From contig JAAEEP010000017.1 of the NCBI GenBank assembly GCA_013415695.1, forward strand, positions 1-45,992: 45,992 nucleotides of DNA, written 5' to 3'. The notes under the pieces are model-generated. The model had not been told where the DNA came from, did no database searches, and was given only the letters and a program-made list of their open reading frames with translations. Below are positions 1 to 45,992 of this stretch, in pieces. Numbering within the stretch: the first letter of the stretch is position 1; each line of letters begins with the position of its first letter. The translations under genes were made by a program, and so were the position numbers. The DNA is from Methanomassiliicoccales archaeon (GTDB taxonomy: Archaea > Thermoplasmatota > Thermoplasmata > Methanomassiliicoccales > JAAEEP01).

Positions 1-119
1 CCCGCACATTCCCGATCAGAGGGGGAAGGCTCGTGAAGGGAACCTGGCAGAGCATTTTCCTGCTGGAGCTCGACGGTCCAAGGAACAGGCAGGTCGTGGT
101 GGAGATCATGGGCGAGTAG
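1..119 (+). CDS. C-terminal fragment of YjbQ/UPF0047 family protein
   Basis: An open frame (codons starting at position 3) enters from the left edge and stops at TAG 117-119, leaving 38 residues. The visible tail has the pattern [18 protein letters not shown] followed by a run of valines and a final IMGE. This matches the conserved C-terminus of the YjbQ/UPF0047 family (small beta-rich trimeric proteins, some with secondary thiamine-phosphate synthase activity). The start and the rest of the gene lie outside the window, so nothing can be said about its operon. The match is by motif recognition only. Confidence 0.75.
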
Positions 120-280
120 AAGTCAGATCAGGGTCAAACCGCACCTATCATTTCGGTGAAAGGTATCGGACAGCATCCACGAAGAATGAGACATGCATCA
201 CAGCGATACCATGACAGGGGGGCTCAAGCGGTCAGAGCCGGAAGGGCAACAAGGTCCCAGAGAGTCCCACCCCGTCGAGG

Positions 281-979
281 TCACTTGTAGCAACTCTCAC
301 CCGCGTCGTCGTGATCCTGGGGAAAGAAGGGACATTTCTCCTTGATGCAATCGCCGTTCAGTTCGGTGAATTTGCATCTTCCCCTTGCCCCGCTGATAGC
401 CAGGTTGTGTCCTGCAGCTCCAAGCTCCAGAGAGGCCAGCTCGAAGGCGGAGTAAGCCGCTCTGGGGCAGCATCTGGGTCCACCGATCTCAGCCGCACAG
501 GCAAGTGCCCTTGATGTGACCCTCATGACCATCGATCTCCCCCCGTCATGCATGGGGGTGATCTTCTCCACAATGCTGAAGGCGACGCCCACACCGACCG
601 CTCCTCCGCAGGCTCCATGAAATCCGCAGGAGCCCCCGGGGATATTCATCCCTCTCTCCAAGGCCTCTTCGACGTCCTCGACTGAGAGATCCTCTCCAGA
701 GTTGGCGAGGCACTTGATGATTATTCCAGGTACAATGGCATGATGCCAAGCTCCATGGACGGGAAGATGATCGGAGGCGGACCATTCCTGTCTCATGGCA
801 TCGATCACCTGCTCGTACATGAGAACCGGATCTGCCCCGGTCATGGAATGAACGATCTCGAATATTCTAGGATAGAAGGATTGGAGCTTTTTCATGTCCG
901 TTCCTTTCCTCCGGTGAGCGGTCTCCCCGAATTCCATCATTCTCCAGATCTCTCTAATATCCTGAGCATCGTTCTCCAT
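281..979 (-). CDS. DUF5714-like cysteine-rich protein
   Basis: Protein of 232 residues. The ATG at 979 is preceded by a GAGGTGA ribosome binding site, which supports this start. The central part carries HGAWHHAIVPGII, then a Gly/Cys-rich segment GGSCGFHGACGGAVGVGVAF, a CAAEIGGPRCCPR segment, and a C-terminal CIKEKCPFF motif. The HxxxP and GxCGFxGxCG signature resembles the DUF5714 family, known mostly from methanogens and clostridia and sometimes linked to methyltransferase or radical SAM genes. No such partner is visible here. The clustered cysteines suggest metal or Fe-S binding, but this is inference and the function is unknown. It stands alone between the YjbQ fragment, which reads towards it, and the hydrolase pair. 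Confidence 0.7.
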   Translation of the reverse strand: MENDAQDIREIWRMMEFGETAHRRKGTDMKKLQSFYPRIFEIVHSMTGADPVLMYEQVIDAMRQEWSASDHLPVHGAWHHAIVPGIIIKCLANSGEDLSVEDVEEALERGMNIPGGSCGFHGACGGAVGVGVAFSIVEKITPMHDGGRSMVMRVTSRALACAAEIGGPRCCPRAAYSAFELASLELGAAGHNLAISGARGRCKFTELNGDCIKEKCPFFPQDHDDAGESCYK

Positions 980-1075
980 TCCATCACCTCAAACTCCTGC
1001 CAACCAAGGCACGAAACGACATAACCTTTCCCATGGACCAATCGGGAGTTGGGGGCCATTGTCATAGTGGGGATT

Positions 1076-1867
1076 TCATCCCTCGATCTCCTTTCGGAGC
1101 ACCTCGAAGAATGTATCCCTGACCATCTTCTCCATCCATGGTTTGTGACCGCAATCCTCCAGCAGAATGAATCTGAAATCCCGAAGGACCCTAGAGAGCG
1201 GTTCTCTGACGCCCTCGGCCGGATGAGGGTCGAAGTCGCCTTGAATGGCGACGACTGGGCACTGGACCTCTGCCGCGATCTCCAGAAGCCTCCCGCTCCT
1301 TCTCAGTTCATGGGCCTCACCCCATACACTCTGGTATACATCATAGCTGATCTCCACCTGCTCATCATCAGCCACAGGGTGAAACGAATCTGCCACGGAT
1401 ATCAGGAAACCAAGTCTGGACATCTTCTCGTCCTTATCGATCTCCAAGGGGTCACGAAGATCCTCAATGATCGATAGCACCTCCCCCCTCTCCATCTCCC
1501 CCATCCTCTCCATTCTGGTCCTCATGATGCTAGCAGCGTATTTCTCCTCGAAGGGCCCACTTCCGACAAGGATGAGCTTACTGATCAGACGGGGTGATCT
1601 GGCGGCGACTATCAGGCTCAGCCAGGCTCCCCACGACCAGCCGATCAGAATTGCAGGTAAATCGGAACTGCTCTCGACGATCGAGCTGAGCTCCTCGACC
1701 TGACCTTCGAGCGAATCGACGATCTGGAATGGCTCCAGTACTCCCCTGGTCAACGAGAGCTCACGGGCGACAGGGGCCATCTCCCCGGGAGCACCAGGTC
1801 CACCGTGCACCACCACAATGTCGAAGGGCGGTTGACCGTGTCTCCTGGGATTCCCGTTCTCAATCAT
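1076..1867 (-). CDS. alpha/beta hydrolase
   Basis: A 263-residue cytoplasmic alpha/beta hydrolase. The ATG at 1867 forms an ATGA overlap with the stop of the upstream iron-sulfur gene; a longer reading frame exists, but its extra N-terminus is Arg-rich shadow of that gene. The fold signature is complete: HGGPG oxyanion segment at residues 21-25, nucleophile elbow GWSWG with Ser78, an acid-bearing loop GDFDPHP around 210-216, and catalytic His241 in CGHKPW. This is the proline-iminopeptidase/esterase type of layout, but the substrate cannot be told. The overlap implies translational coupling with the QueG-like protein. Confidence 0.85.
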   Translation of the reverse strand: MIENGNPRRHGQPPFDIVVVHGGPGAPGEMAPVARELSLTRGVLEPFQIVDSLEGQVEELSSIVESSSDLPAILIGWSWGAWLSLIVAARSPRLISKLILVGSGPFEEKYAASIMRTRMERMGEMERGEVLSIIEDLRDPLEIDKDEKMSRLGFLISVADSFHPVADDEQVEISYDVYQSVWGEAHELRRSGRLLEIAAEVQCPVVAIQGDFDPHPAEGVREPLSRVLRDFRFILLEDCGHKPWMEKMVRDTFFEVLRKEIEG

Positions 1868-2733
1868 ATATCGGCTTCCCCTTCGCTCACCGGGTCGATG
1901 TGTTCGCAGGGTACGCCGGTCTGGCAAAGACCGCAGCCGTAGATCTCGATGCCGTACCTTTCCCTGATCATGTCCGCCTGACCGTAGACGAACTCGGAGC
2001 ACTTCACCTTGTCATGCCCCTTCTCGGAGATGGCGTTCACAGGGCAGCGCTTGGCGCAGACCTTGCAGCCCCCGTTGTTGAAGTATATGCAAGCGGCGTG
2101 GATGTCCCTTTGTCTCTCAGGGGATCGGAAGGGAAAATTCACGATGACGCTGCCTATCCTGTGTGCCTTCCCCCTGGCAGTGATCAGACCGTCGGAGAGG
2201 CCGAAGGTACCCAGTCCGCAGGCGAACGCCACATGACGCTGTGACCAGTTCGAGGCCTTTCCCACCCTCGCGTCGTCGACAGTTCTGAAAGCCTTGCTCT
2301 GCTCTGGTGCGACTGCTACATACCCCCTGCTTTCGAGTAACGAGACGAGGTGCCTTTGAAGGCACTTATTGAACATCTCCCCGAAGAGTCGAGTGTGGGA
2401 CCAGCGCTCGGAGGGGCCATCTTTCATCGAGGCATTCTCTCTTCTTGTAGCCTCGGAGATTGGTAGTACGAATGATATTACTCCTACCCCATTCGCCCCA
2501 GGAGCGTTCCTGCCAATGTTCTTACAATAACTGGCCATCACCTCCTGAGGCGTCCTATGAAAATCTCCGATGATCTTCTTGAGCTCCATGAAGATGGGAT
2601 CCCCGCCCGATGCGAAACCCACGAGCGGTTCATCGAAGAATGGTGAACAATCTACGCCTGTCATCCTGTTATCCTCGTCCTCCAGGACAAACCGTCTTAT
2701 CTCAGACGCTACCCATTCCTCAAAACCATTCAC
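1864..2733 (-). CDS. QueG-like 4Fe-4S cluster protein (epoxyqueuosine reductase family)
   Basis: A 289-residue protein. The GTG at 2733 is chosen because GGAGGT (2740-2745 on the minus strand) lies six bases upstream; a GTG seven codons earlier lacks a ribosome binding site. The segment SQRHVAFACGLGTFGLSDG (about 164-182) is typical of the epoxyqueuosine reductase / COG1600 family. C-terminal cysteines C223-x2-C226-x3-C230-P and C267-x2-C270-x5-C276, with C215 and C245, can hold one or two 4Fe-4S clusters. It lacks clear evidence of the full cobalamin-binding QueG architecture, so it may be a reductase of another substrate. It is the first gene of a two-gene operon with the hydrolase. Confidence 0.75.
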   Translation of the reverse strand: MNGFEEWVASEIRRFVLEDEDNRMTGVDCSPFFDEPLVGFASGGDPIFMELKKIIGDFHRTPQEVMASYCKNIGRNAPGANGVGVISFVLPISEATRRENASMKDGPSERWSHTRLFGEMFNKCLQRHLVSLLESRGYVAVAPEQSKAFRTVDDARVGKASNWSQRHVAFACGLGTFGLSDGLITARGKAHRIGSVIVNFPFRSPERQRDIHAACIYFNNGGCKVCAKRCPVNAISEKGHDKVKCSEFVYGQADMIRERYGIEIYGCGLCQTGVPCEHIDPVSEGEADI

Positions 2734-2824
2734 CCAATGACCTCCATGACGCACTCTTTATCAAATGGAGGGATGCCCTCAATACTCTTTCTCTTCAAAG
2801 TAGGTCATGAACTGACATCATTGC

Positions 2825-2856
2825 GGAAAAAGGAAAATTGTGCCCCATGTGGGGCA
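2825..2856 (-). terminator. Hairpin plus T-rich terminator of the C25 protease gene
   Basis: Downstream of the protease stop on the minus strand is a perfect 6-bp stem, TGCCCC (2841-2846) against GGGGCA (2851-2856) with a 4-nt loop. On that strand it is followed by a tract rich in T (2825-2840). Position and direction fit a terminator for the minus-strand gene ending at 2880. Confidence 0.6.
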
Positions 2857-2879
2857 TCATATGTTTTTCCAAAGGTTTC

Positions 2880-5800
2880 TCAAATGATTTCCGGCTTCAC
2901 CGCAACTACCTGAATAGTTCCAGTCTCCAACGAATGCTTCTTGCCTCGTTCATCGTACCACTTGAGTGTCGCACCAGAGTTGAGATCGTATGTTCCAGGG
3001 GAAGTGTATTCCTGCTTTCCAGCGGGATTGAGCTTGGTGTACACCGTCATCTGGAGCATGAAGGCCTCTCCCTCCACTATCTGGTCGAGTGACCATTCCA
3101 TCCTGACCTGTTTCATTGTTCCTTTGGAATACGAGATATCGTACTCGGTAAGGAGGTTGGCCATCACCGAGTCGGCTATGTAGTCCAGCTCGGCTCCGAA
3201 GTGATCCTTCAGGATGGCGTCCACCATGTCATAGTCGAAGTTGTTCTTCACGATGAAGGTGAACTCCCAGCTGTTGTTTGTGTTCACGATGACCACATCT
3301 GGACCGTCGGCGGTTTTGGAGAGTGTGGCCCCCTCGTAGACCAGGATCATCAGGTCATCGGACACTCCGAGGGATATCGCGGGGAAGCATGGTAGCTTGA
3401 CCTCGACCAAGACACTGTTGCTCACCGTCGTGTCCACGGCGTGAGCGCGGTTGATCCTAACCTCGTAGGTGATGTTCTGATCACCTGTTCCCAGGTCGAA
3501 TACTAGCTGCTGATGGGGTGGCGGGGTCATCACCTCGTTCACGGTGGGCTCGATGGGAGAGCCGTTCCGGGTCGCAGAGTGCATCACGAAGCTGAACTCG
3601 TTGGGAAGGTCATCGGTAAGGTTCAGTGTTTCAAGGTTGTCGATGGCCCATGTTGTGGAGATCTCGATGGAGACCATCACGGGCTGCGCCAGCTCCGCTT
3701 CGTCCTCCCAGATGTTCTTCTTCACCCCCATGTAGTGGGCGGTGTACAGCGCTCCCTCGAAGAAGACTTGGACAGTGGGTGGTGCTGCGTATATGGTGAG
3801 TACGGTATAGTTGACGGTCCAGCATACGAGGATGTACTTCTCGCTCTGATCGATCTCGATCAGCTCTGTTGCCGTGAGGGTCGTTTCATAGTGCGTCCAG
3901 TTGGTCCAGCTGAAATCATTCGCCGAGGAGAGCACGACCACGTAGTCGTCGATATCTCCTCCGGAGACGCTATCGGGCCAGCTCGGATTCGCCGTTCCGA
4001 TCGTCACCTCGGTCGAAGTGGAATCCGGCAAGCCCTCGGCGGCGAGGGTGATCTTGAACTCCAGGTGGTAATCGAGGACGTAGGTAGTCGCGGCCAACAC
4101 GGTGTACGATGTCTGATCGTTGGTGTGACATCTCATATCAGAATCGATCAGCACGATCTCGCTCATGGTGATGGTGCTCCCTATGTCGCACCAGTCCTGC
4201 CATGGACTGGCGTCACAGTAGTATCCGGTCTGTGCGGTTCCGAACTGCTCATAATTCACTTCTCCAGGATGAAGGGATGAGAGACACATTCCCGTGGCTT
4301 GCACGCTGCATTTGTACTGCTCCCAGTAATCCAAAATCGTGGTTGCAGACCCAGTGACCTGATAACTGGTCGTGTCGGGTGTGAACCACCTATGGCTGGC
4401 GTCCGATGCTGTTGAGGGATTGGAGAATGTGTAGTAGCTGTTCTCGTCCATCCAGGTCGAGAGGGAAACGGCGTCGTAGAGGTCGTAACTCAGGCTAGCT
4501 TCATCCAACTCGTAGTCCAGGTTGACGTGATTCGCCACGTTAAGATCGGTATAGCCCACGGTATCGACACCGCAATTGATCCAATACTGATGGATGTAGT
4601 CGACCGTGGCCGTGATATCACCGTTCACGGTCCAGGATGTAGTATCCGTGGTGTGATACCTCTCGGTGGAGCTCACCACCACCACATCCTCGATCTGCAC
4701 CGTTGTACCCGCATCGCAGAGCTCGCTGAAGCCAGCACCATCCCAGATCAGCTTGGACTTAAGGACCCCATTCTGGGTGTAGCTGACGGAAGCTCCTGGA
4801 ATCATCGGCATGCCGTTGGTGTTGATGGTGACCTGGTGCTGCTGGTAGTACTGGACTTCGAGATCGATGATGGGCTCCACCACGATGAAGTTCACCTGAT
4901 CATCGGTCGTGTACATCGACCCAGGTACTGTGGGATCGATGCTGAGGGAGGTGCCATGGTCGCAGTCGATCGAGGTTATCCCGTTCCCGACGTTGATGGA
5001 CTTGGCGGTGCCACCCTCAGTGTAGGTGACGGTGGTCAGGCCAGCCGGTGCCAGGCCGCTCACATCGATATTCACCGCGTGCTTACCGGTCATTCTCAGC
5101 GTTGGATCACCTGTGAGTGACATCCCGTAAACCCACTTCCTGTCGACCTCGGCAGTGGAGGCGAACCAGTCGCCGAACGCCTCACCCACGGTGTCACCGT
5201 TACCTATCGGAGTATAGAACGGACCTTCGTTGAACATGCTCCCTGTCTTGGTGGATGCCAGGGCGATCAGCGTCGTGCTTGGATTGAGCACCTGCCAACC
5301 CGCGAGGTAGTCTTCGGAGGTGAAGCGACCTCCAGAGCAGACGAACAGGTTGTAGAACATGTTTGGTGAGTCGGTCTCGTCCCATCCTTGCACATCAGGG
5401 ACCGCATCCACCCTGGCTCCTGGCTCCCATATCGATACGGCGGGATTGTTTGTATCGGGAACCTTGAACCTGTGGCCCGTAGGGGAACCGTGACACATCA
5501 CGTGGACTATTGTGTATCCGTCGTCAAGGTGGTCAAGGTAGTTGGCCTCGCATGTTGTAGCCTTGTCCGTCACGTGCGTTCGTGATGATATGGCGTATCC
5601 TACCCTGTCATAGACATCGTTGGCCGGTGTCCAGTCATCGTCAACATACACCAGGGCTTCTTGGTCATAGGAGATATCGCCAATCCTGAAATCGTGGTTC
5701 TTGTCGAAATAGTCGGTCAGTAGGGTGATCTCGTCCCCGGACATCAGATCCGCGCGAATTCTCCCAAGCCAGATATCGGCCTCGATATCACCGCTACCTG

Positions 5801-6443
5801 CGGTATGGATATTGTACATTCCATCGGTGTCGTTATCCTCCCAGTACCCGTCTAGATCCATGTAGAACAGGTCACAGGGAAACTCCTCATGCTTTGGTGG
5901 AGCAGGGCTAGGATCCCATTGTGATTCCATCTCGAACCAGGCTGCAGTGATATTGCCCACCATGAAGCACCCCTGGAGTCCAGAGGCCCAGGCCGTACTG
6001 AGATGAGACCTTATGGTATCCGGAGAGGTCCCGGTTGCCACGGTGAAGATACGGACTCCAAGGCCCGTCTTCTCCACGTCGTCGGCATACCTGTCCAGCT
6101 CATCATCGATGTCACTGTAGATCCTTGACTCCACGATCACATCCATGAAGGGCGAGAGCGTGGTATCTCGCTGCATTATCGGAATGAAGGAGATGTAGAT
6201 CGGGAAAAGATAGATGTCCAAAATACCAAGATCCAGTATGAGATTGTAGTAATCAGGAGCAACTCTGTCAACTTCCGTTGTCAAGAGGTTCTCCGATGTG
6301 TCAGTCGCTGCGGAGCCCTCACTGGAGCCAGGTAGGATGATCAAGCACGATGTCACCATTCCCAGGGCAACCAAGATGCATACTATGGCCATTGAGATAT
6401 TCTTTGGATTTCTTCTTGCACTTAAGTCGATATTCTTCGACAT
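2880..6443 (-). CDS. Secreted gingipain-like (C25) cysteine protease with Ig-like repeats
   Basis: A protein of about 1187 residues from the ATG at 6443 (a GTG three codons upstream is possible). An N-terminal signal segment (about 17-38, AIVCILVALGMVTSCLIIL) targets it for export. Residues about 60-410 look like the caspase/gingipain fold: LFYMDLDGYWEDND, the catalytic His in VHVMCHGSPTGH (about His318) and the catalytic Cys in NLFVCSGGRF (about Cys369). Four tandem modules of 75-95 residues follow (about 520-860), each carrying a pattern like ERYHTTDTTSWTV near its end, and then a DUF11-like beta-rich C-terminus. No C-terminal membrane anchor is seen. Likely role: extracellular protein degradation. 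It is monocistronic, with a hairpin terminator. Confidence 0.85.
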   Translation of the reverse strand: MSKNIDLSARRNPKNISMAIVCILVALGMVTSCLIILPGSSEGSAATDTSENLLTTEVDRVAPDYYNLILDLGILDIYLFPIYISFIPIMQRDTTLSPFMDVIVESRIYSDIDDELDRYADDVEKTGLGVRIFTVATGTSPDTIRSHLSTAWASGLQGCFMVGNITAAWFEMESQWDPSPAPPKHEEFPCDLFYMDLDGYWEDNDTDGMYNIHTAGSGDIEADIWLGRIRADLMSGDEITLLTDYFDKNHDFRIGDISYDQEALVYVDDDWTPANDVYDRVGYAISSRTHVTDKATTCEANYLDHLDDGYTIVHVMCHGSPTGHRFKVPDTNNPAVSIWEPGARVDAVPDVQGWDETDSPNMFYNLFVCSGGRFTSEDYLAGWQVLNPSTTLIALASTKTGSMFNEGPFYTPIGNGDTVGEAFGDWFASTAEVDRKWVYGMSLTGDPTLRMTGKHAVNIDVSGLAPAGLTTVTYTEGGTAKSINVGNGITSIDCDHGTSLSIDPTVPGSMYTTDDQVNFIVVEPIIDLEVQYYQQHQVTINTNGMPMIPGASVSYTQNGVLKSKLIWDGAGFSELCDAGTTVQIEDVVVVSSTERYHTTDTTSWTVNGDITATVDYIHQYWINCGVDTVGYTDLNVANHVNLDYELDEASLSYDLYDAVSLSTWMDENSYYTFSNPSTASDASHRWFTPDTTSYQVTGSATTILDYWEQYKCSVQATGMCLSSLHPGEVNYEQFGTAQTGYYCDASPWQDWCDIGSTITMSEIVLIDSDMRCHTNDQTSYTVLAATTYVLDYHLEFKITLAAEGLPDSTSTEVTIGTANPSWPDSVSGGDIDDYVVVLSSANDFSWTNWTHYETTLTATELIEIDQSEKYILVCWTVNYTVLTIYAAPPTVQVFFEGALYTAHYMGVKKNIWEDEAELAQPVMVSIEISTTWAIDNLETLNLTDDLPNEFSFVMHSATRNGSPIEPTVNEVMTPPPHQQLVFDLGTGDQNITYEVRINRAHAVDTTVSNSVLVEVKLPCFPAISLGVSDDLMILVYEGATLSKTADGPDVVIVNTNNSWEFTFIVKNNFDYDMVDAILKDHFGAELDYIADSVMANLLTEYDISYSKGTMKQVRMEWSLDQIVEGEAFMLQMTVYTKLNPAGKQEYTSPGTYDLNSGATLKWYDERGKKHSLETGTIQVVAVKPEII

Positions 6444-6529
6444 AGCTATCACTGTTCTGCGTTCTTCTTGAATAAATAGGTAGAGTTTGAAATCGACAGT
6501 AGCCCTTCTGAGCCGAAACTACTTATAAT

Positions 6530-6562
6530 TATATTTAATATATTATATTATATTATATTAAC
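6530..6562. repeat. AT-only island with (TATTA)4 repeat between divergent surface genes
   Basis: A stretch of almost pure A/T, including four copies of TATTA at 6541-6560, lies between the divergent C25 protease (start 6443) and the small surface protein (start 6697). It probably serves as, or flanks, the promoters of both genes. On the minus strand a TATA-like CTATTTATT element near 6470-6482 sits about 30 nt before the protease ATG. On the plus strand CCTATAAATC near 6609-6619 fits the small gene. Confidence 0.6.
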
Positions 6563-6696
6563 ACCATTAATATTTCGAGGAAACTGATGGGGGGTGTCCA
6601 AGACGATAACCTATAAATCTTGATGACCTCTATACTAGCCTCACCACAATTTGGCTTGTGAATAATCAAGTCTGGGGAAAGTAAGGAGTCTAACAA

Positions 6697-7140
6697 ATGC
6701 TCCGAAGATCAATGATCATTACCTTCATCGCACTGGTTTCGATCACATGCCTTCTAGCACCTTCGGTCGCAGGTGAAATGGCAGACGACCAGACGACGCT
6801 CCCCGCTACGATCACGGGACGGACGGTCGATCCCTTTGACGAGCCCATTTCCGGTGTACTCGTTATTATTGATACAGGAGAGAACACCACTACTGACTCC
6901 CAGGGCCATTTTACTCTCTTCACCACCAGACAGGACCACACAATCAGCTTCTACAAGGAAAACTACACCACCGAGACGTTCTTCATCTCAATCTCCCATG
7001 ACCAGGGCACTCTTAACATTGGTGAGATCACACTACAAGGTGATCCCAATCCTAACATGACGATGATTTTCATCATATTCATCGGCTGCACCGCTTTCAT
7101 CGTCATCGTTTTGGCATTGGCTTTCATGAGCAAGGATTAG
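6697..7140 (+). CDS. Small membrane-anchored surface protein with carboxypeptidase-regulatory-like domain
   Basis: A 147-residue protein. The ATG at 6697 has AAGGAG about ten bases upstream. Residues 1-26 form a signal peptide ending near SVAG. Residues about 38-115 (TITGRTVDPFDEPISGVLV, then DSQGHFTL) match the transthyretin-like carboxypeptidase regulatory / CnaB-type beta-sandwich pattern. Residues about 120-143 form a hydrophobic C-terminal anchor followed by SKD. It is therefore predicted to sit on the outer face of the membrane. It is divergent from the C25 protease and may be co-regulated, which is inference. It has no visible catalytic motif. Confidence 0.75.
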   Translation: MLRRSMIITFIALVSITCLLAPSVAGEMADDQTTLPATITGRTVDPFDEPISGVLVIIDTGENTTTDSQGHFTLFTTRQDHTISFYKENYTTETFFISISHDQGTLNIGEITLQGDPNPNMTMIFIIFIGCTAFIVIVLALAFMSKD

Positions 7141-7221
7141 CTGGCATAGCAGATCTCGTAGTCAGGTTTATTATGAATGTTCTCAGATTGAAAAGGGAGA
7201 CAATTTCTTTGGAGATTCTAA

Positions 7222-8703
7222 ATGTCACGCAGATCGATCTTGATCATTGGAGGGGGCATCGCCGGTCTGTCGACCGGATGCTATGCCCAAATGAATGGAT
7301 ACGATACCACTATCCTTGAAATGCATGACCGCCCTGGGGGCATGTGTACCTCTTGGCAAAGGAAAGGCTACACATTCGATTACTGCATCCATAATTTGGC
7401 GGGAACAAGACCCGGTTCCGGATTGAGTCAGATGTGGGATGAACTGGGTGCGTTCAAGGGGACGGAGGTGATCGACCACGAGGTCTTCCAACGGGTGGAA
7501 TCCTGCGACGGAAAGGAGTTCAACCTGTACTGTGACCTAGACCGTTTGGAAAGGCATATGAAGGAAATATCTCCCGATGATTCCAAGGTCATCGATGAGT
7601 TCGTGAACGCGGCGCGATCCTTCTCCAAGATAGACTTCTTCGGAATGGGCACGGGCGGCTTCAAGCTGGGCATGATCAGCAAGATGGGTAAGCTCATGAA
7701 GTACAGCAAGATGACGATCGAGGAGTTCTCCAGCAAATTCAAGGATCCCTTCCTGAGAAGGGCGTTCCGAACGGTCCAGTACAATATGTCGGAGATCCCA
7801 ATGACGGTCATTCTGGTATTCATGTCCGGCTTTGACAATGGAGACCTTGGATGGCCCAAGGGAGGTTCATTCGAATTCAGCAGGCGGATCGAGTCCCGCT
7901 TCATAGAGCTGGGTGGGGAGATTAGGTACCGCCATAAAGTAAAGAGGATAATCGTGGACAACAACCGAGCTGTGGGGGTGGAGATGGAGGACGGGTCGGA
8001 GCAGATCGCCGATATCGTGATCTCCGCGGCCGATGGTTATTCCACAATATTCGGGATGCTCGATGGCCGATACCTGAACGACAGGATCAACTCCTACTAC
8101 GAGGCCATACCAAAGAACGAACCGTTCGGCATAGAGGTCAATCTGGGAGTGAATCGCGATGTCTCCAGCGAACCGCACGCCATCACCCTACTTCTCGAGA
8201 CCCCTCTCAAGATAGAGGACAGGGAGGAAGATTCAATCTACCTCGAGCTCTTCGACAACGATAGCGGATTGTGCCCCAAGGGCAAGGGTATCATCAAGGC
8301 CGATCTGGTGGGTAGTTACGAGTACTGGAAGGCGCTCCGCACCGACCTGGAGAGGTACCGTGCGGAGAAGGACGAGATTGCCAGGCGCGTGATCGATATC
8401 CTCGAGGAGAGGTTCCCCGGGTTGAGGGACCAGGTCGAGGTCGTGGATGTCACCACTCCCGTGACCTGCGAGAGGTACACCGGCAACCTTCATGGGTATC
8501 AGCCATGGCCATCAAAGGTGCACACCAGGAAAGTCATGAAGGAGGGTCTGAGCAGGACGCTACCAGGACTCGAAGGTTTCTTCATGGTCGGCCAGTGGGC
8601 CGGAGCCACCGTCGGCGTGAGCACCGTAGCCCTCATGGGAAGGGACACGATCGAGAAGCTGTGCAGGATGGACAAGAAGAGATTCGTGAGCCAGATTGTT
8701 TGA
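7222..8703 (+). CDS. FAD-dependent oxidoreductase, phytoene desaturase / carotenoid isomerase-like
   Basis: A 493-residue flavoprotein with GGAG upstream of the ATG. The N-terminal dinucleotide-binding motif GGGIAGLSTGC, then EMHDRPGGMCTSW and a C-terminal GFFMVGQWAGATVGVSTVAL segment, define the COG1233 family (CrtI/CrtO desaturases and related isomerases). Archaeal members act on isoprenoid chains such as carotenoids or possibly lipid geranylgeranyl groups. No other carotenoid gene is visible, so the substrate is open. A Rieske ferredoxin gene follows 83 nt downstream with its own TATA-like element, and could serve as electron partner (inference). Confidence 0.8.
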   Translation: MSRRSILIIGGGIAGLSTGCYAQMNGYDTTILEMHDRPGGMCTSWQRKGYTFDYCIHNLAGTRPGSGLSQMWDELGAFKGTEVIDHEVFQRVESCDGKEFNLYCDLDRLERHMKEISPDDSKVIDEFVNAARSFSKIDFFGMGTGGFKLGMISKMGKLMKYSKMTIEEFSSKFKDPFLRRAFRTVQYNMSEIPMTVILVFMSGFDNGDLGWPKGGSFEFSRRIESRFIELGGEIRYRHKVKRIIVDNNRAVGVEMEDGSEQIADIVISAADGYSTIFGMLDGRYLNDRINSYYEAIPKNEPFGIEVNLGVNRDVSSEPHAITLLLETPLKIEDREEDSIYLELFDNDSGLCPKGKGIIKADLVGSYEYWKALRTDLERYRAEKDEIARRVIDILEERFPGLRDQVEVVDVTTPVTCERYTGNLHGYQPWPSKVHTRKVMKEGLSRTLPGLEGFFMVGQWAGATVGVSTVALMGRDTIEKLCRMDKKRFVSQIV

Positions 8704-8786
8704 TGAGTAATTCACCACCCAGCGAATCTTTCAAGCATTCGGTAACTAGTATATATGCCGGGTTAGAATCGATTAGGAGGGATACA

Positions 8787-9107
8787 ATGGCCAAGGTCAA
8801 AGTGGCAGCGAAATCGGAGCTTGGTACGAACAAGATGATGGGGCTGGACCTGCAGGGTAGATACATTCTTCTGGTGAATATAAATGGGGAGTATCATGCG
8901 ATCGATGGGCTTTGCTCCCACCTCAAGGGAAGGCTCTGGGAAGGAAGCTTGATGGGTAACATCGTCAAGTGCCCACGGCACGGGGCAGAATTCGATATTC
9001 TAACAGGCAGGGCTGTCAAGAAGCCGAGGATCCCACTCGCCAAGGCCAAGAACCTGAACAAGTACGAGGTGACTGTGGAAGGGGACGACATATTTCTTGA
9101 CCTTTGA
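8787..9107 (+). CDS. Rieske-type 2Fe-2S ferredoxin
   Basis: A 106-residue protein. ATG 8787 is preceded by AGGAGG at 8775-8780, and a TATA-like AGTATATATGCC lies near 8747-8758; in-frame codons further upstream belong to the shadow of the flavoprotein gene. Cluster ligands are visible as C43-x-H45 (GLCSHLKG) and C62-x2-H65 (KCPRHG), the canonical Rieske pair of two Cys and two His. Size and lack of a membrane segment indicate a soluble ferredoxin of the nitrite-reductase-small-subunit / dioxygenase-ferredoxin type. Its partner enzyme is unknown. Confidence 0.9.
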   Translation: MAKVKVAAKSELGTNKMMGLDLQGRYILLVNINGEYHAIDGLCSHLKGRLWEGSLMGNIVKCPRHGAEFDILTGRAVKKPRIPLAKAKNLNKYEVTVEGDDIFLDL

Positions 9108-9253
9108 TCCGAGACGATGGGGTTTGTCAGAGAACTCTTAGGAACCGACGATATTTCACTCTTTGTACACATCAGAAGAATACAATTCAAACGCTGGAAG
9201 GGGTCAGATATGGATATCGATGATGCGTAAGTACCGACATCCTCTAGATCATC

Positions 9254-9997
9254 TCAAAGACGGAATCTGATGGGTCTTTCCAGTGTCGTAATGCCCAGGC
9301 AGTCCACCTCACCGCCTATCTCCCTTGGGAGCTTAGATGCCTCATATAGGTCTGAGATGAACTTCACCCAAGCTGCAAGGAACCGGATCCTGCCCTCCAG
9401 AGAAGGATAAGGGACGTCGAAACCGGTTAACGTGTTCACCCTTTCCAACCCCTCCTCGACCCCGGTCCGAAGGTTCTTGTATAGGCCGTAGTCTCCGTTA
9501 TACCAGACCGTCTCGACCTTTTCATCAGGTTGGAGGTCATGTCCGTACTCCTTTCCGGTGATGTAATCGTGGATCTCCAGATCCGTGTAACTTCCCTCGC
9601 AGTTGCGCACATGATAGAAAGCGGGCCACCTTTGTCCCCTGAGCTCCTCGTATCCGGCCAGGTGGAAACCAAGAGGCCTCTTCTCCTCACCCATGGACTT
9701 CTGGAGCTCTTCTCTGAGGGCATCGGCGAAATCACCCAGTGTGGCTATTCCTTCGTACCTGCGGATGAAATCCTCCATCCAGATATCGGCGAACACCTCG
9801 CCGGTAATTGATCTGATCCTGCCGGCTCCCCACATGGATACCCCCGCGTTCAGGTAAGGGATGTATTGAAGCTTTCTAGCACCCTGGAGAACCCTCTGCC
9901 GTATGGCTCCTGAGGGCGTCAGCTCCCTGAAGTTGTAGGCACTGTCGGCGACCATCGCTATACCGAACGGCGTGATCTCGGTGATTATCAGGGTCAT
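9254..9997 (-). CDS. Proteasome-beta-like Ntn-hydrolase candidate
   Basis: A 247-residue protein; ATG 9997 has GGTGA nine bases upstream. After Met removal the N-terminus would be Thr1 (TLIITEITPFGIAMVADS). Asp then falls at position 17, as in proteasome beta subunits (Thr1, Asp17), and a GARKLQYIP segment at about 38-46 resembles the lysine-bearing segment that follows in that fold. A Gly-rich AGVSMWGAGRI stretch may match the SGxxAD-type core. The rest does not resemble a canonical 20S subunit, and there is no ATPase neighbour. The assignment to the Ntn fold is by motif spacing and is tentative; otherwise the protein is unrecognised. Confidence 0.5.
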   Translation of the reverse strand: MTLIITEITPFGIAMVADSAYNFRELTPSGAIRQRVLQGARKLQYIPYLNAGVSMWGAGRIRSITGEVFADIWMEDFIRRYEGIATLGDFADALREELQKSMGEEKRPLGFHLAGYEELRGQRWPAFYHVRNCEGSYTDLEIHDYITGKEYGHDLQPDEKVETVWYNGDYGLYKNLRTGVEEGLERVNTLTGFDVPYPSLEGRIRFLAAWVKFISDLYEASKLPREIGGEVDCLGITTLERPIRFRL

Positions 9998-10114
9998 GTG
10001 TTCACCACTTATTGGATGGATATCGAATTCCTTTAGGTATCATTTAAGGTTGCTGAACCGCTTCACCCATAATCTTAATATCATTGCGCAAGGGTTGAGG
10101 ACACAGGTGTTCAA

Positions 10115-10645
10115 TTGGAGGTTTGGGAAGCAATAGAGACCCGTCGTTCTATCAGAGCATATCAACCCGATCCCATCCCAGATGATGTCCTGAATAGGAT
10201 TCTTGAGGCAGGCAGGCTCTCTCCATCAGCTGTAAACAGACAACCCTGGCACTTCGTGATCGTCAGGGACGAGAACATGAGAGGCAAGTTGGCCAAGAAC
10301 GCGAGGTTCGGCAAGTTCATCAAGGAGTCGCCTGTGGTGATTGTCGCTTGCGGTGATACTGAAAATTCTTCCAAGTGGTATATGGTGGACACAGCCATCG
10401 CCGTCCAGCAGATGGTGCTGATGGCTACCTCGGAGGGCATTGGCAGCTGCTGGATTGGAAGCATGGACAAATCCGAGGTAAGTGAACTCCTGTCCATACC
10501 TGAGAAGTGGGAGGTCGTGGCCATGCTGACACTTGGATACCCTCGGAAGAAGATGAATCTCGGTGCAAAGATCATCGGTGCGCACCGGAGAAAATCGCTG
10601 GACGAGATCACTAGCTGGGAACTCTTTGGCTCACCCTTGCACTGA
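10115..10645 (+). CDS. Nitroreductase family flavoprotein
   Basis: A 176-residue protein starting at TTG 10115; no ATG gives a sensible alternative, since the family start MEVWEAIETRRSIRAY begins right here. RRSIR (11-15), LEAGRLSPSAVNRQPWHFVIV and a late GYPRK segment are the FMN-binding and dimer signatures of the nitroreductase superfamily. Such enzymes use NAD(P)H to reduce nitro compounds, flavins or quinones; the true substrate is usually unknown. It converges on the helical-repeat gene with only 21 nt between stops. Confidence 0.9.
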   Translation: MEVWEAIETRRSIRAYQPDPIPDDVLNRILEAGRLSPSAVNRQPWHFVIVRDENMRGKLAKNARFGKFIKESPVVIVACGDTENSSKWYMVDTAIAVQQMVLMATSEGIGSCWIGSMDKSEVSELLSIPEKWEVVAMLTLGYPRKKMNLGAKIIGAHRRKSLDEITSWELFGSPLH

Positions 10646-10666
10646 ACCTTATGATCCAGTTGGAGA

Positions 10667-11464
10667 TCAACGCTCATCTGAGAGGTACTCTCCCAGTAGC
10701 AGCCTGGTATCCTCGGATATCTCTCCCAGGACGCTAATGTCATAGGCTACCTGCATCTTGATCGTTGGGGGGGAAGATCTTAAAAGCTCTCTCAGTCGGC
10801 TCTCGGTCGGTTCGGGTCCAAAAGGATGCAGCAATCTGAGGGTCATCGAATATGTTGACCGGAGATCGTTCTCCTTCGGAATAGGATGGGATAGAACGAT
10901 GTCCAGCACGTCCTCGCCAGGAAGTGTTTCCTCATTGAGTGCGATGTTGATCGCCCTCATTGCAGCGGATCTGCGAGATGGAGCATTGCTGGAGAATTGT
11001 TCCCTTAGCAAACCCAATACCTCGTCTGGATCGCTTCTTGCCGCTCCCCCAAGAAGGGCGGATGCAAAGATGGCCGTCACCTCCTTTTCCTCGGAGAGGA
11101 GATCCTTCGCATGGGACAAGGCTTCGTATGGTTTCTTCTCTGCCCCATCGACCAAACCGCTCCAGAACATCTCCCCCGCTAGCTTCTCGTTGACCTTCCG
11201 AGATAGTTTTTCGATCATAGGCATGAAGTCGGGACTGCCTATCTCTGATTCAAGAACGTGACAGACAACCGGAAGCCAGTACCAAAAATCTGTTTCCAGC
11301 ATCATCGAGAAGGCGGTCGTCCTCTCTTCGCTGCTCATCTGGAGACTTCTCTCGTCCCAGTTGACGATCAGCGCCTCATGGCTTTCCGAATCCGATCTGA
11401 TGGTATATAGAATCTCACCGATCTCTCCGTCCGAGGTCATTGGTCCAGTTAGGTGGCTTCCCAT
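10667..11464 (-). CDS. Helical-repeat (HEAT-like) protein, partner of the AAA ATPase
   Basis: A 265-residue, almost entirely helical protein without signal peptide or membrane segment. Helix pairs such as SRRSAAMRAINIAL and IKMQVAYDISVLGEISEDTR look like HEAT/ARM-type repeats, a scaffold for protein binding. It starts 22 nt downstream of the AAA ATPase stop on the same strand, so the two are almost certainly cotranscribed. I do not recognise the family. A role as adaptor or substrate-recognition partner of the ATPase is inference from context. Confidence 0.65.
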   Translation of the reverse strand: MGSHLTGPMTSDGEIGEILYTIRSDSESHEALIVNWDERSLQMSSEERTTAFSMMLETDFWYWLPVVCHVLESEIGSPDFMPMIEKLSRKVNEKLAGEMFWSGLVDGAEKKPYEALSHAKDLLSEEKEVTAIFASALLGGAARSDPDEVLGLLREQFSSNAPSRRSAAMRAINIALNEETLPGEDVLDIVLSHPIPKENDLRSTYSMTLRLLHPFGPEPTESRLRELLRSSPPTIKMQVAYDISVLGEISEDTRLLLGEYLSDER

Positions 11465-11486
11465 CTATTATGATTCCCATGGCTGT

Positions 11487-13595
11487 CTATTCATCCTCAA
11501 GAACCAGTTCCAGGAAGTGGTCCGCGTCAACATGAAGGTACAGCTGATCCTTAGGGGGCAGGGCGGCCGGCTCGAACTCTTGCCTATCGGAGAGAAGTGA
11601 CATGTCGATAACCGCTTCCATTGAGCGGACGCCGTGCTTGTATCTCCTGACCTTGATGAGAGCCCTTATCACTCCTGGATTGATGAGCGCCTTCCCGTCC
11701 TTGTCGAATATGTGTCCAGCCTTTGCCCTCAGGATGGATCGGAGGATCATGGCCCTCCTGATCATGTAGCATCGATCCGTCTTGTTGGCCGGATTGATGC
11801 CCATGATGTTGACGTATCCCCTAAGCCGGCTTACGAAATCTGGCCCCTTCGCTTCGCAGAACTGATCCCATTCCTCCCACGCGTGACGGGCCTCCTCCAT
11901 GTCGTTGAAATCGTTCTCATCGGTGTACTCCGTGAAGAAGTCCTCGAAGGTATGGCTGGTCCCACCAGCGAAAACGAAAATGGACTTGCCTATGGGGTGG
12001 AATGTCTCTCCATCCCTGAATATGCCGTCCTGCATCGGTGCCAGGAAGTACTTGAGCCATCCCTTTCTCTGACCGTAGAAGCAGTCAAACTCGTCGAAGA
12101 AAACCAACGGGATCTTCCCTTCAAGTCCAGTGCTCTGTACCTTATGGAATGCGTTTACAAGATCATCCAGCGAACGGAACTGGGAGACGTTGAACTCCAG
12201 CTTCTCGATCTTATCGGGCTGAAGGCTCTTCGATATCTGAGTGACCCCGTATGTCTTACCTGATCCAGGTTGTCCGAACACCGCGATGGAAAGGGGTGTA
12301 GTCACATCCCTCTTGGAGAGGTACTCGTCAAGCAGGTTCATGATGCTCTTGTAGCTCTCGATCTCGGTGCGGTCCACCGTTCGAAGCTCTCCGAAACTGG
12401 CCACAGGCACGCGGATCATGGGTGATACCGCTCCTTCGATCACCAGCTTATAGGCGATCTCCTCGAGCTCCTCTCCTGCCAGCTCATCCAATATCGTCCA
12501 ATGCCGCCCCTTTCCCTCACTGAGGGAGGGAATGTCGATACTCGTGAACAGTGGATCGGTCTGGTGGGACTCGAAGATCTCCTTCAGCAGGTAATCTGGT
12601 TCGTCTGGTGGACTTCCGTAACCGTGGAGGAAGAGTCTCCTTGCCGCGGCGAGCCCGTCCTGCACTCCCTTGCCTATCACCTCCATTCCATCCTGGAACA
12701 GCCTAGCGGTGAGAGCGGACACGAAAGCCGAGGTTAGGCCCTGCATCTGGCCTGGCCAGTCATCCTTGTAGTCATCCTCCATGACCATCGGGTCGTAATA
12801 GAGGGTGTTCATCATCGTCTGCTGATCCTTATGGCAGAGAATGGCCCCCTCTATGCCGAACATCACCACCAGGTACCGCGATCTCATCAGCTGAGTGATC
12901 ACCGGGTCGTGATAGGCGTGCCATTCGAAATCCTGGGCTGTCCGCTCCCAAGAAAGCCTCCTGGAGATATTGATCCCGCACAGCCTGAGGCTGTTGGCGT
13001 TCACCACCGTTACCAGGTTCTCACCGTTCTCCTCTACAAGGTGTTCCCAGAGAGGTCCCTCGGCCAAGGGTCGGTTCATCTTCACGATCACCAAGGGCTT
13101 CGATTCTCCATCAAGGACAGAAGGCCAGACCTCCGGCCGATCACGAAAACCGTTTCCACTATCGTCCAGGACGACAATATCGACCTCATCGATATCTCTG
13201 CTAATGGTGAGAGGAGAGAGTACGCAACTTCTGGGTCCAGAGTACCCCTCGAATTTCTCCACCCGGTATACCAATTCTCCCTGGTCCTTATCCAGATTTG
13301 AGAGGGAAAACACCCCCACCTCTGCCATTGAGTGGAGGACATCCTCCGAGGACACGTCAGATAGGTCCTTCACTTCCTGCCCGATCACCTGGGCACTGGT
13401 AGCGGCTTCCACCATCTTTGCTAGGAGAAGTGAGCCTCCCGGTCTGGGCACCATCTTGAACACAGGCCCGGCAAGCCAGTTCTGCTCCCCCTCATCCTGA
13501 CGAACCTGGCATTTCCATTGGAGCCAGTCTATTGCGGCATCACCCGTGACCACTAGCTTCCTGGTTCGAGGCGATGGTTTAGATTCCTGATGCAT
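11487..13595 (-). CDS. Fusion of degenerate PfkB/ribokinase-like domain and AAA ATPase
   Basis: A 702-residue protein; ATG 13595 has AGGAG about ten bases upstream. Residues about 12-330 look like a PfkB-type fold: VVTGDAAIDWLQW at the start, GG at 53-54, LDDSGNGFR at 143-151, MFGIEGAILC at 245-254, then GLTSAFVSALTARLF at 286-300. That last motif aligns with the PfkB GAGDxFxxA signature but lacks its catalytic Asp. Residues about 415-680 are a AAA module: Walker A GQPGSGKT (441-448), Walker B LVFFDEFD (497-504), then RRAMILRSILRAK and an arginine-rich tail. Cytoplasmic. It probably couples ligand sensing to ATP-driven remodelling (inference). First gene of an operon with the helical-repeat protein. 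Confidence 0.75.
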   Translation of the reverse strand: MHQESKPSPRTRKLVVTGDAAIDWLQWKCQVRQDEGEQNWLAGPVFKMVPRPGGSLLLAKMVEAATSAQVIGQEVKDLSDVSSEDVLHSMAEVGVFSLSNLDKDQGELVYRVEKFEGYSGPRSCVLSPLTISRDIDEVDIVVLDDSGNGFRDRPEVWPSVLDGESKPLVIVKMNRPLAEGPLWEHLVEENGENLVTVVNANSLRLCGINISRRLSWERTAQDFEWHAYHDPVITQLMRSRYLVVMFGIEGAILCHKDQQTMMNTLYYDPMVMEDDYKDDWPGQMQGLTSAFVSALTARLFQDGMEVIGKGVQDGLAAARRLFLHGYGSPPDEPDYLLKEIFESHQTDPLFTSIDIPSLSEGKGRHWTILDELAGEELEEIAYKLVIEGAVSPMIRVPVASFGELRTVDRTEIESYKSIMNLLDEYLSKRDVTTPLSIAVFGQPGSGKTYGVTQISKSLQPDKIEKLEFNVSQFRSLDDLVNAFHKVQSTGLEGKIPLVFFDEFDCFYGQRKGWLKYFLAPMQDGIFRDGETFHPIGKSIFVFAGGTSHTFEDFFTEYTDENDFNDMEEARHAWEEWDQFCEAKGPDFVSRLRGYVNIMGINPANKTDRCYMIRRAMILRSILRAKAGHIFDKDGKALINPGVIRALIKVRRYKHGVRSMEAVIDMSLLSDRQEFEPAALPPKDQLYLHVDADHFLELVLEDE

Positions 13596-13679
13596 TGGAT
13601 CGAATCTCCTAGGTTTCCCTCAATTCTACAGACGGACTTAAAAAGGTATCTGAAGGCCAGGCTTCTCTGGGCAGTGGTA

Positions 13680-13844
13680 TCAGCTCTTGCGGTCCACGTT
13701 GCGCTCTTCTTCCTCCATGTATGCGGAACCACATGCAGGGCAGGTATTGGGCTTGACGCCCTCTCTCCTGAGCCAGGAGTGACCACAACTTCCGCAGCGG
13801 ACCTTGTTGAATTCTATGTCCTTTATATCGGCGTTGGATATCAT
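13680..13844 (-). CDS. Small zinc ribbon protein
   Basis: A 54-residue protein from ATG 13844, with GGAG four bases upstream. A longer frame exists, but the extra N-terminus has no ribosome binding site. The zinc ribbon is C17-x2-C20 (RCGSCGHSW) and C35-x2-C38 (TCPACGSAY), followed by an acidic tail EEEERNVDRKS. It probably binds nucleic acid or protein. It lies 84 nt upstream of the AAA fusion gene on the same strand and could be in the same transcript. Function unknown. Confidence 0.75.
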   Translation of the reverse strand: MISNADIKDIEFNKVRCGSCGHSWLRREGVKPNTCPACGSAYMEEEERNVDRKS

Positions 13845-14096
13845 GTCTCCATTCCTCTGAAAATCAACACACCGAGTTCCATATAAGGACTTCGGAGCTA
13901 ATCCGTGCTGATAACGACCGGACGATATTAGGGAATAATCACGCATTTTCAATGAGGGAAAGAAGGGATTTCAGCTCAATGAAACTCGATGTACCGGCAT
14001 CCACGCATTTCGCAGGTCCACTTGAAGACAAGTTGTTCAAATACCAAGAATTACAAACTCTATTGCCCATTAGCTCCCTAGCTAGGGAGAATCATC

Positions 14097-15122
14097 ATGC
14101 TGGAGATCAACCCACGATCCGCGGTGGACTATCTGAAACGAATTGAAATGACTCCAGAGGATTCCAAGCCGACCGCAAGACCACTTGGCGGTGGGATTTC
14201 CAATCAGGTCATCATGATAGAATGGGACGATGGTTGCCTCGTGGTCAAGCAGCCACGTGAGAAACTCAATGTGAAAATGGATTGGCCGGCTGACCTTCGA
14301 AGGATTCATATCGAGGCCGATGCGCTGAGAACATATCGAAGGCTGATGGAGGAATCAGACCTGGACTGGGCCAGTGTTCCGGCGGTACACCACGAGGATT
14401 TTGAGGAGCACATCATTGCGATGGAGTGCATACCTAGCGAAAAGACAGAAATGTGGAAGACCGAGCTCCTGGGAGGTGATGTAGATATCGAGGTGGCCCA
14501 AAGATTAGGAACTCTATTAGGAAAGGTACAGTTCCTGGCTTCGAAGGATTCCCGTATAAGGTCCAGGTTCTCCTTTAAGGAACACTTCGATGAGCTCAGG
14601 ATTGATCCCTACCACCGTACCACGGCAAGCAGGAATCCGGACGTTGCCAAAATAATTCTCAAGGAGGCGGATAGGGTGTACTCGGAGGGGATGACCATCG
14701 TCCACGGAGATTACAGCCCTAAAAGCATCCTGGTGAACCGCTCTGGACGTGGAGCACAGCTCTGGTTATTCGACATGGAGGTAGCCCATTGGGGAGATCC
14801 CTCCTTCGATACGGGATTCATGCTCAACCACCTGTTCATCAAGTCCGTCCATTTGACAGACAGGAGAGAAGAGTTCATAGAGGCGGCCATGAGATTCTGG
14901 GAGTCGTACGACACATGCGTCGATTGGGATATTGAGAAGGAGACGGTGAGCGAGCTGGGATGCCTGATGCTGGCCCGAGTTGATGGGAAATCTCCAATCG
15001 AATATCTGAACTCAGCTCGAGAGGCGCAAACTCTCAAGCGGATCTCCAAGAGATCGTTGAAGGAGGGCCTGAGATCGCTGCAGGATTTCGCCGATATCGT
15101 CAGAGAGGAGGTAAATCAATGA
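14097..15122 (+). CDS. APH/MtnK-like small-molecule kinase
   Basis: A 341-residue kinase of the aminoglycoside/methylthioribose kinase fold, with GGGAG upstream of ATG 14097. It has a Gly-rich loop PLGGGISNQVIMIEW, a Lys in CLVVKQPREK, the catalytic loop VHGDYSPKSILV and the metal-binding LFDMEVAHWGDPSFDTGF. A Ser stands where APH enzymes have Asn after HGD, as in methylthioribose kinase. The stop overlaps the start of the enolase-like gene (ATGA), so the two are translationally coupled. The kinase probably phosphorylates the hydroxy compound that the enolase homologue then handles (inference). The substrate is not known; it need not be methylthioribose. Confidence 0.8.
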   Translation: MLEINPRSAVDYLKRIEMTPEDSKPTARPLGGGISNQVIMIEWDDGCLVVKQPREKLNVKMDWPADLRRIHIEADALRTYRRLMEESDLDWASVPAVHHEDFEEHIIAMECIPSEKTEMWKTELLGGDVDIEVAQRLGTLLGKVQFLASKDSRIRSRFSFKEHFDELRIDPYHRTTASRNPDVAKIILKEADRVYSEGMTIVHGDYSPKSILVNRSGRGAQLWLFDMEVAHWGDPSFDTGFMLNHLFIKSVHLTDRREEFIEAAMRFWESYDTCVDWDIEKETVSELGCLMLARVDGKSPIEYLNSAREAQTLKRISKRSLKEGLRSLQDFADIVREEVNQ

Positions 15123-16402
15123 CTGTCATTAGGGAAGTCGATGCCTGGGAGGTCCTCGATTCGAGGGGAAACCCTACGGTCAGGACAATGATCCGAACCG
15201 ATAGTGGAAAAGGGATATTCACCGTACCTTCTGGTGCTTCAACGGGAGCCCACGAGGCGCTGGAGCTGAGAGATGGCGGATCAAGAATGGGTGGAAAAGG
15301 AGTACGCCGGGCTGTCGAAAACATCCTGAAGGAACTTGCGCCTGTGGTACAGGGCATGGATGCATCAGACCAGAGGGGCATAGATCTCGCCCTGGTCGAG
15401 AAGGACGGTACTGACAATCTTTCCAACCTGGGAGCAAACGCCGTACTGGGAGTATCTGGAGCGTCAGCTCATGCCGCTGCTAATTCACTGGGCATACCGC
15501 TTTACGTCCACTTATCTGACGGGAAACCTGGCAGAATTCCCATGCCCCTGTTCCAGATGCTCAATGCTGGAGTTCATGCCCAGGGGGGCATCGAGGTCCA
15601 GGATTTCTCGATCATCCCCACCCGTGCCCATTCTCTCATGGAGGCCTATGAGATTGCCTGGGCGGTCTTCAATGAGATAAGGGGAATGGTCATCGAATCC
15701 GGTAACCAGCCTGTGGTGGGAGACGAAGGCGGCCTTTCGCCACCGCTGGGAAGTATTGCTGAAGCGTTCGAGCTTGTTGAGGGAGGCATCGAGAGGGCAG
15801 GGCACAGCCATTCGCGGGGTGACGTAGCTCTGGCGTTGGACGTTGCATCAACACATTTCTGGGATCCTGCTTCTGGCGATTACCTGTTGGAGAGCGAGGA
15901 AAAGAGGTTCTCCAGAGAAGAATGGGTCGATCAAATCAGTGAGTGGGTCGAGGACCATCACATCGTTTCCGTCGAAGACCCCTTAGGAGAGGATGACTGG
16001 GATGGCTGGAGAGAGCTCACACTCAGGATCGGTGGTAGATGTCAGGTGCTTGGTGACGACCTTCTCGTCACCAACCTGGAGCGGCTGAAAAGAGCAATAG
16101 AGGAGGGGACAGCCAATGCCATTCTGATCAAGCCCAACCAGGTTGGAACGATTACCGGTGCGGTGGCGGCCACAAGAAAAGCAAAGGAGGCAGGCTTTGG
16201 AACTGTCATATCGGCAAGGTCGGGGGAAACCTGTGACACGACCATATCCGACCTAGCAGTAGGTCTCGACGCCGGGCAGTTAAAGCTCGGCTCTCACATA
16301 GGCTCCGGGAGAACATCGAAGTACAATCGGCTCTTGGAAATCACCAAAGAATACGGAGCGAAATATGCGGGATTCGCAGCCCTTTCCTTTAACGGCGATT
16401 AA
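15119..16402 (+). CDS. Enolase superfamily protein, divergent enolase paralogue
   Basis: A 427-residue, full-length enolase homologue. Conserved against yeast enolase: H159 (LNAGVHA), E211 (GDEGG), D246, E295 (VEDP), D320 (GDDL), K345 (LIKPNQ), R374/S375 and K396 (GQLKLG). Two key positions differ: E168 is Asp in VQDFSIIP, and H373 is Ala in SARSGETCD where almost all enolases have SHRSGETED. The SGASTG catalytic loop is intact. It is coupled to an upstream kinase and absent from the usual archaeal rpoK-eno-rpsB position, so it may not be the glycolytic enzyme. If it is, it is an unusual one; possibly it dehydrates another phosphorylated hydroxy acid. Confidence 0.85.
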   Translation: MTVIREVDAWEVLDSRGNPTVRTMIRTDSGKGIFTVPSGASTGAHEALELRDGGSRMGGKGVRRAVENILKELAPVVQGMDASDQRGIDLALVEKDGTDNLSNLGANAVLGVSGASAHAAANSLGIPLYVHLSDGKPGRIPMPLFQMLNAGVHAQGGIEVQDFSIIPTRAHSLMEAYEIAWAVFNEIRGMVIESGNQPVVGDEGGLSPPLGSIAEAFELVEGGIERAGHSHSRGDVALALDVASTHFWDPASGDYLLESEEKRFSREEWVDQISEWVEDHHIVSVEDPLGEDDWDGWRELTLRIGGRCQVLGDDLLVTNLERLKRAIEEGTANAILIKPNQVGTITGAVAATRKAKEAGFGTVISARSGETCDTTISDLAVGLDAGQLKLGSHIGSGRTSKYNRLLEITKEYGAKYAGFAALSFNGD

Positions 16403-16782
16403 TGTTAACACCATTGAATTATCCACCTAGAAAACTTAGAGAATAATCAAATTTTTAGAAAAGAGCGCACAATATTATTATTCTCAAAATAGATAATATG
16501 TGATTTTACGAATGTAACTTAACGGAGTTTATATCTATTTTTCTAGACAATTTTGTATATAATTTTCTTGCTATTTCCCTTATTAATCCAGTAGAGAAGT
16601 ACTTATAAGGTGAGAAGGGTTCTCCGACCCAATGGCAACCCAACATTGGAAGGGATTGTTGGGTATATTCGATGATTAGGGGGCTTCAAAGAGCAGCTTG
16701 CCTTTTTGAAAGCAGCATTGAATCGATAAATGCCGTGAACAGAAACCCTCCCACAAAAGTAGGACGGAAGGGGGAGGAACGT
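16403..16782. promoter_or_regulatory. AT-rich control region upstream of the C1 protease
   Basis: This 380-nt gap holds no gene that I can support. It is far richer in A/T than its surroundings from about 16430 to 16600. An exact 9-bp inverted repeat, GAGAATAAT (16439-16447) and ATTATTCTC (16477-16485), lies just after the enolase-like gene and may be a terminator or operator. A TATA-like ACTTATAAGG lies near 16610-16619. The likely ribosome binding site GGGGGAGG is at 16770-16777. Confidence 0.5.
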
Positions 16783-19700
16783 TTGAAGCAATCGAACAGA
16801 ATACCACACATGCTAGCCACCATCATAGTGGTGGCTGTTGCGGCGATGTTCATCGGTACAGCGATTTCTGGGATATCTAGCTCAGCTGGTGAGCATCAGG
16901 AGCAAATAGACATCTCCGTGGGGGCGGACAGTCCCCCAATCATGATGAGTATCGTCAATAGCAATCTAAGTATCACTTACCATAATCCGTCTCAAGATGA
17001 TTTAGCGAGTTTGAAGAGCGTCTGGGGTGTAAGGGATGAGAGTGGCAATTACAATGTGCTCATGGACAAGATGGGTACAGGTCTTGCCCCTCTGACCAGT
17101 AGTGAATGGGACGCTTTATCCAGCAGTATCAACCTGGTAGATGGCGTAACCAGCCTCGGAAGCATACCGAGCTCGGTCGACATCTCCACCGAACCCTACT
17201 TCCCCAAGGTCGCTACCCAGGGGCTTCAAGGTTCATGCGCTGCGTGGGCGATCACTTACTACGCCTATGGATATCTCGAAGCAAAGGACAATGGATGGAC
17301 CGGTGCCAGTACTGGTAACCCCGCCCACCTGATCTCCCCCGCATGGACATACAACCGTGCGAACGGAGGTACGGATTCAGGATCCTCGATCATCAGGAAC
17401 ACCGACATCATAAAAGAGTGGGGGGTGGCAACGATGGCTACCATGCCTTACTCCGACACAGATTTCAGTTCCTGGGGAAGCGAGAGTGCTATGAGAGAGG
17501 CTCCACTTCACAGGTCTGTTGATTTCTTCACAATGAGTTTCAACGGCGATGCTACCGTTGAAGACGTGAAGGAACTTCTCGCATCAGGGACCCCAGTAAC
17601 GATCGCCTTCGATGCCAATATGTATCAGCCTGGATTCGCTGATGGCAACTGGAAGATCTCCTCAATTGAGTACGCGTCCTCCACAATTAACCATGCCCAG
17701 ACAATCGTGGGATATGATGATTATGTTAGTGAGGATGGGGAGGTCGGTGCCTTCAGGATTGTGAATTCCTGGGGTTCCAATTTTGCCGATAGCGGATACT
17801 ACTGGCTCACGTACGAAGCGTTCAAGGAGATAGGTGACAGACTCGGTACTGGATACTTCATTGATTCCACTGATTACCAGCCCAAGCTGCTGGCGACATG
17901 GGAGTTCTCCCAGTCGCCTACCAGGGATGCTGACATCTCATTTGACATTTCTTCCAACGGCATGCAGAGGGACAGCAAGGACCTATACTACGCAATTAAC
18001 AGCGGTGGAAGCACTCTAAGATTCCCGAACTTTCTGTGCTTGGATATCACTGAGTTCAACAACGATCTCCTAGCTGGTGCGGATGAGTTCTCCATGACCG
18101 TGGGTTCATCGACCTACTACGGTCAGGTGAGCTCGTTCAAGGTGGAAAAGTACAATGCTTACACACCTGGAGATCCCGATGACATATCTGCAATGCCCGG
18201 AAATGTCCCAGCCTACACGCCCTGCGAGCTGACTACCAGCTTCGCATCTTCGGGGCCTTCTTTACCAGGATCGCCCACGAATCTTCAGGCTTCGGCCGGA
18301 GATGGAAGGGTGTCTCTAGGCTGGAGCGCCCCATCGAATGATGGCGGTTCGTCGATCACCCAGTACAGGATATACAGGGGAACTAGCTCCTACAGCCTGT
18401 CCCTGGTGACCTCGGTCACCTCAACATCCTACACCGACAGCTCGGTCACCAACGGAAACACCTACTACTATTCAGCCCGGCCAGAGGCTTCCTCGGGTAC
18501 CGATGTTCCATCGGCACCTCAGAACCTCGTTGGGACCCCAGGGGACTCTACGGTTGTTCTCTCATGGAACCCTCCGGCTGATGATGGTGGATACCAGATC
18601 ACCGGGTACAAGATCTATCGAAGGACCGAGGGGGCTTCGTGGTATTACGTCTACACCATAGGGGTCCAGACCTCGTACACCTTCAGTGGGCTGACGAACG
18701 GAGTTACCTACCTATTCTCTGTCTGCGCCATGAATGATTTGGGCTACGGGCCGAAATGCAGTGAGATCTCTGCAGTTCCTGGTGCCTCTGCGTCCACAGT
18801 GCCTGGGGCCCCAACATCGCTCTCGGCGACCCCTGGAGATTCCCGGGTTACATTGAGCTGGAACGCCCCATCGAATGATGGCGGTTCGTCGATCACCCAG
18901 TACAGGATATACAGGGGAACTAGCTCCTACAGCCTGTCCCTGGTGACCTCGGTCACCTCAACATCCTACACCGACAGCTCGGTCACCAACGGAAACACCT
19001 ACTACTACGTGGGGGAGGGGCCAAAGTCCAGCCAGGTTTCAGCAAAACCTGAAGCACAGTCGAATGTACCTGGAACTCCGGTAGGGCTCTCAGCCTCACC
19101 TGGTGATTCCAAGGTCACACTCAACTGGCAGGCACCTGCCGATGATGGTGGCTCCCCAATCACTGGATACAGGATATACAGAGGATACAGTTCTGGCTCG
19201 CTTTCTTTCGTGGCATTAGTGTCCTCGACCCAGTACCAGAATACCGGGCTCACCAACGGTCTGACCTACTACTTCAGCGTGTCTGCGGTCAACTCGGTGG
19301 GTGAGGGATCTCGCTGCACGGCGGTCTCTGCGACCCCGACCCAATCGACCTCTCCTCCATCGGCACCAATCGGACTCAATGCCAACGCTGGTAACAGCAG
19401 GATAGACCTTAGCTGGAACGCTCCCTTGGACAATGGAGGCGCGGAGATCACCAGTTACAAGGTGTACAGGGGAACCAGTTCCTCCTATCAGTCCTACCTG
19501 ACAACTGTGATCTCAACGTCGTACGCTGACACTTCCGTGACCAACGGGGTGACTTACTACTACTCCGTATCAGCGGTGAACTCAGCGGGCGAGGGAGACA
19601 GATCTAGCGTTGCGTCGGCCACTCCGCAGGAACCTGCGGAGAAAACGGTTCCATCGGCACCTCAGAACCTTGTCGGGGTTCCAGGTGAAACAACCGTCAT

Positions 19701-20958
19701 TCTCTCATGGAACCCTCCGGCTGATGATGGTGGATACCAGATCACCGGGTACAAGATCTATCGAAGGACCGAGGGGGCTTCGTGGTATTACGTCTACACC
19801 ATAGGGGTCCAGACCTCATACACCTTCACCGGATTGACCAGTGGCCAGAATTACCTGTTCTCCGTCTCCGCCATGAATGATTTGGGCTACGGGCCGAGAA
19901 GTGAGGAGATTACGGTGAAGCCGGGAGGGGGCATCTCAGTACCCTCCTCCCCGCAGAACCTCAATGCCGTTGGTGGTAATGGTGAGGTTAGTCTGAGTTG
20001 GCAGACTCCCTCTAGCGATGGGGGTTCACAGATCACCAGCTACAGGGTATACAGGGGGACCTCTTCCTCAACACAGTCTTTCCTCGTACAGGTCTCAGGA
20101 CTTGGATATGTGGATAGCTCTGTTGTCAACGGGCAGATCTACTACTACAGGATAACCGCTGTGAATCTTGCTGGCGAGGGGCCAAGCTCCTCTACCATTT
20201 CGGTGACACCGCAGGCCACGATAGAGAGACCGTCGGCACCTCTCTCTTTGTCGGCATCATCTGGAGACGGTACGATCGGCCTGACCTGGTACAAGCCAGC
20301 AGATGACGGAGGTTCTTCGATCACCGGATACAGGGTCTACCGCGGGACCTCTTCAAGCTACATGCCTCTGTTCACCACGCTGACCGGGACATCATTTACC
20401 GACAGCTCGGTGACCAACGGCGTGACCTACTACTACAAGGTCACCGCGGTCAACGCGGCGGGCGAGGGAGATTCCACCGGAACAATATCCGCGACACCCA
20501 GGTCATCTTCAGAGTTGACCGTACCGGGTAAACCATTGAACCTCTGGACCGAGACTGGAACCCAATCGGTGATCCTACATTGGAGCCCTCCGGCAGATGA
20601 CGGTGGATCTCAGATAACCGGTTACAAGGTCTACAGAATGATGGAAGGCCAATCATGGTACTACGTCTTCACGGTTGGCAACGTCAACCAGTACACACTC
20701 AGCAATCTCAACAACGGCCAGACGTACTACTTTTCGGTGAGTGCGGCAAATGAGGTCGGCTATGGACCACGATCGAATGAGGTGTCCGCCACCCCGACCC
20801 TATCGGCGCTGAGCGAGTCGTCAATCTCAGAAACACCGTTGCTACTCGCCGCGCAGACTATGCCTGACACATCGTCTCTACCTCAATTGGCCGCGAAGAC
20901 CGGGATAATTTCCGCAGATCCTCAGATAGATCCTTTGATCTGGCGAACCACCCATTAA
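16783..20958 (+). CDS. Secreted papain-like (C1A) cysteine protease with nine fibronectin III units
   Basis: Start chosen at TTG 16783 because GGGGGAGG lies six bases upstream and the product then opens with a signal peptide (KQSNRIPHMLATIIVVAVAA). An ATG 37 codons earlier has no such support. The protein is about 1391 residues. The peptidase domain (about 130-350) has oxyanion Gln149, Cys152 in QGSCAAWA, His304 in INHAQTIVGYDD and Asn328 in VNSWGSN. A linker domain follows. From residue about 504 there are nine fibronectin type III units of about 90 residues (PSAPxxL ... DGGSxITxYRVYRG ... NGxTYYY). Units 1 and 3 are shortened at their ends. No C-terminal anchor. Likely an extracellular protease that attaches through its repeats. 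Confidence 0.88.
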   Translation: MKQSNRIPHMLATIIVVAVAAMFIGTAISGISSSAGEHQEQIDISVGADSPPIMMSIVNSNLSITYHNPSQDDLASLKSVWGVRDESGNYNVLMDKMGTGLAPLTSSEWDALSSSINLVDGVTSLGSIPSSVDISTEPYFPKVATQGLQGSCAAWAITYYAYGYLEAKDNGWTGASTGNPAHLISPAWTYNRANGGTDSGSSIIRNTDIIKEWGVATMATMPYSDTDFSSWGSESAMREAPLHRSVDFFTMSFNGDATVEDVKELLASGTPVTIAFDANMYQPGFADGNWKISSIEYASSTINHAQTIVGYDDYVSEDGEVGAFRIVNSWGSNFADSGYYWLTYEAFKEIGDRLGTGYFIDSTDYQPKLLATWEFSQSPTRDADISFDISSNGMQRDSKDLYYAINSGGSTLRFPNFLCLDITEFNNDLLAGADEFSMTVGSSTYYGQVSSFKVEKYNAYTPGDPDDISAMPGNVPAYTPCELTTSFASSGPSLPGSPTNLQASAGDGRVSLGWSAPSNDGGSSITQYRIYRGTSSYSLSLVTSVTSTSYTDSSVTNGNTYYYSARPEASSGTDVPSAPQNLVGTPGDSTVVLSWNPPADDGGYQITGYKIYRRTEGASWYYVYTIGVQTSYTFSGLTNGVTYLFSVCAMNDLGYGPKCSEISAVPGASASTVPGAPTSLSATPGDSRVTLSWNAPSNDGGSSITQYRIYRGTSSYSLSLVTSVTSTSYTDSSVTNGNTYYYVGEGPKSSQVSAKPEAQSNVPGTPVGLSASPGDSKVTLNWQAPADDGGSPITGYRIYRGYSSGSLSFVALVSSTQYQNTGLTNGLTYYFSVSAVNSVGEGSRCTAVSATPTQSTSPPSAPIGLNANAGNSRIDLSWNAPLDNGGAEITSYKVYRGTSSSYQSYLTTVISTSYADTSVTNGVTYYYSVSAVNSAGEGDRSSVASATPQEPAEKTVPSAPQNLVGVPGETTVILSWNPPADDGGYQITGYKIYRRTEGASWYYVYTIGVQTSYTFTGLTSGQNYLFSVSAMNDLGYGPRSEEITVKPGGGISVPSSPQNLNAVGGNGEVSLSWQTPSSDGGSQITSYRVYRGTSSSTQSFLVQVSGLGYVDSSVVNGQIYYYRITAVNLAGEGPSSSTISVTPQATIERPSAPLSLSASSGDGTIGLTWYKPADDGGSSITGYRVYRGTSSSYMPLFTTLTGTSFTDSSVTNGVTYYYKVTAVNAAGEGDSTGTISATPRSSSELTVPGKPLNLWTETGTQSVILHWSPPADDGGSQITGYKVYRMMEGQSWYYVFTVGNVNQYTLSNLNNGQTYYFSVSAANEVGYGPRSNEVSATPTLSALSESSISETPLLLAAQTMPDTSSLPQLAAKTGIISADPQIDPLIWRTTH
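18327..18470 (+). repeat. Exact 144-bp DNA repeat, copy 1 (fibronectin unit 1)
   Basis: Positions 18327-18470 read identically to 18864-19007. Neighbouring fibronectin units share only protein-level similarity, so this marks a recent duplication or gene conversion inside the array. Confidence 0.9.
18557..18674 (+). repeat. Exact 118-bp DNA repeat, copy 1 (fibronectin unit 2)
   Basis: Positions 18557-18674 read identically to 19700-19817 (unit 6). Another near-identical stretch, encoding AMNDLGYGP, follows further downstream in both units. Confidence 0.9.
18864..19007 (+). repeat. Exact 144-bp DNA repeat, copy 2 (fibronectin unit 3)
   Basis: Second copy of the 144-bp sequence at 18327. Directly after it the reading frame jumps from NGNTYYY to VGEGPKSS, missing about seven residues (SVSAVNS-like) present in complete units. 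Confidence 0.9.
19700..19817 (+). repeat. Exact 118-bp DNA repeat, copy 2 (fibronectin unit 6)
   Basis: Second copy of the 118-bp sequence at 18557. The flanks diverge at silent and non-silent positions, so only the centre is a recent copy. Confidence 0.9.
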
Positions 20959-20981
20959 ACCTCTTTCTCTTCTTTTCATTC

Positions 20982-22019
20982 TTAACTATACCAATCCAGG
21001 CTTTCTTTCACAAAGTCGATGAAAGAGATGAAGAAATCCTTTGATCGATCCTCCATGCTGGTGGCCCTGATCCTTTCAATTGCGATATCAGCATGTTGCC
21101 TGGAGATATCCTTTGCTTCTTCCAGGGCCCCCGATTCGACGATTCTGTTCCTGACCTCATCCACCTCTACTGCACCTTCCCTTCCGTAGGCTTGGATCAT
21201 CAGCTGGGCAAATCGATCGTCCTTTTCCATCGCCAGGACGATGTGGAGAGGCTTCTTACCCTTATGGACATCACCGCAGGGCACTCTTCCATACTGTTCC
21301 TCGGACGCGAAGGTGTCGATGATGTCATCCTGGATGTCAAAAGCGAAGCCGATGTGTTCCCCCGCTTCTCTCAAGAGGAACAGGTCCTCAGCTGGGGCTT
21401 CGCCAAGGATGGCACCCGCGAGAAGGGTTGCCCTGAAAAGTGAGGCAGCCCTCTTGCTTGCCATGATCTCCCACTCGATCCTGTCAGGGGAGGTGTACTC
21501 GAACATGAGGTCGAGTATCTGGCTCTCATTGACCTCCTGGTACTCGGTGTTGATCATGTCCACCACCTCCATGATCTTCTCTGCCTCGAACCCGGAATGG
21601 ATGATAGGCCTCAACGCCATGGAACTTAGAATATCACCGGCGAAAACCGCCGTTCCCTCCCCGAAACGGTTATCCATTTCACCTATCATCATCATATGCA
21701 GCGTGCCACCGCCCCTTCGTGTCTCGTCCCTGTCCACGAGATCATCATGGACCAGGATGCAGTGCCTGTACACTTCGACACCGCAGGCCACCTTAACGAT
21801 CCTGTCGTCAATATGGCCCGTGTATCCTTCATAGGTGACAAGCGTCGAGCAGGCGGCCAACCTCTTCCCGCCTCTGGTAGAGTACTCCTCGATCGCATCG
21901 TAGAGCTGTCCGATCAATCGGTGGTATCCATGCCCTCTCAGCCTCTCTTCTCCCAAGAACCTCTTCAGCTCTACCTCCACTAACCTGCTCTGTTCGTCCA
22001 GTACCTCTTCGAAGCTCAT
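20982..22019 (-). CDS. Trans-isoprenyl diphosphate synthase (GGPP synthase-like)
   Basis: A 345-residue polyprenyl synthetase; AAGGT lies just upstream of ATG 22019. The first Asp-rich motif is HDDLVDRDETRRGG, the second DIQDDIIDTF, and the KKPLH segment near the C-terminal third is also present. In archaea these enzymes condense IPP with allylic diphosphates to the C20 or C25 precursors of membrane ether lipids and quinones. The residue five before the first DDxxD is Cys rather than an aromatic residue, which would not block chains beyond C15-C20. It converges with the C1 protease gene; the T-rich tract 20960-20983 between them may terminate the protease transcript. Confidence 0.9.
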   Translation of the reverse strand: MSFEEVLDEQSRLVEVELKRFLGEERLRGHGYHRLIGQLYDAIEEYSTRGGKRLAACSTLVTYEGYTGHIDDRIVKVACGVEVYRHCILVHDDLVDRDETRRGGGTLHMMMIGEMDNRFGEGTAVFAGDILSSMALRPIIHSGFEAEKIMEVVDMINTEYQEVNESQILDLMFEYTSPDRIEWEIMASKRAASLFRATLLAGAILGEAPAEDLFLLREAGEHIGFAFDIQDDIIDTFASEEQYGRVPCGDVHKGKKPLHIVLAMEKDDRFAQLMIQAYGREGAVEVDEVRNRIVESGALEEAKDISRQHADIAIERIRATSMEDRSKDFFISFIDFVKESLDWYS

Positions 22020-22167
22020 ATTACCTTTCGGAACTATTGTTGTCAGAAACGAATAACCTTTTTGATTCGAAGGAGAGGATCGAGACTTCTAGGGATGGAT
22101 ATCGCTTTTCAAGAAGACCGCACAAGAGTTATCATGGACGATCACGATAGCCCAAAAGGTCTGAAGT

Positions 22168-23889
22168 ATGAAGAGGGAAATCGATCTAAGAAACACTCTC
22201 AGTCGCATCGATGGAAGGGGATACAAGGCCTACTTGGACATCCGCGGAGAGTACAATTTCGATCTCTTCACACTCATCATCGACCATGTTCAGGGAGATC
22301 CATTCGCGACTCCGAGTCGAGTGAGGGTCATGGTCCCACAGCGTCTTGCCGGCTTTCCAAAGGAGACCTTTGCAGGCAAGAGCAGATCAATTGCGTTAAG
22401 GGATTTCATCACTCGTAGATTCTACGAATCTGCCCGCCAATACTCGAAAGGCAGCAGAGGTATGGGTAAGGGAGGGTTGATCGCCATCGATCGTCCCGGC
22501 CAGGAGATCCTGGAAAGGACCTCAGCTTTCATCGATCCAGGGAAGGTGGAGGTCCGCTTCGTGATGGGGCTTCCAGCGTTTGGACGCCGTGTGGCCGGAA
22601 CCCATGCGATTTCGATGTTCATGGAGGAGCTTCCCAGCATCGTGCGAGCGTCCCTCCTCTTCGAAAGCATGAATGAAAGGGCACTCTTTCAACACATCAA
22701 GGCGGCGGAAGATGCGGATTTCCTTCGTGATAGTTTGGATGGAATGGGACTTGTGGCCTTCGTGGCAGATGGGGCGGTGCTGCCCAGAGCCAGCGGTGTG
22801 GACCCGCGTCCTCTGAGAACTGGTAATGTGGTAGGATTTCGATCCCCACGATCCCTTCGTATGGAGGTGAACTTGCCCAATGCCGGTAAAGTCAGTGGAA
22901 TGGGCATACCAAGAGGGGTCACCCTCATAGTGGGGGGAGGATATCACGGCAAGTCCACCTTCCTGAATGCATTGGAGCTGGGCGTCTACAATCACATTCC
23001 CGGAGACGGTAGGGAGCTGGTCGTCACCGACCCAACCGCCATGAAGATCAGGGCGGAAGATGGAAGGAGGATAGAGAAGACGGATATCTCCCCTTTCATA
23101 GACAACTTGCCATTCGGAAGGGACACGGTCCAATTCAGTACCGAGGATGCCAGCGGAAGCACTTCCCAGGCGGCGAACATCGTTGAGTCGCTCGAAGTGG
23201 GCTCATCCCTGCTGCTCATCGACGAAGACACCTCGGCCACAAATTTCATGATCCGCGACCAGCGGATGCAAGAGCTGGTCTCGAAGGAAAAGGAACCGAT
23301 CACCCCCTTCGTGGACAAGGTGCGCCAACTTCACAGCGACCTGGGCGTCTCCACCATACTCGTGATCGGGGGATCAGGTGATTACTTTGAGGTGGCGGAC
23401 AGGGTTATCTGCATGATAGACTACCTTCCTCACGACCTCACGGATGAAGCACGGAATGTAGCCGAGAGGTACAGGACTCAGAGGATTCAGGAGGGAGGGG
23501 ACGCGTACGGCAGTCTGACGCATCGCATTCCACTGGCCCGCAGTTTCGATCCATCGAAGGGGAGGAGGGATGTGAAGATATCCTCCAAGGGACTGCAGTC
23601 TATCACCTTCGGCACTCACAACATTGATCTGGGAGAGGTGGAGCAGCTCGTAGACTCCTCCCAGACCAGGGCAATAGGGGATGCCATTTACTATGCCATG
23701 GGTCTAATGAGAGAGCACATGACCATCAAGGAGCTGGTGAGCAGGGTCATGGAAGACATCTCCAAGCGTGGGTTGGATGTCCTAAGCGAAAGGCCTGTTG
23801 GCGACTATGCCCTTTTCAGGGCTCAAGAGCTCGCTGCTGCGATCAACCGATTGAGGACGCTCGAAGTTTACCAATCTCACAGAGGTTAA
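22168..23889 (+). CDS. ABC-class P-loop ATPase (COG3044 family)
   Basis: A 573-residue soluble ATPase. The N-terminal about 230 residues form the family-specific region that opens with LSRIDGRGYKAYLDIRGEY. Walker A is GGGYHGKST (256-264) and Walker B is LLLIDEDTSATN (348-359), with a late TRAIGDAIYYAM segment. This pattern defines the stand-alone predicted ABC-class ATPase family (ABC_ATPase). It has no transporter partner, no membrane segment and no established function; roles in RNA or DNA transactions have been proposed by analogy with other soluble ABC ATPases. It is divergent from the prenyl synthase gene across 148 nt. Confidence 0.85.
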   Translation: MKREIDLRNTLSRIDGRGYKAYLDIRGEYNFDLFTLIIDHVQGDPFATPSRVRVMVPQRLAGFPKETFAGKSRSIALRDFITRRFYESARQYSKGSRGMGKGGLIAIDRPGQEILERTSAFIDPGKVEVRFVMGLPAFGRRVAGTHAISMFMEELPSIVRASLLFESMNERALFQHIKAAEDADFLRDSLDGMGLVAFVADGAVLPRASGVDPRPLRTGNVVGFRSPRSLRMEVNLPNAGKVSGMGIPRGVTLIVGGGYHGKSTFLNALELGVYNHIPGDGRELVVTDPTAMKIRAEDGRRIEKTDISPFIDNLPFGRDTVQFSTEDASGSTSQAANIVESLEVGSSLLLIDEDTSATNFMIRDQRMQELVSKEKEPITPFVDKVRQLHSDLGVSTILVIGGSGDYFEVADRVICMIDYLPHDLTDEARNVAERYRTQRIQEGGDAYGSLTHRIPLARSFDPSKGRRDVKISSKGLQSITFGTHNIDLGEVEQLVDSSQTRAIGDAIYYAMGLMREHMTIKELVSRVMEDISKRGLDVLSERPVGDYALFRAQELAAAINRLRTLEVYQSHRG

Positions 23890-23952
23890 TGCCGGAACCG
23901 AACCCCAGGACAATTAACTTAATTTACCATATTCCAATCACAGTACGATAAA

Positions 23953-24348
23953 ATGGCTCGAAAGGTCAAGGAATTCATGACCCCCAAGAACGAGATCGTG
24001 ACTCCGGGGGACTCTGTCATCACCGCGGTCGAGGTCATGGTGGAGAATGACAAGGGCAGTGTTGTTGTCATTGATGATGACAAGTTGGTCGGGATCTTTA
24101 CCGAGAGGGATCTGCTCAGGCACTACCTCATGAGCCAGTCTAAGTTTCTTTACATGAGCGTTTCCGAGGTCATGAGCTCCCCACCAGTTACAGTAGGTCC
24201 AGAAGATGACCTCATAGATGCATTCACGATCATGGCCCAGAAGGATATCAGGCACCTACCGGTCGTAGGGGAGGATCAGGAGCTGGTGGGTTTCCTCAGC
24301 TGGAAGAGCATGTTTGACTGGTGCTCGGCCAAGATCGCCTTTGAATGA
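23953..24348 (+). CDS. Two-CBS-domain protein
   Basis: A 131-residue protein made of two CBS domains: ARKVKEFMTPKNEIVTPGDS ... LVGIFTERDLLRHYL for the first, and VSEVMSSPPVTVGPEDD ... LVGFLSWKSMFDW for the second. Such modules bind AMP, ATP or SAM and sense energy state. The gene has almost no leader and no clear ribosome binding site, so it may be translated leaderless. Its TGA abuts the TGA of the convergent acetyl-CoA synthetase in a TGATCA palindrome. Whether it affects that enzyme is not shown. Confidence 0.9.
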   Translation: MARKVKEFMTPKNEIVTPGDSVITAVEVMVENDKGSVVVIDDDKLVGIFTERDLLRHYLMSQSKFLYMSVSEVMSSPPVTVGPEDDLIDAFTIMAQKDIRHLPVVGEDQELVGFLSWKSMFDWCSAKIAFE

Positions 24349-26076
24349 TCAATCCTCGAGAGTTGAGGTATCTCCTACCTCAAGTCCCATCTCCCGAGCT
24401 TTGAGGAGGCGCCTCATTATCTTCCCGCTTCTTGTCTTGGGAAGGTTATCAACGAATTCAATCTCCCGTGGCTTGGCATGTGCGGCCAACCTCTGACCAA
24501 CGAACTTGATGATCTCCTTCTTGAGCGCTTCTGAGGGCTTGTAACCAGGACGAAGGGTCACGAAGGCCTTGATGATCTCTCCCCTCAATTCGTCAGGCTT
24601 GCCGATAACGCCCGCCTCGGCGACCGAAGGGAATTCGATGAGGGCACTCTCCACCTCGAACGGACCGACCCTCTCTCCTGAGGTCTTAATGACATCGTCG
24701 GCGCGGCCCATGAACCAGAAGTATCCTTCCTCGTCCATTATGGCCACATCGCCTGAAACGTACCATCCAGGCACCCGGAAGTACTCTTTGAATCTGGGGA
24801 CGTTGCGCCAGATCCCGAGCATCATGGCGGGCCATCCAGGGCGAATCGCCAGGAATCCCTCGTTCCCAGGGGGCAGCTCATTACCATCCTCGTCAACTAC
24901 CGCAGCGCTGACGCCTGGGATGGGCCTACCCATGGAACCTGGTTTGATATCCATGCACGGATAGTTGCAGATCATGTGACCTCCCGTCTCCGTCTGCCAC
25001 CAGGTATCGTATACTGGGAGGCCAATGATGCTTCTCGACCATCTTATCACTTCAGGGTTGAGAGGTTCTCCCACGCTGCAGATATGCCTCAGAGATGAAA
25101 GGTCGAATTGGCCGACAAGCTCGTCGCCAGCCTTGATGAGCATCCTCAGTGCCGTGGGGGCAGTGTACCAGACGGTGACGCCGTATTTCTCAAGAAGCGA
25201 ATACCAGGTAGCGGCATCGAATCTTCCCGAGTAACAGACTATGGATGATCCAAGCAGCCAGGGACCGAAAATACCATAAGATGTTCCAGTCACCCATCCA
25301 GGGTCGGCGGTGCACCAATAAGTATCATCCTCCTTGAGATCAAGCACCCACCTAGATGTGGTCAGTTGGTGCTGCATGGCCCTATGGCCAAGTAGAACGC
25401 CTTTGGGTTTCCCCGTTGTGCCTGAAGTGTAGTGGATGGCGTAGGGATCCGTGGGCGAAAGCGGGACAACCTCGAAATTCGAAGACGCATCCTTCATTAT
25501 GTCCAAGTAATGGACGCACTTCTCGTCCAGTGGTTCGCAATCTCCCTCTATAAGAATTACTTTCTCAAGGGCGGTAAGGTCCTCCATGATGGGCTCGATC
25601 CTCTTGTAGAGGTATGGTTGGGTGACAAGGAACTTGGCCCCGGAGTCCAGCATACGGTCCTTAACGGCCTCGGGTCCAAAGGCCGAGAACATGGGTCCAA
25701 AAATGGCGCCCATCTTGATTATCCCCATTGCGGAGACGTAAATCTCGGGGATTCTGTCCAGGAAGACCAAAATACGGTCACCCTTCTCTGCGCCCATGTT
25801 CTTCAGAGCATTTGCGAACTTGTTTGAAAGTGACATCATCTCCCCGAAAGTGAATTTCCTCTCCTCACCATTGGGGCCAGTCCAGTACAGGGCGATCTTG
25901 TTCTTGCGCCAGCTATTGGCGTGGCGGTCGATGGCCTCATGGGCGATATTGTATATGCCACCATCATCAGCCCAGTTGAAATCGCAATCTACCGATGCCC
26001 AGCTGAACTCCTTGCTGATCTTTTCGTAATCGCTAAGATTGCCTATAGCATCCGCTGCAATCCTCTCATTCACCAT
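24349..26076 (-). CDS. acsA: AMP-forming acetyl-CoA synthetase
   Basis: A 575-residue ANL-superfamily ligase with GGGGAG upstream of ATG 26076. Signatures: IHYTSGTTGKPKGV (ATP loop), DTWWQTETGG (A5 motif with the Trp that restricts the pocket to acetate or propionate), WYVSGDVAIMDEEGYFWFMGRADDVIKTSGERVGPFEVE (hinge region, given here only as landmarks), and PKTRSGKIMRR with the catalytic and acetylatable Lys. It activates acetate (or propionate) to the CoA thioester with ATP hydrolysis to AMP. The length fits the shorter Bacillus AcsA-like type rather than the 650-residue Acs. A dyad operator candidate lies just upstream. Confidence 0.88.
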   Translation of the reverse strand: MVNERIAADAIGNLSDYEKISKEFSWASVDCDFNWADDGGIYNIAHEAIDRHANSWRKNKIALYWTGPNGEERKFTFGEMMSLSNKFANALKNMGAEKGDRILVFLDRIPEIYVSAMGIIKMGAIFGPMFSAFGPEAVKDRMLDSGAKFLVTQPYLYKRIEPIMEDLTALEKVILIEGDCEPLDEKCVHYLDIMKDASSNFEVVPLSPTDPYAIHYTSGTTGKPKGVLLGHRAMQHQLTTSRWVLDLKEDDTYWCTADPGWVTGTSYGIFGPWLLGSSIVCYSGRFDAATWYSLLEKYGVTVWYTAPTALRMLIKAGDELVGQFDLSSLRHICSVGEPLNPEVIRWSRSIIGLPVYDTWWQTETGGHMICNYPCMDIKPGSMGRPIPGVSAAVVDEDGNELPPGNEGFLAIRPGWPAMMLGIWRNVPRFKEYFRVPGWYVSGDVAIMDEEGYFWFMGRADDVIKTSGERVGPFEVESALIEFPSVAEAGVIGKPDELRGEIIKAFVTLRPGYKPSEALKKEIIKFVGQRLAAHAKPREIEFVDNLPKTRSGKIMRRLLKAREMGLEVGDTSTLED

Positions 26077-26125
26077 AATCTAGCTCCCCTGTTGGAAGAA
26101 AGGTCAACGTGTGCTTATTATTAAA

Positions 26126-26152
26126 AATTATCGAACAATGGGTTCGACAATT
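26126..26152. promoter_or_regulatory. Inverted repeat upstream of acetyl-CoA synthetase, candidate operator
   Basis: An 11-bp inverted repeat with one mismatch (left arm 26126-26136, right arm 26142-26152; core TCGAAC-N5-GTTCGA) lies about 50-75 bases upstream of ATG 26076. On the minus strand it immediately precedes a TATA-like TTTTTAATAATAAGC (about 26113-26128). This fits a regulator-binding site adjacent to the acs promoter. Confidence 0.55.
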
Positions 26153-26375
26153 GCAGAAGTGTAAAGGGCGTTTGCACTCGATACATTATGCGAATCTCGA
26201 AAAAACCAAACACCGTAATAACCGTTTTGGAAGTTCATTCGCAAAAACATTAAATGTAATGAGAGAACGGGCAATTCCAGAAGTTGTATCATTCTCTAGA
26301 TTTCTTTTCGGGAGAATGGTTATGGTGGTCCGCCATTTGAGAATCAGGAGGCAAGGTGTTCTTGTAAATTTCTCC

Positions 26376-26863
26376 ATGTTTAACAATGTGAGTATTAGGG
26401 GGTCCATCATTGACAGGAAAGCCGCGGTTCCATTGGTGGCAGAGTTCATACTCACATCCATCTGTCATGACCGCCGTTATCCTCTTGGTAGCTGGTGGCA
26501 TCGCACCAGATCCCCTCCCTGAACCGCTGATGGCATCTACTCAAGCTAAAGGATAGCTCTGGAATAAGATCGACCTTATTCCATAGCATACCTGACACAG
26601 AATTCATTCAATTCAAGTTGGCTGCCTATCCACCAGGATCACTCGATGCTCTCGTTGCCACATTCGACGGTCCATCGAGTTATCAGCTTAACGAAACACT
26701 CACGCTTCATCTCTTAGACATAGCTGGAGATGGCCATGTCAGCAATGGCGGCTATCTGACCATTGCAGGCTCCTCGGAATTCGATAAAGGAATCTGGACA
26801 TTCCATATGATCTTACTGAGCAACGGCGCTGCCGCGGTATCGATCTGCCTGATCGTCATTTGA
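26376..26863 (+). pseudogene. Frameshifted archaeal type IV pilin-like remnant
   Basis: Three consecutive frames together read like one archaeal pilin. From ATG 26376 one frame gives IDRKAAVPLVAEFILTSI, the class III signal and start of the hydrophobic helix. A shift near 26466 continues with MTAVILLVAGGI. A second shift near 26556 gives a C-terminal domain with LVATFDGPSSYQLNETLTL, LDIAGDGHVSNGGYLTI and a final stop at 26863. Pilin genes often encode DGxxYxL and DxxGDGxxSxGDxLxI patterns like these. Either the gene is decayed, or the sequence has two indel errors. No single frame spans it. The preceding 300 nt (26077-26375) are AT-rich, with no other gene I can support. Confidence 0.4.
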
Positions 26864-26929
26864 AAGGAACGAATGCAGAGCTCGAAAATTGAATTCCAAT
26901 CTAGTGAGGTCACTCATGGCAAACGTCAT

Positions 26930-27274
26930 TCATGGCTTACCCAATCTCTCCTCATGGAGGCGGGAGATCTTCCATTCGCCTTTACTGATCTTGGTCTCTA
27001 TCACATGCATTCGGATGCCATGGACCGTATCCACAATACATGTCTCCCGCGTAGGTTCACCTTCCTCGTTATCGTATTCCGCTATCTCTTCGAAACGAAG
27101 ACCATATCTCTCTCTGAATTCCGGATCCCTCGCCACCCTATCGATCCATTCAATCCAATCCTCGACCCTGAGTTCTTCTCTAATCGTGACCAGTTTCCTC
27201 TCGCATCCACATTCAGGGCATTTACCAGCCTCAATATCGAAATCCACCCCGCAGATGGCGCATATGACGGTCAT
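26930..27274 (-). CDS. Zinc ribbon protein of unknown function
   Basis: About 114 residues from ATG 27274 (a GTG six codons upstream is an alternative). The N-terminus has a zinc ribbon, CAIC at the start and CPEC-GC about 15 residues later, followed by an alpha/beta region WIEWIDRVARDPEFRERYGLR and a basic tail. I do not recognise the family. The gene stands alone, and its shadow frames on the other strand can be ignored. Real coding is supported by the paired cysteines and the balanced composition. Confidence 0.65.
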   Translation of the reverse strand: MTVICAICGVDFDIEAGKCPECGCERKLVTIREELRVEDWIEWIDRVARDPEFRERYGLRFEEIAEYDNEEGEPTRETCIVDTVHGIRMHVIETKISKGEWKISRLHEERLGKP

Positions 27275-27460
27275 GCTATCAGGAAAATTCACGAATGATT
27301 TCCTATTTAAGGTTCGGGCGATTCGACCTGCCCCAGAACGATAGATGGACAGATCAATTTGGGAGTGGTATGCAATAGGTCATAGGCGGGTGAAATCTAT
27401 GCGGGTGTCTTTGTTACCCCGCAGGCGGACTGTGTAGGTTTCCACCAAATGAATACCAAT

Positions 27461-27494
27461 ATAGATTTATCCGGGCAACCGTTTCCCATCTCAG
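27461..27494 (+). promoter_or_regulatory. TATA-like promoter of the leuC-type gene, leaderless start
   Basis: TATAGATTTATCC (27460-27472) lies about 25-30 nt before the ATG at 27495, with no ribosome binding site between them. This fits archaeal leaderless transcription starting at or near the ATG. Confidence 0.45.
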
Positions 27495-28748
27495 ATGGCC
27501 GGAATGACATTTGCCCAGAAAGTTCTTGAAAGGGCTAGCGGAGAGAAGGCCATGCCGGGGCAGGTGGTCAATGCCAAGGTAGATCTGGCAATGTCACACG
27601 AGAGCGCTGCGATGGTCCTCAAGTCCTTCAGAGAGATCGGAGCCCAAGAGGTTTGGGATCCCAATAGGATAGTGATACTCTTTGATCACAGGGTACCAGC
27701 ATACTCTACCAAGGCCGCGGAAAGCCATAAGGTGGTCAGGGAATTCGCCAAAGTGCAGGAGCTTCCCTACTTCTACGACCTGGGGGAGGGAGTATGTCAC
27801 CAGGTTCTTCCTGAAAAGGGGCATGTCCTCCCAGGCATGCTGATAGTGGGCACCGACAGTCACACCACCACCTACGGCGCATTCGGAGCCTTCTCCACCG
27901 GAATTGGAGCGACGGAGATGGCTGCGATCTGGGCAACGGGGGAGATATGGATGAGAGTTCCCGAGACAATGAGAATACACGTCGATGGATCTCTTCCTCA
28001 ACGGGTAGCTTCCAAGGACCTCATTCTGGAGATCATTGGTACTCTGGGAGCGGATGGTGCGGACTATATGTGCGTTGAATTCGTAGGGCAGGCTATTGAT
28101 GTGATGAGCATTGAAAGCCGCATGACCTTGTCCAATATGAGCATGGAAATGGGGGCTAAGGTCGGAATATGCTTCCCGGATAGAAAAACCGCAGATTGGC
28201 TGAGGGAAAGGACTCCGAATGAGTTGAAACCGGTTTTCACCGATCCCTCTGCAATAATCGAGAGGGAAGAATGGTTCAATGCTTCCCTGCTCCAGCCAAA
28301 GGTGGCGTGCCCTCATAGGGTCGACAACGTCGTAGATGTGGAAGAGGTGCAAGGAAAAAGGATCGACCAGGCCGTTGTGGGATCGTGTACCAACGGCCGG
28401 CTCGAGGACTTCGCTGCAGCAGAGAAGATACTCAGGGGAAAGAAGGTCGCAAAGGGCACCCGACTGATTGCAGTGCCTGCTTCTCGAGACGTTTACCTGC
28501 AGGCCATAGAATCGGGGATTGCCATCTCCCTTATCAGATCGGGCGCGATAATCGTGAACCCCGGTTGCGGACCGTGTCTGGGGGGGCATCAGGGTCTTCT
28601 GGCCTCAGGCGAGGTGTGCATTTCTACCACCAATCGCAACTTCAGGGGAAGAATGGGCAGTGCCAATGCGGAGATCTATCTCGCTTCGCCGTACACTGTC
28701 GCCGCGAGCGCATTGAAGGGCCAGATCACTGATCCTAGAGAGGTATGA
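27495..28748 (+). CDS. leuC: 3-isopropylmalate dehydratase / homoaconitase large subunit
   Basis: A 417-residue aconitase-family large subunit of the archaeal two-subunit type. GTDSHTTTYGAFGAF, VGSCTNGRLEDF and NPGCGPCLGG provide the 4Fe-4S ligands and active-site loops. With the small subunit encoded next (ATGA overlap) it isomerises 2-isopropylmalate in leucine synthesis, or a homologous 2-alkylmalate or homocitrate. The length and the small separate subunit fit the LeuC/HacA family, and substrate is not decided by this subunit. Confidence 0.88.
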   Translation: MAGMTFAQKVLERASGEKAMPGQVVNAKVDLAMSHESAAMVLKSFREIGAQEVWDPNRIVILFDHRVPAYSTKAAESHKVVREFAKVQELPYFYDLGEGVCHQVLPEKGHVLPGMLIVGTDSHTTTYGAFGAFSTGIGATEMAAIWATGEIWMRVPETMRIHVDGSLPQRVASKDLILEIIGTLGADGADYMCVEFVGQAIDVMSIESRMTLSNMSMEMGAKVGICFPDRKTADWLRERTPNELKPVFTDPSAIIEREEWFNASLLQPKVACPHRVDNVVDVEEVQGKRIDQAVVGSCTNGRLEDFAAAEKILRGKKVAKGTRLIAVPASRDVYLQAIESGIAISLIRSGAIIVNPGCGPCLGGHQGLLASGEVCISTTNRNFRGRMGSANAEIYLASPYTVAASALKGQITDPREV

Positions 28749-29236
28749 GCATGGCCAGGGTCTGGAAGTATGGTGACCATGTGAACACTGACCTGATAAT
28801 TCCTGGGAGGTATCTCGACGACTACGATATCACCTCACTTTCGAAGCACGCCATGGAGGACATCGACCCGAGCTTCGCCAATGCCGTGGCGGGGGGAGAC
28901 GTGATCGTATCGGGTCGCAACTTCGGCTGCGGATCCAGCCGGGAGCAGGCCCCAGCAGTCTTGAAGGAGAAAGGTGTCGGGGCGGTGTTCGCAAGCTCCA
29001 TTGCGAGAATATTCTACAGGAACGCCATCAACGTCGGTCTGCCGGTGATAATCTCCGACGAGGCCGTCAAGATTCTGGATGCGGGAGACGAGGTCGAGCT
29101 CGATCTCAAGTCTGGGACGCTGACCAGAAAAGCTGACGGCGTCAGGATAGACTTCGAGCCCCTGCCTCCCTTCCTTCTTGAAATACTTGAGAGCGGGGGG
29201 CTGGTCAGCTACATGAAGCGAAAGCTTGCCATCTGA
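28745..29236 (+). CDS. leuD: 3-isopropylmalate dehydratase / homoaconitase small subunit
   Basis: A 163-residue swivel-domain subunit. DHVNTDLIIPGRYLDD (near residues 9-24) is the substrate-recognition region and GRNFGCGSSREQAP the catalytic Ser loop. The start overlaps the leuC stop in ATGA, so synthesis is coupled. In methanogens the residues after RYL separate isopropylmalate from homoaconitate enzymes; here they read DDYD, which fits neither the YLVY nor the YLRT type. Leucine synthesis is the default guess, but no other leu gene is in the window. Confidence 0.87.
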   Translation: MSMARVWKYGDHVNTDLIIPGRYLDDYDITSLSKHAMEDIDPSFANAVAGGDVIVSGRNFGCGSSREQAPAVLKEKGVGAVFASSIARIFYRNAINVGLPVIISDEAVKILDAGDEVELDLKSGTLTRKADGVRIDFEPLPPFLLEILESGGLVSYMKRKLAI

Positions 29237-29239
29237 CCA

Positions 29240-29962
29240 TTACATATCTATTATGAGTCTAGAAGTATCATCCAATGATACTGCCCCTGAGGATATCTCG
29301 CAGTCCAGAAGATGGCCTCCCATGGTCCTGTCCTCACTGATGAAATGGAAGTGAAATCCTGCGGCGTTCATTTCCCCGATGTAGGATGGACACCATATTC
29401 CCACTATCGTTCCGTCGATATCGCTGTAGGTGAACTTCGTCTGGTTCTTGATCACATCCTCAAGTGGAGGATAGGGCTTCTCCTGTTTGGGGACGCTTCT
29501 GGCAAGTACATTATCAAAGTGCCCCCGGATCTCAATGATGTAGAACGTGTCGTTCGAGGGCAACCTCTCCGAGATGTACGCCTCGAGATCGCTCATGTTC
29601 ATCGATGTGTTCACGTCGAAGCTGAGGTCCACATCCATGTAACCAACGCACGCGAACGGTACACCCAAATCGTTGGAGGCCACTTGCACCAAACCATCGG
29701 ATGTCACCTGATAACATTTGCCGTCGTAAACGATCATCTCTCCGTCCAGGCCTTCGAATGTTCCCAATCCGGTATCGCCGCATGCCATAAGGTCATCCAC
29801 ATCCTTTACCCCATCATATCTACCCTCGAACAGGGCTTCAAGGGTGGAGATCTGGTACATATCATCGCTACCATGGCCCGTTGGTAGGAGTAGGTAAGCG
29901 GTCGCTCCGCATACACAGGCGACGATTGTCACCGCTGCGACTGCCGTAAGTAGCTTGCCCAT
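29240..29962 (-). CDS. Membrane-anchored or secreted alpha-acetolactate decarboxylase
   Basis: About 240 residues from ATG 29962; a GTG at 29977 is an alternative start. After an N-terminal hydrophobic export segment (KLLTAVAAVTIVACVCGATAYLLL), the acetolactate decarboxylase fold follows: STLEALFEGRYDG, LDGEMIVYDGKCYQV (catalytic Glu region), ARSVPKQEKPYPPLEDV, and zinc ligands in GFHFHFISEDRTMGGH (three His). The enzyme turns acetolactate into acetoin. It is normally cytoplasmic in bacteria with the butanediol pathway, so the export signal is notable. It converges with leuD (3 nt between stops). No acetolactate synthase is in the window. Confidence 0.88.
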   Translation of the reverse strand: MGKLLTAVAAVTIVACVCGATAYLLLPTGHGSDDMYQISTLEALFEGRYDGVKDVDDLMACGDTGLGTFEGLDGEMIVYDGKCYQVTSDGLVQVASNDLGVPFACVGYMDVDLSFDVNTSMNMSDLEAYISERLPSNDTFYIIEIRGHFDNVLARSVPKQEKPYPPLEDVIKNQTKFTYSDIDGTIVGIWCPSYIGEMNAAGFHFHFISEDRTMGGHLLDCEISSGAVSLDDTSRLIIDM

Positions 29963-30104
29963 AGGACCCCGCACCACCCATGGATTAATAATGCTATTAC
30001 TGCAATTTCCAGTATGGCGTGGTGAAGAGAGCGAGAAGAAAAGAACGGTTTGCTCTTTGCTCCAGAGTCCCCAGTCGCTCTAGGTCAAGTCATGGAGTTA
30101 CAAA

Positions 30105-30155
30105 AGGTTTATAAGGGCCATGCTAATATCGGGACACTCCCGAAACGGTGAATTC
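30105..30155 (+). promoter_or_regulatory. rpoK promoter and ribosome binding site
   Basis: AAAGGTTTATAAGG (TATA core 30108-30114) lies about 40 nt before the rpoK ATG, giving a short leader. GGTGA (30148-30152) is the ribosome binding site. Confidence 0.6.
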
Positions 30156-30329
30156 ATGGAGTATACTAGGTTTGAAAAGGCGCGAATCATAGGTGCGAGA
30201 GCACTTCAGATATCACTAGGCGCGCCTGTAATCATAGACATCCCCGAAGAGATGATCGATCCCATAATGATCGCCATGCTCGAGTTCGATAAGGGATTGA
30301 TTCCCATCACTGTAAATAGGGATATATGA
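30156..30329 (+). CDS. rpoK: DNA-directed RNA polymerase subunit K (Rpo6)
   Basis: A 57-residue protein from ATG 30156; a longer in-frame ATG at 30120 lacks support, while GGTGA sits just before the chosen start. [18 protein letters not shown] and [11 protein letters not shown] are near-diagnostic for archaeal Rpo6, the omega/Rpb6 homologue that braces the polymerase clamp and core assembly. It precedes rpsB by nine bases, in the classical archaeal rpoK-rpsB order, and the two are one operon. Confidence 0.95.
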
Positions 30330-30338
30330 GGTTATTAG

Positions 30339-30950
30339 ATGAGCGAGGATGCAACAAACGAGCTTCTGGTACCCGAGGATGTTTATCTAACCTCTGGTGT
30401 TCACATTGGTACTCAGCAGAAGAGCGCTGACATGAAAGGATTCATCTTCAAGGTGAGGTCTGACGGCCTATACGTGCTCGATGTGAAGCAGACTGACTAC
30501 AGGATCAGGGCGGCATCCAAGTTCCTCGCCAGGTATGACCCCGAACGCATCCTGGTGGTCTCTGCCAGGCAGTATGGGCAGAAGCCAGTCAAGACCTTCG
30601 CCAAAATCATTGGAGCCAAGTTCTTCGCGGGAAGATTCGTACCTGGGACCCTTACCAATCCTGAGATCCCAAAGTATGTTGAGCCCGAAGTGCTCTTGGT
30701 GACCGACCCAGCAGCGGACAACCAGGCGCTATCGGAAGCGCTCAACATCAGCATTCCGATCGTGGGATTGTGCGATGCCAACAACGAGACGAGGAATGTG
30801 GATCTAGTGATCCCCACCAACAACAAGGGCCGAAGGGCACTAGCCTGCATCTACTGGCTCCTTACACGGGAATTCCTCAAGCAGAAGGGTCTCATCACCA
30901 ACGATGAGGACTTCAAGCTGGCCATAGAGGACTTCGAGGCTAGCCTCTGA
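30339..30950 (+). CDS. rpsB: 30S ribosomal protein S2
   Basis: A 203-residue S2 of the archaeal/eukaryotic SA type. [42 protein letters not shown] and [19 protein letters not shown] are family signatures. It binds the 30S platform. In many archaea an enolase gene sits between rpoK and rpsB; here the two are adjacent. The MEMO-family gene follows, as in other archaea. Confidence 0.97.
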
Positions 30951-31002
30951 AGCACCTTCGAAACAAAGAAATATCTCACCCCCTATCTTATTCAGCGATA
31001 GC

Positions 31003-31815
31003 ATGAGATATCCCGCTGTCGCTGGGAGGTTCTACTCTGATTCAGGAGGTTCCCTGAGGAAAGAAGTGGAACGTTGCTTCCTTCACCCCCTTGGACCAGG
31101 GGAGATCCCCGCCGTTATCAGGGGGGAAAGGAGCATAGTGGGGGCAGTAGTACCCCACGCTAGCCTTGCCGCATCAGGTTGGGTCGCAGCCTATGTGTAC
31201 CACGCTCTAGCTAGAGACGGTTTTCCAGAGGCTTTCATAATCATCGGTCCGAATCACCAGGGATTCGGCTCCGCTATCTCACTTACATCCCAGGATTTCC
31301 ACACACCTCTAGGTGCCGCCAAGGTGGACAAGGACCTGGTCAGGAAGCTGACCAGATGGATCGAAGACGAACCTTTCTCTCACCAGTATGAGCATTCGAT
31401 CGAGGTCCAGCTCCCATTCATTCAGTATCTATCGCCAGGAACCCCGTTCGTGCCGATACTGATGTCATTGCAGGACTACGAGACCGCTATTGAGCTGGGA
31501 AGGGCGATCAGCGAGGCCATTCACGGAAGGGATGTGGTGGTCATAGCATCCAGCGATTTCTCACATTACATTCCCGCCAAAGAGGCAAGGGAAAAGGATG
31601 GTGCAGTTATCGAGAGGGTGCTGGATCTGGACACTAAAGGAGTGTATGAGACCGTAATGAGAAAGGACGTGTCCACCTGTGGATATGGCCCCGTCATAGC
31701 CATGTTGGAAGCGGTGCACGGCTCCAGGGCTGAACTGCTCAGGTACGGAAACTCGGGGGAGGTATTTTCCTCCACCGAGGTCGTAGGCTATGGTGCAATC
31801 GTGGTGAGACGATGA
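31003..31815 (+). CDS. MEMO family protein (AmmeMemoRadiSam system protein B-like)
   Basis: A 270-residue MEMO1-like protein. MRYPAVAGRFYSDSGGSLRKE at the N-terminus (shown by its first residues), VPHASLAASGWVAAYVYHAL, IIGPNHQGFG and VVVIASSDFSHY are family signatures, with a conserved Cys/His/Asp metal site near HxxY and the final GYGAIVV. It is related to extradiol dioxygenases; archaeal function is unsettled. The location just after rpsB is conserved across archaea, but the usual mevalonate kinase does not follow it here. A hairpin terminator follows. Confidence 0.9.
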   Translation: MRYPAVAGRFYSDSGGSLRKEVERCFLHPLGPGEIPAVIRGERSIVGAVVPHASLAASGWVAAYVYHALARDGFPEAFIIIGPNHQGFGSAISLTSQDFHTPLGAAKVDKDLVRKLTRWIEDEPFSHQYEHSIEVQLPFIQYLSPGTPFVPILMSLQDYETAIELGRAISEAIHGRDVVVIASSDFSHYIPAKEAREKDGAVIERVLDLDTKGVYETVMRKDVSTCGYGPVIAMLEAVHGSRAELLRYGNSGEVFSSTEVVGYGAIVVRR

Positions 31816-31820
31816 ATTAC

Positions 31821-31856
31821 GGGGGATAGAATGTCCCCCCCTTAGCTATTTTTATT
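31821..31856 (+). terminator. Hairpin plus T-run after the MEMO gene
   Basis: A 6-bp stem GGGGGA (31821-31826) / TCCCCC (31834-31839) with a 7-nt loop is followed by CTATTTTTATT at 31846-31856, six bases after the MEMO stop. It probably ends the rpoK-rpsB-MEMO transcript. Confidence 0.6.
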
Positions 31857-31909
31857 ACCGAGGAGAGGGATTCCTTAGACTGTTGCCAATATCAAGAGGT
31901 GATTATTGA

Positions 31910-32827
31910 ATGGCAAATCTCAAAACGTGTCCGAACTGCAAGCGGATGGTGGATGAAAGCATCGCCTTCTGCCCTAACTGCGGGACTGACCTTACCGCTG
32001 CTCCGGCGCCTGGTCCGAGTCAATATCAGACTCCTCCCCAGGACTACAGTCAGCAGCAATGGCAGGCCCCAGGAGCGCAGCCTGGACCCAGGGACACCAG
32101 CCCAGAGGGTATGATCAGAGAAGCAGTGCAGATGAGAGGAGGAACAGACGAGATATTGAACGAGATCTGGGCCTTCATACCTCTCATCAGTGTGATACTA
32201 ATCGGTGCTGTATCGGGGATATTATTCATCACGACCTCTGATGTATACCTTACCTATGGAATCACTCTGGGAGTAAGCGTCATCGCCGTTGTCCTTATCG
32301 TCATCCTGATCTACAAGCTGTTCAACCGGAACAACTTGCACAGTAGAAGGGAGGCAATGTTCAGAGCCGCGGTCGTCGACTACATCAAGAGGAAGGCGAT
32401 CGAGAAAGGCTTATCGCAAGCGGTGGCATCCCAGGTCCAGACCATGGAGAGCATCAATTATGAATCGAGGTCTTACGAGCCTGAGCGGAGTGCGGTCCTT
32501 TGGGCCGTACTGCCTATCATTCCCGTCGTGGGTTGGATCTTTCTGATCATAGCCCTGTACTACCTCACACATTTCCCAACTGGTCATGACCGGAGGTGGC
32601 ACGCGTTCACCCAGCAGACACAGTACGCAGGGTCGCAACTGGGCATGAACCTTATGCTTCCTTCCTGGAGAATGCTCCCTGAGAGGTCCTTCATTATCTA
32701 CTTCATTCTGACAATTGTGACATTTGGTATCTTCATGATCTATTGGTACTACGTGCTGATCAAGGACATGAACGATCACTACAGGGCACAGTGGCAGTTT
32801 GAGGACCAGTTCGTTAGGGAGATCTAG
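31910..32827 (+). CDS. Zinc-ribbon membrane protein with DUF4234-like tail
   Basis: A 305-residue protein with GAGGTGA upstream. It opens with a zinc ribbon (CPNCKRMVDESIAFCPNCG), then a Pro/Gln-rich linker, a pair of membrane helices (about 90-145), a cytosolic stretch, a further helix pair (about 205-220), and a C-terminal pair ERSFIIYFILTIVTFGIFMIYWYY of the DUF4234 type. The ribbon faces the cytoplasm. Function is unknown. It heads a group of three zinc-ribbon membrane proteins. A T-rich terminator follows at 32848-32873. Confidence 0.8.
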   Translation: MANLKTCPNCKRMVDESIAFCPNCGTDLTAAPAPGPSQYQTPPQDYSQQQWQAPGAQPGPRDTSPEGMIREAVQMRGGTDEILNEIWAFIPLISVILIGAVSGILFITTSDVYLTYGITLGVSVIAVVLIVILIYKLFNRNNLHSRREAMFRAAVVDYIKRKAIEKGLSQAVASQVQTMESINYESRSYEPERSAVLWAVLPIIPVVGWIFLIIALYYLTHFPTGHDRRWHAFTQQTQYAGSQLGMNLMLPSWRMLPERSFIIYFILTIVTFGIFMIYWYYVLIKDMNDHYRAQWQFEDQFVREI

Positions 32828-32847
32828 TAGGACCTCAGAAATCCTAC

Positions 32848-32873
32848 TTTTTTCTTTATTTTTCGAAGAAGCA
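32848..32873 (+). terminator. T-rich terminator after the zinc-ribbon membrane protein
   Basis: CTACTTTTTTCTTTATTTTT follows the stop by about 20 nt. Poly-T tracts of this kind are the usual archaeal termination signal; no strong stem precedes it. Confidence 0.5.
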
Positions 32874-32991
32874 TCTAGTTCATTCGCCGGAACTGATCTT
32901 GGTCAATACACTCCTGTGAACGGCCGGAGTATATTTTTAATAGGTATTATGGTGATGATTTAACAACCTTAAGGGGTAAGGTGGCGAGAGC

Positions 32992-33516
32992 ATGGTGGAA
33001 GAGACACCATATAGCGAAATAATCGAGGAGACCTGCCCCAGCTGCAGGCACACAGTCCCCCAAGGAACTGCCGTTTGCCCAAACTGCGGCTTTCAGATCA
33101 GGGAAGAACCGAAGCCAGCACCCACACAAAAGGCTGCTCCTGCCAAGGTGGAACAGGTGCGACAATTCACGGAAAAGGCTGCTTTCGGCGGCTGGTTGAT
33201 TCTGGTATCCGGCATACTCGCTGTTATTACCGGGATATACATGGTCATCGATCCCGAAACCTTCGTGCAGTTATATACCAACATTGGGTACACGTTCTCC
33301 ACCGACATTATGGTCGGCGCAGGGGTCATGACCCTGATTTTTGGAGTAGTGGCCATAGCCGGAGGTGTGGCCGCCCTGAAGAAGAGGTCATGGGGTCTTG
33401 CCGTTATTGGCGGATTCCTTGGTTTCATTGCTTCGGGAGCATTCTTCCTTGGAACGCTGTTAGGACTGATAGGACTCATTTTGGTGGCGGTCTCAAAACG
33501 CGAGTTCAAGAGCTGA
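32992..33516 (+). CDS. Zinc-ribbon four-helix membrane protein, paralogue 1
   Basis: A 174-residue protein. The N-terminus EETPYSEIIEETCPSCRHTVPQG and CPNCGFQIREE form a zinc ribbon, followed by a Pro/Ala/Lys linker and four hydrophobic helices from residue about 63, ending in SKREFKS. A TATA-like TATATTTTTAATA lies near 32928-32940. The 171-residue protein at 33731 has the same layout and very similar ends, so the two are tandem duplicates. No known function. Confidence 0.85.
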   Translation: MVEETPYSEIIEETCPSCRHTVPQGTAVCPNCGFQIREEPKPAPTQKAAPAKVEQVRQFTEKAAFGGWLILVSGILAVITGIYMVIDPETFVQLYTNIGYTFSTDIMVGAGVMTLIFGVVAIAGGVAALKKRSWGLAVIGGFLGFIASGAFFLGTLLGLIGLILVAVSKREFKS

Positions 33517-33617
33517 ACTCCCAAACCATTTTCTCTTTCTTTTAATCCTCACAAGTCAGGATCATCCTCCAATGCGGCAATCCTATGAATAATTGATGAG
33601 CTAGTCCCTGAAAACAC

Positions 33618-33639
33618 TCGATTTCGTTCTGAAAATCGA
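33618..33639. promoter_or_regulatory. Inverted repeat between the zinc-ribbon paralogues, candidate operator
   Basis: TCGATTT (33618-33624) and AAATCGA (33633-33639) form a perfect 7-bp dyad with an 8-nt spacer. A second dyad, ATCATT-TAAT-AATGAT, lies at 33680-33695 near a possible TATA element for the gene at 33731. Confidence 0.4.
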
Positions 33640-33730
33640 ACGTTCAGGCCCATAAACCGAACAATCTGTCAATTCCGTTATCATTTAATAATGATTGATG
33701 TAATATTTTCCTCTACAATGAGGTTTGTTC

Positions 33731-34246
33731 ATGGTTGAAGAAACCCCTTATGATGAGATAATCGAGGAGACCTGCCCCAGCTGCAGGCGGACAGTCCCGC
33801 AGGGAACGACCAAATGTCCAAACTGCGGCTTCAAGATTAGGGAAGAACCCCCTCCGTCAAAACCAGTAAAAGACAAATTCTTAGCGGAGGAGAGGGCCAA
33901 GGAGAGGGCTGGCTATGCTGGGACATTGATAATGATCTCTGGATTGCTAGCTTTTATCACTGGTCTTTCAATGGTAGTTTACCCAGATCCATTCATTAAC
34001 TGGTACTCGCAGGTATTCATCAATCTAAGTAGTGATGCTATCATGATATGGGGGGCCATCATGCTAGTATTCGGCCTAATATCGATCGTGGGGGGAGTCA
34101 GAGCCACCAGGAGGAGATCTTGGTCGATAGCAACCCTCGGAGGATTTCTCGGATTCATCGCATCTGGAGGGTTCTTCCTTGGAACGATCTTCGGCCTCAT
34201 CGGACTGATACTGGTTGTGATCTCAAAGGATGAGTTCAAAGATTGA
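33731..34246 (+). CDS. Zinc-ribbon four-helix membrane protein, paralogue 2
   Basis: A 171-residue tandem paralogue of the protein at 32992. ATG 33731 is chosen because it aligns with the paralogue start; an in-frame ATG two codons earlier is possible. EETPYDEIIEETCPSCRRTVPQG and CPNCGFKIREEPPPSKP make the ribbon and linker, then four membrane helices and the end SKDEFKD. The DNA of the ribbon segments is nearly identical between copies, pointing to recent duplication or conversion. It may sense or bind a cytosolic partner through the ribbon (inference). Confidence 0.85.
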   Translation: MVEETPYDEIIEETCPSCRRTVPQGTTKCPNCGFKIREEPPPSKPVKDKFLAEERAKERAGYAGTLIMISGLLAFITGLSMVVYPDPFINWYSQVFINLSSDAIMIWGAIMLVFGLISIVGGVRATRRRSWSIATLGGFLGFIASGGFFLGTIFGLIGLILVVISKDEFKD

Positions 34247-34262
34247 ATCCTCTGGCCATATC

Positions 34263-35156
34263 CTAGATCCTCTTCATCTTCCCGAGAACAGGCTCATAGA
34301 TAAGGCCCTTATCGAGTAGTGAGTTGGTGAGCTCCTCCAGTTCGGTTCTATCAATTCCTTCCTTACCGGCTTCGTCAACTATCTCATCCCAGGGAGCTCC
34401 TTTTCCCGATGAGTCAAGGCGGTCGATTATTCCCAGAACGATATCTTCCTGGTTGAGTTCTTCATCTTCGACCTCTTCATCGAGCTCGATCTCCTCTGGA
34501 CCGCTCACTTCTCTAGGTATCTCCATCTCCATTTCATACTCGGGAAGCAGATACTTCAGGGCGTCTATCACCATCTCTCGATATGTATCCAGGTTGAGGC
34601 CCATATAGTGACCAACGCTATTGATCACGCCTTCAGAGAGGTTCGGATCATGGCCCAGATGCGCCATTTCCTCCACTGAAGGTGATTCCATGTCCAAGGC
34701 GTCAGCGAGGGCATCGATTCGCTTTAGGGTCTGCCTGCAAGTATCCAGTACCCAGTAGTCTCTTATGGCCTCATCCACCACCCTGATGCTCTCTGGCCTT
34801 ATCGACACATAGAGCGTTCCCTCATCCGGCGAGTAGGTCCTTGCCTTGCCCACCACCGCAACGAATGCTGGGGGATCTATTCTGGATATGGCCATTGCAG
34901 CTTCCGGTTGGTACTGTCCCGCCGAGATGTAGAATATTCCGCTTGGATCGGAGATTCTCCCCCTCCAAAGAGGTTCGTCCTCAGTCCCTATGTTTTCGCT
35001 GTCGGTAAGTACACCCACGACGAACATGCGGTTGACCATCGCTCCCAGGGGGGTTACGACATATGATGGTGAACGATCACCCTCACCCTTTATCTCCAGG
35101 GTTGAAGCGTTGAACTCACCGGCAAAGATACGCCACGCGACCTCTCTCGATATCAT
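34263..35156 (-). CDS. RPA-associated protein (OB fold plus winged helix)
   Basis: A 297-residue protein of the RPA-associated COG3390 family. The N-terminus SREVAWRIFAGEFNAST, LVTPLGA-type strand, and IPLW/GRISDPSG segments (here MVNRMFVVGVLTD, WRGRISDPSGIFYI) form an OB fold. An acidic linker, EELDEEVEDEELNQEDI-like, follows. A C-terminal winged helix (about 230-297) has the shape of the RPA32 C-terminal domain. The gene begins two bases after the RPA stop, as in haloarchaeal rpa operons, so it probably acts with RPA in DNA replication and repair. Confidence 0.85.
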   Translation of the reverse strand: MISREVAWRIFAGEFNASTLEIKGEGDRSPSYVVTPLGAMVNRMFVVGVLTDSENIGTEDEPLWRGRISDPSGIFYISAGQYQPEAAMAISRIDPPAFVAVVGKARTYSPDEGTLYVSIRPESIRVVDEAIRDYWVLDTCRQTLKRIDALADALDMESPSVEEMAHLGHDPNLSEGVINSVGHYMGLNLDTYREMVIDALKYLLPEYEMEMEIPREVSGPEEIELDEEVEDEELNQEDIVLGIIDRLDSSGKGAPWDEIVDEAGKEGIDRTELEELTNSLLDKGLIYEPVLGKMKRI

Positions 35157-35158
35157 TT

Positions 35159-36481
35159 TCAGACCCCCAGCAGTTCAAGGAGAGTTTTCGCCTCGCCCTT
35201 CACATCGTCTCTCATAAACCTGGCGTCGGTGACGATCATCATCAGCCCAAACTCGTCGCTCGTGACATTGCCTCTGAGTTCGACGGGCGAGGGGAGTAGC
35301 AGATCTTCCATATCCTCCTTAACGATCTCCTGGTCCATTGCAGCCCTTGCCTTGGTAAGGGCATCATCTAGGGTGATTCCAAGGAGTCGTTCCGTTACCT
35401 CCCTGTTGATGATGGCTGTCAGGCTTCCCTCACCGTCGTCAAGGACGGCTTTAATTCTAAGATCAGGGATCGCTTCAACCTTTCCGTGGATCCTGCAGCT
35501 GCCTGATTGAACCTGGCGGTTGCACTCTGGGCACCTGAAGATGAGCCCCGATCCTCTCTTTATATCCACCACTACTCCCTTGATCGAGACGTCGATCCCC
35601 CCACCGATACGCTCCATGTCTGCCACGCTTCTAGCGAAGGGAGATGATAGCTCGAACTCTGAGGGGAGACTCTTCTCTACTCTCTGAACCTTTGCCCTCT
35701 CACCGAAGTTCAACTGGGGGATCCCCCTCCAGCTCCTCGTGTAGGCGTTTTCGATCTTCACGACCTCGCCCTCTTTAAGGTCGAAATCATGCCAGGCTGT
35801 AAACTGGGCTTTTCCGGATTCATCGGCAATTGTTCCCGAAAAAAGGATTCGCGGCTCACCCTGAACGGTCACTTCCCTACTCTCTACAGAGAGGATCCTT
35901 CCCGTGACATTGATGCCGTTCATTCCATCCTGGAGCTGTGATAGTGTGATATCTCCGCCTCCAGAGAACACCGGGCCGAAGTCTTCCATTAGGGGTAGAG
36001 AGCCGGGATCCTGCTTCTCGACGAACGCTCGGTTTCCCAGATTGATCTGAGTGTTGCCGTTCCATTCCTTTGTATAGGCGTTCCTTATTAGGATCACATC
36101 GCCCCGTCCGAAGTCGAACCGATCTCCCTCCCAGGCGGTATAAGACAGTGTGCCCGTCTCGTCGGCGAAAATGCCGTAGAGGATCGTCCTGATATCTCCT
36201 TCCCTCTCGAGTTCCTTCTCGTTGACGGACACGACCCTGACCAGAATATCGACGTTCTGCTCGGTCGGGCCTACCTCGTTTATCTTCTTTCTGTCCTGTC
36301 TGATCAGAAGGCGGGGGTCCCCACCGTACTTTCGAACGATGCCCCTCTTTGCGGACTCGAGGGTCACTCTATACTCATTCAAATAGATCTCCAGTTCTTC
36401 CTGGATCTCTTTCCTGTCAACCTTTCCTTCCAACACCCTGGCAAGTTCATCTACATGGGGTGTAATTTCATCCTTCTGCAT
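35159..36481 (-). CDS. rpa: Single-stranded DNA-binding protein RPA (large subunit-like)
   Basis: A 440-residue replication protein A. ATG 36481 is preceded by GGAGGT. After an N-terminal helical segment, tandem OB folds occur at about 70-165 and about 185-280 (both with EGEVVKIENAYTRSW-like strands), then a third OB-like region containing the zinc finger FRCPECNRQVQSGSCRIHG (about 318-336). It binds and protects single-stranded DNA in replication and repair. Operon with the RPA-associated gene. Confidence 0.93.
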   Translation of the reverse strand: MQKDEITPHVDELARVLEGKVDRKEIQEELEIYLNEYRVTLESAKRGIVRKYGGDPRLLIRQDRKKINEVGPTEQNVDILVRVVSVNEKELEREGDIRTILYGIFADETGTLSYTAWEGDRFDFGRGDVILIRNAYTKEWNGNTQINLGNRAFVEKQDPGSLPLMEDFGPVFSGGGDITLSQLQDGMNGINVTGRILSVESREVTVQGEPRILFSGTIADESGKAQFTAWHDFDLKEGEVVKIENAYTRSWRGIPQLNFGERAKVQRVEKSLPSEFELSSPFARSVADMERIGGGIDVSIKGVVVDIKRGSGLIFRCPECNRQVQSGSCRIHGKVEAIPDLRIKAVLDDGEGSLTAIINREVTERLLGITLDDALTKARAAMDQEIVKEDMEDLLLPSPVELRGNVTSDEFGLMMIVTDARFMRDDVKGEAKTLLELLGV

Positions 36482-36604
36482 TGCTAGACCTCCGTGTGTG
36501 ACACGGTTACCTTGGCATATCCGAGTTTCGCTTAAAAGTATTCTTCGAGGTGACTGAAAGTGACCTCTTTGAAGATAGAATTGGGGGAATGATTTGAGGG
36601 GAGC

Positions 36605-37216
36605 TCACTGGGTGAAGGTCTCTCCCCTCTCGAAGTTATCTTTGAGATGCTTTATGAGTATGTCCCTGTTCCTCCGAAGATGGGATTCGTACCATGCCTT
36701 TATGACACTTCCCAACTTCTCATGGAACTTATCCATGTTCAGGCGTGCAAGGGAGTTATCGAATATGATGAACTGACCGAATATGCGCTTCCATCCAGCG
36801 TACTTATAATACTGCTCTCCCTCACAATACTCGAAGACCACTCTGAAGCGAGGGGCGGACTGGTCCGTGTAGTAATGGATCCGGAGAGAATCCCCCATCC
36901 TGCCCTGATCCTGGGTTCGATCTACCAGCTGGATGGTGTTCACACCGGCATAGTTGAAGTCTTCCTTGAATTTCCATTCGCTGGGGAATTCCTCGAACTG
37001 ACCCCAAGAACTATAGGAAGGCTCCATGGTGAAATGGACATTGATCTTCCCAAACCTCTGCAGAATATTCCAGAAGTCCTCGATGACTGTCCTATTGATA
37101 GTGATCTTCTGGTTACTGAGCTCAACGACGTCTTTCGTGATGGCCTGGGTCTTGCGCTCAAGCTCATCGTCAAGCTCTTTGAACCAATCTTCTTGACTTC
37201 CACCCTTAGCCGCCAT
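36605..37216 (-). CDS. Conserved-looking alpha/beta protein of unknown function
   Basis: A protein of about 203 residues from ATG 37216 (an in-frame start 11 codons earlier is less likely). Soluble and charged, with an aromatic-rich centre (QSAPRFRVVFEYCEGEQYYKY) and a helical tail WYESHLRRNRDILIKHLKDN. There is no catalytic motif, signal peptide or zinc ligand pattern. I do not recognise the family. It lies about 120 nt upstream of the RPA gene on the same strand and may share its transcript. Confidence 0.7.
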   Translation of the reverse strand: MAAKGGSQEDWFKELDDELERKTQAITKDVVELSNQKITINRTVIEDFWNILQRFGKINVHFTMEPSYSSWGQFEEFPSEWKFKEDFNYAGVNTIQLVDRTQDQGRMGDSLRIHYYTDQSAPRFRVVFEYCEGEQYYKYAGWKRIFGQFIIFDNSLARLNMDKFHEKLGSVIKAWYESHLRRNRDILIKHLKDNFERGETFTQ

Positions 37217-37361
37217 TTTAATCCCTGGGAGCGTAATCAAACTACCCACATAAAAAGCTTATCCAACTTTTCTGATGTCTGGATGCGCTTTAACAGGGGT
37301 ATTTTAAGTTGGACCGAACCAAGGGGAAAAGGCTTTTAATTGCATATCGGATGCCTCAGCG

Positions 37362-37877
37362 ATGGCGGATATCTGGCAGCAGATCATGGATTTTCTATTC
37401 CAGTACTCTGCAGATCCGCTGACGTACGGCATCATATTCTTCATCTACTGCGTTCTTGCGGCGGTGATACTCCCCCTTCCAGTGGAGTTGGGGTTGTTCT
37501 GGAATCCCGGTACGCCCTTCTTCATAAAGGCTCTGATTCTTGGGTTGGGAAAGGCGGTAGGCAGCATCTTGGTCTTCTATATTGGCTACTCGATTGAGGA
37601 TAATGTAAGGAGCTGGCAGCGATGGCGTTGGTTCTCCTGGTTGGTCGAGAAATCCGAGTGGTTGGTGGAGAAGTTTAGTTATCTTGGCCTGTACTTCATA
37701 CTGAGCATTCCGGGCATGGTTGACACCATCCCCATCTATATCTTCTCCGTATTCAACCGGGAAGGCAAGGTCTTGGAAGCTAAGTATTTCTTCATTTGCA
37801 ACTTCTTGGGCGGATTGAACAGGGCATTCTTCATTGGCATACTCTTCTATGCCTTTGGAATCGAGATATTCGGGTAA
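37362..37877 (+). CDS. Small VTT/DedA-like integral membrane protein
   Basis: A 171-residue membrane protein with four or five hydrophobic segments. ILPLPVELGLF, GLGKAVGSILVFYIGY and IPGMVDTIPIYIFSVF resemble the reentrant-loop layout of the VTT (SNARE-associated, DedA) superfamily, whose members act in lipid scrambling or undecaprenyl-phosphate recycling in bacteria. The protein is smaller than typical DedA. It lies 70 nt before purP on the same strand. Function uncertain. Confidence 0.7.
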   Translation: MADIWQQIMDFLFQYSADPLTYGIIFFIYCVLAAVILPLPVELGLFWNPGTPFFIKALILGLGKAVGSILVFYIGYSIEDNVRSWQRWRWFSWLVEKSEWLVEKFSYLGLYFILSIPGMVDTIPIYIFSVFNREGKVLEAKYFFICNFLGGLNRAFFIGILFYAFGIEIFG

Positions 37878-37947
37878 GCATCCTTGGAGATACCCATTGG
37901 GATTGTAGCATTGAAAAGCTTTAAGTAAAACATGAATATGTGTCAAT

Positions 37948-39018
37948 ATGGTTCCAAAGGAGAGGATCCTTGGCATCCTTGATGATTATGACAAGGACGA
38001 CGTTGTAGTAGCTACACTGTGCTCTCATTCTTCTCTTCAGATTTTCCACGGAGCCAAGATGGAGGGGTTCAAGACCCTGGGCATTGCCGTGGACCAGAAT
38101 ACAAAATTCTACGATGCCTTCCCACTGGGTAAACCAGATGAGATATTGCGTCTAGGCAGCTACTCCGATATGCTGGACATGACGGACGAGTTCATCGACA
38201 GAAATGCCATAATCATCCCCCACGGATCTTTCGTGGAATATATGGGCCATGAGAGGTTCGAGAGCTTCGAGGTACCAACGTATGGAAACAGGCAAGTACT
38301 CCACTGGGAGAGCGACCGGGAGAAGGAGAGGGAATGGCTCATCTCCGCCGGGATCAGCATGCCCAGGAAGCTCAACGATCCCACACAGATCGACAGGCCA
38401 GTTCTTGTCAAGTACCACGGCGCAAAGGGCGGTAGGGGTTTCTTCATAGCCAAGGACTACCCTGATTTCAAGCTTGGAATTGACCATACCCAGCCTTACA
38501 CCATTCAAGAATACATCCTTGGGACCAGGTATTATCTTCATTATTTCTTCTCACCCATCAAATCTGGCGGTTACCGCACGGGCAACGGATCGCTGGAGCT
38601 TCTATCCATTGACCGGCGTGACGAGAGCAACATCGATGAGATGTACAAGCTGGGTGCCCAGGAGGAGCTGAAGAAGCACGGTTTCTTCCCGTCTTTCGTG
38701 GTGACTGGCAATATTCCCGTGGTGGTGAGGGAGAGCCTGCTGCCCAAGATCTTCGAGATGGGGGAGAAGGTCGTAACGAGGTCACAGGAGCTTTTTGGAG
38801 GGATGATAGGTCCCTTCTGTCTCGAGTCCATCGTTACGGACAAGTTGGAGTTCAAGGTGTTCGAGATATCTTCCAGAATTGTTGCTGGCACCAACCCCTT
38901 CATATCAGGCTCACCCTACTCAGACATGATCGAGCCCGGGATGTCCACCGGTCGCAGGATCGCAAAGGAGATCAGGGAAGCCGTTGACGGTGATCTTCTT
39001 GGAAGAATCATAACATGA
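37948..39018 (+). CDS. purP: FAICAR synthetase PurP (5-formaminoimidazole-4-carboxamide-1-beta-D-ribofuranosyl 5'-monophosphate synthetase)
   Basis: A 356-residue ATP-grasp enzyme specific to archaea. The N-terminal VVVATLCSHSSLQIFHGAKMEGF, then KYHGAKGGRGFFIAKDY, PYTIQEYILGTRYYLHYFFS and ISSRIVAGTNPFI are family signatures. PurP formylates AICAR using formate and ATP in purine synthesis without folate. The length fits the family. It follows the VTT-like protein and is not obviously in a purine cluster. Confidence 0.95.
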   Translation: MVPKERILGILDDYDKDDVVVATLCSHSSLQIFHGAKMEGFKTLGIAVDQNTKFYDAFPLGKPDEILRLGSYSDMLDMTDEFIDRNAIIIPHGSFVEYMGHERFESFEVPTYGNRQVLHWESDREKEREWLISAGISMPRKLNDPTQIDRPVLVKYHGAKGGRGFFIAKDYPDFKLGIDHTQPYTIQEYILGTRYYLHYFFSPIKSGGYRTGNGSLELLSIDRRDESNIDEMYKLGAQEELKKHGFFPSFVVTGNIPVVVRESLLPKIFEMGEKVVTRSQELFGGMIGPFCLESIVTDKLEFKVFEISSRIVAGTNPFISGSPYSDMIEPGMSTGRRIAKEIREAVDGDLLGRIIT

Positions 39019-39393
39019 GGGCGAAATAGCACTGCCAGAGGCGGAGATTGAACCCTCCCCTCAGGAGGAGGTCCCATCCTCGATTCCAGAGTTCACAAGC
39101 ACCTCTACGAAGGAAATTCAAAATCTTGGAGTAGGAGATCAGGCGTCCTCCACAGATCCCTCTTCCTTTGTCTGGATTCCCGGCCGCGACGAAAGAGGAG
39201 AATTCGTCCTTTTATCCACATCGTGAATGGCAGCTTCGTTGAAATTCTCTTGGAAGAGAGGCTATCATGGAACTATCTTGGCTTGAGAAGCAGACATTGA
39301 AGCATCCTTGAACGGCGATCATCTAAAAGTATAGGTCGTGACCTGCGAGGTTATCGCAAGCCTTGCCCATGAAAATGGTAAAGGTAGAGGTTT
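39019..39393. other. 375-nt gap with an orphan open frame lacking a start codon
   Basis: Positions 39023-39226 on the plus strand are open for 67 codons plus stop, but have no ATG, GTG or TTG in frame near the beginning. The stretch encodes an acidic Pro/Ser/Thr-rich segment ending in SSFVWIPGRDERGEFVLLSTS. It may be a gene remnant, or chance. The remainder, to 39393, holds nothing I can support. Confidence 0.4.
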
Positions 39394-40302
39394 CTACCAG
39401 CCTCGCTCCTGAAGCCGGGATTCGGGACTGATATTCTCGATCTCCAGGCCTGGCATTGCGTCGCCGAGGTTCTTTGAGACCTCTGCAATTACCCGAGGGT
39501 CGTCGAAGTGTGTAACTGCTTCCACAATTGCCTTTGCCCGGGGCGCCGGATCGGTCGACTTAAAAATACCAGAACCAACGAAGACACCATCTGATCCCAT
39601 TTGCATCATCATTGCGGCATCTGCTGGTGTTGCTATACCACCAGCAGCGAAGTTGATGACAGGCAGGCGCTGCATATCGGCAACTTCCTTGACCAGATAT
39701 AAGGGCGCCTCTATCTCCCTTGCAATGGTCCAAAGCTCCTCCTCGTTCTTTCCTCTGAGCTCCCTGACCTTGCCCAATATCTGTCTCTGGTGCCTCATAG
39801 CCTCGACGATATTGCCAGTCCCAGCTTCGCCCTTGGTCCGGATCATGGCTGCTCCCTCATCGATCCGGCGAAGGGCTTCGCCAAGGTCCCTGGCACCGCA
39901 TACAAAGGGTACGGTGAATTCCTTCTTGTTCACATGATAGAATGGATCTGCAGGAGTGAGTACCTCAGACTCGTCGATCATGTCCACTCCAAGTGACTCC
40001 AGGACCTGCGCCTCTACGAAGTGGCCGATCCTGCACTTGGCCATTACCGGGATGGTAACCACATCCATTATCTCCAAGATCTTCACAGGGTCGGCCATGC
40101 GTGCGACCCCCCCCTGGGCCCTGATGTCGGCCGGGACACGCTCTAGCGCCATGACCGCCACCGCTCCAGCTTCCTCTGCGATGGCTGCCTGATCGGCGTT
40201 TGTCACATCCATCACCACTCCGCCCTGTTGCATCTTGGCGAAGCCTCTCTTCACCAATTCGGTGCCGAAGCGAAGGTTGGTCATGTCTAGCTCGAATGGC
40301 AT
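39394..40302 (-). CDS. pdxS: Pyridoxal 5'-phosphate synthase lyase subunit PdxS
   Basis: A 302-residue PdxS; ATG 40302 has GGTGA seven bases upstream, and a longer frame lacks this. [50 protein letters not shown] and [23 protein letters not shown] are family signatures, including the catalytic Lys in MAKCR. PdxS joins ribose 5-phosphate and glyceraldehyde 3-phosphate with ammonia from the PdxT glutaminase. No pdxT lies in the window. It is divergent from the aminotransferase, which needs PLP. Confidence 0.95.
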
Positions 40303-40464
40303 CTCTTCACCACTCTGCCTTAGTTCTGGACGCTTATTTAGCACTTTCGAATGGCCCGTTCAAGTAATTGGGGCGCCCCTGATGATAATCAGTTCGAAAA
40401 TCAGGATAAGAGTACGCACAAAGGGCGATTTTCTTGACCATGCGGCGGAAATTGAATAAACTTT

Positions 40465-41640
40465 GTGAACGATATGCGCAGTTTGATGGTTGCGAGACGA
40501 ATGGGCAATATGCCTGAATCAGGAACGGTGAAGATAGCCAACCTTGTTTCAAGATTGAAGCAGGAAGGCAGGGACGTTCTTTCCTTTTCAATGGGAGAGC
40601 CCGATTTCCCCACCCCAGAGAATATAATGGAAGCTGCAAAGAGGGCTCTGGACGAAGGGTTCACACACTACACTCCCTCGGCCGGAATCCCCGAGCTGAG
40701 AGAACTGGTGTCGAGGAAAAGCGTCAGGGAGAATAACATTCCCTGCAACGCCTCTAACGTTCTTATCACTCCCTCCAAGCACGCCATCTTCATGAGCATG
40801 CTTGCCATAGTGAACGAGGGGGACGAGGTCATCATACCAGACCCTGCTTGGGGTACCTACGACGCATCCATCAGGTTAGCAGGTGGGAAGCCAAGATATG
40901 CCGTCCTCCATCAGGACAACGAGTTCAGAATGGACCCCGACGCCATTGCCGAAATCATCACACCCAGAACAAGCATGATCGTGGTCAACTCTCCATCCAA
41001 CCCCACGGGTTCAGTGCTCGAACAAGGGGATATGAAGGGGATAGCCGACCTAGCGAAGGATCACGACATCACCATTCTATCGGATGAGGTGTACGAGCAC
41101 ATCGTTTACGAGGGAGAGCACATATCCATGGCCTCCATCGATGGGATGTTCGACCGCACCATCACTGTGAACGGATTCTCCAAGACGTATGCGATGACGG
41201 GTTGGCGTCTAGGGTGGGCGATCGCCCCTCCCGAGATCTTCAAGGAGCTGAGCAAGCTGCAGTCCCACTCGGTTACATGCGGGGTTTCATTCGCCCAGAA
41301 GGGAGGAATAGAGGCGCTGAAAGGTCCCCAGGACTCGGTAGCTAGTATGAAGGAGGAGTTCCGGATGAGGAGGGATCTTGTCTGTGACCTTATCGACGAG
41401 ATTCCATTGCTCCACTGCAGCAAACCAAAGGGCGCATTCTATGTCTTCCCGTCATACGATTTTGAGATGAACTCGGAGGATTTCTGCACCTATCTGCTTG
41501 AGAAAGCGAATGTCGGGGTGACACCGGGCACAGCATTTGGGCCCAACAGTGAGGGGCATTTCCGCATCTCGTATGCCGCCTCCAGGGAATCTCTACAGGA
41601 AGGGCTTGAAAGGATAAAGGAAGCGCTTTCCAAACTCTGA
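40465..41640 (+). CDS. PLP-dependent aminotransferase, class I/II (aspartate aminotransferase-like)
   Basis: A 391-residue aminotransferase; GTG 40465 or ATG 40474 can start it. SMGEPDFPTPENIMEAAK, VNSPSNPTGSV, LSDEVYEHI and GFSKTYAMTGWRLGW (with the PLP-binding Lys) are fold type I signatures. It probably transfers amino groups between aspartate or a related amino acid and 2-oxoglutarate, and the subfamily substrate is open. It is followed, convergently, by the Trm112-like gene with one base between stops. Confidence 0.92.
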   Translation: MNDMRSLMVARRMGNMPESGTVKIANLVSRLKQEGRDVLSFSMGEPDFPTPENIMEAAKRALDEGFTHYTPSAGIPELRELVSRKSVRENNIPCNASNVLITPSKHAIFMSMLAIVNEGDEVIIPDPAWGTYDASIRLAGGKPRYAVLHQDNEFRMDPDAIAEIITPRTSMIVVNSPSNPTGSVLEQGDMKGIADLAKDHDITILSDEVYEHIVYEGEHISMASIDGMFDRTITVNGFSKTYAMTGWRLGWAIAPPEIFKELSKLQSHSVTCGVSFAQKGGIEALKGPQDSVASMKEEFRMRRDLVCDLIDEIPLLHCSKPKGAFYVFPSYDFEMNSEDFCTYLLEKANVGVTPGTAFGPNSEGHFRISYAASRESLQEGLERIKEALSKL

Positions 41641-41641
41641 T

Positions 41642-41824
41642 TCAGCGGTTCTCGGGTGGGAGCATGTTGGGTATCGAGCCTTCGATGGGATAGTCGATAT
41701 CGCAACTCGCGCATCTGATCTTCCCCGAGACGATATCCCCGTCCTTCTCCTCCCAGACCTCGAGCTCCAGAGGATGACCCTTGCAAACGGGGCAAGCTAG
41801 AATTTCCATAAGCTCTCTTTTCAT
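41642..41824 (-). CDS. Trm112 family protein
   Basis: A 60-residue protein from ATG 41824. MEILACPVCKGHPLELEVW and IRCASCDIDYPIEGSIPNMLP are the Trm112/UPF0434 signatures with two CxxC pairs. In archaea and eukaryotes Trm112 is an activating subunit of several methyltransferases that modify tRNA, rRNA and release factors. Divergent from the Gfo/Idh gene; the two starts are only 81 nt apart, so the promoters face away from each other in that gap. Confidence 0.9.
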   Translation of the reverse strand: MKRELMEILACPVCKGHPLELEVWEEKDGDIVSGKIRCASCDIDYPIEGSIPNMLPPENR

Positions 41825-41905
41825 GTGCCGTTCAATGGGCTCAAGGGAATTTATCATTTCTGCTGGGGAGAACAATTTTTAACTCACAGCTGCGTACCCT
41901 TTTTT

Positions 41906-42895
41906 GTGTTGAAGGTCGGGGTATTGGGCGTGGGTTCCATGGGTCAGAACCATGCACGCTTGTACGCGGACGTGGCCGAACTCGTGGGGGTCTTCGACGT
42001 TGATAAGAGCACCGCGAAAAGAGTCGCGGAAAGGTTCAGGACGAAGGCTTTCGATTCTCTTGATGAGTTCCTGGCAGAAGTGGAAGCTATCAGCATCTGT
42101 ACCCCAACGGTCCTGCACCACGACCTCGCCAATAAAGCGATTGAAACCGGAGTTCATTTCTTGTTGGAGAAGCCCTTCACAGGTTCTTCGGTTAGGGCGG
42201 AAGAGATCTGCAGGCTTGCTGAAGATAGGGATATCGTTGTGGCCGCTGGCTTTGTGGAGCGCTTCAATCCTGTTGTCTCGGCTGCCAAGGAAGCGGTCGC
42301 CAATAATAGATTCGGGGAGGTCATCTCCATGGCCTCGAGGAGGGTTTCATCCCTTCCCAGCAGGATCAAGGATGTCGGGGTGATCATGGATCTGGCCATC
42401 CATGACATTGATGTGATGAGGTATATCACCTCTTCAGATGTGAACTCGGTCTACGCTCTTGGCGGGAAGTTCTCAAACAGCGATTTCGAGGATCACATTA
42501 ACCTGCTGATGGAGATGGAGAACGGGATCAAATGCTTCGTGGAGGCCAACTGGCTCACACCGATGAAAGTCAGACGCGTCTCTCTAACATGCAGCCAGGG
42601 ATTCGTCGATCTAGATTACATGACGCAGAGTTTGGAGGTCTGCTCCACCCGATTCCAGGAGATCGACCCGGGAGACCTGTTCCATCTACCGCTTGAACAG
42701 GATGTGAGGCGAATGTCAGTGAGGAAGGAAGAGCCTCTGAGGCGGGAACTAGAGTCATTCATGAGAGCTGTGGAGTCGAGGGGGAGGGCCGAGGTCGACG
42801 GCTGGGAGGCCGTGGCCGATCTAAGGGTTTGCGAAGCTGCATACGATTCCCTGAAGAAAGGCGCAAGAGTGGATGTCCTTTCGGCAAGTTTTTAA
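41906..42895 (+). CDS. Gfo/Idh/MocA family oxidoreductase
   Basis: A 329-residue NAD(P)-dependent oxidoreductase. GTG 41906 (or TTG 41909) is chosen because the Rossmann strand KVGVLGVGSMGQNHARLY starts there; an upstream ATG at 41825 would add an implausible 27-residue tail. FLLEKPFTG (EKP motif) and DLAIHDIDVM are family marks. Members oxidise sugars, often nucleotide sugars such as UDP-GlcNAc 3-dehydrogenase types. A nucleotide-sugar dehydrogenase gene lies about 1 kb away, which fits but does not prove a glycan role. Confidence 0.87.
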   Translation: MLKVGVLGVGSMGQNHARLYADVAELVGVFDVDKSTAKRVAERFRTKAFDSLDEFLAEVEAISICTPTVLHHDLANKAIETGVHFLLEKPFTGSSVRAEEICRLAEDRDIVVAAGFVERFNPVVSAAKEAVANNRFGEVISMASRRVSSLPSRIKDVGVIMDLAIHDIDVMRYITSSDVNSVYALGGKFSNSDFEDHINLLMEMENGIKCFVEANWLTPMKVRRVSLTCSQGFVDLDYMTQSLEVCSTRFQEIDPGDLFHLPLEQDVRRMSVRKEEPLRRELESFMRAVESRGRAEVDGWEAVADLRVCEAAYDSLKKGARVDVLSASF

Positions 42896-42954
42896 AAGAT
42901 ATTGTTCTACGCCTCAACAAGGATGCGAAATCCGCATTTGGAAGTGTGATCAGA

Positions 42955-43983
42955 ATGAAGGTTGTTGATCTGCGGAGCGACACCGTGACCTTGCCCACAC
43001 AGGAGATGATCCAGAGCATCATTGACGCTGAGCTTGGCGACGATGTGAGCGGGGAGGACCCCACCGTCAACAAGCTTGAGAATCTGGCCGCGGATATGTT
43101 TGGAACGGAAGCAGCCCTTCTTGTACCATCTGGGACCCAATCCAACCTGGTGAGCTTGATGGCACATTGCAGGCCTGGCGATGAGGTGATCATGGAGGCC
43201 GAGTCCCATGTCTATTTCTATGAGGTGGGAGGAATGTCTGCCATTGCCGGATTGATCCCAAGACTGGTCAAGGGGAAGAGGGGCGTCTTCACCCCCGAGC
43301 AGGTACAGGATGCTCACAGGGGATACAACATACACTTTCCCAATTCTTCTTTGGTCGAGATCGAGAACACACACAATCGAGCAGGCGGGACCATATGGAA
43401 AGTGGAAGAGGTGGCTGCTATTGCTAGGACGGCCAAAGATCTTGATATGGCCGTCCACATAGATGGCGCAAGAATCTTCAACGCCGCTGTAGCACTAAAC
43501 GTATCGGTCAAGGAATACGCCCGTGAGGTGGACAGCATATCGTTCTGCCTGTCAAAAGGATTGGCCGCCCCGGTGGGATCATTAATTGTTGGGGATGAAG
43601 ATTTCATCAAAAGGGCCAGGAAGATAAGGAAGATGCTTGGAGGAGGCATGAGGCAGGCAGGGATTATTGCCGCCCCAGGCATAGTGGCCTTGACCAAGAT
43701 GGTCTCCAGGCTGGAGGAGGACCATAGAAACGCCAGAAGGCTCGCCTCAGGGCTCGAATCGATCCAGGATCTTTCAATAGACATGGAGTCGGTCCAGACT
43801 AACATCGTGGTGGTTGATGTGTCAAATACTGGAATGGACTCCGTCTCCTTCGCTGCCCTGGCCAGGGAAAAGGGCGTTCTGGTTTCCATCTTCGGACCTA
43901 GGACCGTGAGGTTCGTGACACATTACGGGATCGAATCCACGGACATCGATGAAACGCTGTCCAGGATAGACTCATCTTTTTGA
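42955..43983 (+). CDS. ltaE: Low-specificity L-threonine aldolase
   Basis: A 342-residue PLP enzyme from ATG 42955 (longer in-frame reading shadows the preceding gene). VDLRSDTVTLPT, EDPTVNKLE, SLVEIENTHNRAGGT, VHIDGARIFNAAVAL and FCLSKGLAAPVGSL (with the PLP Lys) are threonine aldolase signatures. It cleaves threonine or allo-threonine to glycine and acetaldehyde. The 3' end overlaps the nucleotide-sugar dehydrogenase end by 12 nt. The gene starts 59 nt after the Gfo/Idh gene and may share its transcript. Confidence 0.93.
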   Translation: MKVVDLRSDTVTLPTQEMIQSIIDAELGDDVSGEDPTVNKLENLAADMFGTEAALLVPSGTQSNLVSLMAHCRPGDEVIMEAESHVYFYEVGGMSAIAGLIPRLVKGKRGVFTPEQVQDAHRGYNIHFPNSSLVEIENTHNRAGGTIWKVEEVAAIARTAKDLDMAVHIDGARIFNAAVALNVSVKEYAREVDSISFCLSKGLAAPVGSLIVGDEDFIKRARKIRKMLGGGMRQAGIIAAPGIVALTKMVSRLEEDHRNARRLASGLESIQDLSIDMESVQTNIVVVDVSNTGMDSVSFAALAREKGVLVSIFGPRTVRFVTHYGIESTDIDETLSRIDSSF

Positions 43984-45297
43984 GATCCTTTTACTCTTTC
44001 TTCCTTTTCCGATACCTGAGTAGTAGAATCCAGCATTTTCGCACATCTCCGCATCGAAGAGATCGCGCCCGTCCACGATCACTTTCGTCCTCATCCTACT
44101 GGATATGAAATCTAGGGTCAGTGTCTCATATATGGTGTGATCGGTAACAAAGATGGCACAGTCTGAACCATCCAGCGCTTCATCCAGTTTCTTGGTGAGT
44201 GGAGCCCTATACTCCTCATTCGCGTAGGGGTCGTGGACCACCACATCAGAATCCTCGATGAACTCGTCGATTATGGGCTTGGCCGGCGAGTTACGCGTAT
44301 CACCGGAATCTTTGAGAAATCCCAGGCCAAGGATCGTGACCCTTGCCCCCTCGATGTCGACACCTGCCTCCGCCATGGCTATTCTAGCAAGCTGCGCAAG
44401 ATGGATGGGCATCATGTCGTTGATCTTTCTCGCTACTGGGATGAGGTCCGTTGTGTCCTTGGACACGGATGAAACCAGGAGCCATGGGTCCTTTGGAATG
44501 CAGTGGCCTCCAACACCTGAGCCTGGATAGTGCATATCTCGGAAGGGAGATGTGTTGACCAGTTTCCGGATCTCAAAAGCATCAGCCCCCAACTCTTCGC
44601 AAGCAAGGGCGATCTCGTTCGCGAAAGCGATCTGCACATCCCTGTATGCATTCTCCACGGTCTTCGTGATCTCAGCGGACAGCATATCAGTCTCGTGAAT
44701 TTCGGCATCTACCAAGCGGGAATAATATGCCCTTGCCTTCTTGATCGATTCCTCATCAAGGCCTCCAAGCGTTCTTTGATAGGTACTCATATTCAACAGG
44801 AGTCTCCCAGGCATGACTCTCTCGGGACAGTGCACTAGCAAGAAGTCTTTCCCTGCTTTGAGGCCACTCTCCTCCTCGAGTATGGGTAGGACCATTCCGT
44901 CCATGGTTCCAGGTGGAATGGTGGATTCGATTGATATCAGAGTGCCATTGGCCATGTTCCTCCCGATGTCTCTGATTGCATTCTCAAGAGGCTCCAAGTT
45001 AGGTTTTCTCTTCTCCTCCATTGGAGTATTCACGCAGACGAACACCGCATCAGTTCCAGAGATTGCGGAGGTATTGTTGGAGGCAGTAAGAAGCCCTAAG
45101 GACACAACCCTTTCCAGCAGTTCGTCCAATCCAGGTTCCTCTCCCTTGAGCGGGTTCCTGCCTGCATGGATGTGGGACACCCGAATCTCGTCCTTGTCGA
45201 TTCCAATGACCTTAACGCCGCTCTCTGCCAGCTTGCAGGCGAGCGGGAGACCTACGTATCCCAGCCCAACTACCGACACCGTGTCCTCGTTCATCAT
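43972..45297 (-). CDS. wecC: UDP-N-acetyl-D-mannosamine dehydrogenase-like nucleotide-sugar dehydrogenase
   Basis: A 441-residue UDP-glucose/GDP-mannose dehydrogenase family protein. VVGLGYVGLPLACKLAE (8-24) is the NAD-binding site; catalytic Cys266 stands in GGHCIPKDPW; VCVNTPMEEKRKPNL and ILGLGFLKDSGDTRNSP are also typical. It oxidises a UDP-HexNAc to the uronic acid for surface polysaccharide or N-glycan. The choice of ManNAc over GlcNAc substrate is by family resemblance only. ATG 45297 has GGAGG directly upstream, so the second ATG at 45294 is also possible. Confidence 0.9.
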   Translation of the reverse strand: MMNEDTVSVVGLGYVGLPLACKLAESGVKVIGIDKDEIRVSHIHAGRNPLKGEEPGLDELLERVVSLGLLTASNNTSAISGTDAVFVCVNTPMEEKRKPNLEPLENAIRDIGRNMANGTLISIESTIPPGTMDGMVLPILEEESGLKAGKDFLLVHCPERVMPGRLLLNMSTYQRTLGGLDEESIKKARAYYSRLVDAEIHETDMLSAEITKTVENAYRDVQIAFANEIALACEELGADAFEIRKLVNTSPFRDMHYPGSGVGGHCIPKDPWLLVSSVSKDTTDLIPVARKINDMMPIHLAQLARIAMAEAGVDIEGARVTILGLGFLKDSGDTRNSPAKPIIDEFIEDSDVVVHDPYANEEYRAPLTKKLDEALDGSDCAIFVTDHTIYETLTLDFISSRMRTKVIVDGRDLFDAEMCENAGFYYSGIGKGRKSKRISKR

Positions 45298-45436
45298 CCT
45301 CCAAATGGGAGTGCGTCCAATAAATGTATCCTCCTCATCGATACGGTTATAGTCTCAGTCAAGGATTCATTGATATCTAAGACCGGGGGAACGGCGGACA
45401 CCATCGTTTTTCCGGGCATCAGGGGGGTTCACAGAA

Positions 45437-45992
45437 TTGGGGGACAGACCGCCGACTTCCCAAGGCCGTCCAGCAACTTGGAGTGCATTATTCCTCACCA
45501 TATTATCTGCCGTGTTGATCATGGGCGCATTCATAATTCCTATCCATCCGGTCATAGCCGAGGCGGGGGAGTGGACATCGACCGTGATCGACGACGAGGG
45601 CGATGTCGGTCAGTACTCATCCATTGCCATCGATCCCGAAGGCGATGTCCATATCAGCTATAGCGATCAGACAAATGAGAATCTGAAGTACGCAAGTAAC
45701 GAAAGCGGTCAATGGCACCTGACCGTGGTAGATAGTGAGATGACCGTGGGAGCCTGGACCTCGATTGCGGTGGATTCAGAGGGCAACTCCCACATAAGTT
45801 ATATGAACTACACCCTCGGAGAGTTGAAGTACGCAACCGGTGCTTGGATAGGCTGGTCGAACCAGACCGTTGATAATTCGACCGTCGCGGGAAGATACTC
45901 CTCTATCGCTCTCGACGAAGATGATAAGGTCCACATCTCGTACTATGACAGCACCAATAACAATCTCAAATACGCCACAAACTTCAATGGAT
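45437..45992 (+). CDS. Secreted repeat protein, partial at right edge
   Basis: An open frame runs off the end of the window. TTG 45437 is a good start: GGGGGGTT lies about ten bases upstream, and the product begins with a positively charged segment and a signal peptide (ALFLTILSAVLIMGAFIIP). From about residue 45 there are three repeats of about 47 residues with the pattern YSSIAIDxxGxxHISYxDxxNxxLKYA, as in beta-propeller-like surface proteins. The rest of the protein is unseen. It is divergent from wecC and may be a surface or binding protein. Confidence 0.8.
   Translation, partial: MGDRPPTSQGRPATWSALFLTILSAVLIMGAFIIPIHPVIAEAGEWTSTVIDDEGDVGQYSSIAIDPEGDVHISYSDQTNENLKYASNESGQWHLTVVDSEMTVGAWTSIAVDSEGNSHISYMNYTLGELKYATGAWIGWSNQTVDNSTVAGRYSSIALDEDDKVHISYYDSTNNNLKYATNFNG

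Follow-up and report, generated by a model that had tools for sequence, protein, structure and literature searches.

A catalytically degenerate PfkB-like domain on a Clp-type AAA+ ATPase in a Methanomassiliicoccales archaeon, and its RyR-bearing relatives

In kinases of the PfkB family, the aspartate of the GAGD signature acts as the general base. Nucleotide-signal systems of the SLOG/SLATT/TIR type were reportedly described by Burroughs et al. 2015. Phage RyR proteins cleave or sequester the immune signals 2′/3′cADPR, and the cleaving member uses residues H75, W78, H100, and D117 (2026 preprint, PMC13232231). Here we analyzed a stretch of 45,992 nucleotides (the window) from a Methanomassiliicoccales archaeon, which encodes on its minus strand a 702-aa protein (positions 11487–13595) that joins a PfkB-like domain lacking the catalytic aspartate to a Clp-type AAA+ ATPase. 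The initial annotation was right about these two domains but overlooked the RyR domain, which is the usual third domain of the family. It had also placed the protein in a module with a neighboring helical-repeat scaffold. The breadth of the PfkB-like/AAA/RyR family and the loss of RyR from the window copy are of more interest than that module.

A family that usually ends in RyR domains

When genome contigs were scanned with the 702-aa sequence by itself, no relative was found. A profile of four sequences recovered at least 249 relatives from bacteria and archaea, a lower bound, and 80 of them were kept for comparison. They come from Bacillota, Chloroflexota, Chlorobiota, Acidobacteriota, Planctomycetota, Verrucomicrobiota, Euryarchaeota, and other phyla. 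The family is thus widespread among microbes and largely unnamed, its members being annotated as “RyR domain-containing protein”. Identity to the nearest kin (e.g., G025 and L002) is about 50% over nearly the full length, and a protein of Methylobacterium sp. FF17 (WP_264051538.1) is 33% identical to the window protein over residues 158–698. One divergent relative was found in viral contigs and none in a phage collection. A literature search, which did not cover Burroughs et al. 2015, returned no paper on the PfkB-like/AAA/RyR architecture, and the papers found contained no biochemical data on the family. Burroughs et al. 2015 is the most relevant prior work.

A C-terminal RyR tail (PF02026) is present in 70 of the 77 complete members, and in those scanned (G025, L066, and the Methylobacterium protein) Pfam RyR scored above its cut-off. 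Comparison of the tails showed that relatives run about 150–180 residues past the end of the window protein into a RyR tandem; at this point the window gene has its stop codon (11487–11489, minus strand) followed by a 22-nt gap (together 11465–11489). RyR is also missing from a Streptomyces plasmid copy, two Methanosarcina proteins, one planctomycete protein, and the divergent viral relative; L035 was left out of the losses, as its tail enters unreadable sequence. In trees, the window protein clusters with two RyR-bearing archaeal homologs (SH-aLRT 97–98), and the presence or absence of RyR needs three changes on the tree with long branches removed. Since its nearest kin bear RyR and no RyR domain occurs anywhere in the window genome, even with stops read through, the window copy has lost the domain. 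Three members (L066, L073, and L080) have a further SLOG-like C-terminal domain fused behind the RyR tail. An archaeal protein of 563 aa (L093:25-1713), encoded in a different genome from this order, ends in RyR (31.7 bits), and its long N-terminal part, which has no Pfam match, looks HD-like by eye.

The ligand residues of RyDEP, the phage RyR protein, are kept to different degrees in the family tails: the equivalent of H75 in 70/70, W78 in 63/70, H100 in 44/70, and D117 in 43/70. Loss of the D117 equivalent in the Bacillota branch would suggest that those tails bind their ligand rather than cleave it.

A degenerate kinase domain on an intact ATPase

Sequence profiles were blind to the PfkB half of the protein. 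The PfkB profile matched 0 of 49 family members (E 0.5), and a profile of the N-terminal half had no match in Pfam or among PDB sequences, so structure prediction was needed. With an alignment of 49 sequences as input, AlphaFold gave a confident model of the 702-aa protein (mean pLDDT 91.2, pTM 0.90), and a Foldseek search of the PDB placed PfkB kinases at the top, led by fructose-1-phosphate kinase 2abq (prob 1.00, E 3.6e-8) and followed by the M. jannaschii nucleoside kinase 2c4e, 3h49, and pseudouridine kinases. The fold match and the column counts assign residues 1–340 (12576–13595, minus strand) to this domain, which bears out the ribokinase fold that had been proposed from sequence landmarks.

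As was also noted at first reading, GAGD is replaced by GLTS at residues 286–289, which removes the catalytic aspartate. This state is not peculiar to the window: position 289 is serine in 60 of the 77 complete members and aspartate in one. As the aspartate column is mostly serine in the relatives, the alignment identifies the domain as a pseudokinase across the family. Other positions are strictly kept (G18, D19, D145, R204, S215, and W216 in 77/77), and the SWE at 215–217, G18-D19, and D145 are invariant or nearly so. Together with the lost aspartate, this pattern suggests a ligand pocket kept without phosphotransfer. A PfkB fold with invariant or near-invariant polar residues (D19, D145, R204, and E217) could also be that of an active small-molecule kinase that uses another base, with the AAA+ domain in a regulatory role, but 76 of 77 members lack the residue that serves as general base in this family, and we regard such activity as very improbable. 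The initial proposal of a nucleoside or sugar sensor controlling the ATPase is plausible.

The AAA+ domain (about residues 411–702; 11490–12365, minus strand) is delimited by the Pfam AAA match, invariant columns, and the fold match. PF00004 (26.4 bits, cut-off 21.2) is the sole Pfam domain above cut-off in the protein, and the nearest folds in the PDB are those of Skd3, ClpB, and ClpC. The ATPase motifs are intact, as originally reported, with Walker A (GQPGSGKT) at 441–448 and Walker B ending in DEFD at 501–504. Residues G441, P443, G444, G446, K447, D501–D504, R590, and R657 are found in all 77 complete members; we take R590 and R657 to be the Arg-finger and sensor-2 positions by analogy with ClpB. 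No GYVG occurs between Walker A and Walker B.

The window protein differs from the family at five of 86 near-invariant positions (S202, T448, Y449, Q487, and S488), compared with 0–3 departures in the other well-aligned members checked. Two of the five replace R487 and D488, which are kept in 73 of 73 compared relatives. Among the RyR-less members, we found no common departure that would mark a contact site for RyR. The extra departures could reflect decay or a changed job. A decaying remnant, without selected function since the RyR tail and the partner genes were lost, would account for them and for the longer end branch of the window protein (0.69). We nevertheless think it rather unlikely: the 702 codons are free of stops, the Walker A, Walker B, Arg-finger, and sensor-2 positions are intact together with most pseudo-PfkB invariants, and the RyR-less proteins of the two Methanosarcina and the planctomycete argue that the shorter form can persist.

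Gene neighborhoods in the window and in relatives

Downstream of the 702-aa gene, on the same strand and after the 22-nt gap noted at the outset, lies a gene for a 265-aa protein (10667–11464). A single-sequence AF2 model predicts an all-helical fold with 15 helices (pLDDT 67), and its matches among PDB folds are weakly HEAT/TOG-like (best E 0.035). The two genes are probably co-transcribed. It was proposed that they belong to one conserved module of three parts: a pseudokinase that acts as sensor for a nucleoside or sugar, the ATPase that it drives, and the helical scaffold through which it works. The shared strand, the short gap, and the predicted helical partner fit this idea, but a homolog of the helical gene adjoins the ATPase gene at 0 of 84 other loci, and no convincing homolog of the protein was found in 101 relatives, 390 genomes of the phylum, or viral contigs. 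Matches in five other genomes of the 390 (E 0.003–0.01) are at about chance level and were set aside. The helical gene is therefore an orphan, and the tightly linked downstream gene of relatives is often SLOG-like, TrkA, or DUF4062 rather than helical. A conserved scaffold module is thus quite unlikely; the two genes may indeed form an operon, though a local one.

Upstream, 84 nt from the 702-aa gene and on the same strand, is a small ORF (13680–13952) with an MJ0042-type zinc finger (TIGR02098, 27.6 bits, cut-off 20.9), possibly the first gene of the unit, an association of position only. Other genes of the window were recorded in passing. A plus-strand gene (14097–15122) encodes an APH-type kinase (PF01636, 45.8 bits, with a weak methylthioribose-kinase match) and overlaps by 4 nt with the beginning of an enolase-like gene; at 16672–20958 (plus strand), a secreted-looking protein of 1428 aa has, by eye, a papain-like N-terminus and numerous repeats of fibronectin-III type. 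A 247-aa ORF (9254–9997, minus strand; first residues MTLIITEITPFGIAMVADSA) has no Pfam or NCBIfam match and resembles, by eye, a proteasome-type Ntn hydrolase.

Relatives are often found in different company. Conflict-type genes, belonging to two recurring groups, lie within 3 kb at 36 of 85 loci, and their share is 16.5% of the genes up to 1.5 kb away and drops to 3.5% at 6–9 kb. Among these neighbors, Pfam names TrkA_N+RyR, RelA_SpoT+LSDAT (SLOG)+RyR, SLATT-bearing, TIR_2, and DUF4062 with NACHT proteins. A “VTGHR” protein often follows directly downstream (spacing −4 to +21 nt); by itself it has no Pfam match, and its appearance, along with its being fused to SLATT, suggests that it is SLOG-like. 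Such a setting is one of nucleotide-signaling conflict and is in keeping with a stress or antiviral response based on nucleotides. The conflict-gene loci are mostly outside Clostridia and Chlorobi. No conflict-gene neighbors were seen in the branches of Clostridia (22) and Chlorobi (9), so many family members may be housekeeping proteins. At the window locus, no TIR or SLOG-type signal gene is a neighbor. As the genome has no TIR_2, LSDAT, or RyR match, the ancestral signaling role cannot simply be transferred to the window copy.

Two of the loci carry further genes worth recording. Directly after one family member lies the gene for an 859-aa protein with RelA/SpoT synthetase, SLOG (LSDAT), and RyR parts (L010:11646-14225), whose synthetase part matches PADLOC PDC-S33. 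On a Methylobacterium plasmid (L007; NZ_CP107533.1, 1567–11944), two transposase-type genes separate the family member from the gene for a very large SIR2-family protein. Membership in the IteA/IetA, mad8, or OloA systems (PADLOC, NCBIfam) was considered and rejected, since the matches (E 0.001–0.04) covered P-loop or helical stretches only; none of the PADLOC models fits a full-length relative.

Proposed switch and its described counterparts

We hold, with moderate confidence, that the protein is an ATP-driven switch in which a dead PfkB sensor sits on a Clp-type AAA+ ATPase that is normally also under RyR control, the window copy being a version without RyR. The PfkB-fold domain would act as a ligand- or partner-sensing module, and the ATP cycle or the oligomer state of the Clp/HSP100-type domain would be the output. 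Ancestrally, and in most members today, the RyR tandem would be a third module that reads an ADP-ribose-type nucleotide signal. The window copy has shed RyR and the conflict neighbors; since it retains the motor, as well as most of the pocket of the pseudo-PfkB domain, it is probably an ATPase regulated through the pseudokinase domain alone or through another partner. It is also conceivable, although unlikely, that the family forms a class of nucleotide-gated AAA+ machines in which RyR reads a TIR-made cADPR-type signal, the dead PfkB domain takes a second ligand, and the Clp-like motor responds, and that the window copy was rewired so that a new helical-repeat protein, encoded where RyR would otherwise follow, replaces the RyR input.

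From a biological perspective, the family combines an RyR domain, a Clp-like ATPase, and a dead sugar/nucleoside kinase in numerous phyla of bacteria and archaea, and its genes often lie beside TIR genes that could make 2′/3′cADPR-like signals. As a candidate host-side receptor of ADP-ribose signals, it can be tested directly, and the natural RyR-less versions could reveal the role of the RyR input.

Finally, the protein can be set against the systems already described. Thoeris and the SLOG/SLATT/TIR systems have no counterpart beside the window copy, and TIR_2 and LSDAT are not in its genome, but relatives adjoin TIR, SLOG-like, SLATT, TrkA, and RelA-SLOG genes. RyDEP is a phage anti-defense protein, a glycosidase or sponge of 2′/3′cADPR (PMC13232231), and not an ATPase; it shares the RyR domain and most ligand residues with the tails of the relatives, although not with the RyR-less window protein. 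With PfkB/ribokinase kinases (2abq, 2c4e, and pseudouridine kinases), the window protein has in common the fold of residues 1–340 and two landmarks toward the N-terminus, G-D and GG, but it is fused to an ATPase and has neither the catalytic aspartate nor a profile match. Unlike Clp/HSP100 proteins, it has a single AAA+ module, with no GYVG-type sequence seen where the pore loop usually lies and no ClpP-type partner, but the closest AAA+ folds are ClpB NBD2 and Skd3, and the Walker A, Walker B, Arg-finger, and sensor-2 motifs are arranged in the same order. Compared with its own family (e.g., Methylobacterium sp. FF17 WP_264051538.1), the window protein is without the RyR tandem and conflict neighbors, but the PfkB-like and AAA+ domains are homologous.
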